62,915 nt of DNA, from positions 13,417 through 76,331 of the forward strand of contig JAMPAC010000004.1 in assembly GCA_023667395.1 (NCBI GenBank), given 5' to 3'. Made by a program: the position numbers and the translations under genes. Source of the DNA: Blautia sp. Its GTDB lineage: Bacteria; Bacillota; Clostridia; Lachnospirales; Lachnospiraceae. Every line of letters starts with the position of its first letter. The stretch's first letter is position 1. This document shows, piece after piece, positions 1 to 62,915 of the stretch. Under the pieces are notes generated by a model that was given only the letters and a program-made list of their open reading frames with translations, was not told the origin of the DNA and did not search any database.

Positions 1-16
1 AACCACAAAAAATCTG

Positions 17-45
17 TTGAACCGGAAAATCCAATCTGTTATAAT
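17..45 (+). promoter_or_regulatory. Sigma-A-type promoter of the ABC exporter operon
   Basis: TTGAAC at 17-22 and TATAAT at 40-45 are separated by exactly 17 bases. This is a near-consensus vegetative promoter reading toward the ABC exporter genes. It would start an RNA near position 52 with a leader of about 140 bases. Confidence 0.7.
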
Positions 46-97
46 ATGCACAGGACGCGACCGTTTACAAACGTGCACTATTGACGCACGCATAAAT

Positions 98-129
98 GTG
101 CAAACCTTTTATTGGGTTTGCACTTTTTT
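98..129 (+). terminator. Intrinsic terminator or attenuator in the ABC operon leader
   Basis: GTGCAAACC (98-106) pairs perfectly with GGTTTGCAC (115-123) and is followed by six T residues (124-129). It lies after the promoter at 17-45 and before the gene at 192, so it could act as an attenuator. Alternatively it ends a transcript coming from off the window. The upstream CGTGC/GCACG repeats (about 72-90) could form a competing structure. Confidence 0.6.
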
Positions 130-136
130 CAAGTTA

Positions 137-156
137 TTGACCCCTGCGGGGGTCAA
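137..156 (+). promoter_or_regulatory. Second leader hairpin before the ABC operon
   Basis: TTGACCCC (137-144) and GGGGTCAA (149-156) form a perfect 8-bp stem with a 4-base loop, about 20 bases before the ribosome binding site AAGGGAGGG. It has no T-run. It could be an anti-terminator partner, a protein site or a translation-modulating hairpin. Confidence 0.4.
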
Positions 157-191
157 ACAAATCGATCTATTTACGACCTAAGGGAGGGCAC

Positions 192-1916
192 ATGGGAAAA
201 TATCTCAAAAAATATTGGTTCTTCGCACTTCTGGCTCCCATCTTTATGATGGGGGAGGTGCTTATGGATCTGGTGCAGCCAAGGCTTATGAGCATCATCG
301 TGGATGAGGGCGTGCTGGGACTGTCCAACAACAATGTGGGCGACCTTTCGCTGGTTCTGTCCACAGGACTGAAAATGATCGGCTTTGTGATGCTGGGCGG
401 TTTCTTCGGCGTTATGTCGGGGGTTTTCGCCAACCTGTGCAGTCAGAATTTCGGAAATGATATCCGAAAGGACGCTTTTGGCAGGATCATGAGCCTGTCC
501 TTCGAACAGACCGACCGGTTTACCACCGGATCGCTGATCACCCGCGTCACCAATGATATCACACAGCTGCAGAATCTGGTGATGCAGTGCATCCGGGGCT
601 TTGTCCGCACCTTTATGCTCTTTGCGGGCGGGATTGTGAGCCTGCTGCTTTTAGACTTAAGCTTCGGCGTGGTGGTGGCCTGCGGACTGCCTTTAGTGGT
701 CTTGTGCGCCGTCTTTTTCCTGTCAAAGGCAAACCCCAGGTTTTACATATTGCAGGATAAGCTGGATAAGGTGAATAATGTGATGCAGGAAAATGTCTCC
801 GGATCCCGGGTGGTAAAGGCCTATGTCCGTGAAGATCACGAAAAGAACCGCTTTGAGACCGCCAACGGGGATCTGGTGGGGACACAGCTTGATATCCTGC
901 TGCTGTTCTCCTACATGACCCCCATTATGAATATCATATTGAATGTTTCCATCGTAGCCATTATCAAAGTGGGCTCCATCCAGGTGGCCGCAGGGGGAAC
1001 CACCCCCGGAAACGTGATGGCGGCAATTACATATATCTCCCAGATCCTGAACGCCGTCATGCGCGCTGCCATGATCTTCCAGACCGTGTCAAGGGGCGTT
1101 GCCTCGGGCAGGCGTGTGAATGAGATCCTGGACTGCGACCCGGCTATCCAGGGCGGCTCTTTCACCGGAAACACCGCCTGCAGGGGACAGATCGAATTTC
1201 GGAACGTCTCTTTCTCCTATCCCGGCATGGGAGAGCGCAAAATTCTGGACAATATCTCCTTTACCGTCCGTCCCGGCGAAACTTTTGCCATCCTTGGCTC
1301 CACCGGCTGCGGCAAATCCAGCATGGTAAACCTGGTCCCCAGGTTTTATGACCCTGTGGAGGGGCAGGTGCTTGTGGACGGTGTGGACGTGAAAGATTAC
1401 CCTTTAAGGGAACTTCGAGGCAGGATCGCCGTTTCCCTACAGAAAAGCGAAATCTTCTCCACCACCATCGGCGGCAACATCCGCTGGGGGAATCCGGACG
1501 CTTCCGTGGAACAGCTGAACCATGCCGCAGAGACCGCCCAGGCAATGGAGTTTATCCGTACGAAAGCGGAGGGCATGGATACCCAGGTCACCCAGGGCGG
1601 AACCAGCCTTTCCGGCGGTCAGAAACAACGCCTTGCCATCAGCCGCGCAGTGTTGAAAGATGCGGAAATCCTGATCTTCGATGATACCACCAGCGCCCTG
1701 GACCTGAAAACGGAGGCAAAGCTTTATGCCGCCCTGAAGCGGGAGTACCCCCACACCACCAAGATCATCATTGCGCAGCGCATCGCCTCGGTAAAGGACG
1801 CCGACCGCATCGCCATACTGGAAAACGGCAAAATCGCCGCCCTGGGCACACATGCCCAGCTGCTGGCGGAAAGCGAGATCTATCAGGATATCTATAACTC
1901 GCAGGCCAAAGCCTAA
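192..1916 (+). CDS. ABC exporter half-transporter, degenerate ATPase subunit
   Basis: A 574-residue half-transporter with an N-terminal six-helix export-type membrane domain (about 1-310) and a C-terminal nucleotide-binding domain. Walker A GSTGCGKSS lies near residue 368, the signature LSGGQKQR near 473 and Walker B ILIFDDTTSALD near 493. Asp replaces the catalytic Glu after Walker B, the hallmark of the inactive site in heterodimeric exporters such as TM287/288, BmrCD and LmrCD. It therefore most likely pairs with the next gene, whose Walker B is intact. The ATG follows AAGGGAGGGCAC. The substrate is probably a drug, lipid or peptide, but nothing here identifies it. Confidence 0.9.
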   Translation: MGKYLKKYWFFALLAPIFMMGEVLMDLVQPRLMSIIVDEGVLGLSNNNVGDLSLVLSTGLKMIGFVMLGGFFGVMSGVFANLCSQNFGNDIRKDAFGRIMSLSFEQTDRFTTGSLITRVTNDITQLQNLVMQCIRGFVRTFMLFAGGIVSLLLLDLSFGVVVACGLPLVVLCAVFFLSKANPRFYILQDKLDKVNNVMQENVSGSRVVKAYVREDHEKNRFETANGDLVGTQLDILLLFSYMTPIMNIILNVSIVAIIKVGSIQVAAGGTTPGNVMAAITYISQILNAVMRAAMIFQTVSRGVASGRRVNEILDCDPAIQGGSFTGNTACRGQIEFRNVSFSYPGMGERKILDNISFTVRPGETFAILGSTGCGKSSMVNLVPRFYDPVEGQVLVDGVDVKDYPLRELRGRIAVSLQKSEIFSTTIGGNIRWGNPDASVEQLNHAAETAQAMEFIRTKAEGMDTQVTQGGTSLSGGQKQRLAISRAVLKDAEILIFDDTTSALDLKTEAKLYAALKREYPHTTKIIIAQRIASVKDADRIAILENGKIAALGTHAQLLAESEIYQDIYNSQAKA

Positions 1917-1951
1917 GAAGGCGAAAAGATTTTCTAAGGCGTCTGCAGTGG

Positions 1952-1975
1952 AGAGACGGAACTGGAATAGGAGAA
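1952..1975 (+). repeat. Copy 1 of the SD-bearing dispersed repeat (short form)
   Basis: AGAGACGGAACTGGAATAGG followed by AGAA. The same 22-24 bases, in the same orientation relative to the gene, occur upstream of padR (29507-29530) and greA (51984-52007), with a variant upstream of the DUF4097 gene. The terminal AGGAGA is the Shine-Dalgarno of the downstream TTG-started ABC gene. Confidence 0.75.
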
Positions 1976-1982
1976 AAACAAA

Positions 1983-3803
1983 TTGGCTGAGACAAGAGAA
2001 CAACCCAACTTAAATAATTATAAGATTCCCGGCGCCAGGGGGCCAAGGAACCGGAACGCCATGGAAAAAGCCAACGACAGAAAAGGCACCCTGCGAAAAC
2101 TGATCCGTTATTTTTCCACGGAGAAAAAACGGATCGCCGTGCTGTTAGTCTGCGTGGTGGCAACCGTCATCACGTCCGTCTATGCCCCCAAGCTGCAGAG
2201 CCAGGCCATCGACAGCATCACCGAGGGGCGCTATGAGGATCTGTCCTTTTATCTGACGCTGATGCTGGCGTTTTACGGCTTCCAGAGCCTTTTGACGCTG
2301 TTTCAGGGGCGTTTCAGCGCCCTGCTCAGCCAAAGCATTGTAAAACGGATGCGGAACGACCTCTTTGACAAGATCGTAAACCTGCCCATCCGCTACCTGG
2401 ACAGCCATCCCCACGGCGACATCATGAGCCGCATGACCAATGATATTGAAAACGTTTCCGCCACCATTTCCCAGTCCCTGAGTTTTTTGGTGTCAGGATT
2501 CCTGACCATCCTGGGCACGGTGGCCATGATGCTCTACCTCTGCCCCAGCCTGGCGTTTTTGTCCTGCGCCACGGTGATCCTCACTGTCACTGCCACCAAA
2601 TTCCTGTCCGCCGCCATGCGCAGGTTTTACCGCAGGCGTCAGATTCTTTTAGGCGATCTGAACAGCACGGTGGAGGAAATGGTCGCGGGCTATAAGACCG
2701 TTGTGGCGTACAGCAGGGAGGATGCCGTGCTGGAGGATTTCTCCAAAACCTCCGACGAACTGACCAAGGTGGGCATCATGGCGGAAATATTAGGCGGTTC
2801 CATGGGTCCGGTGATGAATGTCATCAACAACATCAGCTTCGTCATCATCGCGGCATTCGGCGGATATTTTGCCATCAACGGCACGATTACCATCGGCGTC
2901 ATCTCCGCCTTTATCATTTACGCCAAGCAGTTCGGACGTCCCATCGACGAACTGGCGCAGATCTACGGCCAGATTCAGACCGCCATCGCCGGGGCGGAAC
3001 GCGTCTTTGCCATCATGGAACAGCCCTCCGAGGATAAATCCGGCGAGCGCAGCATGGATTCCTCCAAAGGAGTCATTACTTTCCGGAATGTGAACTTTTC
3101 TTATGTAGAGGGAAAACGCGTGTTAAAGGACTTTAACCTGCAGGTTTCCGCTGGTCAGAAAGTGGCTCTGGTGGGTTCCACGGGAAGCGGCAAGACCACC
3201 GTGGTCAATCTGCTCATGCGCTTCTATGATGTGGACAGCGGGGAAATCCTGATAGACGGCGTGAACATCCGTGACATTGACCGTGACAACCTGCGCCGCA
3301 ACACCGCCATTGTATTGCAGGACACGGTGCTGTTCGCAGATACCATCGAACGCAATCTGAAATACGCGAATGACCACATCACCGATGAGGAAATGGAACA
3401 GGCGGCCAGACTGTGCCACTGCCATAACATGATCGCAGGGATGCCGGAGAATTATCAGACCCTGCTTTCCCAGTCCGGCTATAACCTGTCCCAGGGACAA
3501 CGCCAGCTTTTATCCATTGCCAGGGCCTTTCTGGCAAAGCCCAAAATCCTGATCCTGGACGAGGCCACCTCCAGCGTGGACACCAGGACGGAGAAACATA
3601 TCCAGGACGCCATGGTCAGGCTGATGGAGAACCGCACCAGCCTCATCATCGCCCACCGCCTCTCCACCATACAGGATGCGGACTGCATCGTGGTCATGGA
3701 TCAGGGGCGGATCGTGGAGACGGGAAACCACGAACAGCTGCTGGAACAGAAAGGCAGGTATTACGAGCTGTACATGACACAGTTTGCGGGACAGGCGACC
3801 TGA
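1983..3803 (+). CDS. ABC exporter half-transporter, catalytically competent subunit
   Basis: A 606-residue partner of the upstream gene. It has an extra N-terminal tail of about 35 residues, an export-type membrane domain and a C-terminal ATPase. Walker A GSTGSGKTT is near residue 398, the signature is LSQGQRQL near 502 and Walker B ILILDEATSSVD near 522, with the catalytic Glu present. The LSQGQ variant together with the Asp of the partner gives one canonical and one degenerate ATP site, as in heterodimeric exporters. The start is a TTG eight bases after AGGAG, and that ribosome site lies in a dispersed repeat. The gene ends three bases from the oppositely oriented spoVAA, with no separate terminator visible. 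Confidence 0.9.
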   Translation: MAETREQPNLNNYKIPGARGPRNRNAMEKANDRKGTLRKLIRYFSTEKKRIAVLLVCVVATVITSVYAPKLQSQAIDSITEGRYEDLSFYLTLMLAFYGFQSLLTLFQGRFSALLSQSIVKRMRNDLFDKIVNLPIRYLDSHPHGDIMSRMTNDIENVSATISQSLSFLVSGFLTILGTVAMMLYLCPSLAFLSCATVILTVTATKFLSAAMRRFYRRRQILLGDLNSTVEEMVAGYKTVVAYSREDAVLEDFSKTSDELTKVGIMAEILGGSMGPVMNVINNISFVIIAAFGGYFAINGTITIGVISAFIIYAKQFGRPIDELAQIYGQIQTAIAGAERVFAIMEQPSEDKSGERSMDSSKGVITFRNVNFSYVEGKRVLKDFNLQVSAGQKVALVGSTGSGKTTVVNLLMRFYDVDSGEILIDGVNIRDIDRDNLRRNTAIVLQDTVLFADTIERNLKYANDHITDEEMEQAARLCHCHNMIAGMPENYQTLLSQSGYNLSQGQRQLLSIARAFLAKPKILILDEATSSVDTRTEKHIQDAMVRLMENRTSLIIAHRLSTIQDADCIVVMDQGRIVETGNHEQLLEQKGRYYELYMTQFAGQAT

Positions 3804-3806
3804 AAG

Positions 3807-4433
3807 TCAGGCTTCCTCCTCTTTCCCTTCCCGTCCCGCCGTGGCGATCAGCGCCTTATCCACATCCTCCTCATAGTTGCGCATGGCAACCTCGATGGGC
3901 GTGGGATCCTTGGTAAGGCGTCTGCCGCCGATGTGGTTAAAGAAGACGATGATACCCGCCGCCAGCCCCAGGGAATAAGACACCTCCAGGGTATTCAGAC
4001 CCTGTGGCTCCCTGTTCATGACCATCCTGTATACTTCCGTGAACACGTCATTGATGCCCACATCATTGTGGTACGCCATAATGGTAAAGGCGGTTCCGAA
4101 GAAGCTGATCAGGCACACCAGCGCCGCTTTCAGCCACTGCCGCCAGCCCTTGTGCCTGTCCACGCTGACCCATTCCACCAACACATCCGGCTCTCCCACG
4201 ATCTGCACCGTCACATTGGGGCAGGTATCCTCCATCAGTTCCACCAGCTTCAAGGTGCTGATGACGCAGCGCTTTGCATCCTGCTTCCCGAAGTGATGGG
4301 CTTTCAACGCTTTCAGCTTTGCCGCAGTCACATTGTCTGCACACCGCAGTTCCCCCAGGTCGGATACAAACACATCCTCCGACTGTACTTCCACATTCCT
4401 GTCACACTTTAAATAAACCGTCACATTTGACAT
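3807..4433 (-). CDS. spoVAA: Stage V sporulation protein AA
   Basis: A 208-residue protein resembling Bacillus SpoVAA. It has an N-terminal soluble beta-rich part, two C-terminal membrane segments, and the recognisable stretches MAYHNDVGI, IVFFNHIGGRRL and EDPTP-like KDPTPIEVAMRNYEED. SpoVA proteins act in the spore inner membrane in dipicolinic acid uptake during sporulation and release in germination. The ATG at 4433 is preferred over the upstream ATG because GAGAGG lies six bases before it. Here the gene follows spoVAB, the reverse of the usual AA-AB order, and no spoVAC-AD-AE is adjacent. Confidence 0.88.
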   Translation of the reverse strand: MSNVTVYLKCDRNVEVQSEDVFVSDLGELRCADNVTAAKLKALKAHHFGKQDAKRCVISTLKLVELMEDTCPNVTVQIVGEPDVLVEWVSVDRHKGWRQWLKAALVCLISFFGTAFTIMAYHNDVGINDVFTEVYRMVMNREPQGLNTLEVSYSLGLAAGIIVFFNHIGGRRLTKDPTPIEVAMRNYEEDVDKALIATAGREGKEEEA

Positions 4434-4588
4434 CTGAAACCTCTCTCGTCTGATCTGCATGGTTCCCGAAAATCGGCAAACCGCTTACTCTCCGGCGTCC
4501 CATAGCGTTAAATATCAACATGAAACCAGCGGAAAACTGGCAGTCCATAACCCTGCCCCGCTTGGCTCATTGCTCGCGGGAATAACTT

Positions 4589-5068
4589 TCAGGATGCCGT
4601 CCTGTGGAACTCTGTGATAAAATAGATCAGGGAACCGCACAGCTTTCCAATGGCCATACTGAGAACCGCCAGCCCAATCCCATGCCGGAAAGAAATCCTC
4701 CTCGTCAGGATCGGGATGCTGTCCAGCATCTCCGCTATGGCAAGGGCAAGGCAGCCTATGAACATCCCGGCGAAAAGCCCGTATACCGCCTGGCTGAACA
4801 CGCCGAGCCCGTTCCACAGCGCCAATTTCTCAGGAAAACGTTCCTGCAGCCATGCACCGAACTGGCAGTACTCTGCGAAAATGCTCAAAACGCATCCTGT
4901 CATCGTACCGAATATGACCATCTCCTCATACAGCACAACATTCCTTGACGTATGCGTCTTTCCTGCAAAGCGGGGCACCAGTCCTACCGCTACCAGCACG
5001 GTGAATACGCCTGCGGATGACAGCATTCCGTAGCTTGCCCCAATTAGGATCAAAAACAGAGTTCTCAT
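4589..5068 (-). CDS. spoVAB: Stage V sporulation protein AB
   Basis: A 159-residue membrane protein with about four hydrophobic segments. It matches the SpoVAB pattern: a glycine-rich first helix, a VGLVPRF stretch, a YEE motif, FAGMFIGCLALAIAEMLD, then IPIL and RRI. It probably works with SpoVAA in the forespore-derived inner membrane. The start at 5068 follows AGGGGGAATGGTGC. A TGCATA (5129-5134) and CAGATAATA-like pair upstream on the minus strand loosely resembles a sigma-G promoter, which is weak evidence. A 155-base gap separates it from spoVAA, and I see no gene in that gap. Confidence 0.85.
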   Translation of the reverse strand: MRTLFLILIGASYGMLSSAGVFTVLVAVGLVPRFAGKTHTSRNVVLYEEMVIFGTMTGCVLSIFAEYCQFGAWLQERFPEKLALWNGLGVFSQAVYGLFAGMFIGCLALAIAEMLDSIPILTRRISFRHGIGLAVLSMAIGKLCGSLIYFITEFHRTAS

Positions 5069-5147
5069 GCACCATTCCCCCTTCCTGCGCGTCATATATC
5101 GCATATTATCTGTAAAAAGGGGAGTTCTTATGCATTAAAAAGTCATC

Positions 5148-5176
5148 TTGCTTTTCCCTCTGGCCAGATCTATAAT
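5148..5176 (+). promoter_or_regulatory. Promoter of the methyltransferase gene
   Basis: TTGCTT (5148-5153) and TATAAT (5171-5176) are spaced by 17 bases. Transcription would start near 5183, which rules out an upstream start codon at 5148 for the following gene and supports the ATG at 5217. Confidence 0.65.
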
Positions 5177-5216
5177 GAAGCCAGTTACCAATCATGGTTT
5201 GAGGGAGGCAATGTAC

Positions 5217-6029
5217 ATGATGGATATCAACAGTATGTCAAATAAAACGATTGTGGCGGAGCAATACAAAAACACGAATAATCTGAAACTCAGGCAGGGT
5301 TTGCATGAAAAGTACAGTGTAAACAAAACCGGCCTGGGCAGGTGGATGTTTGAGCAATATCCTTTTCGCGCGAAAATGAAAATCCTGGAATTGGGAAGCG
5401 GCAGAGGGGATTTATGGAAATATTATTTTGAAAACGAGGAACTTTTGCGTTATGGGATGGATATTACGTTATCTGATTTTTCCGATGGAATGGTAGATCA
5501 TATACGGCAAAGTTATCCAGGGAAAAACATATCCGTCAAAACAATTGATATACAGGATATCCCATTTGAAAATAATACGTTTGACCTTGTAATTGCAAAT
5601 TCCATGTTGTATCATGTGAAAAATATTGGCTTGGCGATTTCGGAAGTAAGCCGTGTGCTGAAAAAAGACGGTGCGTTTTACTGCTCTACATTGGGTGTGA
5701 ACGGAATGACGGGGTTTCTTTATCAGACGTTTGATAAGCTGAATATTCCATATAATCATGAGGCGGACATCTCTTTTAATCTGCAGAATGGAATGGAATT
5801 ACTCAAAAAGCAGTTTGAAAAAGTAGAGCGGCGGGATTATGAAGATGCTTTGGAAATAGATGCGGTTGAGGATTATGTGGAGTACATTTATTCCATGGCA
5901 TCCATGCAGGGACTTGAGCGGAAATATTATGATTCCCTGCTAAACTATTTTAATTCCCAAAAGGCAGATGGTTTCCTGCATATACCAAAAGAATACGGCA
6001 TGTTTGTAGCCAGTAAAAAAATGGAATAA
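5217..6029 (+). CDS. Class I SAM-dependent methyltransferase
   Basis: A 270-residue protein with a Rossmann methyltransferase core: motif I LELGSGRGD near residue 65, an acidic GMDITLSDFS strand, DIQDIPFENNTFDLV (motifs II-III) and a post-motif SEVSRVLKKDGAFYCST. The target (small molecule, lipid or protein) cannot be told. ATG 5217 is chosen because GGGAGG lies eight bases upstream and it falls after the predicted promoter. Base composition is clearly more AT-rich than the neighbours, which suggests separate acquisition. It has its own promoter and abuts the convergent GH28 gene without a gap. Confidence 0.8.
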   Translation: MMDINSMSNKTIVAEQYKNTNNLKLRQGLHEKYSVNKTGLGRWMFEQYPFRAKMKILELGSGRGDLWKYYFENEELLRYGMDITLSDFSDGMVDHIRQSYPGKNISVKTIDIQDIPFENNTFDLVIANSMLYHVKNIGLAISEVSRVLKKDGAFYCSTLGVNGMTGFLYQTFDKLNIPYNHEADISFNLQNGMELLKKQFEKVERRDYEDALEIDAVEDYVEYIYSMASMQGLERKYYDSLLNYFNSQKADGFLHIPKEYGMFVASKKME

Positions 6030-7703
6030 TCACAGGCACCTGATCCTCTCCAGGGTGATATTCTCACAATACTGCAGGGAAATGCCCTGTCTCCGCCTCG
6101 CCCGGCTGCTGCCCATGGTGATATCACGGAAAACAATATTTTTCAGTTCGTGCCCCGGCTCATCGAATCCCACCAACTCGATGGCCTCACAGGGTGCCCA
6201 CTCCGACTCATGGCTGAAATACTCGCCCAGGATCCGCATACCCTCAAAGCTGCAGTTTTCAAACACGGGAGGCTCGGGCGCGCCGATCCCGTCGTCATTG
6301 TACCCTACGGAATGGAACAGCACCCTGGCGGCGGAGCAGTCCCTGACATGCACATCACGGACATAGCCGCCCCGCTTCTTTGTGCCTTTGATCTCGATGC
6401 CGCACATGGAACTGCCCATATCACAGTCCCAGATCCGCACGTCGCTGACCCCTCCCGACATCTCGCTGCCGATGGTGATGCCGTGTCCGAAAGCGCTCTT
6501 GCAGTCAAAGATCCACACATGCTCCGTAGGCCTTGCGATCTCGTTGCCTTCCGGGTTTTTCCCCGACTTTACCGCAATGGCGTCATCCCCTGTGTAGAAC
6601 ATGCAGCCGAAAATGGTACAGTTGGTGGAGGAATCAGGATCCCAGCCGTCCCCGTTCCACACATTCGTGGAATAAAAGGTACAGCCCTCCGTCACAATGT
6701 TGTCGGAATAAATCATCTGCAGGTTCCAGCTTGCGCCGTCCTTAAAAGTCACTCCCGACAGGTAGATGTTCTGGCAGTTCGCCATGTGTATCAGCCTGGG
6801 ACGCACGCGTCCGGGAATGGTCTCCGGCTTTTCGCATTCCTTGACCTTATCCCCCAGGGAAGCCAGATAATCTTTCAGACGCTCCGTCTCGGAGGCGATC
6901 ACCTTTTCCGCCAGGCTCCTGCCGCCGCTGGCAATGGTTCCGCCGCCCCGGATGACCACATTCCTGCAGCTGCACCCCGCCCCATGGTCCAGTTCGCCCA
7001 GGTTGAGGTAGCTGCTGTAGCACTCCTGCTCCACTCCCTCAAAGCGGCTCCAGATCCGGGGCAGGTAGTCCGCCGGTTCATCGGTTCCCTGTAAAACGGC
7101 GCCCTCCTCCAGATACAGTTCCATATCGCTGTGCAGCCTGAGCGCGCCTGTCAGGTAGGTTCCCGGGGGAAGATACACCGTCTCGCCCGCGCCGCAGTCA
7201 TCCAGCGCTTTCTGGATTGCCGCCGTGTCCATGGTCCTGCCGTCGCCTGCCGCCAGGTAGGGCGCCTGTGTGACGTCAATCCGCCTGCCCGTCTTTTCCG
7301 TGGTCAGTTGCAGTTCCGCGAAGTCCTGCGCCTTTCCGGAATGCCGTATATCATCCATATCCTGCGTCATATCACCATTCCGTGTGTCATCAGACCTTCG
7401 GGTACAGCCGTCCCTCCGCTCCCCGACGGGATCCTCCTCCATTACCGCCTTAATCGTCACTTTATATGCAGTTTCAGGCTCCAGTCCCCGCAGTTCGCAG
7501 TGGGTCTTATCCGTCTCCCCGGACAGCGTTCCGTCCAGATATATTATGTATTTTTCTACCGCCTCCACAGGCTTCTGCCAATATACCGCAATGGAGTCAC
7601 AGGTAACCACTCCCCTGATTTCATGGGCATGCATCCCGCCGATATCCTTTTCGCCTGTATTTACGATGCTGCCGCCAACATCCTCTGTCACAAAAAATTT
7701 CAT
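6030..7703 (-). CDS. GH28 polygalacturonase-family protein with N-terminal Fn3 domain
   Basis: A right-handed beta-helix hydrolase of about 557 residues. The first 85 residues form a fibronectin-III-like domain. A polar linker follows, then a pectate-lyase-3/GH28 helix starting near ITVTQ-type RIDVTQAPYLAAGDG. GH28 catalytic elements are visible: NGDGWDPDSS, GDDAIAVKSG, GHGITIGSE and EIKGTKKRGG. Members hydrolyse galacturonan or rhamnogalacturonan. There is no signal peptide, so it probably acts in the cytosol on imported oligosaccharides. The start is uncertain: TTG 7727, ATG 7715 and ATG 7703 are in frame, and 7703 has the most workable distance to GGAAAGG. It is last in a run of three plant-glycan hydrolase genes. 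Confidence 0.85.
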   Translation of the reverse strand: MKFFVTEDVGGSIVNTGEKDIGGMHAHEIRGVVTCDSIAVYWQKPVEAVEKYIIYLDGTLSGETDKTHCELRGLEPETAYKVTIKAVMEEDPVGERRDGCTRRSDDTRNGDMTQDMDDIRHSGKAQDFAELQLTTEKTGRRIDVTQAPYLAAGDGRTMDTAAIQKALDDCGAGETVYLPPGTYLTGALRLHSDMELYLEEGAVLQGTDEPADYLPRIWSRFEGVEQECYSSYLNLGELDHGAGCSCRNVVIRGGGTIASGGRSLAEKVIASETERLKDYLASLGDKVKECEKPETIPGRVRPRLIHMANCQNIYLSGVTFKDGASWNLQMIYSDNIVTEGCTFYSTNVWNGDGWDPDSSTNCTIFGCMFYTGDDAIAVKSGKNPEGNEIARPTEHVWIFDCKSAFGHGITIGSEMSGGVSDVRIWDCDMGSSMCGIEIKGTKKRGGYVRDVHVRDCSAARVLFHSVGYNDDGIGAPEPPVFENCSFEGMRILGEYFSHESEWAPCEAIELVGFDEPGHELKNIVFRDITMGSSRARRRQGISLQYCENITLERIRCL

Positions 7704-7766
7704 CCTGATAACCATGCCTTTCCACAACCTGCAAGCTTGTCACCATGCCGCCTGCACTTACCTCTA

Positions 7767-10022
7767 TTATTCCAGCCCAAAGGGAATCTTGGCATTCCCA
7801 TAAATATTCGCGGCGCTTCCGGTGCAGACAAGCCTGATCTCATTGTCCCCTTCGGTCAAACAGTCCGCCAGGTCGAAGCAGTGCTTTCCCCAGAAGCTGA
7901 CATTCACAAACTGCCCGTTGCAGTAGCACTCTATCATCTCGGAACCCTTGACAAAGAATCCCGTGGTATCTCCCAGATCCGCCGCCTTGCAGTGACAGGT
8001 ATAGACCGCCTCGTTGTCCTTTTTCTCTGCCAAGGCAAATCGACTTGTCCAGTCAATATACCGTTCCCGGCTCTCCGTGGGCATTTCCGTTCTCATTTGA
8101 ACTTTCACGCCAGAATCAGACTGGCCAGCCGCAGAAACTTCCCCCACCGCTTCCTCCGGAAGCGCCAAAACCGTCTCCCTGGGCGCAAGGCACAGTTCAA
8201 ACACAGTTTTCCCAAGGCTGTAACATTCTCCGTTCCAGAGGTCAAAGAGTACAATCCCTGTGTCAGAATCCACTGACACCTCTGTCCTGACAACAGCGTC
8301 ACCCTCATTTCCCAGCAGATACATGGTTATTCCGTCCTTAGTCAGGGTGTTGAGCCTTATTGTCCTGCAGGTTTCTTTCAGGGTCAGGCCGTTCCGCAAA
8401 GAGGGATCGTCCAACAGTTCTTCCCCCGCATGCGCAATCCTCACCTCTGCAGGCAGCTTCCGCTCATATTCCTCACCCAGCGTATTCAGGATCACATGAT
8501 ATTCATAGCCTGCAATACAGAGTCTGCCGTCTTTCACCGATGCCCTGACAGAAATCCCCCTTTCCGCTTCTTCCTGCCCATACAGCGCCTTTTCCAGGAT
8601 TGCCGCAGGCAGGTAATTGAACTCGACCTGGTTCTCGTACAGGCAGGCGATCTCCTCATAGGGAACCTTATTGTTATCGCAGAGGACAGCCACTTTTGCA
8701 CCGTTTACAGAATCGGTCATAAGCCAGGACAACCGCTTGAAATAATCCGAAAACCTGCGGTAATGCTTCCACCAGATATTGTTGGGTCCCACATCGGGGG
8801 GACGCTCTCCCTTTCTCTGCCCCAGCACACTATAATAGAACGCATGGGGGACGAACAGGTTCACGCCTCGTTGACCAAGCCAGTCTATGTACCATTTCAT
8901 ATCCCCGGCCGTAAAATACCAGGGAATATTGTTCCTGTTGCAGACGCCAAAGCACTCGTTGGCGTTGCGCCGCCTTCCCAGGTGTCTGGCGATATCCGCA
9001 GACAGCTTCGCCTGCACGGAATCAAACTCCCGCAGCCCTCCCGTCTCCGGCGACACCCTGCGCATGATCAGATCCTGTCCGGGAATATGGAAGAACAGTT
9101 CCTCCTCCACATCACTGCTCTCTGCGGGATGCCCCATCAGGACGATACCGTGGCTCTCGCACCACCCTGACAGTCTGGCATAAAAGATGTCCCTGAGTTT
9201 CTTCTTGATCAGCTGGTGGTAGAGAATCACAGTGGGATTCTCCTCGATTGAGAACACATCTTCCCTGCCTGCCACGACCCCGGTTTTGATAAACAGAGCC
9301 TCCAGTTCCTCCAGCCTGCCGCCTGCGGCCAGGATCTCCTCCTCCAGACCCTTGCACCATTCCTTATATTTCTCCGCATTCCTGCCCAATGCGCAGGGTT
9401 CATCCGTGAAGAAAGCAAAGACCGTGTTTCCGAAATACTCTTTCAGGTGCTCATAATATTTATCATGGGTCAGGCGGATGAATTCATCCACCGCGTCAGG
9501 GTTCAGGATATCCGCCGATTTGGGTGCTCCCGCTTCCAGGTCGTCCTCGCCAAAATGAACGCCCCGAATCGTCCCATTCGTAAAACCATATATAATTTTC
9601 TTTCCCTCCGCAAGTTCCACGATCACCTGGGCGGAGGGCTCCTCCGCAAGCCTCTTCTCCGCAGCCTCTTTTTCCAGCAGGATAATGCCCCTGGAGGCAT
9701 ACTCCGGGTCAGCCGCCACCACCATACCGTGGGCGGAACCGGAAGGATACATCCCTTCATCATAGAGAACCACTTTCATCCCCAGGGAATCCGCCGTCTT
9801 TACGATAAAGCGCACTGCCTCAAAATACCGGTCGGAGAGATACGGCATATCCTCCGGCACGCCGATCCTGGGATGCAGCACGAAACCGTTCACTCCCTTT
9901 TCCGCGTAGTCGGCAAGCTGCTTCCTCACCTTCTCCTCGTCAAACGCATCATTGTAGAACCAAAAGGGAATCGGTGAATACTCCTGTTCCGGCTCCAGTA
10001 ACTCCTTCAGTATTGTTGTCAT
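7767..10022 (-). CDS. Putative glycoside hydrolase, rhamnosidase-like (GH106-related?)
   Basis: A 751-residue protein opening with SPIPFWFYND, then a TIM-barrel-like region with GVNGFVLHPRIG and KVVLYDEGMYPSGSAHG, and ending in a jelly-roll-like domain (FFVKGSEMIECYCNGQ). This layout is known from uncharacterised clostridial glycosidases distantly like GH106 alpha-L-rhamnosidases and GH2 carbohydrate-binding folds. I infer a glycosidase acting on rhamnose-containing pectin fragments, given GH28 and GH127 on either side. Catalytic residues cannot be assigned. Acidic candidates sit in the YDEGMYP and FFTDEP stretches. No signal peptide is seen, so it is probably cytosolic. Confidence 0.65.
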   Translation of the reverse strand: MTTILKELLEPEQEYSPIPFWFYNDAFDEEKVRKQLADYAEKGVNGFVLHPRIGVPEDMPYLSDRYFEAVRFIVKTADSLGMKVVLYDEGMYPSGSAHGMVVAADPEYASRGIILLEKEAAEKRLAEEPSAQVIVELAEGKKIIYGFTNGTIRGVHFGEDDLEAGAPKSADILNPDAVDEFIRLTHDKYYEHLKEYFGNTVFAFFTDEPCALGRNAEKYKEWCKGLEEEILAAGGRLEELEALFIKTGVVAGREDVFSIEENPTVILYHQLIKKKLRDIFYARLSGWCESHGIVLMGHPAESSDVEEELFFHIPGQDLIMRRVSPETGGLREFDSVQAKLSADIARHLGRRRNANECFGVCNRNNIPWYFTAGDMKWYIDWLGQRGVNLFVPHAFYYSVLGQRKGERPPDVGPNNIWWKHYRRFSDYFKRLSWLMTDSVNGAKVAVLCDNNKVPYEEIACLYENQVEFNYLPAAILEKALYGQEEAERGISVRASVKDGRLCIAGYEYHVILNTLGEEYERKLPAEVRIAHAGEELLDDPSLRNGLTLKETCRTIRLNTLTKDGITMYLLGNEGDAVVRTEVSVDSDTGIVLFDLWNGECYSLGKTVFELCLAPRETVLALPEEAVGEVSAAGQSDSGVKVQMRTEMPTESRERYIDWTSRFALAEKKDNEAVYTCHCKAADLGDTTGFFVKGSEMIECYCNGQFVNVSFWGKHCFDLADCLTEGDNEIRLVCTGSAANIYGNAKIPFGLE

Positions 10023-10054
10023 ATTGACCCTCCTAATTTATATTAAAACTGTTT

Positions 10055-12361
10055 TCATCCATGTCTGACCCAGACGCTCATCTCGCCCTTCCCCCGATTG
10101 TTCCACGCGTAATAGGGGACAAATACAAGCGTTGCCTCCCGCTCCTGCGGCGGGGAAAACTCCGCGTAAAGTCCTGCGTTTTCCGCCGATGGTTCCTGCC
10201 TGTACCCGGGCACTTTCAGGACGCGCATTTCATGCCCCAGTTCGTAAAAGCGTTCCACCTGAATCTCCCTCAGCTTTCCGGTATCCGCCCTGAGAAGATG
10301 CAGATTTTTCCCATTGTCCGCCTCCTCCATGCAATAGCACACAGGCCCCCGCAGGAACGCCACTTTTCCGGTGTCCTCCCTGACCTTTGTGTTGGCGCGG
10401 ACACAGCGCGGCTCCATGGGAAATGACAGATAGATCTCATCCTGATCCCGCCACTCCCCGCTTAAATAGAGATAACCATCCTGCAGCTTTCCGTCTATAT
10501 TCTCCGGTGATACGGGGAAACGAATGATCTGCCCCCCTGCCGCCCCGTCCGCTGTCTGTCCCGGAGGACCGGATACTGCCTGAGACAGGGAACTACCTAC
10601 CATGATGGCTTCCCAGTCTGTTCCCTCCAGAGAAAGCTTCCTTCCATCAGAAACGATATCGCCCTCTTTCATGCCCCAGGAGCTCAGGGTGCATTGACCT
10701 CTCCTTACCTCGGCCTGCGCCTCCCCGCACCAGCCGGGGATCCGAAAAGCCAGCGTCCCGCGTATGCCTCCTGCACATTCGCCTCCAGCATGGGAAAACC
10801 TGTCCGACATCTCCCCTGCCCCGTCCCCGATGTGCAGCGTGATCTTCACTTCCCCCTCCCAGGGGAAATCCGTCTCCACCTGCATATCCATGGCCTGTCC
10901 GTTTAGCACGAACCCAACGCTGCTTCCCACATACAGATGGGTGTACAACGTGGTCTTGTTCCCTGTGTAGGCATAGGCTCCCAGCGAACTGACGATACGC
11001 GCGATATTGGGCGGACAGCAGGCGCAGCCGAACCATTTCTGCCGCATATTTTTCACATGATATTTCCGCTCATCCTGCTCGCAGGCCTCCGGTGTCACCT
11101 CCAGGGGATTCACATAGAAGAAACTCCTGCCGTCCAGCGCCATGCCTGCCAGCACCGTATTGTAAAGCGCCTGCTCCATCACATCCCCATAGCGGTTATC
11201 CGCCCGGATCTCCAGCATACGCCTGGCGAAAAAGGCAAGCCCTATGGCGGCGCAGGTCTCCGAATAGGCCGTATCGTTGGGCAGGTCGTAAGGATAGGAA
11301 AAAGCTTCCCCCAGATGGGTCCCGCCAATGCCGCCGGTAATATACAGTTTTTCGTTCACAATGCTGTCCCAGAGCCTTTCACAGGCCGCATACATCGCCT
11401 GATCCCCGGTCAGCCGCGCCACATCCGCCATGCCGCTGTAGAGATACACCGCCCGCACAGCGTGCCCCACGGCTTCCGTCTGCTGCCTCACGGGCAGATG
11501 CGCCTGATGATACTGAAAACGCAGTTCCTCTCCGAGCTGTTTATAAGGTTTCCCCTCATGCTCCGCCCGCTCCTTTTCCTCGATGTCAAAGTAATAGGGC
11601 TTTGTACCGCGCATCTCCAGAAAGAATCTGCCAAGATCCAGATACTTTTGCTCCCCTGTCACCTCGTAAAGTCTTGCCAGCGCCATCTCCGCAACCTCGT
11701 GGCCGGGATAGCCCTTACATTTTCCTTCCTCCGGGCCGAACCTGTCTGCAATGAAATCCGCATACCGCCTGGCCGCTTTCAGCAGTTTATCTTTCCCGGT
11801 GGCCTGATAATAGGATACCGCCCCTTCCACCAGATGACCGAAACAGTACAGTTCATGATGATCCCGCAGGTTCGTGAAGATCCGATCCATCCCATTGATG
11901 ATATAGTAAGTATCCAGATAGCCGTTCTCCGCCTGCGCCGCACAGACGATCTCTATGGCCTCGTCCGCCGTCCGCTCCAGTTCCGGGTCGGGATGATTCA
12001 TCAGGGAGTACCCCACCGCCTCGATCCATTTGGCAAAATCGCTGTCCTGGAACACAAAACCGTAAAATTTATCCGGATCCGGATTCGCCGGATCCTCCGG
12101 CAATGCTTCAAAGCCCCGGAAAGTATATGCCGGAGCCATGAAGCCGCTTCCCCGGGCACGCTTCTTTTGCATCAGCTTCCCCGCCACTTTAAAATTCCGC
12201 ATACAATAACTGGGAGAGGCGCCCGGAACACGGTCGTTCAGCGCTTCCCACTGATAGGGAATCACCTCCCTGCGCACCAATTCCTGCTCCCTCTCCCAAA
12301 AACTGTCTGTGATCTGTATCTGTTTTAAGTCCAGCGGACTGCTGAAATTTTCACTGTTCAT
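10055..12361 (-). CDS. GH127 beta-L-arabinofuranosidase
   Basis: A 768-residue DUF1680/GH127 protein. Family catalytic and zinc-binding elements are present: SETCAAIG (Glu and Cys ligands) and GCACCPPNIAR, whose vicinal cysteines include the nucleophile in HypBA1-type enzymes. The family releases beta-L-arabinofuranose from arabino-oligosaccharides, consistent with the neighbouring pectin-related enzymes. ATG 12361 lies eight bases after the GH25 stop codon and uses GGGAGGAG inside the end of that gene. Translation is therefore likely coupled. No signal peptide is visible, so the enzyme is probably intracellular. Confidence 0.9.
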   Translation of the reverse strand: MNSENFSSPLDLKQIQITDSFWEREQELVRREVIPYQWEALNDRVPGASPSYCMRNFKVAGKLMQKKRARGSGFMAPAYTFRGFEALPEDPANPDPDKFYGFVFQDSDFAKWIEAVGYSLMNHPDPELERTADEAIEIVCAAQAENGYLDTYYIINGMDRIFTNLRDHHELYCFGHLVEGAVSYYQATGKDKLLKAARRYADFIADRFGPEEGKCKGYPGHEVAEMALARLYEVTGEQKYLDLGRFFLEMRGTKPYYFDIEEKERAEHEGKPYKQLGEELRFQYHQAHLPVRQQTEAVGHAVRAVYLYSGMADVARLTGDQAMYAACERLWDSIVNEKLYITGGIGGTHLGEAFSYPYDLPNDTAYSETCAAIGLAFFARRMLEIRADNRYGDVMEQALYNTVLAGMALDGRSFFYVNPLEVTPEACEQDERKYHVKNMRQKWFGCACCPPNIARIVSSLGAYAYTGNKTTLYTHLYVGSSVGFVLNGQAMDMQVETDFPWEGEVKITLHIGDGAGEMSDRFSHAGGECAGGIRGTLAFRIPGWCGEAQAEVRRGQCTLSSWGMKEGDIVSDGRKLSLEGTDWEAIMVGSSLSQAVSGPPGQTADGAAGGQIIRFPVSPENIDGKLQDGYLYLSGEWRDQDEIYLSFPMEPRCVRANTKVREDTGKVAFLRGPVCYCMEEADNGKNLHLLRADTGKLREIQVERFYELGHEMRVLKVPGYRQEPSAENAGLYAEFSPPQEREATLVFVPYYAWNNRGKGEMSVWVRHG

Positions 12362-12369
12362 CTCTGTGT

Positions 12370-13539
12370 TTACTCCTCCCAGACAGGTTCTATGCAGATA
12401 TTCAGATCCACTTCCGAACTGATCCCCGCCACTTTTCCGTGGGGGGTATACTGCCATACCTTATATTCATAGGGATAATACAGCGTATCGCTGTAAGAAG
12501 CAAACCATTTGTCGTAATCCTCCAGAGCCGCCACGTCGATCTTCAGGGCGCCCATCTCCGTGTTATGGTAGATCATGGGCTTATAGCCCGCCGCCTCGAT
12601 GGTCTGGCAGAACAACAGCGTCAGGGCAGTCCTCTCCTCCGGCGTGATGTTGTTCATGCGCCCGTTGGCTCCCGATACCAGTTCCACGTCAAAGACAATG
12701 GGGCATTCCAGCTGATAGGGCGCAACTTTCTGTAATACCAGATTCGCCTCCTCCAGAACCTCCTCCTCGGTAATGGCCTGGCTGTAAAAGTAAACGCCGG
12801 TCTTGATTCCCGCCGCCTGCGCCCCCTGCACATTCTGGTCAAAATTACTGTCCTCCTCCAGCTTGCCCGTCCCATAGCCCCGGTACGCCACCCGAACGAA
12901 AGCGAATTCCACGCCGTCCTGAGCCACCTGCGTCCAGTTGATGCTTCCCTGGTGCCTGGACACGTCGATCCCCTTGTGGGAAATGACCTCCTCACCGGAC
13001 ATATACTGGATCTCGCCGCTCTCCAGCAGGTTTACATTCTCCTGAACCAGCTGACTCTGCTTCAGCGCCCGGTTGATGGGCACGAAATGATACTGCCCCC
13101 CGCTTGCCACCAGCAATTCCTCGGGATAAAGCGGCCGCAGGGCCTCCAGCATTGTCTGTCCGTCGGAAATGCTGGTCCTGATATTATCCAGCACTTCCTC
13201 CTGCCCCTGTTCCTGGGCGGCGCGGACAGCCTCCTGGATCCGGGATTCGGCATTCGATTCCGCTTCCAGCGCCCTGGCCTCCACCTCGGACACCGCCCGA
13301 GCCACCTGCATATCCAGTTCCTCCTGGGAATACACCACCGTCCCCCCCAGGGCCTCCACCGCATCCCCATCTTTCTCTTCCGTGATCCTGATGTACAGCG
13401 CCGTCCCGCAATACATGATGACCACCAGCACCACCAAGGTGCACAACATGACCATCGCCAGCCTGATCCGGTTCTGGCGCCTCCGCGCTTTCCGCCACTT
13501 ATATTCCCGCATATCCCCGTCGTTCATCTCTTTTTTCAT
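12370..13539 (-). CDS. Membrane-anchored GH25 lysozyme-like muramidase
   Basis: A 389-residue protein with a basic cytosolic start, one membrane segment (about residues 28-50), an acidic coiled region rich in Glu/Ala (about 60-125), a spacer, and a C-terminal GH25 barrel. KGIDVSRHQG and PIVFDVEL carry the expected acidic residues, and the WQYTPHGKV stretch with SEVDLN is typical of the family. It probably cleaves peptidoglycan outside the membrane. ATG 13539 follows AAGGGAG. It sits between sigF (115 bases upstream) and GH127 (8 bases downstream). Whether it belongs to sporulation or to the glycan operon is open. Confidence 0.87.
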   Translation of the reverse strand: MKKEMNDGDMREYKWRKARRRQNRIRLAMVMLCTLVVLVVIMYCGTALYIRITEEKDGDAVEALGGTVVYSQEELDMQVARAVSEVEARALEAESNAESRIQEAVRAAQEQGQEEVLDNIRTSISDGQTMLEALRPLYPEELLVASGGQYHFVPINRALKQSQLVQENVNLLESGEIQYMSGEEVISHKGIDVSRHQGSINWTQVAQDGVEFAFVRVAYRGYGTGKLEEDSNFDQNVQGAQAAGIKTGVYFYSQAITEEEVLEEANLVLQKVAPYQLECPIVFDVELVSGANGRMNNITPEERTALTLLFCQTIEAAGYKPMIYHNTEMGALKIDVAALEDYDKWFASYSDTLYYPYEYKVWQYTPHGKVAGISSEVDLNICIEPVWEE

Positions 13540-13654
13540 AAGTATTCTCCCTTGCACGTCCTTATGCCATATTCCAATCCCTGTGACTTTTCTCCTACCT
13601 TTCTATATTAAAGGAATTCGGCATAGAAATAAAGCGGAAAATATTAGTTTTTTA

Positions 13655-14419
13655 TTAAATTTTTGCCCTCTCCCTCATCCGCAGCAAGATCTTTTTCTCC
13701 ATACGGCTCACCTGCACCTGGCTGATCCCCAAGACCGAGGCGATCTCCATCTGGGTCTTATTCTGAAAATACCGCATGCAGATCAATTCCCTCTCCCCAG
13801 GTTCCAGTCCGTCCAGCAGCTGCTTTAACAGCATATGGTTCAGCAGTTCCTCCTTTTCATTGTCCTCGCTGCTGTAGATGCCCACCATGCTGCTGCCCAC
13901 GCTGCTGCTGCCCCGGACCACCTTATCCACCAGGTAGACCTCGCTGCCATCGTCCTGGTACACGGCGCTGTAAATGGATTCCACTTCTATGGACGCCTCC
14001 ATGGCCAGAACGATCTCCTCCCTGTCCATCCCTGTCTCTTCAGCGATCTCCTGTATGGTGGGTTCCCTGCCCAGGATGCCTTGCAGCTTCTGCCTGGCGA
14101 AACTGACTTTTGTACCGTTTTCCTTGATGGTGCGGGAGACCTTTACCATGCCGTCGTCCCGGAGAAACCTTTTGATCTCCCCCGTGATCATGGGAACGGC
14201 ATAGGTTGAAAATTTCAGCCCGAGGCTTAAATCAAATTTGTCGATGGCTTTCATCAGCCCTATGGTTCCGATCTGGAACAGATCCTCCAGGTCGTATCCC
14301 CTGTTGGCAAATCTTTTTACAATATGATGAACCAGCCCCAGATTTTTCTCGATCAGTACTTCCCTTGCATCCCTTTCTCCTGCCTGTGACCTTGCAATCA
14401 GTACTGACGTCTCCTCCAT
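13655..14419 (-). CDS. sigF: RNA polymerase sigma factor SigF (forespore)
   Basis: A 254-residue sigma-70-family protein. Region 2 includes NLGLVHHIVKRFANRG, DLEDLFQIGTIGLMKAIDKFD and FSTYAVPMITGEIKRFLRD. Region 3 follows, and region 4 ends with ISQVQVSRMEKKIL. Together with upstream spoIIAB and spoIIAA this is the classic sigma-F operon. SigF is held by SpoIIAB and drives early forespore transcription. The ATG lies just after the spoIIAB stop, whose GAGGAGTAG provides the ribosome site. Confidence 0.97.
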   Translation of the reverse strand: MEETSVLIARSQAGERDAREVLIEKNLGLVHHIVKRFANRGYDLEDLFQIGTIGLMKAIDKFDLSLGLKFSTYAVPMITGEIKRFLRDDGMVKVSRTIKENGTKVSFARQKLQGILGREPTIQEIAEETGMDREEIVLAMEASIEVESIYSAVYQDDGSEVYLVDKVVRGSSSVGSSMVGIYSSEDNEKEELLNHMLLKQLLDGLEPGERELICMRYFQNKTQMEIASVLGISQVQVSRMEKKILLRMRERAKI

Positions 14420-14422
14420 GCG

Positions 14423-14929
14423 CTACTCCTCGCTGTCAATCCAGTCGCCCACGCCCATTTTTTTCGTCATATGTACCGTTGTGCCCTGCCCCGGACTGCT
14501 CTCCACCTCCAGGTCGTCCATGAACGCCTCCATGAAGGCGAAGCCCATCCCGGAGCGCTCCAGTTCCGGCTTTGTGGTAAAGAGCGGCTCCATGGCCCGC
14601 TCCACATCCGCCATGCCCACTCCCCGATCGGAGACCCTGATGTGCAGCAGGTCTTTTTCCAACAGGCAGTATACCCTGACCTTGCCCGGGTGGATCACCG
14701 CCTCCGGCAGCCTTTTCCCGTCAGGTCTGGCATAACCGTAAAAATTCTCATAGCCATGGATAATGGCGTTGGTCACCGCCTCGGAAACGGCAGTCTTGAT
14801 ATCCGCCAATTCTTCCAGGGTAGGATTCAGATGGGAGACAAACGCCGCCACCGCTACCCTGGCAAATGCTTCGTTATCGGAAATCGCATCAAAGGAAAGT
14901 TCCATCTCATTTTTCATATCCTGCATCAT
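14423..14929 (-). CDS. spoIIAB: Anti-sigma-F factor / serine kinase SpoIIAB
   Basis: A 168-residue GHKL ATPase. The N-box EAVTNAIIHGYEN, the G1 box SDRGVGMADVE and the G2 region ERSGMGFAFMEAFMD are visible. It binds SigF and phosphorylates SpoIIAA. It starts immediately after spoIIAA with GGAGG eleven bases upstream. ATG 14917 is an alternative start. The C-terminus is slightly longer than in Bacillus. Confidence 0.96.
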   Translation of the reverse strand: MMQDMKNEMELSFDAISDNEAFARVAVAAFVSHLNPTLEELADIKTAVSEAVTNAIIHGYENFYGYARPDGKRLPEAVIHPGKVRVYCLLEKDLLHIRVSDRGVGMADVERAMEPLFTTKPELERSGMGFAFMEAFMDDLEVESSPGQGTTVHMTKKMGVGDWIDSEE

Positions 14930-15250
14930 TTATACCAGTACCTCCACAATTTTATTTAAACCGGATACCATAAATATTCTCTGGATCTGCCTGTCCGCAT
15001 GGATGGCATAGACCTTCCCTCCAAAACAGGATATCTTCCGGTACCGTCCCATGATGATCCCGATCCCCGACGAGTCCATAAAGCGCGTGTTTTCAAAATC
15101 AAACACCACGTTACACACCTCGTCACGCACCAGCAGCCTGTCCGCGTTCTCGCAGATGAAACCCGCCCGGTGATGATCCACCTCCTCCGGCAGCCTGATC
15201 ATAAGACAGTTGTCGATCACCTGAAAATCCTCTGTGGAAATCTGCTCCAT
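14930..15250 (-). CDS. spoIIAA: Anti-sigma-F factor antagonist SpoIIAA
   Basis: A 106-residue STAS-domain protein. The phosphorylatable serine lies in FMDSSGIGIIMGRY, the standard SpoIIAA site. When dephosphorylated it displaces SigF from SpoIIAB. ATG 15250 is selected because AAAGGAGG lies eight bases before it; the upstream in-frame start would leave no ribosome site. First gene of the sigma-F operon, immediately downstream of a terminator hairpin that separates it from the TPR gene. Confidence 0.95.
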   Translation of the reverse strand: MEQISTEDFQVIDNCLMIRLPEEVDHHRAGFICENADRLLVRDEVCNVVFDFENTRFMDSSGIGIIMGRYRKISCFGGKVYAIHADRQIQRIFMVSGLNKIVEVLV

Positions 15251-15268
15251 ACTCTTAACCTCCTTTTT

Positions 15269-15307
15269 ACCCATAAAAGAAAGAACCTGCGGCCTTGCAA
15301 GTTCTTT
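15269..15307 (-). terminator. Terminator of the valS-folC-TPR operon
   Basis: On the minus strand AAAGAACTTGC pairs with GCAGGTTCTTT (arms 15280-15290 and 15297-15307, one mismatch), followed by CTTTTAT. It separates the TPR gene from spoIIAA. A pyrimidine-rich run on the other side could also make it work in the plus direction. Confidence 0.65.
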
Positions 15308-15341
15308 TCTTTGGTATGTTATGATTCGTTTTATCTGCGGA

Positions 15342-16754
15342 TCAGTTTCCTTCCTGGATCGATTCCTTCTCCCTCTGCGCCCTCCGCGCCCTCTCCGTGT
15401 CGGGAAAGCGCTCGATCACCTGATCGAACGTCTCGATGGCTTTCTCATTGTCCCCATTTTGGTGGTATGCCTGTCCCAGCATGAACCACCCGTCCGCATT
15501 TTCGGGATTATAATAAACAGCCCTGGAAAGCCCCTCCACGGCGGCGGCATAGTCGCCCGTGCGGAGTGACTCCTGCCCTTCCGTAAAATAGGTCTCAGCA
15601 ATTCGGGGACCGATGATGCCAAGAAGTTTCCCATACAATGCCTGGAACTCCTCGGACGTTTCCTCCAAAACCACATTGTCCGCAATACTCTCCAGGTCGG
15701 CGGCAGTAGCCATGACATCCTCCGGATTATCCATATAAGCGGCCGCCAGCCGCAACAGGCTGTTGATGGTCTGGAGCATGCCCGACTCGCCGATATACCC
15801 GTCCAGTTCCTGCTGCAGAGCCTCATAGTCCCTCTGCATGGACGCTATGCGGGTTTCCAGTTCCTGTATCTGGATCGTCTTGGCATCCGACTCGCTGCTG
15901 ATCCTGGTGATGCTCTCCTGGGCATCATTCTTGGCATTTGACTGTGCTGCAGGCACTATCAGGAAATACACGGCGGCCATGCCGATGAGAAGACCGATAC
16001 CGATATTGACAAGGGTGGACATACCGCCTTTCTTCGGTTCTTTTACGTTCAGGGGCTGGATGATGATCTCGTTATCGCTCCGATACCGCACCGAATCGTC
16101 TTTCTTCTGCCTGGAGGACTGCTTTACATTTTCCTCCGGCGCCAGCATATTTTCCACTTCTTTTAAATAGCGGAGCGCCTGGGTATTATTGCGATCGATA
16201 TCAATACACTTTTTCAGTTCCCTCTCCGCCCGCTCCCATCGTTCGCTGTCTACATAGAGAAGCGCCAGCAGCAGATGAGCCTGGACAAAGCGGGGATTCA
16301 TGGACAAAACCTTTTTCAGCTGGATCACCGCCAGGTCCCTGCTGTCCTGATGACAGTAGATCAGCGCCTGATTGTACTTTTTGATGGTCTGGTTGATGGC
16401 GTCCAGACGGGTGGCGTTGGACTGCACTTTCTCGATGTAATCGTCCGCTATATTCTTCTCCGGGCGCATATTCTTGCTGATGACCCACTCCCTGAGCGCA
16501 GAAACCACTTCGCCCATCTCAAAATAGACCAGTCCCAGCAGGTTTCTGGCCTCGATATTGCTCTTATTGAATTTCAGGCTCTGGCGCAGACTGATGATTG
16601 CGCCGCTCAAATCCCTGACGCTGGCACGCTCCAGTCCTTCATTATAATATATATTAGAAACGCACATGATCTTCTTGTACAGACCCACGTCTGCGCCGCA
16701 GCCCGTGCAGAAATCATATTCCGATAATTGACATCCGCAATTATAACAAAACAT
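15342..16754 (-). CDS. Zinc-ribbon, TPR-repeat, single-span membrane protein
   Basis: A 470-residue protein with four parts. A zinc-ribbon (CYNCGC and CTGCG within the first 20 residues) comes first. Cytosolic TPR-like helices follow (about 35-210). One membrane helix is near 245-265 (TLVNIGIGLLIGMAAVYFLI). Last come an outer coiled coil and a C-terminal TPR pair (about 385-455, NPENADGWFMLGQAYHQNG). It probably scaffolds proteins across the membrane. The function is unknown, and conservation in Lachnospiraceae is likely but not checked. Its ATG overlaps the stop of the small ORF upstream, and it ends the valS-folC run before a terminator. Confidence 0.75.
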   Translation of the reverse strand: MFCYNCGCQLSEYDFCTGCGADVGLYKKIMCVSNIYYNEGLERASVRDLSGAIISLRQSLKFNKSNIEARNLLGLVYFEMGEVVSALREWVISKNMRPEKNIADDYIEKVQSNATRLDAINQTIKKYNQALIYCHQDSRDLAVIQLKKVLSMNPRFVQAHLLLALLYVDSERWERAERELKKCIDIDRNNTQALRYLKEVENMLAPEENVKQSSRQKKDDSVRYRSDNEIIIQPLNVKEPKKGGMSTLVNIGIGLLIGMAAVYFLIVPAAQSNAKNDAQESITRISSESDAKTIQIQELETRIASMQRDYEALQQELDGYIGESGMLQTINSLLRLAAAYMDNPEDVMATAADLESIADNVVLEETSEEFQALYGKLLGIIGPRIAETYFTEGQESLRTGDYAAAVEGLSRAVYYNPENADGWFMLGQAYHQNGDNEKAIETFDQVIERFPDTERARRAQREKESIQEGN

Positions 16755-16909
16755 CAGGATACCTCATTTGCTTTCTCTTCGGATTCTTTTATCATTTTCA
16801 CAAGCAGATCCGCCATATCCGTCATATCCTGATTATAGATGGCGTCCTCCGCATCCTCCACCTCCAGGCTGGGATGAAACTTTTTCAGTTCTTCTTCAAA
16901 ATTTATCAT
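16754..16909 (-). CDS. Small acidic protein, 51 residues, unknown function
   Basis: The ORF starts at ATG 16909 inside the last 14 bases of folC and ends in a TGA that overlaps the ATG of the TPR gene (TGATG). It encodes a soluble acidic peptide beginning [19 protein letters not shown] and ending KANEVS, with predicted helices. Tight overlap on both sides supports a real, translationally coupled gene rather than a chance ORF. It has no recognisable domain. It could be a partner of the TPR protein. Confidence 0.7.
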   Translation of the reverse strand: MINFEEELKKFHPSLEVEDAEDAIYNQDMTDMADLLVKMIKESEEKANEVS

Positions 16910-18251
16910 TTTTGAGTAACTCCTTTATCTCGCCTGCCAGATACAGGCTTCCCGCAATATAGACGCGTCCGTCCGCCTCCCGGCTGTGCAGAAGTTCCCG
17001 CAGCGCCGCAGCCACATTATCATATACGCTGTAACAGCAGCCGGGATACCTGCCAAAGACCGCTTCCAGACGGCTCAGTTCCAGGGTCCTCCCTGTCTGC
17101 ATACGAGCGACCGCTATCCTGGAGAAAAGTCCCGACCTTACCAATTCTTCCACCATTTTGTCATAGTCTTTATCCCTGACCACGCTGAATAAAAGGCTTC
17201 TGCTCCCCTGCACGCCATCCTGGGAAACGCTTTCCAGAAATGCCCTGACGCCGTCCTCATTATGGGCGCCGTCCACGTAAACCTCCGGCAGGACTTCCTC
17301 CATGCGCCCCGCCCAGAAACAGTTCTCCACACCCTGTCTGATGTGAGCCTCCGTCACGGTCCTGCCCCGGTTCAGCGTCTCTATGGCACGGACTGCCAGG
17401 GCGGCATTCTCCATCTGATAAGAAGCGATGGTCCGCAAAATAAGGCTAATATAACCATAATACTCAGTCCTCACGGAAAAATCAATGCTTTTCTTCTTAA
17501 ATTTTAAGAACCGGTAGTCCTGCTTCGACACGGAATGTGCGGAAATTCCAAGGGATGCGGCTTTTTCCTCAAAAACCTCCGTAATTCCGGGTTCGCTGTC
17601 CCAGAATACGGCTTCGGCTCCCGCCTGCATGATGCCGGCCTTTTCCCCTGCGATCTCCTCCACAGTATTCCCCAGATACTCCACATGATCCAGGCTGATA
17701 TGCGTGATCACGGCCAGTTCCTTTCTGGAAACAGAATTGGTGGCGTCCAACCTTCCCCCGAGGCCTGTTTCCAGGATGCAGAAATCAGGGTTCCTCTCCG
17801 GGAAAAGAACCATGGCGATAAAGAACAGATATTCAAAATAGGTGGGATGATACCCGGAATTCCCCTGTTCGATTCGACTGCTGTCCAGACTGGACGTATC
17901 CGTATCTTTCCGCTCTATCAATTCGTAAACTTTCAGGAATCCCCGCAGGAAATCCTCTTTCGATATCATCTCCCCATCCGCCACGAACCGCTCCCTGATA
18001 TCCACCAGATGGGGGGAGGTAAACACCGCCACCCTGTATCCCGCCGCTTCCAGGATACTGCGCATATAGGCGCAGACAGAGCCCTTTCCGTTGGTGCCCG
18101 CCACATGGATAATCCTCATTTTCCTGTCAGGATCGCCCAGGCGATGCAGAAACGCCCTGGTGTCCTCCATGGTATTTTTCGTGGTAAAGCGGGGCGTATC
18201 GTTGAGATACGCCTCCGCCTCCTCAAAGGTTGTTATGGATCCTCTTCTCAC
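16896..18251 (-). CDS. folC: Folylpolyglutamate synthase / dihydrofolate synthase
   Basis: A 451-residue Mur-ligase-family enzyme. The P-loop is [15 protein letters not shown] near residue 50, with [12 protein letters not shown] and [14 protein letters not shown] typical of FolC. It adds glutamate to folates and may also make dihydrofolate. It starts with a GTG that overlaps the valS stop by four bases (GTGA), so translation is coupled to valS. The C-terminus overlaps the small ORF. Confidence 0.93.
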
Positions 18252-20941
18252 GCCAGTTGCGCCAGCCTCTCTTTCACCTGTTCCATCATCTGCGTATATT
18301 TTGCCAGCTTCTCTTTCTCCTCGGCAATCTTCGCCTCCGGCGCTTTGGAGATGAATTTTTCGTTGGAAAGCATACCGTTGACCCGGGCAAGTTCGCCCTC
18401 CAGGCGCTTCTCCTCTTTCCTCAGGCGTTCGATCTCCTGGGCAATGTCCACCAGTTCCGCAAAGGGAATGTAAAGCGTTGCGCCGGGGATCACCACGGAC
18501 ACCGCATCCTGGGGGATTCCCGCCTGGTTTCTGGCCTCGGTCATTCCGCCGGGAACTGCGGCGCTTACCATGCTCACCTCATTGGCATAAGCCAGGGAAG
18601 CGAAGAACAGCCTGCCCTCGGTGAAGGTATCCAGGATCCCCTGATCCTCGCTGACCACATACACACTTGCCTTGCGGCTGGGCGCCACATTCATCTCCGT
18701 GCGGATGTTGCGGATGCCCCGGACTGCCTCCTTGATGATCTCAATGGCTTTCTCTTCTTTCCCAAAGCTTCTCTGCTCCGTGTATTCCGGCCATCTGCTG
18801 ATCATAATGGACTCTTCCTCATTCTGCAATGAGCAGAAAATTTCTTCCGTAATAAAAGGCATATAGGGATGGAGCAGTTTCAGCGCGTCGATCAGCACAG
18901 TCCTTAAGGTCCAGAGCGCCGCGTTCCGGCTCGCCGCGTCATCGGAATTATACAGGCGGGGTTTCACCATCTCGATATACCAGTCGCAGAATTCATCCCA
19001 GATAAAATCATAAACTTTCTGCACCGCAATACCCAGTTCAAAACTCTCCATGTTGTCGGTGACATCTTTCACCAGCGTATTCAGTTTGGACAAAATCCAC
19101 TTGTCCACAGGCTCCAGCGTATCCGCCGCAGGAACGGTTATCTCCTTGCCCTCCATGTTCATCAGGATAAAGCGGGAGGCATTCCACACCTTATTGGCAA
19201 AATTACGGCTGTTTTCCACCCTCTCATAATAGAAACGCATATCGTTTCCGGGCGCATTTCCGGTAATCAGTGTCAGGCGCAGCGCGTCCGCACCGTACTG
19301 CTCGATGATCTCCAGGGGGTCGATGCCGTTTCCCAGGGATTTGGACATTTTCCGCCCCTGGGCATCCCGAACCAGCCCGTGGAACAGCACCGTCTTAAAA
19401 GGTTTCTCTCCCATCTGTTCATAGCCGGAGAAGATCATGCGGATGACCCAGAAGAAGATGATGTCATAACCTGTCACCAGCACATCCGTGGGATAAAAAT
19501 AGTCCAGATCCTCCGTCCGGTCAGGCCAGCCCAATGTTTCAAAGGGCCACAGCGCGGAGGAGAACCAGGTATCCAGCGTGTCGGGATCCTGGGTCAGATG
19601 CCCATGCCCGCACCTGGGACAGATCTTCGGTATTTCCTTTGCCACCGTCACTTCCCCACATTTATCGCAGTAATAGGCGGGAATCCTGTGCCCCCACCAC
19701 AGCTGGCGGCTGATGCACCAATCCCGGACATTGTCCGTCCAGTTAAAATAAGTCTTCTCCATGCGCTCGGGAATCAGTCTGATCTCGCCCTTCTTTACCG
19801 CCTCCACAGCAGGTTTGATCAGTTCGTCCATCTTCACGAACCACTGTTCCTTTACCAGGGGCTCAATGGTGGTCTTGCAGCGGTCGTGGGTGCCCACGTT
19901 GTGAGAGTAATCCTCAATCTTCACCAGCAGACCCTGATGCTCCAACTCCTCCACAATGGCCTTTCTGGCCTCATAGCGGTCCATGCCTGCGTATTTCCCG
20001 CCGTTTTCATTGATGGTGGCGTCATCATTCATGATATTGACAATGGGCAGATCATGCCGCTTCCCTACCTCAAAGTCGTTGGGGTCATGGGCAGGCGTGA
20101 TCTTTACCACGCCCGTACCGAACTCCCTGTCCACGTAAGTGTCGGTGACCACCGGGATCACCCGGTTCATGATGGGCAGCATCACGCTCCTGCCGATCAG
20201 ATGGGCATACCTCTCGTCCTCCGGGTGGATTGCCACTGCGGTATCGCCCAGCATGGTCTCAGGCCGGGTGGTGGCAAAGGTCAAAAACTCCGTCTCGCTG
20301 GGCGTGCCGTCCTCGTTCATCACAGGGTATTTGATATGCCACAGATGACCCGCCTGCTCCTGATATTCCACCTCCGCGTCAGAGATGGAAGTGTTGCACA
20401 CGGGACACCAGTTGATGATCCGGGCTCCCTTGTAGATATAGCCTTTTTCGTGCATCTTCACGAACACTTCCGTGACTGCCCTGTTGCAGCCCTCGTCCAT
20501 GGTGAACCGCTCCCTGTCCCAATCGCAGGAGGAGCCCATCTTTTTCAGCTGGGAGATGATGCGGCCGCCGTACTCTTTCTTCCATTCCCATGCCCTCTCC
20601 AGGAATTTCTCCCTGCCCAGGTCATGCTTGTCGATCCCCTCCTCTTTCAGCTTCTCAATGATCTTTACCTCCGTGGCAATGGAGGCGTGATCCGTGCCGG
20701 GCTGCCAGAGGGCGTTGTAGCCCTGCATCCGCTTGAAACGGATCAGGATATCCTGCATGGTATTGTCCAGGGCGTGCCCCATGTGAAGCTGTCCCGTGAT
20801 ATTTGGCGGGGGAATCACAATGGTAAAAGGTATCCTGCCATGATCCACCTCCGCGTGGAAATATTTCTTTTCCATCCATCTCTCATATAATTTGTCCTCT
20901 ATGTCTTTGGGGTCATAGGTTTTTGCCAGTTCTCTGCTCAT
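18248..20941 (-). CDS. valS: Valyl-tRNA synthetase
   Basis: An 897-residue class I synthetase. The HIGH-type motif is [16 protein letters not shown], and KMSKSLGNG is present. The editing domain lies between, the anticodon-binding domain follows, and a C-terminal coiled coil ([19 protein letters not shown]) is present. Start 20941 is chosen because the protein then begins [10 protein letters not shown], typical of ValS. The longer ORF would run into the T-box terminator. AAAGGAG is eleven bases upstream. Regulated by the T-box leader at 20977-21292. Heads an operon with folC, the small ORF and the TPR gene. Confidence 0.97.
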
Positions 20942-20976
20942 AAAACAGTACACTCCTTTCTGCGCACACACGAAAG

Positions 20977-21292
20977 AACGCCCCCTGCCGACTTTTATCG
21001 GCAAAGGGCGTTATTAACGCGGTACCACCTTTGTTCCACGCCGGAATCACTTCCGGCATTCTCAGCGACTTCTGCTAAAGTCCTATCCTGTAACGGGGAT
21101 AACCCGTGAGAACTTACACACGCAGGCTGCCCGTGCGTTCACATCCGCCTGTCCGCCCTGGGTCCTCCGGCTCGGAAGCTACTTTCCGCATCCTTTCCTT
21201 CAAGCAGCCTCCCAGCGCCGTTTCCTGCGGAAAACGACAGCCGCTCTCTCTTTTAAGGGGTAATGCGTACTCCTCTTCTTCATTGCCTTTGT
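20977..21292 (-). promoter_or_regulatory. T-box leader (riboswitch) of valS
   Basis: On the minus strand the conserved T-box TGGTACCGCG lies at 21018-21027, preceded by GGAACAAAGG. It is followed by a terminator stem, with AACGCCC...TGCCGA pairing with TCGGCA...GGGCGTT at 20977-21012 and a short T-rich tail. The 5' part has a Stem I-like GAAGAGGAGTACGC. Uncharged tRNA-Val would favour the antiterminator and permit valS transcription. I could not assign the specifier codon with confidence. Confidence 0.92.
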
Positions 21293-21301
21293 CATATCAA
21301 A

Positions 21302-21330
21302 AATATAATCTATCGTTATCCGTTTGTCAA
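21302..21330 (-). promoter_or_regulatory. Sigma-A-type promoter of the valS operon
   Basis: On the minus strand TTGACA (21325-21330) and TATATT (21302-21307) are separated by 17 bases. Transcription would begin just before the T-box leader. Confidence 0.75.
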
Positions 21331-21505
21331 TTATATTTTTAACTGTATGATAAAATATATTTTGTTACCAATAGGGAATAATTAAAACGCTGAATAAATA
21401 TAAGGCACTGAAATGCCGCGTTAATGATTGGTTCCTGGAGAAACTGACAGCCTGAAACACCGGAAAGCAGAGCAGTTTCCGCAATCCGCAAAGGACATAC
21501 TACTC
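21331..21505. other. Gap between valS promoter and coiled-coil gene
   Basis: AT-rich near valS and mixed afterwards. It contains a small GGCA/TGCC hairpin near 21403-21416. I see no ORF, RNA gene or clear terminator. Confidence 0.4.
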
Positions 21506-22111
21506 CTATCCTATCTTCTGCAGTTTCGCTGAATGGTCCGAGACTACTTTTTTCAGCACGGAAACATCCTGCCTGATCGATTCATAGTCCTCAGTACTGT
21601 TTTTGTACCTGTTGTAAGTGGATGTATAGCAGGCTTCGATCGTATTGAGCCGGGGCAGGATTTCGTTTTCATGTATCAATTCCAGCTTCTTCACCCTGTT
21701 CTCAACTGATGTCACTCGAATGTCGATGGCATCCACCTTGTTTTCGAGCACAATCATTCTGTTCTCAAGCGCGTCCACTTTGTTTTCAAGCACAGTCAGC
21801 CGGTTCTCAAGCGCGTCCACTTTGTTTTCAAGCACAGTCAGCCGATTCTCGATCACTGTCACCCTGTTCTCAAGCACAGTCAGCCGGTTCTCGATCGCTG
21901 TCACCCTGTTCTCAAGCACAGTCAGCCGGTTCTCGATCGCGTCCACTTTGTTCTCAAGCACAATCAGCCGGTCTTCAATTGCAGTCATCCTGTTCTCCAT
22001 GGATGTCATTCTGTCCTCGAGCACCGTCATCCTGCACTTAATCTCATGGACATCAATCCTGATCGGCTCGATCATGTTGGAAATAGCCAACAGTAATTCA
22101 TTATCCGTCAT
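21506..22111 (-). CDS. Repeat-built coiled-coil protein
   Basis: A 201-residue soluble protein. After an N-terminal MTDNELLLAISNMIEP helix comes a long coiled coil made of 14-residue units of the type NRLTVLENRVTAIE, from about residue 30 to 140. A C-terminal domain includes a TSTYNRYKNSTEDYES stretch. The length may vary because the DNA repeats are nearly identical. ATG 22111 follows AAAGGAGGG by about seven bases. Function unknown. It has its own promoter at 22144-22171. Confidence 0.75.
   Translation of the reverse strand: MTDNELLLAISNMIEPIRIDVHEIKCRMTVLEDRMTSMENRMTAIEDRLIVLENKVDAIENRLTVLENRVTAIENRLTVLENRVTVIENRLTVLENKVDALENRLTVLENKVDALENRMIVLENKVDAIDIRVTSVENRVKKLELIHENEILPRLNTIEACYTSTYNRYKNSTEDYESIRQDVSVLKKVVSDHSAKLQKIG
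21718..22010 (-). repeat. 42-bp tandem coding repeats in the coiled-coil gene
   Basis: Successive units encode 14-residue coiled-coil segments in which TTCTCAAGCACAGTCAGCCG-type DNA (plus strand) recurs with few changes. Such direct repeats are prone to slippage or recombination, which would lengthen or shorten the coil by two heptads. Confidence 0.8.
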
Positions 22112-22143
22112 TTGCATTCCCTCCTTTCTCCTGTAATGACTCC

Positions 22144-22171
22144 ATTATAACAGGTTTTCGGATTTTTGCAA
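22144..22171 (-). promoter_or_regulatory. Promoter of the coiled-coil gene
   Basis: On the minus strand TTGCAA (22166-22171), a 16-base spacer and TATAAT (22144-22149). Transcription starts shortly before the AAAGGAGGG ribosome site. Confidence 0.65.
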
Positions 22172-22206
22172 GCTATTTAATTGCAAACTGATAATAATTA
22201 CATATG

Positions 22207-24435
22207 CTATCTTAACACGATCTCGAGCGCTGCACATTCTTTTCCCGTCAACTCCCTGGTCCTTGCATCCGGCTGTCCAAAGCCCACGCTGACCATGAAG
22301 CGGCTTCCGTCCACCAGACGCTCCCCCTTCTCATTTACCACTGTGAAAACGTCCCTGTCAATGGGAACCTTTACCCGTTTCGTCTCTCCCGGCTGCAGGG
22401 AAACCCTGACGAATCCGCAGAGCCTGGGTGCAGGCGCGGCATGAGCAGAATCCATATCCCTGATATAAACCTGCAGCACTTCATCCGTAGCTTCTGCTCC
22501 TTTATTTGTGACTGTTGCGGTGATATTGAGAGCCGCATCGGCCTGTAATTCCACAATTGCGTCATGACTATTTCCCGCCATACAGTCCGCCGCCCGCTCC
22601 CTCTCTGCCGATATGCCCGCTGTCTGTTTTCTCGCGCCCTGTCCATCCGCCGTCTGCTTTTCCACAGTCTTCCCGCAGCAATCCACACGCTCCAATACCA
22701 CATCTCCATACGTCAGGCCGTATCCGAAAGGATAAAGGGGCGTTCCGGTAAAATAACGGTAAGTTCTTCCTCTCATGGAATAGTCCGTGAAAGCAGGCAG
22801 ATCCTCCGTATCCCTGTAGAAAGTCACGGGCAGCTTGCCGGAGGGCGATATCTTCCCGAATAAAACATCGGCGATCACCCGACCGCCCCTGGCCCCGGGA
22901 TACCAGGCCTGCAGCACCGCCGCGCAATGCTCGTGGGCATACCGCAGATCCATGGCGCTTCCCGTCATATTGACCAGCACCACGGGCTTCCCGATTTCTG
23001 TCACAGCCTCCAACACCTTTCTCTGGGATTCGGGCAGCAGCAGATCCGCCTTGTCTCCTGAAGCATAGCTGTTGCCGGCATCGCCTCCTTCTCCCTCAAG
23101 GCTCTCGTCCAGCCCCAGGCAAAGGATCACCACATCGCTGCGCCTTGCCACCGCCACTGCCTCGCTGACCCGGTCGGAGCCTGCGGACAGGTTTTCCACC
23201 TTATTTTTGAAAAGGTGGCATCCCTCGGAATAGTATACCCTGACGTCCTCACCCACTGCATCCTGTATCCCCTCCAGAACCGTGATATACCTGGAAGACG
23301 TGCCGTGGTAATTCCCGATCAGCGCCGCCCTGCTGTTGGCATTGGGACCTATCACGCCTATGGTCTGCATCGCAGTTTTGTCCAGCGGCAAAATGCCGGT
23401 ATTTTTCAAAAGCACCACCGATTCCGCCGCAGCCCGGTCCGCCAGCTGCAGATGTTCTTTACATTCTATCTTTTCATATCCGATCTTATCATACTCAGTC
23501 TCATCAAACAGCCCCAGCAGGAAGCGGGTGGTAAACAGCCGCTCCGCCGCCTGTGTGATATCCTCCTCCGTGACCATACCCTGTTCGTATGCTTTCAACA
23601 GCTGCAGGTATGTACTGCCGCAGTTCACGTCGCAGCCCGCTTTCAGGGCCATGGCAGCGGACTCCTCCGCTGTGTCCGTGACCATATGCTTTGTGTGGAA
23701 ATCCCGGATGGCCCAGCAGTCGGACACAAAGTGACCCTGAAATCCCCACTGTCCCCGCAGGATATCCCCGATCAGCGTGTCACTGCCGCAGCAGGGTTCC
23801 CCGTTGGTTCTGTTGTAAGCGCCCATGACAGCCTCCACTTTCGCCTCCCGAACCAGCTTCTCAAAAGCGGGAAGATAAGTCTCCCACAGATCCTTTTTGG
23901 AAACCTCCGCATTAAATTCATGGCGCAGACCCTCGGGACCGGAATGAACCGCAAAATGCTTTGCGCAGGCCGCCGCTTTCATGTATTCGCCGTCTCCCTG
24001 CAGTCCTTCCACAAAGGCTTTCCCCAGTTCTCCCGTAAGGTAGGGATCTTCCCCGTAAGTCTCGTGACCCCTGCCCCACCTGGGATCGCGGAAAATATTG
24101 ATATTGGGGGACCAGAATGTGAGACCCTTATAAATATCCCTGTCCCCTTCCTCGGTATAAGCATTATATTTCGCCCGGCCTTCCGTGGCTATCACATCGC
24201 CGACCCGCTCCATCAGTTCCCTGTCAAAAGCGGCTCCCATGCCGATGGCCTGGGGAAACATGGTTGCCACGCCTGCCCTTGCCACGCCGTGAAGCCCCTC
24301 ATTCCACCAGTTATAGGCAGGAACGCCCAGCCTCTCGATGGCGGGAGCATTGTACTTCAGCTGCTCCGCTTTCTCCTCCAGCGTCATCTTTCCCACCAGT
24401 TCCCTGGCTCTTTCCCTTGCCTTATCCCTGTCCAT
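22207..24435 (-). CDS. GH3 beta-xylosidase / alpha-L-arabinofuranosidase-type enzyme
   Basis: A 742-residue GH3 enzyme. The N-terminal barrel carries YNWWNEGLHGVA, RDPRWGRGHETYGEDP and CAKHFAVHSGPE. The nucleophile Asp lies in HFVSDCWAIRDF. The alpha/beta sandwich follows (VVLLKNTGILPL), then a C-terminal Fn3-like domain (VRVSLQPGETKRV). The NWWNEGLHG signature is typical of the xylosidase/arabinofuranosidase branch. There is no signal peptide, so it is probably intracellular. ATG 24435 matches family N-termini, but its TAGGA ribosome site is weak. A 31-bp palindromic operator candidate sits 42 bases upstream. Confidence 0.88.
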   Translation of the reverse strand: MDRDKARERARELVGKMTLEEKAEQLKYNAPAIERLGVPAYNWWNEGLHGVARAGVATMFPQAIGMGAAFDRELMERVGDVIATEGRAKYNAYTEEGDRDIYKGLTFWSPNINIFRDPRWGRGHETYGEDPYLTGELGKAFVEGLQGDGEYMKAAACAKHFAVHSGPEGLRHEFNAEVSKKDLWETYLPAFEKLVREAKVEAVMGAYNRTNGEPCCGSDTLIGDILRGQWGFQGHFVSDCWAIRDFHTKHMVTDTAEESAAMALKAGCDVNCGSTYLQLLKAYEQGMVTEEDITQAAERLFTTRFLLGLFDETEYDKIGYEKIECKEHLQLADRAAAESVVLLKNTGILPLDKTAMQTIGVIGPNANSRAALIGNYHGTSSRYITVLEGIQDAVGEDVRVYYSEGCHLFKNKVENLSAGSDRVSEAVAVARRSDVVILCLGLDESLEGEGGDAGNSYASGDKADLLLPESQRKVLEAVTEIGKPVVLVNMTGSAMDLRYAHEHCAAVLQAWYPGARGGRVIADVLFGKISPSGKLPVTFYRDTEDLPAFTDYSMRGRTYRYFTGTPLYPFGYGLTYGDVVLERVDCCGKTVEKQTADGQGARKQTAGISAERERAADCMAGNSHDAIVELQADAALNITATVTNKGAEATDEVLQVYIRDMDSAHAAPAPRLCGFVRVSLQPGETKRVKVPIDRDVFTVVNEKGERLVDGSRFMVSVGFGQPDARTRELTGKECAALEIVLR

Positions 24436-24476
24436 AATTCCTACCCATCCGCGTGTTGCGGCACGCATCCATTCTT

Positions 24477-24507
24477 TCTGTTGAATACGCTCATTTGATT
24501 CAACAGA
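24477..24507. promoter_or_regulatory. Palindromic operator candidate between GH3 and ECF genes
   Basis: TCTGTTGAAT (24477-24486) and ATTCAACAGA (24498-24507) are perfect 10-bp inverted arms with an 11-bp spacer. TTGTATACAC nearby (24511-24520) is also almost palindromic. The site is next to a TATATT/TATACT cluster (about 24522-24530) that could serve as the -10 element of divergent promoters for GH3 (-) and the ECF gene (+). No regulator gene is adjacent. Confidence 0.5.
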
Positions 24508-24539
24508 TACTTGTATACACAATATACTAAAAAGCACAA

Positions 24540-24787
24540 AAAATCAACCTTTTCTGGGATCGTAGTCCCATGACTGCGCAGTCCTCGCCAAATGCATAGG
24601 AACGCCATTTTGACTTCACGGGAGGGGGTGGACTGTTCTGTCCGCCCACATAGGAACAGAACAAATATACCTTTCCACCCAAACTGGCATGGTAAAAAAG
24701 TTCTGTTCTGGCACTTTTTATCAATCCACTTCTTCTGTATACTGCTAATAATCCATGGAAATGATGAATAAGAAAGGTGTAATTGTT
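24540..24787 (+). promoter_or_regulatory. Structured leader of the ECF S-component gene
   Basis: The stretch before the ECF gene has no ORF but several pairings. ACAGAAC (24656-24662) can pair either with upstream GTTCTGT (24635-24641) or, as GAACAGAAC (24654-24662), with downstream GTTCTGTTC (24700-24708). The latter is followed by TTTTT at 24715-24719. GGGA/TCCC and GACTGCGCAGTC elements lie 5'. Mutually exclusive stems plus a T-run suggest an attenuator or riboswitch of unknown class. A second promoter -10 (TATACT, about 24738) may lie after it. Confidence 0.4.
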
Positions 24788-25720
24788 ATGGAAAGAAAAA
24801 AGAAATACGGATTGCTCATCACAGGGGCAGTCCTGCTGATCGTCTCAATCATTTTTGCGGTGTACGCATACAATAACAGCTATCGGGAATCCCTTGCGGC
24901 AGGCAGCGCGCTCTCGGAGGTAAAAAAGCAGATCTCAGCCATTGAGTCAGGCACCGCTTCCGGCGACCTGGACGCCCTGAATGCACAGAAAAGCGCCCTG
25001 ACCGATGAGAAGCTTTCCCTGGAACGCCCCTATTCCTACAGCCTGATCCTGCTGTTCTGTGCAATCCTACTGACGGTAAAGGGAATCCATAACGCAGTGA
25101 TCGGAACGCCTTCCACAGGGAAAGCGGATGCAAAACGCCTGGCACAGGCGGGTCTGCTGGCGGCGCTGTGCTATATCGGGTTCGCCGTTTTTAAGATCGA
25201 TATCCCCGTGGGGCCGGAAAAGACGTCCTTTCACTTCGGCAACGTGTTCTGCGTCCTGGCGGCGCTGCTTTTGGGCGGCTACTGGGGCGGTCTGGCAGGC
25301 GCCGTGGGCATGACCATCGGAGACCTGACCACCGCCTACGTCACCAGCGCCCCCAAGACGTTCCTGTTAAAGCTGTGCATCGGCCTGATCGTGGGGCTGA
25401 TTGCCCACAAGGTCTTCAAACTCAGCCGGGATCATTCCGCCAAATATATAACAGGTGTTACCATACTCGCCTGCGTGGGCGGCATGGGATTTAACGTGAT
25501 AGCGGATCCCCTGGTGGGATATTTTTACAAAACATATCTGTTGGGCGTGCCCCAGGACATTGCCTCCGCCCTGGCCAAAATGGCGACCGTCACCACCGGC
25601 GTCAACGCCGTTGTAGCCGTGATCGCCGCCTCCGTCTTCTACCTGGCGCTGCGCCCGGCGCTGAAAAAGGCGGGGCTGTTCGTGGAAGTATCGCCGATGA
25701 AAGAGAAAAAGCGCGGTTAG
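24788..25720 (+). CDS. ECF transporter S component (substrate unknown)
   Basis: A 310-residue membrane protein. Residues 8-30 form a first helix. A short extracytoplasmic coiled segment (about 35-80) and a second helix follow. Then comes a six-helix ECF-type core: ALCYIGFAVFKIDIPVGPEKTSFHFGN-like start, GGYWGGLAGAVGMTIGDL and CIGLIVGLIAHK. Such S components bind a vitamin or metal and use shared EcfAAT modules, which are not in this window. The N-terminal addition is unusual for ECF cores. ATG 24788 follows AAAGGTG by eight bases. Its leader is a possible riboswitch that could reveal the substrate. Confidence 0.75.
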   Translation: MERKKKYGLLITGAVLLIVSIIFAVYAYNNSYRESLAAGSALSEVKKQISAIESGTASGDLDALNAQKSALTDEKLSLERPYSYSLILLFCAILLTVKGIHNAVIGTPSTGKADAKRLAQAGLLAALCYIGFAVFKIDIPVGPEKTSFHFGNVFCVLAALLLGGYWGGLAGAVGMTIGDLTTAYVTSAPKTFLLKLCIGLIVGLIAHKVFKLSRDHSAKYITGVTILACVGGMGFNVIADPLVGYFYKTYLLGVPQDIASALAKMATVTTGVNAVVAVIAASVFYLALRPALKKAGLFVEVSPMKEKKRG

Positions 25721-25771
25721 CGCTGAAAAAAGGCTGATGAAATCTCCATGCAGCGCAGACATCCCATTTCA

Positions 25772-25810
25772 CAGCAGAAAAGGCGGTTTGAACGCCGCCC
25801 TTTTCCGCTG
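25772..25810. terminator. Bidirectional terminator between ECF and hemerythrin genes
   Basis: GAAAAGGCGG and CCGCCCTTTTCCGC form a stem around TTTGAACG (core arms 25782-25786 and 25795-25799), flanked by A-rich and T-rich tracts. It can serve both convergent genes. Confidence 0.7.
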
Positions 25811-25824
25811 TATCTATTGAATGA

Positions 25825-27174
25825 TTACGCGTCCCTTCTTATAAAGAAATCATCTATCATTTTCTTGATCTCCGACTCCGGCATTGTCTTCAGGAGATAT
25901 CCCTCCGGTTTCAGCGACATAACTTTTTTCACGCTTTCCCTGTCACCCTTTCCGGTCAGGAACATGACCGGTATATCCGCGATATCCTCGTCGGAACGGA
26001 TCATTTCCAGTGCCTGTCTTCCATCGCAGACGGGCATCTCATAATCCATCAGCACCAGATGGGGACGGTTTACGGCTATCTTCTTGATGGCGGACACGCT
26101 GGAATCCGCTTCCAGCATATCGTAGTCCTCTTTCAGCAGCTGGATAATCCTGCTCCGCATAAACTCGGAGTCGTCCACCACGAGAATTTTCTTCTTCCGC
26201 TCCGCTTTTTCCGCCTTGTCCTTTACCAGGAATTCTTTGATCGTGGCCATGGCGTTCTGGTGATTGATCTCCATTGCGTTCTTACTGTCCAGGGACGCAA
26301 CATCCGATACGCAGAACGTGAAATACCCCTCTGCCGTGCCAAATAAGAGGCTGCAGGCGGGCTGTTTCCGCTCAATGGACTGGATCATCTGTTCCCGGGT
26401 CAACAGACACTCTTTCTCCAGTTCAAACAGGCCGATGGTCGGAAAACTTTCCCTGAGTTTCTCCAAAAGCTGCCTGACAATATATCTGGTGACATTGAGC
26501 ACCATATCGTCCACTTTCGGGTAATCCGTATTCAGTATGCTCCGTATGATCCAGAGCAAAAGCCTTTCTTCGAAAGCAATGGTGACTTCCTGTTTTTCCC
26601 TGCCGTGTCCGCGATACAGGAAACGACAGCATACCATTTTCCCAAAATCTTCCCCTGCATAATGTCCGCTGATCTTCTTCGCGTTCAGCTGGAACATCTC
26701 CCTGGTGATCTGGATGATACTGGTTTCCAGGGCGTCCTGCTCCCGTTCGTGGGGGAGCTCCGGCCACTTATTCATCGTCTTTCCCGCGATCGCCTGGTCT
26801 TCCATTATGGTATGGGCAACCACCCACCCGATGCAGACTCCCAGGAAATGACGGATGGACTCCGTCGCATACTTCGTGTCTTCCAGTTCCTTTTCCAGTG
26901 CAGGCAGCGTTACATATCTGAAATTATCATGAATACGTTTATGTATTTCATAATCACAATATTGAATGGACTTCATATATGCTTCTTCATGTTCGAAATG
27001 TTCTTCCGTATGATTCTTTACATATTTGACGCCTTCACGGCACACCCATTCGCTTTTTTTTTCATTCTGGCTGAGCGTGAGCAGCTTATTCACCGTAGAA
27101 AAAAGTACCTTATGTTCTTTGTCGATGGCGTCCACGCCGATATTGTAGCTGTCTTTCCATACTACCTGATTCAT
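25825..27174 (-). CDS. Bacteriohemerythrin / CheX-like / receiver-domain fusion
   Basis: A 449-residue protein. Residues 1-135 are a bacteriohemerythrin, with iron-ligand pattern IDKEHKVLF, HTEEHFEHEE, HKRIHDNF and HTIMED. Residues about 150-320 resemble CheX-like or chemotaxis-associated domains, a weak assignment. Residues about 330-449 are a receiver with KKILVVDDSEF, LVLMDYEMPVCDG and FLTGKGD (phospho-acceptor Asp in LMDYEMP). It probably links di-iron oxygen sensing or storage to phosphorelay output. There is no DNA-binding domain. ATG follows AAGGGGTAG. A pair of hairpins lies upstream. Confidence 0.8.
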   Translation of the reverse strand: MNQVVWKDSYNIGVDAIDKEHKVLFSTVNKLLTLSQNEKKSEWVCREGVKYVKNHTEEHFEHEEAYMKSIQYCDYEIHKRIHDNFRYVTLPALEKELEDTKYATESIRHFLGVCIGWVVAHTIMEDQAIAGKTMNKWPELPHEREQDALETSIIQITREMFQLNAKKISGHYAGEDFGKMVCCRFLYRGHGREKQEVTIAFEERLLLWIIRSILNTDYPKVDDMVLNVTRYIVRQLLEKLRESFPTIGLFELEKECLLTREQMIQSIERKQPACSLLFGTAEGYFTFCVSDVASLDSKNAMEINHQNAMATIKEFLVKDKAEKAERKKKILVVDDSEFMRSRIIQLLKEDYDMLEADSSVSAIKKIAVNRPHLVLMDYEMPVCDGRQALEMIRSDEDIADIPVMFLTGKGDRESVKKVMSLKPEGYLLKTMPESEIKKMIDDFFIRRDA

Positions 27175-27210
27175 TTCACTACCCCTTCCCTGTGATTTTT
27201 ATTATATGAT

Positions 27211-27269
27211 ATCATGAATCTTCGATTCATGATCGCCATTCGCCGCTCGCCGAACATGCAAGCATGTTC
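27211..27269. repeat. Twin perfect hairpins upstream of the hemerythrin gene
   Basis: ATCATGAATC/GATTCATGAT (27211-27220, 27224-27233) and GAACATGC/GCATGTTC (27252-27259, 27262-27269) are perfect stems with 3- and 2-base loops. Related ATTATATGAT and ATTATATCAT sequences flank them on either side. They look like a small palindromic element or a double regulatory hairpin. Confidence 0.5.
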
Positions 27270-27312
27270 TTCTCGCTAACACTCATTATATCATGTTTCC
27301 CACCCCCGCGCA

Positions 27313-27338
27313 AGAAACGCAGGTCCGAAAACCTGCGT
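27313..27338 (-). terminator. Hairpin terminator after the DUF4097 gene
   Basis: On the minus strand ACGCAGGT (27331-27338) pairs with ACCTGCGT (27317-27324) and is followed by a short TTCTTG tail. It ends the padR-DUF1700-DUF4097 operon. The T-run is weak. Confidence 0.5.
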
Positions 27339-27360
27339 CCCATGACGTTTTATTTTGAAT

Positions 27361-28347
27361 TTATTTTGTAAACTGAACCGTTACGTTTCCAACAGCGCAT
27401 TCGATATCTATGGTCTTAAAGGCGTTGTTGTCCAGATACTGGTCACTGGCGAATCCGCTGCTGGAAGAGCCGCCCAGCGTCACATTTCCCATGGCCTTGG
27501 AAAGCCCGTAGTTGAAATCTTTCTGATTCCCCTCCAGGGTCAGGGACACATTTCCCATGGCGCACTCCACATCCCCGTCCCCGTTTAAGGCGCCTGCAGC
27601 CACAAACTCACCCATGCCTACCTCCGTGCTCAGTTCGCCCACGGTCATATCCTCAAGGGCAATCTGGCCAAGACCCACGGAAACTTCCAGGCTTGCCGCC
27701 TGTAAGTTGTCCAAGCTGATCTGACCCGCTCCTACCTCCAGTGAGACTTCACCCGCCTGGAGCCGGTCAAATTCCAGCCGTCCTGCCCCCACTTCAATAT
27801 CCGCTTCCTCAAAATATGCGTTTTCGGGGACATACAGGATGATCCGGCATCCGTTCAGGTCATCCCACCTTTTCACCGACGACGCGGTGGACCTGATGTA
27901 AAGTGTTCCGTCCTCCACATAACCCTGTATTTTCCCGGCATATGCCGCTTCCAGGTAGAAATTGTCATCCGGGGAGGGCTGCGTGGTAAAGCTGCATGCT
28001 CCTATCTCAAAATCCAGTTCACGGATATTGCTTCCCAGGCTGTATCTGTCCACATTTCCTTTTAATATCGTATGGTTCCTGTCAAAACTCATGTTGTCCT
28101 CCACATCAAAATCCACGTCATCAAAAATATCGATATCATCCACCCAGTCCAGGACGTCCATATCGTCCACACGGATCCCCCAGTCAAAGGGATTCAGATG
28201 TATGTTTACGCGTCCTCCCGTAACGCTCTCCACCACATCTTCTATCGTAGTCCTGCCTCTGACAGTACTTGCCACCGTAGCCAGCACAAAGCCGATCACA
28301 AACAGGATAAGCGCTGTGATCGCGCAGCCTTTCATAAATTTTTTCAT
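27361..28347 (-). CDS. DUF4097-family beta-helix membrane-anchored protein
   Basis: A 328-residue protein with an N-terminal membrane helix (ALILFVIGFVLATVAST), a strongly acidic linker (VDDIDIFDDVDFDVED), and a repetitive beta-solenoid typical of DUF4097 adhesin-like proteins (VGAGRLEFDRLQAGEVSLEV and related turns). The family usually sits with PadR and DUF1700, as here, and is thought to act in envelope signalling or stress. The biochemical role is unknown. The ribosome site AGGAGGAACGAGTC lies in a copy of the dispersed repeat. Confidence 0.82.
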   Translation of the reverse strand: MKKFMKGCAITALILFVIGFVLATVASTVRGRTTIEDVVESVTGGRVNIHLNPFDWGIRVDDMDVLDWVDDIDIFDDVDFDVEDNMSFDRNHTILKGNVDRYSLGSNIRELDFEIGACSFTTQPSPDDNFYLEAAYAGKIQGYVEDGTLYIRSTASSVKRWDDLNGCRIILYVPENAYFEEADIEVGAGRLEFDRLQAGEVSLEVGAGQISLDNLQAASLEVSVGLGQIALEDMTVGELSTEVGMGEFVAAGALNGDGDVECAMGNVSLTLEGNQKDFNYGLSKAMGNVTLGGSSSSGFASDQYLDNNAFKTIDIECAVGNVTVQFTK

Positions 28348-28352
28348 GACTC

Positions 28353-28473
28353 GTTCCTCCTATTTCTATTCCAGTTCCGCCATGTGCCTTCCTTTGGCAC
28401 ATTGCATTTGCCGTTCCGAGACTGTTTTTATTCCAATTGCCGCCTGCGGCAATTTGTTCCGGTCTCTTTACGC
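28353..28473 (-). repeat. Copy 2 of the SD-bearing dispersed repeat
   Basis: The minus-strand order is GAGACCGGAAC, an AATTGCC/GGCAATT hairpin (28435-28454), AACAGTCTCGGAACGG, a GGCACATT/TGTGCC segment, and GGAACTGGAATAG then AGGAGG. It fills the DUF1700-DUF4097 gap and ends at the Shine-Dalgarno. It shares modules with copies at 29507-29776 and 51984-52166. Confidence 0.7.
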
Positions 28474-29133
28474 TGCCCTCTGTTTGTTCCTGCCGCTGAA
28501 CAGTTTGCACAGACCCCTGAAGATCGCCGGTGTGGCGATGCCTGCCATGGCTACGGTAAGCATCAGGAACAGGATGGCCAACGCGCCACACACAAGGCCG
28601 CTGCCCAGCAGGGCCGCTCCCACCAGCGGGTCTGCCCACATACACATGATGCCCGTGATGAGCAGCCCAAGCAGTACCGTAAACAATATTACCGCCGTAA
28701 CACCAAAACAGAAAATCAACACGAACCAGGATAAAATAACACCTGCCAGCGTTCCCAACAGCCCACCCGCAATCCCCAGTATCGCCGGTGAGGCCAGGAT
28801 CGCGCCAATAATGATCAGAACCAGTGCCCATGTGGGCAGGCTTTCTTTTTTAGGCTGTTCCCGGCCTGCCTGTTGTCCGTCGGCATCCGGCTGCTGGTAC
28901 TTGATCACAGCCCTGTTCTGGGGTTTCTGGTATCCAGCATCCCCATAAATGTCCCTTTTGATATTTTCCGCCACTTTCGCCGGATTTCCCAGCGCTTCAA
29001 TAACTGCCTGTTCGTTTTCCGCACCCGCGTCATTAAAATATTCATTATAATACTGTAATGCCTCATCACGCTCCGCAGGAGAAATATTTTGAAGCAGACT
29101 TTCCAATTGTTTCATAAAATCAACTCTGTTCAT
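28468..29133 (-). CDS. DUF1700 (HAAS-type) membrane protein
   Basis: A 221-residue protein. The N-terminal DUF1700/HAAS domain (MNRVDFMKQLESLLQNISP, EALQYYNEYFND, ALGNPAKVAENIK) is followed by a polar linker and four or so membrane helices with Gly/Ala-rich stretches. DUF1700 partners are co-transcribed with PadR repressors and DUF4097 proteins and probably form one membrane-stress module. Its ATG overlaps the padR stop by four bases (ATGA). Confidence 0.85.
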   Translation of the reverse strand: MNRVDFMKQLESLLQNISPAERDEALQYYNEYFNDAGAENEQAVIEALGNPAKVAENIKRDIYGDAGYQKPQNRAVIKYQQPDADGQQAGREQPKKESLPTWALVLIIIGAILASPAILGIAGGLLGTLAGVILSWFVLIFCFGVTAVILFTVLLGLLITGIMCMWADPLVGAALLGSGLVCGALAILFLMLTVAMAGIATPAIFRGLCKLFSGRNKQRAA

Positions 29134-29501
29134 ACTTTGTTCCCACTCCCTTCCGGGTTTTCCTTTCCCTCATTTGAAAATATGTCCGTCCTGCCCTCGA
29201 ACAGACCTGTTATTTTATCCGAATACCTGCGCCATTCGCTCTCATAAAGCCTTAACTGTGCCCAGCCTCTGCTGGTCACCTTATAATAACGCCTGTTTCT
29301 TCCGGCGCACTCCCTGTCGTATACCTCCAGGCATTCGTCCTTTTGCAGCCGCCGGAGTACCGGGTAAAGCGTGGATTCCGACAATTCAATGACCTGCCGT
29401 ACATCCTGCGTGATCTTATACCCGTAAGTTCCCTCCGGCTCCTTGGAGACAACCGCCAGTACAATGGCATCCAGAAGAGCCGAACCCGTATTAAATACCA
29501 T
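29130..29501 (-). CDS. PadR-family transcriptional repressor
   Basis: A 123-residue winged-helix protein with LLDAIVLAVVSKEPEGTYGYKITQ, ESTLYPVLRRLQKDECLE and RRYYKVTSRGWAQL, the standard PadR pattern, plus a short C-terminal helix. It probably represses its own operon through the two ATATGGCATATA-type sites at 29785-29830. ATG 29501 follows GGAGAG, which belongs to the dispersed repeat. An upstream in-frame ATG would place the repeat inside the protein and is rejected. Confidence 0.9.
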   Translation of the reverse strand: MVFNTGSALLDAIVLAVVSKEPEGTYGYKITQDVRQVIELSESTLYPVLRRLQKDECLEVYDRECAGRNRRYYKVTSRGWAQLRLYESEWRRYSDKITGLFEGRTDIFSNEGKENPEGSGNKV

Positions 29502-29506
29502 GTCAT

Positions 29507-29776
29507 CTCTCCTATTCCAGTTCCGTCTCTTCACTTCAGCACCCTTGGCGGGGAAGAAAATTTCATCTGTACAAACCACATCTGAAATTTCCTTCCGGGT
29601 GCTTCCGTTCCGAGACTGTTTTTGATTCCAGTTCCTGCTTGCAGGAACTTGTTCCGTCTCTTCACTTCAATGTCCTTGGCGGGGAAGAAAATTTCATCTG
29701 TACAAACCACAGCTGAAATTTCCTTCCATGTGCCTTTGGGCACATTGCATTTACCGTTCCGAGACTGTTTCTCCAT
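29507..29776 (-). repeat. Copy 3 of the SD-bearing dispersed repeat (double unit)
   Basis: Two near-identical units lie in tandem (roughly 29520-29615 and 29650-29775). Each contains CTTGGCGGGGAAGAAAATTT, a long hairpin built from AAATTTCAGCTGTGG and its complement, and a GTTCCGAGACTGTTT box. A GTTCCTG/CAGGAAC hairpin (29634-29651) joins them. The 3' end on the minus strand is GAGACGGAACTGGAATAGGA, carrying the padR Shine-Dalgarno. Confidence 0.75.
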
Positions 29777-29784
29777 ATAATAAT

Positions 29785-29845
29785 ATATGGCATATAATAT
29801 CTCAGCTGATGAGAATACTATATGCCATATAATATTATGTGTCAA
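29785..29845 (-). promoter_or_regulatory. padR operon promoter with two palindromic operators
   Basis: Minus-strand TTGACA (29840-29845), 17-base spacer, TATAGT (29817-29822). One operator-like ATATGGCATATA (plus-strand 29819-29830 read as TATATGCCATAT) overlaps the -10 region. A second lies at 29785-29796 just after the start site. Arms are 12 bp, perfectly complementary to each other, separated by 22 bp. This fits PadR autorepression. Confidence 0.75.
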
Positions 29846-29900
29846 TATATATTTGCCAAATATTTTCTAAAGAAATCCTAAAGATACCCAAGACGGCAAT

Positions 29901-31214
29901 TTAGCGCTCCATCTTCCAGAAAAACGCGCTATAGGCGGGAAGCTTGCTGCCGCCGCCGAAATCATGGTCCGCGCCGCTGATCAGATCCACCGCGGTGCCG
30001 CAGCCTGCGTCAAAGTGGGCGTCAAAGTCCTCCCCGTCCGCGTTGATAGCCACAAATACCCTCTCATTGTCCGTCTTTCTCTCAAAAATACACTGCTTAT
30101 TTGTCAACAGAACCGAACGGAAAGCGCCATAATTCAGGGCTTCGGAATGCTTTTTCGCCTCCGCCAGCATACGGATCCACTCACCCAGTCCGTTCCACAC
30201 AGGCTCCTCAAAGCAGGGACGGAGCGCGGGATCCCCCTGGGATTTATTTCCTTCCGCACCCCACTCGCTTCCATAATAAACACAGGGAATGCCCGGCATA
30301 CCAAACTGGAGCGCATAGATCAGGGGCAGATGCTTTTTATTGGTAAGGATACTGGCCACCCTGGTGACATCATGGTTATCCACAAAGGATAACAGGTGCT
30401 TTCCCTTATAAAGCGTCCAGTTCTCCGGTCCGAACTGCCTCATCAGGGAATGCACGATCTCAAACATATTCATACTGTTAAAACTGCTGTACAAACCCTT
30501 ATAACACTCGTAATTGGTAACAGAATGAAGCATACTGTCGTTCATCATACGATTGTAGTCGCCGTGCAGCATCTCGCCGATCAGCACAAAATCTTCTTTC
30601 AGTCCATCCGTAAAACTTCTCAGCCTGCGCACGAAATCCTCGTCCAGACTATATGCCACATCCAGACGCAGACCGTCGATATCAAATTCATCTACCCAGA
30701 ATTTCACGCTGTCCAGCAGATAGTTGACCACATCCCCATTGCGCAGGTTCAGCTTCACCAGATCATAATTGCCTTCCCAGCCCTCATACCACAGACCGTC
30801 ATTATAATTGGAATTCCCGCCGAAATCAATACGGTAAAACCAACTGGTGTATGGAGAACCTTCCCGATTCCTGACCACATCCTGGAAAGGCCCAAATCCC
30901 CTTCCCACATGGTTGAACACGCCGTCAAGCACAACTTTGATACCATTCTCATGAAGTTTTCCACATACCTCTTTAAAATCCTCGTTTGTCCCAAGCCGGG
31001 TGTCTATCTTTCGATAATCCCTGGTATTGTAACCATGTGTGTCCGACTCAAAGATGGGAGAAAAGTAAATCGCGTCCACTCCCAGTTTCTTCATATGGGG
31101 AATCCAGTCCAGCACTTTCAGGATCCGATGCTCCAGCACACTGTCATTCTCAAATGGTGCTCCACAGAATCCCAAAGGATAAATTTGATAAAAAACACTT
31201 TCGTACGCCCACAT
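29901..31214 (-). CDS. GH13 alpha-amylase-family glycosidase (intracellular)
   Basis: A 437-residue enzyme. GH13 conserved regions are visible: DGVFNHVG (region I), GLRLDVAYSLDED (region II, nucleophile Asp), LIGEMLHG (region III, acid/base Glu) and FVDNHDVTR (region IV). The start MWAYESVFYQIYPLGFCGAP is typical of cytoplasmic maltodextrin-acting or cyclomaltodextrinase-like members. No signal peptide. It probably trims imported maltodextrins. Exact specificity (amylase, glucosidase or neopullulanase) is not clear. AGAGGAGAACC precedes the ATG. Confidence 0.88.
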   Translation of the reverse strand: MWAYESVFYQIYPLGFCGAPFENDSVLEHRILKVLDWIPHMKKLGVDAIYFSPIFESDTHGYNTRDYRKIDTRLGTNEDFKEVCGKLHENGIKVVLDGVFNHVGRGFGPFQDVVRNREGSPYTSWFYRIDFGGNSNYNDGLWYEGWEGNYDLVKLNLRNGDVVNYLLDSVKFWVDEFDIDGLRLDVAYSLDEDFVRRLRSFTDGLKEDFVLIGEMLHGDYNRMMNDSMLHSVTNYECYKGLYSSFNSMNMFEIVHSLMRQFGPENWTLYKGKHLLSFVDNHDVTRVASILTNKKHLPLIYALQFGMPGIPCVYYGSEWGAEGNKSQGDPALRPCFEEPVWNGLGEWIRMLAEAKKHSEALNYGAFRSVLLTNKQCIFERKTDNERVFVAINADGEDFDAHFDAGCGTAVDLISGADHDFGGGSKLPAYSAFFWKMER

Positions 31215-31309
31215 ATTTTGGTTCTCCTCTCACGTTCCTATTTATTTTCAGGGTTCAGATTTTTCATTGACCGGATCGGTACCATGAAAGATAACCTGCA
31301 AAACCCTTT

Positions 31310-31388
31310 TGTGGATAAAATGGATACCTGTGTCATTTTTTTAGAGATTTTTAAGAAAAAATCCACCAAATCCACAAAGTTATCCACA
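31310..31388. promoter_or_regulatory. DnaA-box cluster in an AT-rich gap
   Basis: Two perfect DnaA boxes in opposite orientation, TGTGGATAA (31310-31318) and TTATCCACA (31380-31388), with near matches ATCCACCAA and ATCCACAAA between (31361-31377), inside an A/T-rich 275-base gap. No dnaA or dnaN is near. It could be a DnaA-responsive regulatory site or titration site. Confidence 0.5.
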
Positions 31389-31490
31389 TTTACACCTCTG
31401 TCATTTTACCACAATCCGAATGTCAGTTCCAGATTTTTATATCATATTTCTGCAAGTTCCGGCATTCATAAAGCTTGTCGTTTGCAATTC

Positions 31491-34151
31491 CTACAGCCAG
31501 GAGTCCCAGAACCTCTCCACCCGCTTAGCCACCGTATCCACCGTCACAATCTCAAAATACTCCCATTCCCTTGGAAACAATCTGCGGTAGGACACCTGCA
31601 GAAAGCGTTCGTCCAAAAGAGCAACGATCCCCACGTCCTCCACAGTGCGGATCACCCGTCCCGCCGCCTGCAATACCTTGTTCATGCCGGGATAACGGTA
31701 GGAATAGTCGAAACCGCTCTCCCCTTCCATATCAAAATACCCTTTCAGAATCTCCCTCTCGCTGCAGACCTGGGGAAGTCCCGTTCCTACAATAATGGCG
31801 CCGATCAGGCTGTCATTCTTAAGGTCTATCCCCTCGCTGAAGATCCCTCCCATCACACAGAACCCTATGAGAATGGTGTCCTCCTCCTCGATCTCCATAT
31901 CGATCGCCGTCTGCAGATCACAATTCGGATTACCCCGGAACCGGGAGAGGAAATCCTCCCTGTCATTCTCGCTCATGTACTCACCCTGGAGGATGCATTC
32001 CTTTCCGTCATCCGCGAAATATCTCATATAAATATCATATATGGTGTGCAGGAAAGCGTAAGAAGGGCAGAAAACCATATAATTTCCATGCCTGTTCTTC
32101 ACAATCTCGTCAATATAACGTGCGATATTATAATATTCCGCATCGGAACGTCTGGTATATTTGCTGGTCACGTCGCTGGCAAGGAACAGCGCACGCTTTT
32201 CAGGGTCAAAAACGGACTTCGCATAAACTTCATAATCCTCATCCTCTCCTCCCAGCAGTTTTTTATAGTACTGGACGGGCAGGAACGTGGCGGAAAACAA
32301 AATGGTGCTGCGCCCTTTCAGCATACAGTTTTTCAGGTTCTCCGCCGGATTGACGCAGAACAGTTTGATCAGGAAGTCTCCCTCCTCCCCCAGCTGGGTA
32401 TACTTTACATAGTGCTCGTCCAGCAGTTCATACATCTCCAGAAAATGTCCAATATCAAAGTAAAAGTCCAGCAGCTGCTCCCTCACCGGCAGCTGTTCTT
32501 CCTCCTGCTCCGACAGATACTCGTCCATGACGGCATGCAGACGCATCAGGGGCTTGATAAATCCGTCTATTTCCTCCACAGTCCGCCAGCCGTCGCATTC
32601 CCGCTTCAGTGCCAGCAATTCCTCATTACACTTCTCCATGTGATAGACCATTTTGGACGCATAGCCCTGGCGTATCAAAATACTTCTGCCCCCATGAAGC
32701 TTATTGGTACTGACCTGGTCAATCAATGTCCGCTCATCCTGCGGGATTGACGTCCCTGTCATATCCAATGTCATTTGTCCTGAAATTTCCTTAGTTTTCA
32801 CTGGTTTAGATGTTTCTGACAAGATCGTCTGTTTTAACTCTCTACGAATTTCCAGAAAAGTATTTTTGTAGAGAGAAGCACTATACATCTCCCTTCCCCT
32901 CTCCAACAGATTATGCGCTTCGTCTATCAGGAAAATATACTTTCCGCTGTTTCCCTCCGCGAAAAATCTCTTTAAGTAAACATGGGGATCAAAAAGGTAA
33001 TTATAATCGCCGATAACCCCATCCGCAAAAAGACTCATATCAAGGCACATTTCGAAGGGACACACCTGATATTTTTCCGCGTACTCCGCAATCCGTTCCC
33101 TGCTGAAACTCTCCTCCGAGGTCAGCAGTTCATACAGGGCGTCGTTGATCCTGTCGTAATGTCCCTTTGCGTAAGGGCAGTACTCAGGGTTACACTCTGT
33201 CCGCTCCATGAAACAGCTTTTTTCTTTAGCGGTCAGAATCACGCTCTTAAAATGAAGCCCTCTCTCCCGAAGCAGCTTGAAAGTCTCTTCCGCCACCGTT
33301 CTGGTGATGGTCTTTGCAGTGAGATAGAAAAGTTTTTCCGCCATGCCCTGCCCCATGGCCTGGACGGCGGGATATATGGTGGAAATGGTTTTGCCTACTC
33401 CGGTGGGCGCCTCCAGAAACAGTTTTTTCTTATGATAAATGGTGCGGTAAACATGGGTCACCAGTTCTTTCTGCCCCTCCCTGTAGGAAAAGGGAAATTC
33501 CAGTCCGTTTATGGAATCCTGACGGATACGCTGCCAGTCACAGGAATAATCCGCCCATTTGCGGTAAGATTCCACCAGTTCGCCAAACCAGCCCTCCAGC
33601 TGCCGGAATGTGAAATCTTCATAAAAATAGCGCAGCTGCTCTGTTTCCATGTTACAGTAGGTCATACGCACACGGATCTCTTTCAACCCCTCTTTCAGGG
33701 CGCAGATATAGGCATAACATTTTGCCTGCGCAATATGCAGGGGCATGGGGCCTTTCATTTTCTCCAGATCCCGGTATGTACCTTTAATTTCATCGATGAT
33801 GACCTGACCCTCATGATGGATGATACCGTCGGCGCGTCCCTCCACCACCAGAATGTAGCGATCCGTGGGCAAATTATAGCGCAGTGTGACCTCCGCCTCG
33901 TATTCCGCCCCCATCCTGCGCTGGATCATGCGGTGGATGCGTCCGCCCTCCTGCATGGCATTGTCAGGAGATACATGACGCCTGTTATCAATATCCCCAT
34001 GACGCAAGATGAACTCTACCAGCGTCCTGACCGAAACCCTTATTTCCATCGGGGGAAATATCTGTTCCGCAGGGCCGTTATCCGGTTTTTTGTTAGCGAT
34101 CCCTGTTCCCATATCAGTCTTATTCCTCTGTTTTCGTTTCTGCATCCGCAA
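31491..34151 (-). CDS. XPD/DinG-like helicase with N-terminal PD-(D/E)XK nuclease-like domain
   Basis: An 886-residue protein. Residues about 35-200 resemble a Cas4/RecB-type nuclease (EGRADGII...VIIDEIKGTY). The superfamily 2 helicase core follows, with Walker A EAPTGVGKTISTIY, a cysteine-rich Fe-S insert (CFMERTECNPEYCPYAKG then VCPFEMC) and Walker B LIDEAHNLLERG. The second motor domain includes GIDLKNDSL and the arginine motif QAAGRVIRT. Such proteins unwind DNA 5'-3' in repair. The start may be TTG 34151 (GGGAG seven bases upstream) or ATG 34145. Lies upstream of a DnaA-box cluster and amylase. Confidence 0.85.
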   Translation of the reverse strand: MRMQKRKQRNKTDMGTGIANKKPDNGPAEQIFPPMEIRVSVRTLVEFILRHGDIDNRRHVSPDNAMQEGGRIHRMIQRRMGAEYEAEVTLRYNLPTDRYILVVEGRADGIIHHEGQVIIDEIKGTYRDLEKMKGPMPLHIAQAKCYAYICALKEGLKEIRVRMTYCNMETEQLRYFYEDFTFRQLEGWFGELVESYRKWADYSCDWQRIRQDSINGLEFPFSYREGQKELVTHVYRTIYHKKKLFLEAPTGVGKTISTIYPAVQAMGQGMAEKLFYLTAKTITRTVAEETFKLLRERGLHFKSVILTAKEKSCFMERTECNPEYCPYAKGHYDRINDALYELLTSEESFSRERIAEYAEKYQVCPFEMCLDMSLFADGVIGDYNYLFDPHVYLKRFFAEGNSGKYIFLIDEAHNLLERGREMYSASLYKNTFLEIRRELKQTILSETSKPVKTKEISGQMTLDMTGTSIPQDERTLIDQVSTNKLHGGRSILIRQGYASKMVYHMEKCNEELLALKRECDGWRTVEEIDGFIKPLMRLHAVMDEYLSEQEEEQLPVREQLLDFYFDIGHFLEMYELLDEHYVKYTQLGEEGDFLIKLFCVNPAENLKNCMLKGRSTILFSATFLPVQYYKKLLGGEDEDYEVYAKSVFDPEKRALFLASDVTSKYTRRSDAEYYNIARYIDEIVKNRHGNYMVFCPSYAFLHTIYDIYMRYFADDGKECILQGEYMSENDREDFLSRFRGNPNCDLQTAIDMEIEEEDTILIGFCVMGGIFSEGIDLKNDSLIGAIIVGTGLPQVCSEREILKGYFDMEGESGFDYSYRYPGMNKVLQAAGRVIRTVEDVGIVALLDERFLQVSYRRLFPREWEYFEIVTVDTVAKRVERFWDSWL

Positions 34152-34248
34152 AAGGAAACTCCCTATGAAGATAGTACGCTATCCTACACAGGGAGTCAAT
34201 TTGCTTTTTCTTCCGAATCACACCCTTAAATGCGGTACGCCTGTATGC

Positions 34249-34473
34249 TCAGGAGGCCACCGCCAGCCCGTTCAGCATTTCCTCCAGATCCGCACTATAT
34301 CCGTCATAGGAAACTTTCAGCAGATGATTGAAATTCAGCCCATACACTCCTAAAAATGATTTGGCATCCACCACATACCTGTTGTACGAAATGTCAATAT
34401 CAAAATCGCACCCGGAAGCCACATCCACAAAATGCTGCACTTTATCAGGTGTCAAACGAATTGTCTTTACCAT
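34249..34473 (-). CDS. HPr-like protein lacking the HARPA phosphorylation motif
   Basis: A 74-residue protein aligned to HPr through RYVVDAKSFLGVYGLN, which resembles the VNAKSIMGVMSL segment around regulatory Ser-46. The usual GLHARPA site near the N-terminus is absent; the only nearby histidine is His14 in KVQHFVD. It may be a Crh-like regulator rather than a sugar phosphocarrier. Promoter TTTACA-16-TATAAT lies at 34528-34555 on the minus strand. It sits alone between the helicase and the repair pair. Confidence 0.7.
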   Translation of the reverse strand: MVKTIRLTPDKVQHFVDVASGCDFDIDISYNRYVVDAKSFLGVYGLNFNHLLKVSYDGYSADLEEMLNGLAVAS

Positions 34474-34527
34474 AACGAACCATCCTTTCCAAATACTGAA
34501 CCATACATCGTTGTTTCTATATTCTTC

Positions 34528-34555
34528 ATTATATCCCGATCAATTAAATTGTAAA
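34528..34555 (-). promoter_or_regulatory. Promoter of the HPr-like gene
   Basis: On the minus strand TTTACA (34550-34555), a 16-base spacer and TATAAT (34528-34533), located 55 bases before the start codon. Confidence 0.6.
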
Positions 34556-34629
34556 GCTGATAACTTTTCAAAATTTTTCCTGAAAAAGCAGGTTTTTTTG
34601 TGCATTTTACTCATTATTCCGAAATTCTG

Positions 34630-35394
34630 TCATAAATTCCAAAATTCCGTCATATTTTTCCGAAATTTCAGGGGAAGCATGTTCTGCTGCAGTTTCAGGT
34701 TCTTCCGTTCCTCAATGGCTATTTTATGGCAGAAATACTGAAAAAGTTCCTGATATTCCCGCTCCTGTGCCGATATCCTGAACGCGGGATCATCCTCTTT
34801 CCCTCCCCCGTAAAACAGATACCACTGCTTTCCCGCAGGATGGATGGCATAGATTCCCCTGCGTTCATCCTGGATCATGAAATTTTCCTGCGGAAGCCTG
34901 TCCGAAAAATGGGGCATCAAAAAAGCCACCACATTATTCCCGGGATCTATCTTTGCATAAAGCACACCGTTTTCCAGTTCCTGAAAACGCAGGAATTCCC
35001 GCAGATGATCCAGTTCCCTGCCTGCCATCCTTGCAAGGGCAAAGGCATGATGCACCTCGTTGTTGGCAAGATTATCAAACAGATGACCCGCTCCGCGCCT
35101 GGCCGACAGCCCGTCCACCACCGTCCGGTACACCGCCTGCGCTTTCCCCTCATCCTGCGAGGCAAGCGCCAGACACAAACGCATATAGTCATCCTCCCCA
35201 AAAATACGGTACAGGGAACGCATTACCTTATTCATTTTCTCCCGGTTCGGCATCACATATACATCCTCCGCAAACAAAATGGGCTCTTCTGTCAGGCTGA
35301 TGCAGGTGTCCATATGATCCCGCTTTTCCTCGTAGGCCAGATAGATTGCCGTAAAAATGCTCTCCAGGGAATCCTCGCATCTGTACACTGTCAT
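34630..35394 (-). CDS. DUF4130 / TIGR03915-type probable DNA metabolism protein
   Basis: A 254-residue protein with MTVYRCEDSLESIFTAIYLA at its start and the conserved blocks GAGHLFDNLANNEVHHAFALA, LRFQELENGVLYAKIDPGNN and PHFSDRLPQENFMIQD. The family nearly always accompanies the radical SAM protein encoded just upstream, and in other bacteria it is fused to a uracil-DNA glycosylase domain. That points to a DNA modification or repair role. No UDG domain is present here. ATG 35394 is preferred over the longer ORF because it gives the family N-terminus and follows GGAGAAGG. Confidence 0.85.
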   Translation of the reverse strand: MTVYRCEDSLESIFTAIYLAYEEKRDHMDTCISLTEEPILFAEDVYVMPNREKMNKVMRSLYRIFGEDDYMRLCLALASQDEGKAQAVYRTVVDGLSARRGAGHLFDNLANNEVHHAFALARMAGRELDHLREFLRFQELENGVLYAKIDPGNNVVAFLMPHFSDRLPQENFMIQDERRGIYAIHPAGKQWYLFYGGGKEDDPAFRISAQEREYQELFQYFCHKIAIEERKNLKLQQNMLPLKFRKNMTEFWNL

Positions 35395-35498
35395 CCTTAT
35401 GCCTTCTCCATTCTCACTGACATTAAACTTTATCACTTTGCTGTAATTTCACCCTGCAATTTCAAACGCCTGCAACGGCATCATATGGACTATACTCC

Positions 35499-36851
35499 CT
35501 ACAGCTGCCCCACAGCCGCCTGCATCCTGTCCGCCGTCGTCACAGGCTGCTCAAAACTGCCCACGTCAAACAGGGACATCTGCCGATAACTCATGCCGTC
35601 GCTCCCGAACCTGATCCGCTCCTGTTCCTCCGTCAGATTCCGCACAATATAATCTTCCTCCAGCTTCACCGGATACATCATCCTGCCGCTGCAGGTAATA
35701 AAATATAACGCCCGTTTCAGAACAACCCCAATCTTTTTTAAATCAGCGAAAGTCAGGTTCGCACTCCTGCGTGCCGCCACAATCCTCCGGGCGCTTTTCA
35801 CACCCACGCCGGGAATCCGCAGAAGCTGCTCCATGGGCGCCCTATTGATCTCCACGGGAAACTGCTCCAGATGCCTCACCGCCCAATCCTCCTTGGGATC
35901 CAGCATCACATTGAAAAAAGGACGCTTCTCGTCCAGCAATTCCTCCGCCTTAAAACCATAAAACCGCAGTAGCCAGTCCGCCTGATACAGACGGTGCTCC
36001 CGAAGCAGGGGCGGACCGCCGGGCAGTGCGGGAAGCTGTCTGTCCCCCGTCACATTCACAAAGGCGGAATAAAAGACCCTCTTCAGGTCAAATTTCTGGT
36101 ACAGGCTTTCCGCCACGTTCAGGATCTGGTAATCATTCTCCGGCGTAGCGCCAATGATCATCTGTGTCGCCTGCCCGCCGCCCACAAACGTGGGCGCGTT
36201 CCGGTAAAGCACCAGATCGTTTTTATTCTCCACAATCCCATTCTGGATCTGCCGCATGGGAGTGAGGATGTTTTTCCGGTGCTTATTGGGCGCCAGCGCG
36301 CGCAGCCCCGCCGCCGTGGGCAGTTCCAGGTTAACACTCATCCTGTCCACCAGAAAGCCGATACGGCGGATCAGTTCCGGATCTGCACCGGGAATGGCTT
36401 TCACATGGACATACCCGTTAAAACGATACTGCTTCCGCAGCAGCCAGATCGTCCGGAAAATCAGTTCCATGGTAAAGGAAGGACTGTTCAAAATACCGGA
36501 ACTTAAAAAAAGTCCTTCTATATAATTCCTGCGGTAAAATTCCACTGTCAGCCTGCATACCTCATCCGGGGTAAAGGTGGCCCGGGGCACGTCATTGGAA
36601 CAGCGGTTCAGGCAGTACTTACAATCATAAATACATTCGTTGGTGAGCAGTATCTTCAAAAGGGAAATACAGCGCCCGTCGCTGCTGAAACTGTGGCAGA
36701 TTCCCGCCGCCACACAATTCCCCATATCCACGCCGTTCCCCTTACGGTCCACGCCGCTGGAGGTACACGCCACATCATACTTCGCCGAATTCGCCAGGAT
36801 CCCCAGCTTTTCCATCAAAGGCATCTCTTTTCCCGTAGTCAGGTATTCCAT
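35499..36851 (-). CDS. Putative DNA modification/repair radical SAM protein (TIGR03916-type)
   Basis: A 450-residue protein. Radical SAM cluster CIYDCKYC lies near residue 70, preceded by MGNCVAAGICHSF. A C-terminal helix-hairpin-helix IPGVGVKSARRIVAARR points to DNA binding. It is paired with the DUF4130 protein 104 bases downstream. The family is predicted to act on DNA, but the reaction is not known to me. Two LexA-type boxes overlap its promoter, so it is likely induced by DNA damage. ATG follows AAGGGAG by eight bases. Confidence 0.88.
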   Translation of the reverse strand: MEYLTTGKEMPLMEKLGILANSAKYDVACTSSGVDRKGNGVDMGNCVAAGICHSFSSDGRCISLLKILLTNECIYDCKYCLNRCSNDVPRATFTPDEVCRLTVEFYRRNYIEGLFLSSGILNSPSFTMELIFRTIWLLRKQYRFNGYVHVKAIPGADPELIRRIGFLVDRMSVNLELPTAAGLRALAPNKHRKNILTPMRQIQNGIVENKNDLVLYRNAPTFVGGGQATQMIIGATPENDYQILNVAESLYQKFDLKRVFYSAFVNVTGDRQLPALPGGPPLLREHRLYQADWLLRFYGFKAEELLDEKRPFFNVMLDPKEDWAVRHLEQFPVEINRAPMEQLLRIPGVGVKSARRIVAARRSANLTFADLKKIGVVLKRALYFITCSGRMMYPVKLEEDYIVRNLTEEQERIRFGSDGMSYRQMSLFDVGSFEQPVTTADRMQAAVGQL

Positions 36852-36879
36852 GGCAGAGTCTCCCTTCTTTGCAAGCTTA

Positions 36880-36927
36880 GAACATTTGTTCTGTATCTAC
36901 CATAGCACATATGTTCTGGTTTTGCAA
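36880..36927 (-). promoter_or_regulatory. LexA-regulated promoter of the repair radical SAM gene
   Basis: Minus-strand TTGCAA (36922-36927), 17-base spacer and TATGGT (36899-36904). A perfect Gram-positive SOS palindrome GAACATTTGTTC lies at 36880-36891 and a near match GCACATATGTTC at 36905-36916, the latter filling the promoter spacer. Binding of LexA would block the promoter. Confidence 0.8.
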
Positions 36928-37128
36928 GCAGCTTATGTAAATTTTTCGTATTCAGCGTAACCGTTCAGTATAATTCAGCCCCGTTAGTATCCGGCGGCTT
37001 GGCGGTTTGCAGATAAAGGAACGACGGAAACGTGTAGTCCTGTTCTGAGCGGACTTTGGGGGACGCACCTGGCGGGAATGAAATCCACGCCGTCCCACTG
37101 GCAAACCTCCAGAAATCCAAAAAAACTA
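36928..37128. other. Gap between divergent repair gene and asnA
   Basis: About 200 bases with no convincing ORF. A minus-strand ORF here has no recognisable content. I see no T-box or riboswitch motif before asnA. Confidence 0.4.
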
Positions 37129-37157
37129 TTGCAAAATCCCCCAAAAAGCAGTTAAAT
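37129..37157 (+). promoter_or_regulatory. Possible asnA promoter
   Basis: TTGCAA (37129-37134), 17 bases, TTAAAT (37152-37157). The -10 is weak; a TATATG a few bases later is an alternative. Confidence 0.4.
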
Positions 37158-37197
37158 GATATATGAAAATAATTCACACCATAAGGAAACCAAAAAC

Positions 37198-38208
37198 ATG
37201 TCAAATTTAAAACTACCCAAAGACTACACCTCCGAACTGAACCTGCACGATACCCAGGTGGCCATCAAGACGGTAAAGGATTTCTTCCAGACCCTGCTGT
37301 CGGAGCGCCTGAACCTCCTGCGTGTGTCCGCTCCCCTGTTCGTGGATCCGGCCTCCGGCCTGAACGACAACCTAAACGGCGTGGAGCGCCCCGTCTCTTT
37401 TGATATCAAATATCAGGAGGGCAGGGAGGGCGAAATCGTGCATTCCCTGGCAAAATGGAAGCGTTACGCCCTGAAAAAATACGGATTTGCCGCAGGCGAG
37501 GGGCTCTACACCGATATGAGCGCCATCCGCCGGGACGAGGACGTGGACAATATCCACTCCATCTATGTGGATCAGTGGGACTGGGAAAAGATCATCCGCA
37601 GGGAAGACCGCAACCTGGACACCCTGAAAGATACCGTGCGCGTCATTTACAAAGTGCTTCGCAAGACGGAAAAATACATGGCGATCCACTTCGATTACAT
37701 TGAAGAAATCCTGCCCCATGATATTTTCTTCATTACCACCACGGAACTGGCGGAAATGTTCCCTGACTACTCCCCCAGGGAGCGGGAATATTACATAGCC
37801 AAGGCAAAAGGCGCCGTCTGCATCATGCAGATTGGCGATAAACTGGATAACGGCGAGCCCCACGACGGGCGTGCGCCGGATTATGACGACTGGCAGTTAA
37901 ACGGCGATATCATCGTGTACTACCCGGTTCTGGATATCGCGCTGGAACTTTCCAGCATGGGCATCCGCGTGGATAAGGAATCCCTGCTGTCGCAGCTGGA
38001 TAAGGCGGGATGCCCCGAGCGCGCGAACCTGCCTTTCCACCAGGCGGTCATCAACGAGGAAGTGCCCTATACCATCGGCGGCGGCATCGGCCAGTCCCGT
38101 ATCTGCATGTTCTTCCTGCGCAAGGCGCATATCGGCGAGGTACAGAGTTCCCTCTGGCCCGAGGACGTGATGGCGGAAGCGGAAAAAAGAGGTCTGCAGC
38201 TTTTATAA
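37198..38208 (+). CDS. asnA: Aspartate-ammonia ligase (asparagine synthetase A)
   Basis: A 336-residue class II synthetase-like enzyme making asparagine from aspartate, ammonia and ATP. AsnA features are present: SERLNLLRVSAPLFVDPASG near the start, RPVSFDI, AKWKRYALKKYG, TDMSAIRRDED, VDQWDWEKII and GGGIGQSRICMF at the end. Length matches the family (about 330). ATG 37198 follows AAGGAAACC. The stop codon lies within a strong terminator stem-loop. Confidence 0.95.
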   Translation: MSNLKLPKDYTSELNLHDTQVAIKTVKDFFQTLLSERLNLLRVSAPLFVDPASGLNDNLNGVERPVSFDIKYQEGREGEIVHSLAKWKRYALKKYGFAAGEGLYTDMSAIRRDEDVDNIHSIYVDQWDWEKIIRREDRNLDTLKDTVRVIYKVLRKTEKYMAIHFDYIEEILPHDIFFITTTELAEMFPDYSPREREYYIAKAKGAVCIMQIGDKLDNGEPHDGRAPDYDDWQLNGDIIVYYPVLDIALELSSMGIRVDKESLLSQLDKAGCPERANLPFHQAVINEEVPYTIGGGIGQSRICMFFLRKAHIGEVQSSLWPEDVMAEAEKRGLQLL

Positions 38209-38225
38209 GCTGCGGACCCCTTTCT
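38191..38225. terminator. Terminator between asnA and the membrane protein gene
   Basis: GGTCTGCAGCTT (38191-38202) and AAGCTGCGGACC (38207-38218) form a 12-bp stem with a TTAT loop that includes the asnA stop codon, followed by CCTTTCTC. Probably bidirectional. Confidence 0.75.
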
Positions 38226-40306
38226 CATTCATAAAAGGCAAACCGGTCATTCCGCCAGGTCTGCTCATATCCGTTCCTCTCCATAAAATCCCGGATCAAC
38301 TGCCATTTTTCCTGAAGCAGTTCCCATTTTTCATCCTGCACCGATTCGTCCCAACTGCAGTCCACTAGGACAACGGGCTTATCTGCACTGCCATCCCGTA
38401 TCTGCCTTTCCGTCTCCTCCAGGTCGTCCCGCAGGGTCTCGCAGCCATAGGAGCGCAGGTCGATCCACGCGTTAAAGGCGGGCGGCATCTGCAGATAATA
38501 GGAAAACGCCGGTATGTTCCCAAACAGGATCACTTCCCTGCCCTGCAGCCCCCGCTCCTCCACATAGCCGCCAAGTTCCGTCAGCCACTGCGCCCTCTCG
38601 GGGCTCATCTTTATATTCTTTAAAATCTCATTATTTTCCACCGATGCCGTCAGGTTGTATACCCCGGTTGCCTCCGCAAAGACAAATCTGGTCCCGAAAC
38701 CGCCAAACTGGAACAGGCACATGCCCAGGAATGCCGCCAGGATTGCTTTCACAGGGAAAGCGCGGAATGTGATCTTTCCAATACGTTTTTCCGTCACATG
38801 GACACAGAAGCGCCAGCACTGCCACAACGTATAAGGCGCTGCCACAAAAAGGTTGTTCATGCTGGGGTACACCCTGTTATTGCTGCCCAGCGAAGTCAAC
38901 AGCACCACCAGCACTACCATGGCGCCGATGAGCCTTTCCTGCTTTGTACTTTTAGGGTTCAAAAAGCTGACCGCGCCCGTAAACATCGTCAGCATCAGAA
39001 ACAGAATACCCGGCCGGAGCATGGAACCGTAGCTGATGGGACCGTCCCGCAGGAAATCCAGGGAACAGAATCCGTTCAGATACAGCCATGCCAGCATGAT
39101 CGCGCTGACCATGCCCCAGAGGATCCTGCTCTCCCACCAAAGAGCCCTTTCCATCCCGCACCGCTTCTGGAACAGCCAGCCCACTGCCGCAGATAACGCC
39201 AGTCCCCCCACCAATGCCAACACAAATAACACATTTGGCTCCAAAAGTCCGGAACCGGCTGCCATGCCTGCCTGGCTGCGAATGCCTTTCACATACAGCC
39301 ATCTCACCGCCACCGCCCCTGTGAACGCCAGGAGAACCCTGCCGCAGCACCACCAGAGCATTTTCTGAAGCCTGCCATAAACCCGCAGCAGCAGATCCAC
39401 CATCACAAAAAACAGGATCCCCGCCGCTAAGATCACGCCGATCCGTATCACCCAGTAGAAATTTTCCACATAGGTATTTATCATCCCCATGAGCATGGAG
39501 TCCGCCTTATAATCCGTGGCGGTGTCCGTCATGGCAAACAGTCTCCGGATCCCCGCCGCATAATTTCCAAGACCATATCTCACATGGATGAACCCCAGCA
39601 GCGCAAGCAGCGCGCCGCCATACCCCGCAAAGCACCAGAACGTATGCTGTCCCATCCTGCGCCACAGGCTTTCGCCCTGCACCGCCCGCCTGTCTTTCTC
39701 CTGAAACCACGCCGCCGCGTCATAAGCCCACACCGCCAGGATCATGGCCGCCTCAGGCAGATTGGAGAACCGTACCAGCACGTTTGCCCCCAGACAGACC
39801 CCCGCCAGCACAAGGCAGGCTTTCTTCTCCTCCGTCAGCCCCCGGTACAGCAGAATCACACATCCCAGGAAAAGCACATAGGTCAGGTAATTATACAAAA
39901 GCGCCGTGGGGCACCAGCAGAGGCTGACAGCCATCATTTCCCCCGCAAACGCGATCCATCCGGGCACTTTCAGCCTGCGGGTGCAGAAAAAATAGCCCAT
40001 CACTGCCAGCAGACTGACAAACAGCCCGGTGTAAAAGTTCATCCCCATCAGGCTCCCGGCGCCGGGCAGCTTTGTCAGCAGGTTCCCGGCCGCGTTGGCG
40101 AGATAAGTGGAAAACAGCCACATGGGATCCATATGCTCCGTTCCCATGTACTGAAAATTCGCATAATTATAGCCGGTATCCCAGAAGTCCAGTCCCCAGT
40201 CGATGTGGCGCAGGGGATAAAAGACCATTATCACTATAAACAGATTTTCCAACAGGTTTGTCCGGCGGTCATATTGCATCATTTTTTGTCCAGTCATCTT
40301 TCCCAT
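38225..40306 (-). CDS. Large polytopic membrane protein, GT-C glycosyltransferase-like
   Basis: A 693-residue protein with about a dozen hydrophobic helices and a C-terminal soluble domain of about 150 residues (after FAEATGVYNL). The first loop has LDFWDTGYNYANF, an acidic motif placed as in GT-C-fold glycosyltransferases that use lipid-linked sugars. Similar proteins in clostridia are uncharacterised. I infer a cell-surface glycan role. It starts ten bases after the pyrophosphatase stop, so the two genes may be co-transcribed. Confidence 0.6.
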   Translation of the reverse strand: MGKMTGQKMMQYDRRTNLLENLFIVIMVFYPLRHIDWGLDFWDTGYNYANFQYMGTEHMDPMWLFSTYLANAAGNLLTKLPGAGSLMGMNFYTGLFVSLLAVMGYFFCTRRLKVPGWIAFAGEMMAVSLCWCPTALLYNYLTYVLFLGCVILLYRGLTEEKKACLVLAGVCLGANVLVRFSNLPEAAMILAVWAYDAAAWFQEKDRRAVQGESLWRRMGQHTFWCFAGYGGALLALLGFIHVRYGLGNYAAGIRRLFAMTDTATDYKADSMLMGMINTYVENFYWVIRIGVILAAGILFFVMVDLLLRVYGRLQKMLWWCCGRVLLAFTGAVAVRWLYVKGIRSQAGMAAGSGLLEPNVLFVLALVGGLALSAAVGWLFQKRCGMERALWWESRILWGMVSAIMLAWLYLNGFCSLDFLRDGPISYGSMLRPGILFLMLTMFTGAVSFLNPKSTKQERLIGAMVVLVVLLTSLGSNNRVYPSMNNLFVAAPYTLWQCWRFCVHVTEKRIGKITFRAFPVKAILAAFLGMCLFQFGGFGTRFVFAEATGVYNLTASVENNEILKNIKMSPERAQWLTELGGYVEERGLQGREVILFGNIPAFSYYLQMPPAFNAWIDLRSYGCETLRDDLEETERQIRDGSADKPVVLVDCSWDESVQDEKWELLQEKWQLIRDFMERNGYEQTWRNDRFAFYE

Positions 40307-40316
40307 AAGGCCTGCC

Positions 40317-41966
40317 TTACTGCTGCATACTGGCCATCAGCGCCGGGATCAGCTGCTTCTTCCGGGAGATCACGCCCTCCAGCCGGAAAGAATCCTCATC
40401 CGCCTGGACACCGAACGCATTCTGGATCAGTTCCTCCGCATTTTCCCCCACATACAGCAGTTCCGTGGACTCGCTGATGATATTGGTGAGCATGAAAAAG
40501 ATCATATTGACTTTCGCGGCCTCCTCCGTCTCTTTCAGATAAGGCAGAAGCCTCCCCTTAAGATCCGCCAGTTCCTCCTCCGTCATGGCGTTGACCTGGC
40601 CAACCCCGAAAGAAATGTCATTGCTTGAGAACGTCTTATAGTCCTGGTAAAAAATCTCCTTAGGATCCTTGTCCTTCAGGTTGCTCCCCGCCTTGAACAT
40701 CTCCCGGGCAAACTCCTCCACTTTGATCCCCGCAATGGACGCCAGTTCCTCCGCCGTCTGCCTGTCATATTCGGTGCAGGTGGGGGAACGGTACATCAGC
40801 GTGTCGGAAAGGATCGCCGCGCACAACAGGGAAGCAATGGTTTGGGTAATCTCCACTCCGTTTTCCCGGTACATCTGGTAAATGATCGTGGCGGTGCAGC
40901 CCAGGGGCTGATTGCGGAAAAATACCGGCGCGATGGTCTCCAGGCTTCCCAGCCGGTGATGGTCAATGATCTCCAGGATCTCCGCGTTCTCTATGCCATT
41001 TACCGCCTGATTCTTTTCATTGTGATCCACCAGGATCAGCTTCTTGGGCGACATATTCAGGAGATTCCGCCTGGATATCATGCCCACATAATTGCCATAT
41101 TTATCCAGTATGGGAAAATCCCTGTGCCGCTTCTTCGCCATCACTTCCTTGATCGTCTCGGTAAATTCGTCCAGCCGGAACGTGACCAGACTGTCCCGCC
41201 GCATGAAATGGGCAATGGGCATACTCTGGTTGATCAGCCTGGCCACCGTATAGGTATCATGGGGCGTGCCGATCACCGTGCAGCCTTTCTCCTCTGCCAG
41301 CTTCCTGATGGTCATGGAAACGGGTGCTCCCTCGCATACAATGATACAGTCCGCGTTCATCTCGATGGCGCAAAGCTGGGATTCATACCGATTCCCCAGG
41401 ATCACCAGGTCGTGTTCCTCAATATAATTTTCCATCAGGTCGGGATTGGCCGCCGCGATCAGTACCTTTCCCTGATCAAAAATCGCGTTCTCATCCCCGG
41501 TCACCAGATGTCCGTCCAGGGTCTCCAGGATATTCTTATACCTGGTCTTTGCCGTGGCAAGGATCCTGCTGTCATAGACGTCCATGTAGGAAGTGGCAAT
41601 ATCGCCTATGGTGATCAGGCCTGCCAGCTTATTTCCCTCCGTGATGGGCAGGGTAACCACATTCTTGTCCCGCATCAGGGTCCACGCCGTCTTCAGGGAA
41701 ATGCCCTGATCCACACCCGCCGTCTCCCGGATCTCAATGTCCCGCACCTGGGTCCTGACATCCTTTATGTACACGGGCGGCTGCACGCCGAACCGCTCCA
41801 TGACATACTGGCTTTCCTCGTTGAGATGCCCCGCACGCACGGCAATGTACTCCACATCCCCATTTAACTTACTCTTTAGATGGGCATAGCAGATCGCGGA
41901 ACAGATGGAATCCGTATCCGGGTTCTTATGCCCTATGACAAATACTTTTTCTTTCTTGATGCTCAT
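40317..41966 (-). CDS. Manganese-dependent inorganic pyrophosphatase with CBS and DRTGG domains
   Basis: A 549-residue DHH-family protein. The first DHH motif GHKNPDTDSI is at the start and LVDHNE with IDHHRLG follow after an insert. The insert (about residues 70-300) contains two CBS halves around a DRTGG domain, as in family II pyrophosphatases of clostridia that respond to adenine nucleotides and diadenosine polyphosphates. The C-terminal DHHA2 part includes SRKKQLIPAL. The enzyme hydrolyses pyrophosphate in the cytosol. The start MSIKKEKVFVIGHKN matches the family. Confidence 0.92.
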   Translation of the reverse strand: MSIKKEKVFVIGHKNPDTDSICSAICYAHLKSKLNGDVEYIAVRAGHLNEESQYVMERFGVQPPVYIKDVRTQVRDIEIRETAGVDQGISLKTAWTLMRDKNVVTLPITEGNKLAGLITIGDIATSYMDVYDSRILATAKTRYKNILETLDGHLVTGDENAIFDQGKVLIAAANPDLMENYIEEHDLVILGNRYESQLCAIEMNADCIIVCEGAPVSMTIRKLAEEKGCTVIGTPHDTYTVARLINQSMPIAHFMRRDSLVTFRLDEFTETIKEVMAKKRHRDFPILDKYGNYVGMISRRNLLNMSPKKLILVDHNEKNQAVNGIENAEILEIIDHHRLGSLETIAPVFFRNQPLGCTATIIYQMYRENGVEITQTIASLLCAAILSDTLMYRSPTCTEYDRQTAEELASIAGIKVEEFAREMFKAGSNLKDKDPKEIFYQDYKTFSSNDISFGVGQVNAMTEEELADLKGRLLPYLKETEEAAKVNMIFFMLTNIISESTELLYVGENAEELIQNAFGVQADEDSFRLEGVISRKKQLIPALMASMQQ

Positions 41967-42052
41967 GTGTCTTATCCTCTTTCGATGGCTAGATTCTGGA
42001 TCAGGACATTATACCATGATTCCGTACGCTTCAGCGCACACTCAATTCAGAA

Positions 42053-42079
42053 GTTGACACAATGCCCTTCAGTGTCAAC
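42053..42079. promoter_or_regulatory. Inverted repeat upstream of the pyrophosphatase gene
   Basis: GTTGACAC (42053-42060) and GTGTCAAC (42072-42079) are perfect arms with an 11-base spacer. It sits between two copies of ACATTATACCAT (about 42006 and 42079), each containing a minus-strand TATAAT that could be a -10 element. Operator candidate. Confidence 0.4.
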
Positions 42080-42136
42080 ATTATACCATCATCCGGTTTT
42101 TTTTACCATATTGTACCGGACTTTTTGTATATATTA

Positions 42137-42180
42137 CGTAACAGTTCGTAATGGTTCCGTAACCTGTCCGAACTGTTACG
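42137..42180. promoter_or_regulatory. Long perfect stem-loop upstream of the ribbon-helix-helix gene
   Basis: CGTAACAGTTCG (42137-42148) and CGAACTGTTACG (42169-42180) pair perfectly. The loop holds a second GGTT/AACC stem. TTTTC follows. Because it lies between divergent genes it is not an obvious gene-end terminator. It may be the operator of the small DNA-binding protein or an RNA hairpin. Confidence 0.45.
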
Positions 42181-42279
42181 TTTTCTCACTTTTTGAATAC
42201 TTTATTGAATATTTTCTTCTTGCATTTAAACACTTATAATTATATTATGAACCTACTAACCGCAAAGGAGGCCGTGCCT

Positions 42280-42453
42280 ATGAAAGAATTCGTCCCCTAC
42301 AAACATGAAAAAGAGGTCATCTCTATCCGCATCGATTCTGAAATGCTGAAAACGGTTGACTCTTCTGCAGAGCACGCAGGTATCAGCCGTAACGAATTTA
42401 TCAATCAATGCATTGCGTTTGCCTTAAATCACTTATCCGCTAAGGATAAGTGA
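42280..42453 (+). CDS. Small ribbon-helix-helix (CopG-like) protein
   Basis: A 57-residue protein. KEVISIRIDSEMLKTVDSSA and GISRNEFINQCIAFALN fit a ribbon-helix-helix DNA-binding fold (one beta strand and two helices). ATG 42280 follows AAAGGAGG by eight bases. A strong terminator follows. It could regulate the nearby recombinase or bind the 12-bp palindrome upstream. No toxin-like partner is adjacent. Confidence 0.75.
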   Translation: MKEFVPYKHEKEVISIRIDSEMLKTVDSSAEHAGISRNEFINQCIAFALNHLSAKDK

Positions 42454-42475
42454 CTGGCCGTGGTTTTAGTATACC

Positions 42476-42512
42476 AACGCCCCCTGCGTCATGCAGGGGG
42501 CGTTTACTTTTC
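42476..42512 (+). terminator. Strong intrinsic terminator
   Basis: AACGCCCCCTGC (42476-42487) and GCAGGGGGCGTT (42493-42504) form a 12-bp GC-rich stem with a 5-base loop, followed by TTACTTTTC. Ends the small ribbon-helix-helix gene and may also stop the convergent 81-residue gene. Confidence 0.85.
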
Positions 42513-42529
42513 TTCCCACTCATATCCAT

Positions 42530-42775
42530 TCACAGTCCCAGCCAGTTTTTAAGCGGATTCACCTTTCTCGCCTGCTCCATGATCTCCCCACGGTTTTCCC
42601 GCAGATACCGCTCCAGTTTGAACACTTCTTCATCCGAGAATCCCTCCGCATGGTCCACGATGCCGTCAGGTACGATTCCCTCCGCGATATCCTTACCGCG
42701 GATAAAAGACACCCTGACATAACGCCTGTCCCCTTTATTGATAATTCCCGATACCAACATATTTACAGAATCCAT
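42530..42775 (-). CDS. Conserved-looking 81-residue protein, unknown function
   Basis: A soluble protein with a beta-strand-rich first half (NMLVSGIINKGDRRYVRVSFIRG) and a helical acidic second half (FSDEEVFKLERYLRENRGEIMEQARKV, read in parts). ATG 42775 has a good site GGAGGGTGCGCA. Promoter TTGCAT-17-TATACT lies at 42797-42825 on the minus strand. No domain recognised. It is divergent from the tyrosine recombinase and shares an inverted repeat with it. Confidence 0.65.
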   Translation of the reverse strand: MDSVNMLVSGIINKGDRRYVRVSFIRGKDIAEGIVPDGIVDHAEGFSDEEVFKLERYLRENRGEIMEQARKVNPLKNWLGL

Positions 42776-42796
42776 TGCGCACCCTCCATAAATATC

Positions 42797-42838
42797 AGTA
42801 TACCATTATATCCATGTAAATGCAATTTATGGTATACT
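42797..42838. promoter_or_regulatory. Shared divergent promoter/operator of the 81-residue gene and the recombinase
   Basis: GTATACCAT (42798-42806) and ATGGTATAC (42829-42837) are perfect inverted arms. On the minus strand TTGCAT (42820-42825) and TATACT (42797-42802) form a 17-spaced promoter. On the plus strand TATACT at 42833-42838 can serve the recombinase. The inverted arms overlap both -10 elements, so one regulator could control both genes. Confidence 0.55.
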
Positions 42839-42874
42839 TTTATAAAAACCTGATCAGAAAAAGGAGAGCATTTT

Positions 42875-43795
42875 ATGAGCGACTTGCAGACACACATCAA
42901 AAACTATCTGGAACATTGTCGACACCAGAAACGGTTGGATGACAAAACATTGAAAGCATATCGGATCGACCTGACGCAGTTCTCCGCCTGCTTCCCATCC
43001 GCCGACATCACGGCAATCTCCCCTGACAAACTGGAACAATACATAGCGACTTTGCATCAGAAATATAAGCCTAAAACAGCAAAAAGAAAAATCGCTTCCT
43101 TAAAAGCATTCTTCCACTACCTTGAATACAAAGACCTGATCGACCGCAATCCTTTCAACAAGATCCATACCCGGTTCCGGGAACCTGTCATTTTACCCAA
43201 GACCATCCCTCTCCATACTGTAGAAGCGCTCCTGTCCACGATCTATCAGCAGCAGAAGAACGCAAGGACAGTCTATCAGCAGCGTAACGCCCTGAGAGAC
43301 GCTGCAGTGGTTGAAATGCTTTTCGCCACCGGAATGAGGATCTCGGAACTGTGTTCGCTGGAGGAGCAGAGCGTCAACTTATATGACAAAAACATACTGA
43401 TCTATGGAAAAGGCTCCAAGGAACGGAAAATACAGATTGGCAATGATGACGTCATAAAGATCCTGGAGGAATATAAAAACAGTTTTCGATCCGAGATCAA
43501 AAACTGCGGTCACTTTTTTGCAAACCAGAATAGCAGTCCTCTGTCCGATCAGTCCGTCCGCAGAATGATAAATAAGTACACCCGGCTCGCCGCCATTGAG
43601 CTGCACATCACACCTCACATGTTCCGCCATACTTTTGCCACCAGCCTGCTGGAGGCGGATGTGGATATCCGATACATCCAGGAGATGCTGGGGCACAGTT
43701 CCATCAATATTACGGAGATCTATACCCATGTGGCAATGTCCAAGCAGCGGGATATCCTGACGACAAAGCATCCACGGAAGGATTTCCGGATATAG
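42875..43795 (+). CDS. Tyrosine recombinase (Xer/phage-integrase family)
   Basis: A 306-residue recombinase with an N-terminal SAM-like core-binding domain (about 1-90) and a catalytic domain with all expected residues: Arg155 in TGMRISEL, Lys182 in GKGSKERK, His248 and Arg251 in HMFRHTFA, His274 in LGHSSI and Tyr283 in EIYTHV. AAGGAGAGC precedes the ATG. It ends about 70 bp from a recombinase-core-like site in the left 53-bp inverted repeat. I infer that it inverts the adjacent cassette. A general Xer role is unlikely given the location and length, but not excluded. Confidence 0.9.
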   Translation: MSDLQTHIKNYLEHCRHQKRLDDKTLKAYRIDLTQFSACFPSADITAISPDKLEQYIATLHQKYKPKTAKRKIASLKAFFHYLEYKDLIDRNPFNKIHTRFREPVILPKTIPLHTVEALLSTIYQQQKNARTVYQQRNALRDAAVVEMLFATGMRISELCSLEEQSVNLYDKNILIYGKGSKERKIQIGNDDVIKILEEYKNSFRSEIKNCGHFFANQNSSPLSDQSVRRMINKYTRLAAIELHITPHMFRHTFATSLLEADVDIRYIQEMLGHSSINITEIYTHVAMSKQRDILTTKHPRKDFRI

Positions 43796-43866
43796 CATTG
43801 CGGGGAAACAGGATTAGACTGAATAGGGATGGAAGTAATTTTTGATGCATAGGGCTTTACCTGCGT

Positions 43867-43897
43867 ATCAATGGATAATTAAAAGTTATCCATTGAT
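43867..43897 (+). other. Left recombinase core-like site
   Basis: ATCAATGGATAA (43867-43878), spacer TTAAAAG (43879-43885), TTATCCATTGAT (43886-43897). Twelve-base perfectly inverted arms around a 7-base spacer have the geometry of tyrosine-recombinase core sites. The inner arm and spacer are part of the 53-bp inverted repeat. Confidence 0.6.
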
Positions 43898-43926
43898 TGG
43901 GATGGATAGCGATGGAATGGATTACT
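43874..43926 (+). repeat. Left 53-bp terminal inverted repeat (IR-L)
   Basis: Perfect reverse complement of 47672-47724. It begins GATAATTAAAAGTTATCC and contains several GATGGA motifs (GGGATGGATAGCGATGGAAT). The identity stops sharply on both sides. It contains no start codon used by the cassette genes. Confidence 0.95.
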
Positions 43927-43967
43927 GATGGTTGTCTGACGATGGAAAATGGAAAGGTGTAAAAATC

Positions 43968-45407
43968 ATGCAGAAAATAGGGGAAGTTTTTTCTAAACAG
44001 GAAATAGCATCAGCCGCTGATTTTTTAAAGACGCTTGTCCCCTTGGAACCCTTGAGAGATGCAGAAAGTTCATTTGAAGGAATTAATCAGAATTATGATA
44101 AAACCTTTGACGGCTCTCTAATGCGGCAGGGAGCATATGACAATTGTAGATTTACAAATGTGACTTTTGAGGGAACAGCAGGAAATAATTCTGTCTTTAA
44201 AAAATCTAAATTCACTGACTGTAAATTTATCAAGGCAAATTTTATGTATTCTGATTTTTCTGATAGCAGCTTAAAAATCAAAGCATATTCAAGCAGCTAT
44301 GATTTTTCTGACTTTACAGGAACCACTATTTTTGACAGCAAAATGGATGGGGTTTCTTTCAAGGAATGCTATTTTCGGAACAGCACCTTGGAAAATGCAA
44401 AAATAAGCAAGTGTGTCTTTTCAAGTTCAACTTTTAACAACTGCTTTTTTAAAGATGTGGATTTTTCTGCAGCTACATTGGATTTTTCTGAGATTACAGA
44501 CACAAAATTTCAAACTGTGATTTTCCCGTTTTTCGGAATATTGAACCTAGTAAATGGTTTTAAACAAATAATCAGTCAGAAAGCCGTTTCATTTAAAATA
44601 GTGAGTTCTAATTATACAGTAGAAAGTGAGCAGTATATTGAGGATATTAGATTACTAAAACCAGTTTTTTATTATGAAAATAATTTTTTAGCGCTTGCAA
44701 ATATCTATGCCTATGATGGAGAAATAAGAAACGCATATGATACAATATTAAATGGTTTGGCATATGCGTGTCAAAAAAAGAATTTCAGTCTGATGCGGCA
44801 TCTTTGCAGATTTGCTTCCGTGAATAATATTTTTAATCTAAAACAGCTAAAATCATTTTATAGCTTTTTGGAAAATAACGTTAATGTTCAACGGTTACAA
44901 TATGTAGAATATCACAACTATCTTAACGAACTTTCTATTGCGAAAAGTTTGCTTATTGACTGTCCTTTTAATAGGGACATTATGGAAATAAACTTAAAAA
45001 CAAATTTTAATTACAGTGATGCGGGTAAACTAACAGAAACAATGAATATTATAAACAGCACCTTGAAGCAATATGCACCTGATTCAAATAACCACATAAC
45101 CGTCAGACATAATTCTCCAATAGACCTTACAATTATTGTATCAGATAATGTATATACGTTAATTTTGGTATTTATGGCACTTGCGCTGGTGTTTGATAAA
45201 ACATGTAGCGGAATAGAAAAAATACAAAATATCCTTAAGAACCATCAGGAAATCAAGCTTCAAAAAATAGAAATTGAAAAAATGAAAGCAGAACAGGAAA
45301 AGCAACAGAAAATTCACCATATACTGCTTCCCGATGATTTTGAAAAAATTTCTTATATTGTTAAACCAATCCATAATTTGCCATCAGAACTTCGAAACTA
45401 TAAATGA
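43968..45407 (+). CDS. Pentapeptide-repeat protein with C-terminal membrane anchor
   Basis: A 479-residue protein. Residues about 45-180 are pentapeptide-repeat-like turns (CRFTNVTFEG, CKFIKANFMYSDFSDSSL, CVFSSSTFNNCFFKDVDFS). Residues about 190-370 are helical and TPR-like. A single hydrophobic helix near 400-416 (VYTLILVFMALALVFD) is followed by a Lys/Glu-rich coiled tail. ATG 43968 is preferred; a TTG at 43932 in frame lacks a ribosome site. No promoter is visible inside the cassette, so it may be read from outside (for example from the recombinase gene). Possible roles are immunity or a scaffold for the peptide system (inference). Confidence 0.7.
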   Translation: MQKIGEVFSKQEIASAADFLKTLVPLEPLRDAESSFEGINQNYDKTFDGSLMRQGAYDNCRFTNVTFEGTAGNNSVFKKSKFTDCKFIKANFMYSDFSDSSLKIKAYSSSYDFSDFTGTTIFDSKMDGVSFKECYFRNSTLENAKISKCVFSSSTFNNCFFKDVDFSAATLDFSEITDTKFQTVIFPFFGILNLVNGFKQIISQKAVSFKIVSSNYTVESEQYIEDIRLLKPVFYYENNFLALANIYAYDGEIRNAYDTILNGLAYACQKKNFSLMRHLCRFASVNNIFNLKQLKSFYSFLENNVNVQRLQYVEYHNYLNELSIAKSLLIDCPFNRDIMEINLKTNFNYSDAGKLTETMNIINSTLKQYAPDSNNHITVRHNSPIDLTIIVSDNVYTLILVFMALALVFDKTCSGIEKIQNILKNHQEIKLQKIEIEKMKAEQEKQQKIHHILLPDDFEKISYIVKPIHNLPSELRNYK

Positions 45408-45413
45408 TATGAC

Positions 45414-45450
45414 GGGCACAGTAAAAGCAATGAAAATGCATACTGTGCCC
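45414..45450. terminator. Hairpin between the converging cassette genes
   Basis: GGGCACAGTA (45414-45423) and TACTGTGCCC (45441-45450) pair perfectly over 10 bp with a 17-base loop. No T-run follows on either strand, so termination is uncertain, but the position between convergent genes suits a bidirectional stop. Confidence 0.5.
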
Positions 45451-45456
45451 AAGTAC

Positions 45457-45624
45457 TTAGCGACCACCGCCGCCTCCGCCACCACCGCCGCCTCCGCCTC
45501 CGCCACCACCGCCGGACATTGCAGTTGAGTAGTCATCATCATATGTTTCCTCCATATGATATTTGGCAGTTAATTCTGCAGCATCTTCGTCAAAGATTGC
45601 GAGAATGCCATGTTCTAAAGCCAT
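45457..45624 (-). CDS. RiPP-precursor-like peptide with a C-terminal polyglycine tail
   Basis: A 55-residue peptide. The leader-like part runs MALEHGILAIFDEDAAELT, then AKYHMEETYDDDYSTAM. The tail is Ser37, seventeen consecutive Gly (38-54) and Arg55. It starts one base after the stop of the radical SAM gene, and its ribosome site AAGGAGGAAG lies in the last codons of that gene, so translation is coupled. The acidic helical leader, short length and position next to a radical SAM enzyme with a PqqD-like domain fit a ribosomally made, post-translationally modified peptide. No Cys or Lys occurs in the tail, so glycine backbone or the preceding Ser would be the target (inference). Confidence 0.75.
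   Translation of the reverse strand: MALEHGILAIFDEDAAELTAKYHMEETYDDDYSTAMSGGGGGGGGGGGGGGGGGR
45460..45513 (-). repeat. 18-bp-based repeats encoding the polyglycine tail
   Basis: The minus strand repeats GGCGGTGGTGGCGGAGGC, nearly three copies with one two-codon insertion, giving seventeen Gly codons in GGC/GGT/GGA mixture. Slippage or unequal recombination in whole codons would change tail length without breaking the frame. Confidence 0.8.
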
Positions 45625-45625
45625 A

Positions 45626-47656
45626 TCACACTTCCTCCTTCTTTTTGAATTCTGTTAAATATCCTCGTTGATACAATTTTAAAAATAAAACATTTAAATC
45701 TTCAGGTACATAAACATTTGGATCATGCAAAGTAAGATAATCCATGGCATCTGATATGGTATGTGCCGTTTTAAAAAAATCAAAAATAAATATTAGATGT
45801 TTATTTCCAATCATATAATGATGTGTTTGCCAATTGTAGATAATATATATGTTTCGCTTTGTGTCAAAACCATATACTATCGTATTTGGAATGAATACTT
45901 CTGTCTGCGAATCTATTGCGGAGGCGTTAATTGCAGAGATAGCGCTATTTTCGTGGGCTTTCCATCTCAGAGTATATCTTGCGGTTTCACTAAGACGATA
46001 AAATATATGCGGTCTTACAAAAGCATCCGTTGGCATCCACGGATATAACATTTCACGCATATATTGATCTCGTTCCATAAATAGCTGTTTTTCTAAGTCG
46101 CTTCCTCTGTCCCATTGCAAAATATTGCCCAGAAAGTCCTGTAATGGACAGGGATAAAAAACCCTTTGTATTTCATACTTGTCCAAGCAGCGGAATATAT
46201 GGCTGCTAATATCCAAATTAAATACATTGATATTAAATGAAACAAGAGGATACTTTTCGCATAGATAGCGCAGATAATCGTAAGTCTTTTTGCGCTCGTA
46301 AGAGGTTTCGCCAGGGAATCCGATAATCATTGGAAAATGGATAGAGATCCCTGCGTCCGAATATGCAGAACATATTTCCTCCACTACTTCAAACGAAAAA
46401 TCCTCATTGAACTTATTCATTGCTTTAAGGATATCAAGGGATGCCGATTCTAACCCCAATCTTAATTCTTTTAACCCTGATCTTTGAAGACGTTCAATCA
46501 AGCTTTTATCTAAAAGCAGCTTCTCTACGCGACATCGCACCTGCCATATAATATCAATATTATTTTGTATCAAAAAGTCTGCTATATATTTTAATTTTTG
46601 TGGATGAATTGCTTCATCAATAAACCATACATATTTTATTTCTTTGCATAGGTATGCTTTAAGATAATTTAGCGAAATATCAAGTGCATCCGGTGTTGAT
46701 TCATTATTATTCAAGTGATATTTTTTGTTAATTCCACAAAATGTACATTTATTCCAATAGCATATATTATAAGGCTGTAAATGTACATTAATCAGTTTGC
46801 TTGTAGAATATGGAACTTCAAAGACTGGCGCATAATCCTTTTCTTTCGCTGCATAAGGAGTTGCATATATTTTATCTTTATTTCTATATATTAAGTTTGA
46901 AACTGTCGAAAGTGCTCTCCCATTTTTCAGTGCACTAAGCAACTGTTTTTCTGTTTCATCAAAGTATTCTAAAATAATTGAATCAACCATTTTAAACAAA
47001 TATTTGTTTTGAGTCAAATAGGATTCCAACTTATTTAATGAGTAATACTCCGATGAGTGGCGCGAAATACATATATGCACATCCGGAAATTCCTTTTTTA
47101 TTAAGAGACATATCGCCATATTATAGAAAGTCGGCGCCCCGTCTATAAAAATAATGGGTGCCAAAGCTTTCCTGACCTGAGGCAGGACATATTGCCTAAT
47201 AAAATTCAGATATGGATTTTTTTGATCATCCAAGCAATCAAAATATATTTGAGAAGCAGAAAAATTGTTTATTTCAAAACCGTTTTGAATCGTAAGCCGA
47301 TGAGGATTGAAAGCATACTCCGAATATATTTTGCAAACAATACTGAATGTTTCCACATAGCAAAAAAAATCTTTTGCTGTTATATCTGGATTACAAATAA
47401 AATTTTTGGCAATCTCAACTTGTTTTATGAAAGTTTCAACATCAGATATGACCGCAATGTATTTCGGTGATGATGGAACTATTTTATCAATAACATGTTT
47501 TATATTTGCCGCATCAAAAATAAGAGTCCAGAAAAAATCTGTAGCATCCAATTTGTTCCCATCCAAATTTAAAGCAGTGGTTGACAAACCGTTTGGAGTT
47601 GGATTATAAAATTCATGAAACAATCCGCTCACAGATGAAATTCGTATGCAGTTCAT
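45626..47656 (-). CDS. Radical SAM peptide maturase-like protein with N-terminal B12-type fold and C-terminal PqqD-like domain
   Basis: A 676-residue protein. Residues about 60-280 look like the Rossmann-type domain of B12-binding radical SAM enzymes, but I see no DxHxxG motif, so cobalamin binding is doubtful. The 4Fe-4S motif is C299-x4-C304-x2-C307 (ICYWNKCTFCG), similar to RiPP-maturation radical SAM proteins. A SAM barrel follows (LRLGLESASLDILKAMNKF, MIIGFPGETSYERKK). The last 70 residues (AHTISDAMDYL, VLFLKLYQRGYLTEF) resemble a PqqD-type precursor-recognition domain. It probably modifies the 55-residue peptide encoded one base downstream. AT-rich; starts 15 bp inside the right inverted repeat, and GAGGAAG precedes the ATG. 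Confidence 0.78.
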   Translation of the reverse strand: MNCIRISSVSGLFHEFYNPTPNGLSTTALNLDGNKLDATDFFWTLIFDAANIKHVIDKIVPSSPKYIAVISDVETFIKQVEIAKNFICNPDITAKDFFCYVETFSIVCKIYSEYAFNPHRLTIQNGFEINNFSASQIYFDCLDDQKNPYLNFIRQYVLPQVRKALAPIIFIDGAPTFYNMAICLLIKKEFPDVHICISRHSSEYYSLNKLESYLTQNKYLFKMVDSIILEYFDETEKQLLSALKNGRALSTVSNLIYRNKDKIYATPYAAKEKDYAPVFEVPYSTSKLINVHLQPYNICYWNKCTFCGINKKYHLNNNESTPDALDISLNYLKAYLCKEIKYVWFIDEAIHPQKLKYIADFLIQNNIDIIWQVRCRVEKLLLDKSLIERLQRSGLKELRLGLESASLDILKAMNKFNEDFSFEVVEEICSAYSDAGISIHFPMIIGFPGETSYERKKTYDYLRYLCEKYPLVSFNINVFNLDISSHIFRCLDKYEIQRVFYPCPLQDFLGNILQWDRGSDLEKQLFMERDQYMREMLYPWMPTDAFVRPHIFYRLSETARYTLRWKAHENSAISAINASAIDSQTEVFIPNTIVYGFDTKRNIYIIYNWQTHHYMIGNKHLIFIFDFFKTAHTISDAMDYLTLHDPNVYVPEDLNVLFLKLYQRGYLTEFKKKEEV

Positions 47657-47671
47657 AATACTTCCTCACAA

Positions 47672-47724
47672 AGTAATCCATTCCATCGCTATCCATCCCA
47701 ATCAATGGATAACTTTTAATTATC
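47672..47724 (-). repeat. Right 53-bp terminal inverted repeat (IR-R)
   Basis: Perfect reverse complement of 43874-43926, 15 bp upstream of the radical SAM start codon. Identity ends abruptly at GATAATT at the outer side. Confidence 0.95.
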
Positions 47725-47731
47725 TTTCAAT
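47701..47731 (-). other. Right recombinase core-like site
   Basis: Read inward on the minus strand: ATTGAAAGATAA, spacer TTAAAAG, TTATCCATTGAT. The inner arm and spacer equal the left site; the outer arm matches the palindrome at 8 of 12 positions. Divergence of the outer arms with an identical spacer is expected for two recombination-competent sites. Confidence 0.55.
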
Positions 47732-48074
47732 TGCCAGCCATTTTTTCATCATGCCGTACCATCATTGCATTATAATGCCACTGGTTGTCTAAATTAGTGT
47801 TTTTTAATATTATATCACATTCTAAATTAAATGTCACTCCATTTAATATCTTTTTGCAGTCATTTTTAAACACGCATCCACCTGCCTTAATGCGATATTC
47901 TGTCATTCCGCAAAATCAGCTTCTGCAAAAACACAGATATTCACATACAAACCCCCTGTAAATTTCCACTTTCATATGGTACAATGACCTTATTCATGCT
48001 ATAATAAATACGGATTCCAGTACGACAGTACCAATGATCCCTTACGAAAAATATCTGGCGGGAGAAACAAAATT
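47725..48074. other. AT-rich gap between the cassette and dcd
   Basis: No ORF. GCATTATAATGC (47767-47778) is a palindrome containing a TATAAT in either direction; on the minus strand it lies about 110 bases before the radical SAM gene, outside the cassette, and could be a fixed promoter reading in, though no good -35 is seen. TGTAAA-17-TACAAT (47957-47985) or TATAAT (48000-48005) may drive dcd. Confidence 0.4.
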
Positions 48075-48608
48075 ATGATCTTATCCGATAAAACCCTGCT
48101 CAAAATGCTCGAAAACAAAATCCTGACAATCTCCCCGCTGGAAAGGGAGCAGATACAGCCTGCCAGCGTGGATATTCGTCTGGGCAATACTTTCAGCGTC
48201 ATTGAAGATTCCCCTACCGGCATTATCACCCTGGATAAGGAAATATCCTACAAAACAATTTCTACAGACACCTATATCCTGCTGCCCGGTCAGTTCATCC
48301 TTGCTACCACCATGGAATATTTCGAACTGCCTGATGATCTGACCGCCTTTGTGGAGGGCAGGAGTTCTCTGGGAAGAATGGGATTGTTCATTCAGAATGC
48401 GGGCTGGGTGGATCCCGGCTTTCAGGGAGAGATAACCCTGGAATTATTTAACGCCAACCGCTGTGCCATCGAATTGAAGGTCGGCCGCAGGGTCGGCCAG
48501 CTTGTGTTCGCCCGGCTGGATGATACGGCGCTGCACCCTTACAACGGCAAATACCAGCACCAGAAAGGCGCCACAGGTTCCAAAGTGTTCCTGGATATTC
48601 CTCAATGA
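48075..48608 (+). CDS. dcd: dCTP deaminase (possibly bifunctional with dUTPase)
   Basis: A 177-residue trimeric dUTPase-fold enzyme. [11 protein letters not shown] and [18 protein letters not shown] carry the expected Arg, Ser and Glu residues, and [10 protein letters not shown] closes the C-terminus. It converts dCTP to dUTP, or to dUMP if bifunctional as in some archaeal-type enzymes; motif reading alone cannot decide. GGGAGAAACAAAATT precedes the ATG. The 3' end overlaps the convergent gene by seven bases. Confidence 0.88.
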
Positions 48609-49123
48609 GACCCATATATGTCCTGGAGCAGAAGCTTCACGAAATCCCTGACCAATTTCCAGTACTCGTATTCCATATCTCCCGCATGTCTCGTAAGTTC
48701 CTCTCCCAGGACGCTTTCCGTGTCCGGCGCTATATGGACATTGAACACATTTCCATTTTGAAATTTTTTGACCACAAAATATCTTTTTACAAATCTTCCG
48801 TCCTCCTGTTTCATATAAAGCAGATACGCCCTCAAGATGCCGCCAGTTCCGGAATTACCCTGGGGCACATTGATCTGCAGGAAACTGATGCCTCCCCGTT
48901 TGAACATTTCCGTTTTAAAATCATCCCGCTGAAAGGGACAGGGCTGGCCGTCATCTTCACAAAGCATTTTATACATATCGCAGACCAGACTGCTGTTTTC
49001 CTGAAGCAGTAATTGAAAAAATTCGTTTTTCTCTTCTTCGGTACCCCAATACAGCATCCGTGGAACCAATTCCTCAAAAAGTTCATATCTCAGATATTCA
49101 TACGGATCATACTTTTCTTCCAT
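48602..49123 (-). CDS. Uncharacterised acidic protein of 173 residues
   Basis: A soluble protein starting [20 protein letters not shown] with helical first half and a strand-rich middle ([33 protein letters not shown]). No signal peptide, membrane segment or recognised domain. ATG 49123 is chosen over GTG 49141 because GAGGAGAGGAC lies directly before it. It is the last gene after a GT2 glycosyltransferase and may share its transcript. Function unknown. Confidence 0.6.
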
Positions 49124-49156
49124 GGACTGTCCTCTCCTCACTGTATGCCGCAGGAA

Positions 49157-49960
49157 TCATCTCCTGTAGATCAACCGCTTCCACTCATGATAGATCCCGG
49201 AAAAAGCGCTGCTCTCCGCCATGGCGCTCCGCAGGGGAGCCAGAGTGCATGCCATCACAGCTTTATATTTGAAAAGTTCGCCTTTCCTCATATAGCTTTC
49301 CGTGATCTGTCTGTGCTCCTGCCTGTCCCGCTTCCGGTTTGCCTTGCTTTCCGAAAAGCCGCCGCCCTCATAAGACGCCGCCGCAAGATCCATATGCACA
49401 AATTTTGCCCCCGCCCGATAATAGCACCAGAGGAAATGGTCGTAGTCGGCGCGGATCCGGTAAGCAGGGTCATAAGGCTTATCCGCACAGAGCCGCCTGC
49501 TGTAAAAACAGGCCTGATGACAGGGAATATTACGGTAACAGACAAATCCGTCGATGCGCGACGGGGAAGCGATCACCACGCCGTTCTTCTCCCCCAGCGT
49601 GTCGCCGTACAACACCAGCCTGGACAAATCAGTGCCCTGCGCCGCCTCCCTGTCAATATACGCAGAGGTCTGCTCCAATACTTTTTCATCAGGGAAAAAA
49701 TCCCCGCAGTTCAGGAAAAGCACGAAATCCCCTTCCGCATGAGCCACGGCCTGATTCATGGCCTCATAGATACCGCCGTCTTTCTCCTGATAAAAACAGA
49801 TCCTGGCGTCAGAGCGCATGGCTTCCACAGAACCATCCCTGCTGCCACCGTCCTTTACCACCACTTCATAATCGTTACAGGTCTGAGAAAGGATGCTGTC
49901 CAACGTCTGGTTTAATTTATCCCCCGGATTCAGGCACACCACAATGATTGAAAATCTCAT
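49157..49960 (-). CDS. Family 2 glycosyltransferase
   Basis: A 267-residue GT-A enzyme. FSIIVVCLNPGDKLNQTLDS opens the fold, VVVKDGGSRDGS carries the nucleotide-binding Asp, and FLNCGDFFPDEKVL contains the altered DXD region (CGD). It transfers a sugar from a nucleotide donor, probably in surface glycan synthesis. No membrane helix is obvious. Its ATG overlaps the stop of the HAD-CPBP gene by four bases, so the two are translationally coupled. Confidence 0.85.
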   Translation of the reverse strand: MRFSIIVVCLNPGDKLNQTLDSILSQTCNDYEVVVKDGGSRDGSVEAMRSDARICFYQEKDGGIYEAMNQAVAHAEGDFVLFLNCGDFFPDEKVLEQTSAYIDREAAQGTDLSRLVLYGDTLGEKNGVVIASPSRIDGFVCYRNIPCHQACFYSRRLCADKPYDPAYRIRADYDHFLWCYYRAGAKFVHMDLAAASYEGGGFSESKANRKRDRQEHRQITESYMRKGELFKYKAVMACTLAPLRSAMAESSAFSGIYHEWKRLIYRR

Positions 49961-51459
49961 AGAATATTCTTCTCCCTATGCAGCAGGAACAGGCTTACCG
50001 CCATAACCGCCAGGAACGCGATACACACGGGCCAGCACACCATGCCGGACACCGCCAGGCTGGTATAGGTCAGGCAGTAGGACAGCACATTGGCGATCAC
50101 ATGGATGACCACAGGGATCCGGAAATCTCCGAAATATTCATACGCATAGCAGATGATGCAGCCGATCAGGAACGCGTACATAGCCTGCACGGTATTCATG
50201 TGATACAGGCCAAAGATCATGGCGCAAAGGAAGATCGACGTCTTTACATTCATCCTGCGCCTCATGCAGTTATAGATGATTCCGCGGAACAGAATCTCCT
50301 CCGCATAGGGCGTCACAAAACCGTAGCACAGCAGTCCCAGCCACATGTCCGCAGAATACTGATCCTCCACTATCGCCTGATAGGTGGCGGAATTGTCCAT
50401 CATACCCATAAGCGCGAAAAACATATTAAAACCGATCACCGCCCCCACAATGGCAATTCCCAGGAACAGGTAACACTGGGCCGGATCCCCCTTGATATGC
50501 AGAAGCTTCATACTGTCCGCCGCCTTGCTCAGAGTACGCCGGGAAACTTTCCAGAGACACGCCACACCGGCTATAAAACCCACAATCTGCATCAGTGTGC
50601 CCGCGTTCCCCGTGAGGGCCACCAGCTGCCCGGTCTCGTCATGCACAAAGAGGAATGAGCCCACAGGTATGGTGTTTCCGATGGTCTGCAGCAATATCCC
50701 CATGATATTGACCGCCACCGCTTTCACCAGCACGAACAGCAACAAGGGGAAAAACAGCTGCCATACTTTCTGGAAAGGGGTCAGCTGCCGCTGTTCCTCC
50801 GTACCTCTCAGCAGGAATTTCCGCAGTTCCTCCACGGAGCGCACGATATAATCCGCTTTCGCCTCTTTCAGTTCCTCCATACTGCCATAGCCGTATGTAA
50901 CACCCACACTTTCCACGCCCGCCCGGCGCGCACCCTCTATATCGTAGCTGCGGTCGCCGATCATGTAGACCTGGCTCTTATCCACCGGCTGATCCCCAAA
51001 CAGCTGCTTTAGGGCCTCTTCCACAACCTCGTCCTTATTCACCCGCGTGCCGTCCAGTTCACTGCCCACGACCACCTTGAAAAATCTTTTGATGTTAAAA
51101 TGCTCCAGGATCCTTTCCACAAAGACAGTGGGCTTGCTGGACGCCACGGCCAGGAACATCCCCTTTGACATAAACATCTGAAGCATCTCTGTAATGCCGG
51201 GATAAATCTTGTTCTCAAAGATGCCCGTATCCTGGAAACGCTCCCTGTATTTGGCGATGGCAGTCTCCGCCTGTTCGTCGGACATATTGTAAAATTTCAT
51301 AAAGCTGTCTTTCAAAGGCGGCCCGATAAACGGCTCCAGCTTATCCAGGTCAGGCTCTTCTATCCCCATGGAGGAAAGGGCGTACTGCACACAGGTACAG
51401 ATCCCCACCTTGGGATCCGTCAACGTTCCGTCCAGATCAAACAATAAGTATTTTTTCAT
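49957..51459 (-). CDS. HAD hydrolase fused to CPBP-family intramembrane protease-like domain
   Basis: A 500-residue fusion. Residues 1-215 are a phosphoglycolate-phosphatase-like HAD domain: FDLDGTLTDP, the cap, ASSKPTVF and GDRSYDIEGARRAGVESVG. Residues about 230-500 form eight or so membrane helices with the CPBP/Abi motifs EEILFRG near 390, HMN near 423 and HVIAN near 463. CPBP proteins include CAAX-type proteases and bacteriocin-immunity proteins. ATG 51459 has AAGGAG seven bases upstream. The link between phosphatase and membrane protease is unexplained. Confidence 0.85.
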   Translation of the reverse strand: MKKYLLFDLDGTLTDPKVGICTCVQYALSSMGIEEPDLDKLEPFIGPPLKDSFMKFYNMSDEQAETAIAKYRERFQDTGIFENKIYPGITEMLQMFMSKGMFLAVASSKPTVFVERILEHFNIKRFFKVVVGSELDGTRVNKDEVVEEALKQLFGDQPVDKSQVYMIGDRSYDIEGARRAGVESVGVTYGYGSMEELKEAKADYIVRSVEELRKFLLRGTEEQRQLTPFQKVWQLFFPLLLFVLVKAVAVNIMGILLQTIGNTIPVGSFLFVHDETGQLVALTGNAGTLMQIVGFIAGVACLWKVSRRTLSKAADSMKLLHIKGDPAQCYLFLGIAIVGAVIGFNMFFALMGMMDNSATYQAIVEDQYSADMWLGLLCYGFVTPYAEEILFRGIIYNCMRRRMNVKTSIFLCAMIFGLYHMNTVQAMYAFLIGCIICYAYEYFGDFRIPVVIHVIANVLSYCLTYTSLAVSGMVCWPVCIAFLAVMAVSLFLLHREKNIL

Positions 51460-51470
51460 GTTCACTCTCC

Positions 51471-51974
51471 TTAAAAGCTTCTGATTTTATCGCTGCCGTC
51501 GTCCACTGTATTTTCTATTTTGACAATCCGCACATCATATCCCACCGCCTCGTTTACCTGCACATGGGCTGTGTCGCCCTCCTTTTTCCCAAGGAGCGCC
51601 TTTCCCAGGGGGCTTTCGTTGCTGATCATGTTCTCCAGGGAATTGCCCCTGACAGTGGTGACGATCCTGTAGGTCTCCACCGTCTGATCGTCCACAAACT
51701 CCACCGTGACGGTATTGTTGATGCCCACCTCATCCTCTGCGGAATCCTCCGAGATGACCCTGGCTGTCTTGATCATCCTCTCCAGGTAGCGGATCCTGCT
51801 CTCATTCTGGTTCTTCACTTTCTTTGCCGCGTGATACTCGAAGTTCTCGCTGAGATCGCCGTGCGCCCTGGCCTCTTTCACATCCTCCAGCGCCTTGGGA
51901 CGCACCACCAGCTTTCGGTACTCTATCTCCTCTTCCATCTTCCTGATATCACCGGGTGTCAGTTCATCGTACAT
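51471..51974 (-). CDS. greA: GreA-type transcript cleavage factor
   Basis: A 167-residue protein with an N-terminal antiparallel coiled coil (EARAHGDLSENFEYHAAKKV, with the conserved acidic DLSENFEYHAAK tip) and a C-terminal FKBP-like domain (ISNESPLGKALLGKKEGDTA). It rescues backtracked RNA polymerase. The start MYDELTPGDIRKM is slightly shorter than E. coli GreA. The ribosome site AGGAGA belongs to a dispersed repeat copy. Confidence 0.93.
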   Translation of the reverse strand: MYDELTPGDIRKMEEEIEYRKLVVRPKALEDVKEARAHGDLSENFEYHAAKKVKNQNESRIRYLERMIKTARVISEDSAEDEVGINNTVTVEFVDDQTVETYRIVTTVRGNSLENMISNESPLGKALLGKKEGDTAHVQVNEAVGYDVRIVKIENTVDDGSDKIRSF

Positions 51975-51983
51975 AATATAATT

Positions 51984-52166
51984 CTCCTATTCCAGTTCCG
52001 TCTCTTCACTTCTGCACCCCTGCTCTGAAAGGAATTTCATCTGCACAAACCACAGCTGAAAATTCCTTTCGGGCGCATCCGTTCCGAGACTGTTTTTATT
52101 CAAGTTCCTGCTTTGCAGGAACATGTTCCGGTCTCTTCACTTCTGCGCCCCTGCTCCGAGACTGTT
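51984..52166 (-). repeat. Copy 4 of the SD-bearing dispersed repeat
   Basis: Minus-strand order: AACAGTCTCGGAGC, GTGAAGAGACCGGAAC, GTTCCTG/CAGGAAC hairpin (52093-52111), AACAGTCTCGGAACGG, a hairpin built from GAATTTTCAGCTGTGG and its complement, and finally GAGACGGAACTGGAATAGGA with the greA Shine-Dalgarno. It fills the mraY-greA gap completely. Confidence 0.75.
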
Positions 52167-52168
52167 TT

Positions 52169-53134
52169 TTATACTTGAAGCCCGTAGATCACCGCCACCG
52201 CCAGGATGATCTGTATGATGGCGAAGCGGAACACGGTCTGGGTGTTGGACCAACCCCAGACCTTACGCACATGGTCATGGAGGGGCGTCCGCGTATTTTT
52301 CAGGATGCGGATCTTCAGGAAACGCAGCAGCGCCACCTTTACCAGACCCAGGCCGCCGTCCAGGATCAGCACCAGCGCCACCGGGATATACAGTACCGGG
52401 GAGCCTGTCTTCAAAATGGCAATGCTGATGAACAGCCCCATGGCCCGGGATCCCGCGTCCCCCATCATCAGGCGGCTGGGGGTGGCATTATACCAGAGAT
52501 ACCCCAGGATACAGACCGCAAACAGCAGTATCAGGAACGAAAAATCCTGACCCTTGTCCAATATCCGGGCAATCACATAGATCGTCATGATGGTAATAAT
52601 GGTCAGAGTCCCTGAAAGCCCGTCCACTCCGTCGGAACAGTTGGTCACGTTCACGGAGCCCCACACCAGGATAACAATAAGCGCCGCGAACAACACAGGC
52701 GGGATTGTCACCTGCACATGGAACAGCGCCAGTTCAATGGTGTTTGGGTTATATTTTAAAAAGGTCATGGCCACCAGCGCCGCCACGCACAGATCCAGAA
52801 ACCCTTTCTTGTACTCCCCCCAGGGCATTTTGGAGGAATCGTCCAGGAATCCCGTCATCATACAGATGATCGTGAGGATCAGGTAGATCGCCGTCTCCGC
52901 TTTCATGGGCGCAAATAAAAACGCCGCCGCCGCAAACGCCAGCACGAAAATGATGCCCGCCCCCCGGGGCTTTCCCGCAGACAGCTTCCCGTCATGGGCA
53001 AACTCCCTGCCCCCGTCCTTCGGCAGGGCATCCGCCAGCTTCGCCGTAGCGAAAACAGTGGCCGCAAAGGCAAAGATAATACCCGCAAGAGCCAGCAGGG
53101 AACCATAATTTTCCGGAACAATATAATGTAACAT
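52169..53134 (-). CDS. mraY: MraY-like phospho-N-acetylmuramoyl-pentapeptide transferase
   Basis: A 321-residue polytopic protein of the polyprenyl-phosphate sugar-1-phosphate transferase family. FLDDSSKMPWGEYKKG, NVTNCSDGVDGLSG and MMGDAGSRAMG contain the catalytic aspartates. The last cytosolic loop reads TPLHDHVRKVWGWSNTQTV, in the position of the MraY HHH motif but as His-Asp-His. It makes lipid I of peptidoglycan. It lies outside a mur cluster here, so a paralogue such as a TagO/WbpL type is possible, but the KGWS-like WGWS segment favours MraY. AGGAGCGGCC precedes the ATG. Confidence 0.8.
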   Translation of the reverse strand: MLHYIVPENYGSLLALAGIIFAFAATVFATAKLADALPKDGGREFAHDGKLSAGKPRGAGIIFVLAFAAAAFLFAPMKAETAIYLILTIICMMTGFLDDSSKMPWGEYKKGFLDLCVAALVAMTFLKYNPNTIELALFHVQVTIPPVLFAALIVILVWGSVNVTNCSDGVDGLSGTLTIITIMTIYVIARILDKGQDFSFLILLFAVCILGYLWYNATPSRLMMGDAGSRAMGLFISIAILKTGSPVLYIPVALVLILDGGLGLVKVALLRFLKIRILKNTRTPLHDHVRKVWGWSNTQTVFRFAIIQIILAVAVIYGLQV

Positions 53135-53229
53135 GGCCGCTCCTATCTCAGAAAAATTAATTTCTAAAATGTAACATAAATATTATTTTACCATACTTTC
53201 ACGCGCTTCACCATATGCTTATGCAAATT

Positions 53230-56091
53230 TCATAAAGAACCGCTCTCTCCCTGCTCCTCCGTTCCCGGTACCTGTATCTTATGGAACACTTTCCCCTTTA
53301 CCGGATACTCTTCCCTGATCCGCCGCCGGGCGTCCTCCACCGCATCCCGGAACCCCTGGGCGGACAGGCGCAGGGCTCCCTCCCCCCAGATGATCATCTG
53401 CTCCAGCCGGTCGGATGTGGCCACCGTCACTTTTGCTTTTTTCGCGATCCTGTGCACGGTCTTTTCGATATACTGATCCGCCGTCTCCGCCTCTTTGGTA
53501 TACACCACATGGATATTGTGATACTTTATCACGGAGCCGGGATTTCCTTTCACCTTGTACGCGTCAAAGACAAGGATCAGGGTCGCTCCCAGATACCCCT
53601 GGAAATTACAGCAGATATCCATGAGACGGTCCCTGGCGCTGTCAATGTTCACCTCCGACAGGCTACGTAAGTCCTCCCACGCAAAAATGATATTATACCC
53701 ATCCACCAGAAAATATTCCTCTTTCGCCTCCATGGCATGAAGCTTAGGTTCCTTTTCCACCGGATGGGAATTCTTTACCCCGTTCTCCTGCTCTCCATAC
53801 ACAATGCTCCCCGTGTTCCGTCCGTGATACCGGTAGGGCTCATAATCCTGTCTGCCCTTGCCGTATGTTCGCTGGAAGATTTCCTCGATCTCCTCCTGGG
53901 TGATATAGTCCGAACCGCTGCCGTTTTTCTTTTGCTTCGTCTTAGGCCGCCGCCCTATAGCCTCCGCCGCATTAGAGCCTTCTGTTTTCTTTTCTGGCCA
54001 GGCTGCATCCTCCGTCCGCATCAGATCTGCAATCTGCATCGCTCCCCCCGCCAGAAATTTTCCGCTTTCCACATGGGCATACTCCGGAACCTGCTGCCAG
54101 TCCACCAGAAAGCCTGCCCCATGGGCGCAGAACACGGAGGAAGCGGGATTTTCCAGATCCCCGTCCGGGTCATAGCCGATCCGTGCAAGGACTTCCTCCG
54201 TGTTATGGCAGGGCTCATACCCTTTCAGGACACAGGAAAACCTGCCGTGTCCCCTGGTGTAGGCGCTGACCTCTTTCTGATAGTCCCCTGCGGCGGCCAC
54301 AGGCACACTGCCTTTTAAAACACTGTTCTCCCCCTCTGTCACAGGACTGTCAAAGCTGCCATGCATTCTCTGGATATCCGACATTGCCCTGCCCAGCTGT
54401 TCCGTGGGAACTTCCAGCGTATAGGAAAATACCGGCTCCAGCAGCACGCTCTGGCACTGCATCAGCCCCTGGCGCAGCGCCCTGTAGGTGGCCTGCCGGA
54501 AATCGCCGCCCTCGGTGTGCTTCAGATGGGCGCGTCCGGCGATCAGCGTGATCCGCATATCGGTGATGGGGGAGCCCGTGAGTACCCCCGGATGAATCTT
54601 CTCCTCCAGATGGGTCAGCACCAGCCGCTGCCAGTTCAGGTCCAGTTCGTCCACGCTGCAGGCGGAAGCAAACTGCAGACCGCTTCCCGGCTCTCCCGGC
54701 TCCAGCAACAGGTGTACCTCGGCGTAATGGCGCAGGGGCTCGAAATGTCCAATACCCTCCGCCACGGAGGCAATGGTCTCCTTGTACATGATGCTGCCGT
54801 TCCCAAACTCCGCCTCCAGCCCGAACCGCTCCTGCAACAGGCTTTTCAGCACCTCAATCTGAACCTCCCCCATGACCTGTACATGGATCTCGCCCAAAGA
54901 TTCTTTCCAGACCACATGGAGCAGCGGCTCTTCCTCCTCCAGCTGGTGCAGCTGCCCCAGGACTTTCACCACGTCGGCTCCCTCGGGAAGTATCAGCTGA
55001 TAAGTCAGCACCGGAACCAGCACCGGCTGGCTGCTGCCGCCCTCAAAGCCCAGCCCCTGTCCCACAAAGGTGCTCTTGAATCCGGTAACCGCACAGACGC
55101 CGCCCGCCTCCACGCATTCCGCCGCCTCAAAGCCCGCTCCGTTGTATATCCTGATCTGATCCGCCTTCTCCTCCCGGATATCCTCCTCCGAAGCGGCGCT
55201 TGCCCGGTTATCCACCGTCATCTTTACCTTTAATGTACCGCCGGTCACTTTCAGGTGGGTGAGCCTGTTGCCGGAGGCATCCCGGGAAATCTTGTACACC
55301 CTGGCCCCGAACGCTTCCCCGTAGGCGGGAATCAGGGCAAATCTCCGGATTCCCCGCAGCAGATCCTCCACCCCCTGCAAATGCAGCGCCGCGCCGAAGA
55401 AGCATGGAAAAATCTTCCGCCCATGAATTGCTCCGGCAACGGACTTCGGGGAAAGCGTTCCCCTTTCCAGATATTCCTCCATCAGTTCCTCACTGCACAT
55501 GGCAAGGTTTTCCAGATCTTTCTCTCTCTGCCTGCGTGATCTTTCCGAAATATCACTGTTATTCCCGGCATATTCTTCCGAATATTCCCTGTTTTCCTCG
55601 AGAATATCCGCATAAAACTCCACGCATCCCCCATCCAGCTTCCGCTGCAGTTCCCGAAGCAGCGCGTCCCTGTCCGTGCCCGGCTGGTCCATCTTATTCA
55701 CAAAGAGGAACACCGGGATCCCATACTGCCGCAGCAGCTTCCACAAGGTCTGGACGTGCCCCTGCACCCCGTCCGCCCCGCTGATGACCAGGATACAATA
55801 ATCCATCACCTGCAGCGTCCGCTCCATCTCCGCGCTGAAATCCACATGACCGGGCGTGTCCAGCAGCGTGATATCCAGCCCCTCCCAGTTCAGCCGTGCC
55901 TGTTTGGAGAAAATAGTGATGCCCCTGGCTCTTTCTAATGAAAAATTGTCCAGAAAGGCATCCTTATGATCCACCCTGCCAAGCTTGCGCAGTTCCCCGC
56001 AGGTATAGAGCATTCCCTCCGCCAGGGTCGTCTTCCCCGCGTCCACATGGGCGCATATTCCGATCACAAGTTGATTGTTCCGCATCAGCAT
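53230..56091 (-). CDS. TetM/EF-G-like translational GTPase fused to a YacP/Rae1-type NYN nuclease
   Basis: A 953-residue fusion. Residues 1-640 look like ribosomal-protection GTPases: AHVDAGKTTLAEGML, RGITIFSK switch I, LDTPGHVDF, NKMDQPG, then EF-G-like domains II-V. A polar linker with EIEEIFQRTYGKGR follows. Residues about 780-940 are YacP/Rae1-like: FLVDGYNIIFAWEDL, LILVFDAYKVKG, YTKEAETADQYIEK, VATSDRLEQMIIWGEGA. Rae1 cleaves mRNA in the ribosomal A site in Bacillus. The fusion suggests a factor that enters the A site and also cuts mRNA (inference). True tetracycline resistance is not implied. Start 56091 (alternative 56085) follows AAAGGGAG; a longer ORF would cross the TPP leader. Confidence 0.88.
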   Translation of the reverse strand: MLMRNNQLVIGICAHVDAGKTTLAEGMLYTCGELRKLGRVDHKDAFLDNFSLERARGITIFSKQARLNWEGLDITLLDTPGHVDFSAEMERTLQVMDYCILVISGADGVQGHVQTLWKLLRQYGIPVFLFVNKMDQPGTDRDALLRELQRKLDGGCVEFYADILEENREYSEEYAGNNSDISERSRRQREKDLENLAMCSEELMEEYLERGTLSPKSVAGAIHGRKIFPCFFGAALHLQGVEDLLRGIRRFALIPAYGEAFGARVYKISRDASGNRLTHLKVTGGTLKVKMTVDNRASAASEEDIREEKADQIRIYNGAGFEAAECVEAGGVCAVTGFKSTFVGQGLGFEGGSSQPVLVPVLTYQLILPEGADVVKVLGQLHQLEEEEPLLHVVWKESLGEIHVQVMGEVQIEVLKSLLQERFGLEAEFGNGSIMYKETIASVAEGIGHFEPLRHYAEVHLLLEPGEPGSGLQFASACSVDELDLNWQRLVLTHLEEKIHPGVLTGSPITDMRITLIAGRAHLKHTEGGDFRQATYRALRQGLMQCQSVLLEPVFSYTLEVPTEQLGRAMSDIQRMHGSFDSPVTEGENSVLKGSVPVAAAGDYQKEVSAYTRGHGRFSCVLKGYEPCHNTEEVLARIGYDPDGDLENPASSVFCAHGAGFLVDWQQVPEYAHVESGKFLAGGAMQIADLMRTEDAAWPEKKTEGSNAAEAIGRRPKTKQKKNGSGSDYITQEEIEEIFQRTYGKGRQDYEPYRYHGRNTGSIVYGEQENGVKNSHPVEKEPKLHAMEAKEEYFLVDGYNIIFAWEDLRSLSEVNIDSARDRLMDICCNFQGYLGATLILVFDAYKVKGNPGSVIKYHNIHVVYTKEAETADQYIEKTVHRIAKKAKVTVATSDRLEQMIIWGEGALRLSAQGFRDAVEDARRRIREEYPVKGKVFHKIQVPGTEEQGESGSL

Positions 56092-56112
56092 GGACTCCCT
56101 TTCACCTTTTCC

Positions 56113-56141
56113 TTGACATCCGTTCTGAAAAGAATTATAGT
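56113..56141 (+). promoter_or_regulatory. Promoter of thiT
   Basis: TTGACA (56113-56118), 17 bases, TATAGT (56136-56141): near-consensus promoter immediately before the TPP riboswitch. Confidence 0.8.
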
Positions 56142-56157
56142 ATAAAAAACATAAACC

Positions 56158-56243
56158 GCTAGGGGAGCACACTGCTGAGATTGGAGATATTCTCCTAACC
56201 CTCACTACTTGAACCGGATAATACCGGCGTAAGGAAGCAAAAC
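56158..56243 (+). promoter_or_regulatory. TPP (THI-box) riboswitch
   Basis: Contains AGGGGAGC, GCTGAGA, CCCTC, ACTTGAACCGGATAATACCG and GCGTAAGGAAGC in the canonical order of thiamine pyrophosphate riboswitches. It lies between a promoter and the thiT start. Confidence 0.95.
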
Positions 56244-56276
56244 AGCCTGTCATATGTACGCAGGCCTTACTGTGCC

Positions 56277-56308
56277 CCTCCTTAGCCATCTGACAAGGAG
56301 GATTTTTT
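56277..56308 (+). promoter_or_regulatory. Expression platform hairpin sequestering the thiT ribosome site
   Basis: CCTCCTT (56277-56283) pairs perfectly with AAGGAGG (56295-56301), the thiT Shine-Dalgarno, seven bases before the ATG. ATTTTTT follows, so it may block translation, terminate transcription, or both. A GCCTG/CAGGC hairpin (56245-56265) lies between it and the aptamer and could be the alternative structure. Confidence 0.8.
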
Positions 56309-56989
56309 ATGTCTGATTTCTTTACGTTTCTCAATGAGGACGGCGAATTTCAACTGACCGTCCCCGGCATCATCACCGTGGCAGTCCTGATCCTGCTGCT
56401 CGTGGCGGCGGCGATCCTGCTCCGCTCCAGGGAGAAAAGCGCCGATAAGGCGAAAATTGCCACAAAACAGCTGGTCTTTTCCGGCGTAGCCATGGCCCTT
56501 GCCATGGTGACTTCCGAGATCAAATTTGCCAGGCTGCCTTTCGGCGGCTCCGTCACCCTTTTCAGTATGCTCTTCATCGTGCTGATCGGATACTGGTACG
56601 GGGCGAAAGCAGGGCTGCTCACCGGTTTCGCTTACGGCCTGCTGCAGTTTGTGATCAATCCCGTATTCTATTCCCCATGGCAGCTGCTGGTGGATTATCC
56701 CCTGGCATTCGGCGCCCTGGGACTGTCCGGCTTCTTCAGCAATAAAAAGAATGGACTCCTGACCGGCTATATCGTGGGCGTTCTGGGCAGGTATCTGTTC
56801 ACTGCCCTGTCAGGCGGCATCTTCTTCGGCGCCTACGCCCCCACCCAGACGCCCCTGGGCATCCTCACATATACCCTGGGCTATAATGCCAGCTACATTG
56901 CGCCGGAAGCGGCCATCACCATTATCATCCTGGCGATTCCCGCCGTGAAAAATGCCCTGGTCAAAGTAAAGGAACTGGCAGCGCAGTGA
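56309..56989 (+). CDS. thiT: Thiamine ECF transporter S component ThiT
   Basis: A 226-residue membrane protein with an extra N-terminal helix (TVPGIITVAVLILLLVAAAI) before the six-helix ThiT core. ARLPFGGSVTLFSMLF, GAKAGLLTGFAYGLLQF and SPWQLLVDYPLAFGALG match ThiT substrate-site segments. It binds thiamine and works with a shared energy-coupling module that is not encoded here. Control by the TPP riboswitch supports the substrate. The N-terminal extension makes it longer than the usual 180-200 residues. Confidence 0.93.
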   Translation: MSDFFTFLNEDGEFQLTVPGIITVAVLILLLVAAAILLRSREKSADKAKIATKQLVFSGVAMALAMVTSEIKFARLPFGGSVTLFSMLFIVLIGYWYGAKAGLLTGFAYGLLQFVINPVFYSPWQLLVDYPLAFGALGLSGFFSNKKNGLLTGYIVGVLGRYLFTALSGGIFFGAYAPTQTPLGILTYTLGYNASYIAPEAAITIIILAIPAVKNALVKVKELAAQ

Positions 56990-56990
56990 C

Positions 56991-59900
56991 TTAATGGATC
57001 ACTTCCCGCAATTTCCGGAACAGCTTATCCACTTCCACAGGCTTGGAGAGATGTCCGTTCATTCCACATTCCACGGATTTCTTCAGGTCATCATCAAAGG
57101 CATTGGCGGACATTGCGATGATGGGCAGGGTACGGCAGTCTGCGCGTTCCATCCTGCGGATCGCGCGGGTTGCCTCCAGGCCGTCCATCACCGGCATCAT
57201 GATATCCATCAATACCGCGTCATAAGTTCCCGGCTCCGTGCTGCGGATGCGCTCCACCGCCTGGGCACCGTCGTGCACACAGTCCACCCCGAACCCGCGC
57301 TCCTCCAAAAGGCTCTGCGCGATCTCCGCATTCAGTTCATTATCTTCCACCACCAGGATCCTGCAGCCCTCAAAGGAAAAGTCCTCTTCCTGCATCTCCG
57401 GCTCCCTGTCCTCGCCAAATGGCAGCGCAAGCGAGAAACTGAACGTACTGCCTGCTCCCGGTTCGCTTTCCAGTTCAATGGCGCTCCCCATCATCTGGAT
57501 CAGGCGTCCGCTGATGGAAAGACCCAGCCCCGTTCCCTGCAGCTTGGAGGGATTTTTGTTACCCGCCTGCTCAAACGCCCGGAACACCCTTCTCTGATCT
57601 TCCCGGGCAATGCCGATGCCCGTATCCTGCACTGCGAAAGAAACTGTCGCCTCCTCCGCGTTCGCCCGGATCTCATGTACCCGCAATATGACACTGCCAT
57701 TTTCAGGGGTAAATTTCACTGCATTGCCCAGCAAATTGACGAGTACCTGGCTGATCCGCATCCTGTCCGCGCAGAACCATGTATGATCCAGCCTGATATC
57801 CTGTTCCAAACGGATTCCCTTGGCCGCCCCCTGGGGCGTTACAAGCTCCATGACGGTACCCAACATCTCATGTATATTAAAATCAGCCGATTCCAGCTTC
57901 ATCTTGCCGCTCTCTATCTTGGACATATCCAGGATATCATTGATCAGACCCAGCAGATAATCCGAGGAGGACTGTATCTTCTGCAGGCAGTCCATGACTT
58001 TATCCTGGCTCTGTCCCTGCTGCAGCGCGATGGCGGTCATGCCGATGATACCATTCATGGGCGTGCGGATCTCATGGCTCATGCGGGACAGGAAATCGGA
58101 TTTTGCCTTGCTGGCAATATCATGCTGCTGCTGGTTCAGCTGACCCTGGATCACACTGCCCAGTTCCGCCAGATTCTGGGTATCCCCGGAATGCTCCGCC
58201 AGCCGGGGATCCGCCCCGATGATGCAGAGATTGCCCACATAGCTTCCGTTGTCATACAGGGGCAGCGCCGCGCCCTGCTGACCGGACATAACGTTTAAAA
58301 AGCACTGGATCACCTTGCGCCGACTGTCCGCCAAAGTAAAGTACCTTACTTTCTCCTGCCCCAGCCAGAGGTAGAAACTGTCCCTCTCTTCCTCCCTGTA
58401 CTGCCTTACGTTCTCCGTTATGGCATCCTGATCCCCATGCCACTGGTATTCCAGATAATTGGAATGGAAATCCGCCCGCAGTATGGACACAAGCACGTCG
58501 CTGGCATGGTAATACCAGCCGATCTTGCGCAGCATCAGCGACATCTGGGCGGGGAAATCGTTTCCCTTTCCAAACAGATTCAGCGCCAGGGACACCAGGC
58601 TCACATCCTCGCTGTAATCCAGCGAATTGATCTCACATCCATGGAGCATGGGCAGCGCCTTACGCTTTTCCGCAGGAATATCCTCATAAAAGCAATATTG
58701 CGGCTCTGCACCGGGAATCACAGCCTCCTGGGCCAGCTTCGCCATCCGGATCAGTTCCTCGTCCGTCTGCCCTTTCTCCGCGCCAGCCAGACCCGCACGC
58801 ACCGAAACACCGAACATTTCATGGGCGAACCTGCCATTGATCTCGCCGATCAGATTTTCCGCAAATTCCTCCGCCTGCTGCCGGGACTGTCGCTCCAGCC
58901 AGAGCACGAACTCGTCTGCGTCCAGTCTGAACGCCATAGTCCGGGAATCCGTCTCCCCGGTAAGCTGCTGGCAGCAGTCACGGATCAGTTCACCGATTTC
59001 TTCCAGGATCATATCCCCGAACACAATGCCGCTTTTCTCGTTTGTCTCCTGCAGCTGATCCACGAACAGATGAATCATATATCCCGTCTGCCGGATCCTG
59101 CGGCATTCCTGCAGTTTTTCCATGCCGACGCTGAACACATAGAGGCCGGTAACGCCGTCCATGGTGACTTTTCTGAGTTGTTCCGCCTCCCGCTCTTTCT
59201 GTTTCTGGATATTCCGGATGCTTCCCACCAATTTCCTGCGCCTGCCGTCCGCGTCAAAGACCACATTGCCGGAGAACGCCGTCCACACATAAGTCTTCTT
59301 ATCTGGCCAGTTGAGCCTCAGTTCCACATACAGTTTATCCGCAAGGCTGTGAAACGTCCTGATGGCTGTCATACGGTCGCTTTCATGGATATACTCGGGA
59401 TCGAGGAAACCGCTCTCATATTCCATGCATTTCCACTGGCCGCTCATGGTCTTATGATTTACAATATCCAGCGTATGATTCTGAAAATCGTAGGAAAAGA
59501 AAGTATCCGCAGTCGTTTCCAGCGCCACCCGGTAGCGCTCCTTTTCCTCCAGCAGGATATTCTGCGCCTCCTTCTGCCTGTCCGTCAGATCCTTTACCAC
59601 ATCATACAGGGCGTCTATCTCCAGGATATTGGAAGGCCTGAAATCCTGCAGTCCCGCATTTCCCCTGCTGATGCACTGCATCAGACGCTGCACTGGCTTC
59701 GTCAGGTACCGCACCGTAAAATAAATGCCCACCACTCCGAAGACCAGACCCACCAGAATGGCAACCACCATCCAGACATAAAGCCGGCGGCTCATTCCAA
59801 ACAGATCCTCCTCTGTCTTCAGCCCCAGCAGCACCCATTCCGTATTCTCATAAGGCACGTTATTGCTGTACAGCTTCAGGGGACAGGCAACAGCAAAAAC

Positions 59901-60911
59901 ATACTGATCCTCTATCCGAGTGTCTTTCACCATGTAAAGATTGTCATAACCCGTGTCCTGTAAGATAAAAGTATCTCCCTGGGCGCGGACACCTCCGTAA
60001 AGGACCCCTTTTCCCACCAGCGGGACATAGCTGCCGTCCTCCTGTCTGACAGCCAGCAGGTATCCAGACTGCTGGGCATCGTTCAACTCGGTCACCGGGA
60101 AATAGTTGTTCAGATAACTGCAGGATATCTCCACTCCCAATATGCCGTACACCTGCCCCGCGTAGCGGAGAGGCAGGGAATATGTGATCATCTCATAGGA
60201 ATCCGGCTGTTTCTTTTCCAGACAGAACGGCATGGACCAATAACCCAAATCCGCTGCTGCCGCGTCCCCATGTTCCACTCCGGCTCTCCAGGGCTCATAA
60301 AAATAATCGTCAGAAGCGTTGTTCCCCTGCCCATCCATGTGGAAATGGGTGGTCCAGTGCATGTCCAAGGGAATGTTCCACTCCCTGGACAGCTGCTTGT
60401 TTCCCTTTTCCAACAGCAGATCCGTATAATTGGCAGGACTGGTATCCGGGTCGGAATCCCTGATGAAAAAGCCGTCAAAATCCCCCTCCGCCTGCATATC
60501 CTGCCCGGTCAACACCAGGAAGATGCCCGTGGTGGAGTTGCTCCGCACCAGATCCACGCACTCCGGGAAAAGCAGTTCCAGCAATTCATTCCTCCAGGCC
60601 TCCGAAGCCATCAGCTGATCCATCCCTATGTCCCTGTCCCTCAGGAACTGTTCCAGAATCCCGTTCATGAGCATCTCCCGGTCGCGGACGGAGGACCATC
60701 TCTGGTTCATATCATTCTGCAGGATCACTTTCCTGTTTTCCACCAGACGGCTCATCATGCCGCTGGAATACTCCTCCAGGACTTTCGTGATCCTCCTGGT
60801 CACCAGGGAACCGATGGTCACCAGGCTCTGGACCAGCATAATGGCGATCAGCGGGATCAAAAATATCCTGAATATAGTCTGTTTCTTCTTTTTCCGGCTT
60901 TTTCCTGTCAT
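56991..60911 (-). CDS. Hybrid sensor histidine kinase with degenerate GGDEF-like domain and receiver
   Basis: A 1306-residue membrane kinase. The first helix is near residues 10-35, a Cache-like outer domain covers about 40-370, and the second helix (VWMVVAILVGLVFGVVGIYF) is followed by HAMP. A PAS-like region and a GGDEF-like domain follow, where RLDADEF replaces RxGGDEF, so cyclase activity is unlikely. Then come HisKA (SRMSHEIRTPMNGIIGM), HATPase (DTGIGIAREDQ, GTGLGLSIS) and a receiver (VLMDIMMPVMDG). ATG 60911 follows TAGGGA by five bases, and the SBP gene ends eight bases upstream, implying a sensory pair. No separate response regulator with a DNA-binding domain is present. Confidence 0.9.
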   Translation of the reverse strand: MTGKSRKKKKQTIFRIFLIPLIAIMLVQSLVTIGSLVTRRITKVLEEYSSGMMSRLVENRKVILQNDMNQRWSSVRDREMLMNGILEQFLRDRDIGMDQLMASEAWRNELLELLFPECVDLVRSNSTTGIFLVLTGQDMQAEGDFDGFFIRDSDPDTSPANYTDLLLEKGNKQLSREWNIPLDMHWTTHFHMDGQGNNASDDYFYEPWRAGVEHGDAAAADLGYWSMPFCLEKKQPDSYEMITYSLPLRYAGQVYGILGVEISCSYLNNYFPVTELNDAQQSGYLLAVRQEDGSYVPLVGKGVLYGGVRAQGDTFILQDTGYDNLYMVKDTRIEDQYVFAVACPLKLYSNNVPYENTEWVLLGLKTEEDLFGMSRRLYVWMVVAILVGLVFGVVGIYFTVRYLTKPVQRLMQCISRGNAGLQDFRPSNILEIDALYDVVKDLTDRQKEAQNILLEEKERYRVALETTADTFFSYDFQNHTLDIVNHKTMSGQWKCMEYESGFLDPEYIHESDRMTAIRTFHSLADKLYVELRLNWPDKKTYVWTAFSGNVVFDADGRRRKLVGSIRNIQKQKEREAEQLRKVTMDGVTGLYVFSVGMEKLQECRRIRQTGYMIHLFVDQLQETNEKSGIVFGDMILEEIGELIRDCCQQLTGETDSRTMAFRLDADEFVLWLERQSRQQAEEFAENLIGEINGRFAHEMFGVSVRAGLAGAEKGQTDEELIRMAKLAQEAVIPGAEPQYCFYEDIPAEKRKALPMLHGCEINSLDYSEDVSLVSLALNLFGKGNDFPAQMSLMLRKIGWYYHASDVLVSILRADFHSNYLEYQWHGDQDAITENVRQYREEERDSFYLWLGQEKVRYFTLADSRRKVIQCFLNVMSGQQGAALPLYDNGSYVGNLCIIGADPRLAEHSGDTQNLAELGSVIQGQLNQQQHDIASKAKSDFLSRMSHEIRTPMNGIIGMTAIALQQGQSQDKVMDCLQKIQSSSDYLLGLINDILDMSKIESGKMKLESADFNIHEMLGTVMELVTPQGAAKGIRLEQDIRLDHTWFCADRMRISQVLVNLLGNAVKFTPENGSVILRVHEIRANAEEATVSFAVQDTGIGIAREDQRRVFRAFEQAGNKNPSKLQGTGLGLSISGRLIQMMGSAIELESEPGAGSTFSFSLALPFGEDREPEMQEEDFSFEGCRILVVEDNELNAEIAQSLLEERGFGVDCVHDGAQAVERIRSTEPGTYDAVLMDIMMPVMDGLEATRAIRRMERADCRTLPIIAMSANAFDDDLKKSVECGMNGHLSKPVEVDKLFRKLREVIH

Positions 60912-60919
60912 GTCATTCC

Positions 60920-62401
60920 CTACTTGTCGATTGATTGTTTTAACGCACTGCAAAAAGAATCATACCACTTCTCAAAGGCATCCTCCGTGATATACGGAGC
61001 CGCCGCTTCCTCCAGGCTCTTTCCCTGTTCCATCGCCCTAACCACGCTCCCGCGGTCTTCCGCGGCCTGATCCGCCAGATGATATTCCAGCACTTTTCTT
61101 GCCGCATAGCCATTTTCAAAACTCTTGTTGGTATACAGGGTGAAGTCACCCATCTCCTCAAAGACCACGGTCAGGCAGTCATAGGTCTTCGGCACCACTT
61201 CCAGTTCCCGGGAAGCGATATTCTGATCCAGCATATCCCTGCTGTTGGCCTCTTTCAATACCGGAAGATAGCCTGCCCCGCAGCCAAACTGCAGGTTATT
61301 GTCCGCCTCCGTGAACCACTTTAAAAATTCCACCGCGGCATACTCGTGCTTCTCGTCAGTCTTGCCCACCACCATGCCCGCTCCCTGCTGCACGGCATAG
61401 CGCTCCCCGCCCGCAAACACAGGCGCAGGCATCACAATATAGTCGATGCCATAGGAGGAATTGTCCAGTTCCACCTGATTGGGAAAATACATGGCGGAAG
61501 TGGTGGAGCCCGTATAGGCCAGCAGATCCCCCGTCTTCACATCATCGGAGCGGAAAGCGCCATAGGCCCCGAAATATCCCTTTACCATGGGCACATAATA
61601 ATTTTCCCAGATACGATGCAGTTCCTCCCGGGGCATGTTCAAAGTGACCTGCCCGTTCTCCACCTGGAAGATTTCCACGCCCAGCTGCCTCATGCCGATG
61701 ATAAAATAATTTGCCATGGCATCCCTGCCGTAAAACGCCCTGCCATCCCCACTCACATCAGGAGTCAGGCTGTCCGTCCATTCATAGTACGCCTGCGCCG
61801 TAGCGGTCACGCCCTCCATTGTCCGCAAGTCATCCAGCGATGCGCCCACGGCCTGGGCAAAAGGCTCCCAGTCCGTCCCGTTGATCATCATGATCTCCGT
61901 GGATTTCGCCGTAGGAAATATCCGCAGCGTGCCGTCGGCGGCAATACACCCTTCTTCCACATAAGAATCCACATACCTGTCCAACTCATCCTCGCTGAGA
62001 TACTGCGACAGATCGGCCAGCGCTCCCGCCTGTTCCACCTCATAAGCGGTATCCGCATAGGAGGAAAAGATATCCGGCATGGGTTCCGCCCCAACCTTTC
62101 CCGCAATGGAATCCCTCACTGCCGCCTCCAGGTCGGATACGGAACCCTGGCTGTAACTCTGGACATAAATCCCTTCTTCCTTTCCCACCGTCTCATTGAA
62201 CCGTTCCACCAGTTCGTCAAAGGCCGCCTGCTGGGAACCATTATAATAATGCCATATTGTCAGGGATACGGGATCGGCCGGATCCAAAGGCCCCCGGCCC
62301 TTTCCCCCGCATCCTGTCAGTGCAAGCGCCGCCGCAACGGCGATACCAATATTGATCTGAAATTTTTTAATACGGTCCACCTCCTGTTTTTTCTCCAACA
62401 T
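60920..62401 (-). CDS. Extracellular solute-binding lipoprotein (sugar-type)
   Basis: A protein of up to 493 residues. Signal peptide and lipobox: KKFQINIGIAVAAALALTGC, with Cys as lipid site. Then SLTIWHYYNGSQQAAFDELV and a family-1-like solute-binding fold. ATG 62401 has little ribosome site. A strong AGGAGG (62380-62385) lies eight bases before an ATT codon at 62371, which would give a short lipoprotein N-terminus. No permease or ATPase gene follows; the next gene is the hybrid kinase, so it may present a ligand to the kinase rather than to a transporter (inference). Confidence 0.85.
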   Translation of the reverse strand: MLEKKQEVDRIKKFQINIGIAVAAALALTGCGGKGRGPLDPADPVSLTIWHYYNGSQQAAFDELVERFNETVGKEEGIYVQSYSQGSVSDLEAAVRDSIAGKVGAEPMPDIFSSYADTAYEVEQAGALADLSQYLSEDELDRYVDSYVEEGCIAADGTLRIFPTAKSTEIMMINGTDWEPFAQAVGASLDDLRTMEGVTATAQAYYEWTDSLTPDVSGDGRAFYGRDAMANYFIIGMRQLGVEIFQVENGQVTLNMPREELHRIWENYYVPMVKGYFGAYGAFRSDDVKTGDLLAYTGSTTSAMYFPNQVELDNSSYGIDYIVMPAPVFAGGERYAVQQGAGMVVGKTDEKHEYAAVEFLKWFTEADNNLQFGCGAGYLPVLKEANSRDMLDQNIASRELEVVPKTYDCLTVVFEEMGDFTLYTNKSFENGYAARKVLEYHLADQAAEDRGSVVRAMEQGKSLEEAAAPYITEDAFEKWYDSFCSALKQSIDK

Positions 62402-62445
62402 TTCCCGGAGCGCCTTTGATACAAACCGTTTTTCTTCCTCTTAAC

Positions 62446-62637
62446 TTAGCACAAAATGAGGATATCTTCAAGAGGAACCCCCGGCGAACTTTCCTCAATC
62501 CCGGCATCGATTTCCAACAGCTTTTCCGCATTCCTGTAAAAGATATTCTCCCTGTCCCCCTCCGATATGCGTTCAAACAGGACTGCCTGCACATACACGC
62601 CCGGATTCGTGATGGGATAGGTGTTCCTCCTTGGCAT
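62446..62637 (-). pseudogene. C-terminal remnant of an amidohydrolase-type gene
   Basis: A 63-codon ORF whose sequence (VLFERISEGDRENIFYRNAE then KLLEI) matches the end of amidohydrolase-2-type TIM-barrel proteins. The barrel itself is missing, and no Shine-Dalgarno lies before the ATG. It starts five bases after the stop of the winged-helix gene. Most likely a decayed fragment, though a short expressed protein cannot be excluded. Confidence 0.5.
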
Positions 62638-62641
62638 GGTA

Positions 62642-62915
62642 TTATTTCTTCAAAAAATATTTCCTTGCTTTGCGTTCGCCTTCCACGGTCAGAGTGCCTT
62701 CCTCCACCATTTCCTTCAAAATCCTTTTCGTTGTGGAATCCGCCAATTCCAACAGTTCCCTGGCTTTCTTGTTTGTAATAAAATCATTTTCTGATATAAA
62801 TTTGATAATGGCTTTTTTCCTATCGGCTTTTATTGCCTTTTTATCGGCTTTTATCGGCTCTTTATCGGCTTTTATCGGCTCTTTATCGGCTTTTATCGGC
62901 TCTTTATCGGCTTTT
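62642..62915 (-). CDS. C-terminal part of a winged-helix protein, probably AlbA_2/Schlafen-like ATP-binding regulator (5' end off window)
   Basis: Open frame from the right edge to TAA at 62642. The visible 90 residues begin with repeats of a DKEPIKA heptad, then DRKKAII, and then a winged helix: KFISENDFITNKKAREL, LELADSTTKRILKEMV, EEGTLTVEG. Such tails are common in proteins with an N-terminal AlbA_2 domain, but that part is outside the window. The lysine-rich repeat linker comes from 21-bp tandem DNA repeats. Confidence 0.6.
   Translation of the reverse strand, partial: KADKEPIKADKEPIKADKEPIKADKKAIKADRKKAIIKFISENDFITNKKARELLELADSTTKRILKEMVEEGTLTVEGERKARKYFLKK
62842..62915 (-). repeat. 21-bp tandem repeats at the window edge
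   Basis: About three and a half copies of CGGCTTTTATCGGCTCTTTA-type units (plus strand, period 21) encode the DKEPIKA heptads on the minus strand. The array continues off the window. Confidence 0.8.

Follow-up and report, generated by a model that had tools for sequence, protein, structure and literature searches.

A radical SAM enzyme gene, the gene for a glycine-rich peptide beside it, and an opposing pentapeptide-repeat gene lie within what we read as a DNA-inversion switch, in which a candidate glycine-rich RiPP arm would alternate with a pentapeptide-protein arm. We assign this reading a probability of roughly 0.6. The window, as we call the whole 62,915-nucleotide stretch of Blautia sp. 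DNA analyzed here, carries this gene trio between perfect inverted repeats. The trio and its repeats are conserved in other genomes, and such cassettes occur in opposite orientations among assemblies. In our model, the tyrosine recombinase encoded next to the cassette would act on two inverted GATAA-N7-TTATC sites and flip a 3.85-kb segment, with strand exchange probably taking place in the 7-bp spacer of the sites. In one orientation, the operon for the enzyme and the peptide would lie beside a fixed promoter outside the cassette, and in the reverse orientation the pentapeptide-repeat gene would take that place. A hairpin between the convergent arms would insulate one from the other, and the enzyme would most likely take hydrogen from the glycine alpha-carbons of the peptide tail.

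Table 1. Elements of the putative invertible cassette in the window.
Feature	Position	Strand	Evidence
Xer-like tyrosine recombinase, 306 aa, presumed invertase	42875..43795	+	Pfam Phage_integrase, 8.4e-42
Left inverted repeat, site GATAA-TTAAAAG-TTATC	43874..43926	+	53 nt, 100% complementary to right copy
Pentapeptide-repeat protein, left (Xer-proximal) arm	43968..45407	+	Pfam Pentapeptide_4, 1.7e-12
Hairpin between convergent arms, probable bidirectional terminator	45414..45450		-21.2 kcal/mol, z -5.0
Glycine-rich precursor-like peptide, 55 aa, S-G17-R tail	45457..45624	-	ORF and homolog comparison
Radical SAM enzyme, 676 aa, C-x4-C-x2-C, right arm	45626..47656	-	Pfam Radical_SAM, 3.7e-10
Right inverted repeat	47672..47724	-	Pairs with left repeat, 53 bp perfect
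Promoter-like site GTGACA-N17-TATAAT with TG, outside right repeat, pointing into cassette toward enzyme	47809..47837	-	11/12 consensus matches

A DNA-inversion system is expected to include an adjacent recombinase with its catalytic residues and a pair of inverted repeats with a recombination-type core, and both are present here. The recombinase scores under the XerC and XerD equivalog cut-offs and carries all of the motifs R, K, H-x-x-R, H, and Y, which it has in common with its homolog in genome G445. The repeats share the core GATAA-N7-TTATC, and the longest repeat to arise by chance in 20 shuffles of the stretch downstream of the recombinase was 13 nt. Between them, the pentapeptide gene on one strand faces the peptide and enzyme genes on the other to form two convergent arms, and the recombinase gene sits outside the left repeat. 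The repeats, the recombinase, and the pentapeptide gene were absent from the initial annotation of this DNA, which dealt with the enzyme and the peptide.

Full-length homologs of the enzyme were found in three other genomes (COE1, G445, and G492), and the four members are 29 to 77% identical. Among 61 genomes, comprising that of the window and its relatives, the best enzyme match besides the window was at 1.2e-10. A search of 397 genomes of the family at E<=1e-15 yielded, the window aside, G445 (full length, 31%) and G362 (partial), and a wider contig search confirmed two of 160 pattern-matched stretches, namely, COE1 (77%) and a Lachnospiraceae contig. Seven matches at E<=1e-25 among 392 genomes of the order comprised the window, G492 from another family of that order (2.2e-151), and five weaker hits (99 to 111 bits), and 398 genomes of the phylum gave three matches, the window included. 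The same trio lies between inverted repeats at all four full-length loci. In G445, the recombinase (58% identical to that of the window), enzyme, peptide, and pentapeptide gene all recur, and the contig terminates exactly where the right copy of a perfect 32-bp repeat ends. The G492 trio is bounded by perfect 22-bp repeats with no recombinase gene adjacent, and the nearest recombinase match of that genome (49%) is on another contig.

A DNA-inversion switch should also be represented in both orientations, and such pairs were found between genomes. In the window, the enzyme arm is the one farther from the recombinase (right), whereas in G445 it is the nearer one (left). Likewise, the gene pair of a further cassette, L101, is inverted relative to its counterparts in L126 and L127 (46 to 52% identity). 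In the COE1 scaffold, the stretch with the pentapeptide and peptide genes occurs in two copies, which form a perfect inverted duplication of 1978 nt on either side of a run of N. Right-flank sequence adjoins the enzyme end in one place (about 23 nt, from 7889) and the pentapeptide end in another (to 12913). Both orientations thus appear to have been present in the sequenced COE1 culture, a true duplication being the alternative. That this duplication could be real, and that the right flank at the enzyme end is so short, are points against a switch. Taken across assemblies of different genomes, the cassette looks able to flip. The flanking genes are not the same in the window, COE1, and G445.

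It is plausible that a fixed promoter lies outside the cassette, on its right side among the closer relatives of the window. If this promoter is used, the window would be in the peptide-ON state. An internal promoter for the enzyme gene is unlikely because the start codon is just 15 bp away from the repeat. Promoter-like sites show no general enrichment across the region (27 compared to 22.3 in shuffles, standard deviation 4.3). We then counted exact TATAAT hexamers within 120 bp of the repeats of 21 cassettes against expectations from shuffles, having spotted the pattern before testing it. On the right side, the hexamer points inward in 10 cassettes (3.4 expected) and outward in 5 (3.5 expected), and the corresponding counts on the left are 2 (2.3 expected) and 1 (2.4 expected). 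When one mismatch was allowed, the right-inward excess was gone (17 of 21, with 15.5 expected). A general rule that places the promoter on the right is further weakened by four later cassettes, none of which has TATAAT on the right and one of which has it on the left. The recombinases of three of these (L126, L127, and L129) are 45 to 50% identical to that of the window, and that of the fourth (L132) is broken and 63% identical. L130, which is cut by a contig end, has TATAAT on the left, and G492 has a promoter-like TATAAT beyond its pentapeptide end. Hairpins occur at the same place between the arms in all four homologous cassettes (z of -3.8 to -5.3).

Similar arrangements accompany many related recombinases. 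At least 53 recombinase matches with E<=1e-85 were found in 49 of the 397 family genomes, a lower bound given that up to 5 candidates were scored per genome. An inverted repeat of at least 17 bp holding GATAA-N7-TTATC is present in 24 of the 53, and its start falls anywhere from 3 bp ahead of the end of the recombinase match to 616 bp past it. The site on the recombinase side is exact in 20 of these 24 and has one mismatch in L087, L097, L098, and L033, and in three cases (L085, L086, and L100) the repeat consists of the 17-bp core alone. Twelve of the 53 contigs stop within 250 bp after the recombinase, nine with an exact site, two with a one-mismatch site, and one (L074) with none; by comparison, a contig start less than 250 bp upstream of the gene occurs once among the 53 (L124). 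For 17 of the 53 matches, no such repeat was found in the stretch examined, some of these stretches being short. This group includes L067, L089, and L102, which have the site without a partner, and L080, whose 17-bp repeat lacks the site. These 17 matches speak against a switch, as do the three repeats made up of the core alone and the G492 cassette with no recombinase gene at its side.

We laid out 26 cassettes (the 24 plus COE1 and G492) using ORFs of at least 150 aa, and all 26 have two convergent arms, and the start of the first ORF in an arm falls between 26 bp inside the repeat and 243 bp past it. A Pfam scan covered 40 proteins from 18 cassettes, which are a part of the ORFs of these cassettes. 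One arm is often of a biosynthetic type (ATP-grasp, carbamoyltransferase, glycosyltransferase, methyltransferase, SHMT-like, or radical SAM), and the other is often of a conflict type (TIR, AAA/STAND, Mrr, TPR, or pentapeptide). No Pfam match was obtained for eight of the 40, which are spread over seven cassettes. The division is a tendency with exceptions: L092 sets TIR against radical SAM, and L098 sets SIR2-STALD against TIR in a Thoeris-like pair. The matches of L098 to ThsA (1.1e-60) and ThsB (2.4e-12) fall in opposite arms, and the best match of the ThsB-matching protein is PDC-S66 (2.6e-20). ThsA and ThsB work together, and their placement in opposite arms therefore fits badly with strictly exclusive expression.

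The cassettes prompt a broader proposal for Lachnospiraceae and their relatives, which we advance tentatively, as possible rather than probable. The cassettes might form a recombinase-driven two-state family, any one cell producing either a maker (radical SAM enzyme with glycine-rich peptide, ATP-grasp ligase, or carbamoyl- or glycosyltransferase) or an effector matched to it (pentapeptide, TIR, or STAND protein). A clone would then split into makers of a signal or toxin and responders, and the glycine-rich peptide would constitute a new RiPP class. For the window itself, the corresponding account strikes us as rather unlikely. It holds that the modified peptide acts on sister or rival cells, that the pentapeptide protein protects or responds in the manner of McbG, and that inversion divides the population. 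Pentapeptide proteins do guard against cognate natural products, microcin B17 included (PMC7897471). Homologs of the window pentapeptide protein occur in COE1, G445, G492, L076, and L103, and in the last two the opposite arm includes an ATP-grasp/radical SAM fusion. In several other cassettes, too, an arm with ATP-grasp, a carbamoyltransferase, or a glycosyltransferase lies opposite one of TIR/TPR, AAA/STAND, or Mrr-like type. However, a maker without a protector would harm itself unless its product acts elsewhere. Moreover, the pentapeptide repeats of the window protein are confined to its N-terminal part (about residues 61 to 182 of 491), and gyrase-protecting pentapeptide proteins are short, unlike this one.

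Another account, doubtful to a similar degree, is that both arms serve in phage defense and that inversion is a form of bet-hedging or is triggered by infection. The Thoeris-like L098 cassette is consistent with this possibility, as are the recurrence of TIR, AAA/STAND, and Mrr domains among the cassettes and a weak match of the window pentapeptide protein to NCBIfam HalA (2.9e-8, 33 bits versus a cut-off of 250). However, when 10 proteins were submitted to PADLOC, the two from L098 were the only ones matched, and both the pentapeptide protein and the enzyme of the window were left unmatched.

Regardless of what the opposite arm does, the switch model treats the enzyme and peptide as a biosynthetic unit. 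The C-x4-C-x2-C cluster named in the initial annotation is present in the enzyme at C299/C304/C307 and is kept in all four full-length members. Outside this motif, an alignment of the homologs reveals three more conserved cysteines (C108, C141, and C503), which could be catalytic residues. We set aside a class B (cobalamin) radical SAM methyltransferase because the D-x-H-x-x-G motif is found in none of the four. A phmmer search of PDB sequences recovered no relative of the enzyme at E<=0.01, two scans of viral contigs recovered none, and PHROGs gave no match at E<=0.01 for either the enzyme or the peptide. A tblastn search of plasmids returned seven partial matches to the enzyme, all below 30% identity.

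A PqqD-like domain for leader binding had been proposed at the C terminus of the enzyme, and comparison with domain models did not confirm it. Pfam PqqD had no match at E<=10 in three C-termini of the enzyme family. Likewise, hhalign gave probabilities of at most 1.2%, with and without the distant homolog G503, against PqqD rows assembled from a search of 96 genomes (7 good rows out of 25 loci). G503 itself matches Pfam PqqD (3.3e-7), in the same 692-aa frame and C-terminal to the part that matches the window enzyme. That part corresponds to residues 31 to 497 of the window enzyme (hhalign 99.5%, 4.8e-23), and it includes a stretch typical of B12-binding-type proteins.

The description of the peptide fared better. 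The product has the claimed length and ending, its gene begins 1 nt after the end of the enzyme gene, and the ribosome site AAGGAGG does lie inside the last codons of that gene. Of its 18 glycines, 17 are in the tail and one is in the leader. The glycine codons of the tail are mixed (GGC, GGT, and GGA), with the residue itself kept, and the tails of the window and COE1 are separated by six synonymous and zero non-synonymous differences. The dN/dS ratio between these two loci is 0.145 for the leader, 0.136 for the enzyme gene, and 0.162 for the pentapeptide gene. By this comparison, the peptide gene is under purifying selection between the window and COE1. A chance polyglycine run from a low-complexity stretch is excluded because the codons vary and this signal of selection is present.

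The tail is G17 in the window and G12 in COE1, and the claim of a polyglycine core holds for these two loci. In the others, the tails are glycine-rich with interruptions by S, N, Q, and T (G445) or by N, A, T, D, and S (G492). All four tails are without Cys, which sactipeptides and ranthipeptides carry in the core; the COE1 peptide has a single Cys, before its tail. As had been noted for the window core with respect to Cys, Lys, and Trp, the tails of the window and COE1 are free of Cys, Lys, Trp, Tyr, and Phe, which leaves the glycine alpha-carbons as the most likely site of modification.

A small glycine-rich ORF follows the enzyme gene in all four full-length loci, the conserved small precursor gene that one expects beside a radical SAM RiPP enzyme. 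The check for co-occurrence that had been suggested thus came out in favor of the pair in three genomes other than that of the window. The two genes are on the same strand and are spaced by 22 nt in G445 and 6 nt in G492, and in COE1 a transposase gene has inserted between them. Near the distant radical SAM homologs, no such ORF was seen in any of the three loci scanned (L117, L118, and L119), such that the proposed coupling holds for full-length homologs and not for these distant ones. We also found no glycine-rich ORF (>20% Gly, 30 to 129 aa) in 22 other stretches from the recombinase family, 18 of which are complete cassettes. The peptide therefore seems to go with this type of enzyme rather than with the cassette family.

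On these grounds, the peptide is probably a RiPP precursor with a tail altered by the enzyme. We consider it improbable that the peptide is instead a small accessory or structural protein and not a substrate. The RRE search by Pfam and hhalign gave no support for a recognition domain, and the stretch between the repeats showed no transporter or protease gene, an absence that also counts against our preferred reading. However, export or protease genes are not universal among RiPPs, and the peptide is paired with the radical SAM gene at all four loci, on the same strand and within 1 to 22 nt at three of them. Least probable is the idea that the repeats delimit a mobile unit in which inversion has ceased, with the orientations arising from independent insertions; the differing flanks of the window, COE1, and G445 and the 17 recombinase matches without repeats are in its favor, but the repeats are perfect within each cassette and different in sequence between genomes, and COE1 holds both types of right-flank junction.

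If the switch model is correct, then peptide production would be a heritable coin-flip, and perhaps only some cells would make the peptide. A culture with the reversed cassette could be scored negative, and screens for the peptide would need the orientation to be locked. Lachnospiraceae are common gut commensals. Radical chemistry on a Cys-free glycine tail would, if true, widen the known range of radical SAM enzymes. The invertible cassette also changes the biological question that surrounds the enzyme-peptide pair. Because one site and one recombinase type are shared across many gene pairs, a Thoeris-like pair included, it becomes possible to test why recombinases are found next to conflict genes.

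DNA inversion and radical SAM RiPPs are both known kinds of system. A search of open-access literature, covering titles and the beginnings of abstracts with most subscription journals outside its scope, returned no description of a polyglycine radical SAM peptide or of a two-arm cassette. This absence, of a RiPP-like pair as the arm of an inversion cassette opposite a pentapeptide gene and of a two-arm family, is weak evidence for novelty. Among known enzymes, PhpK-type and B12-binding-type radical SAM proteins (TIGR04479 and others) give the best NCBIfam matches to the window enzyme. PhpK leads these at 3.3e-21; however, its 75 bits fall below the cut-off of 600, and the enzyme differs from this type also in its missing D-x-H-x-x-G motif. 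Cyanobacterial GrrA/GrrM combine a glycine-rich peptide with a radical SAM maturase, as in the window. NCBIfam presumably holds a model of the GrrA/GrrM type, and none was among the NCBIfam matches of the enzyme or the peptide at E<=1.

Microcin B17 is also glycine-rich and is made by azole chemistry, whereas the window pair has a radical SAM enzyme instead. To our knowledge, microcin B17 and McbG are not encoded on opposite invertible arms. They resemble the window in that a peptide, modified there and presumably so here, is encoded together with a pentapeptide-repeat protein (PMC7897471). Radical SAM enzymes act on alpha-carbons in sactipeptides, epipeptides, and proteusins, and these RiPPs have small leader-tail precursors encoded beside the enzyme, as in the window (PMC8326336). 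The window differs from the systems covered there in its glycine-rich tail, the lack of a recognized RRE, the C-x4-C-x2-C cluster, and the invertible setting. Finally, the RecV switches of Clostridioides difficile combine inverted repeats, a tyrosine recombinase, and reversible ON/OFF heterogeneity (PMC5903667). The window cassette shares the first two and, in the switch model, would share the third. RecV switches flip short segments upstream of genes, whereas in the window a whole two-arm convergent cassette appears to flip beside its own recombinase.

Sites of the form GATAA-N7-TTATC follow the recombinase gene at a distance of approximately 190-340 bp in five loci of the recombinase family (L126, L127, L129, L130, and L132). 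A promoter-like TATAAT sequence is found at the left (recombinase) side in L127 and L130 and is directed into the cassette. The contig ends 61-208 bp past the recombinase gene at 12 loci (L069, L072, L073, L074, L078, L084, L088, L094, L120, L121, L122, and L130), as would be expected if the segment exists in two orientations.

G492 and COE1 are among the other genomes that encode a full-length homologue of the radical SAM enzyme and the same gene trio. The cassette in G492 retains this trio and 22-bp repeats, and the neighbouring recombinase is absent. The cassette may be served by a recombinase in trans, or it may be frozen. In COE1, approximately 15 bp are repeated at both ends of a transposase gene, and this insertion may uncouple the peptide from the enzyme.

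Coordinates of the cassettes and genes discussed
Feature	Coordinates	Strand	Position
COE1 transposase gene	L035:9999-10961	minus	between radical SAM and peptide genes (region L035:9999-11120)
G492 cassette	L116:7819-11634
L098 cassette	G209:C1:701500-712321
Pentapeptide gene	window 43932-45407

Mutually related arms of ATP-grasp (D-Ala-D-Ala-ligase-like) type are carried by eight cassettes (L077, L086, L087, L099, L101, L126, L127, and L129), as assessed by Pfam for four and by BLAST for the remainder. Their partner arms differ, and they occur in either orientation. The L098 cassette carries a ThsA SIR2-STALD protein and a ThsB-like TIR protein in opposite arms, a pair resembling the anti-phage defence system Thoeris. 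The pentapeptide gene of the window weakly matches HalA, the effector of the Hailong defence system (2.9e-8; 33 bits versus a cut-off of 250).
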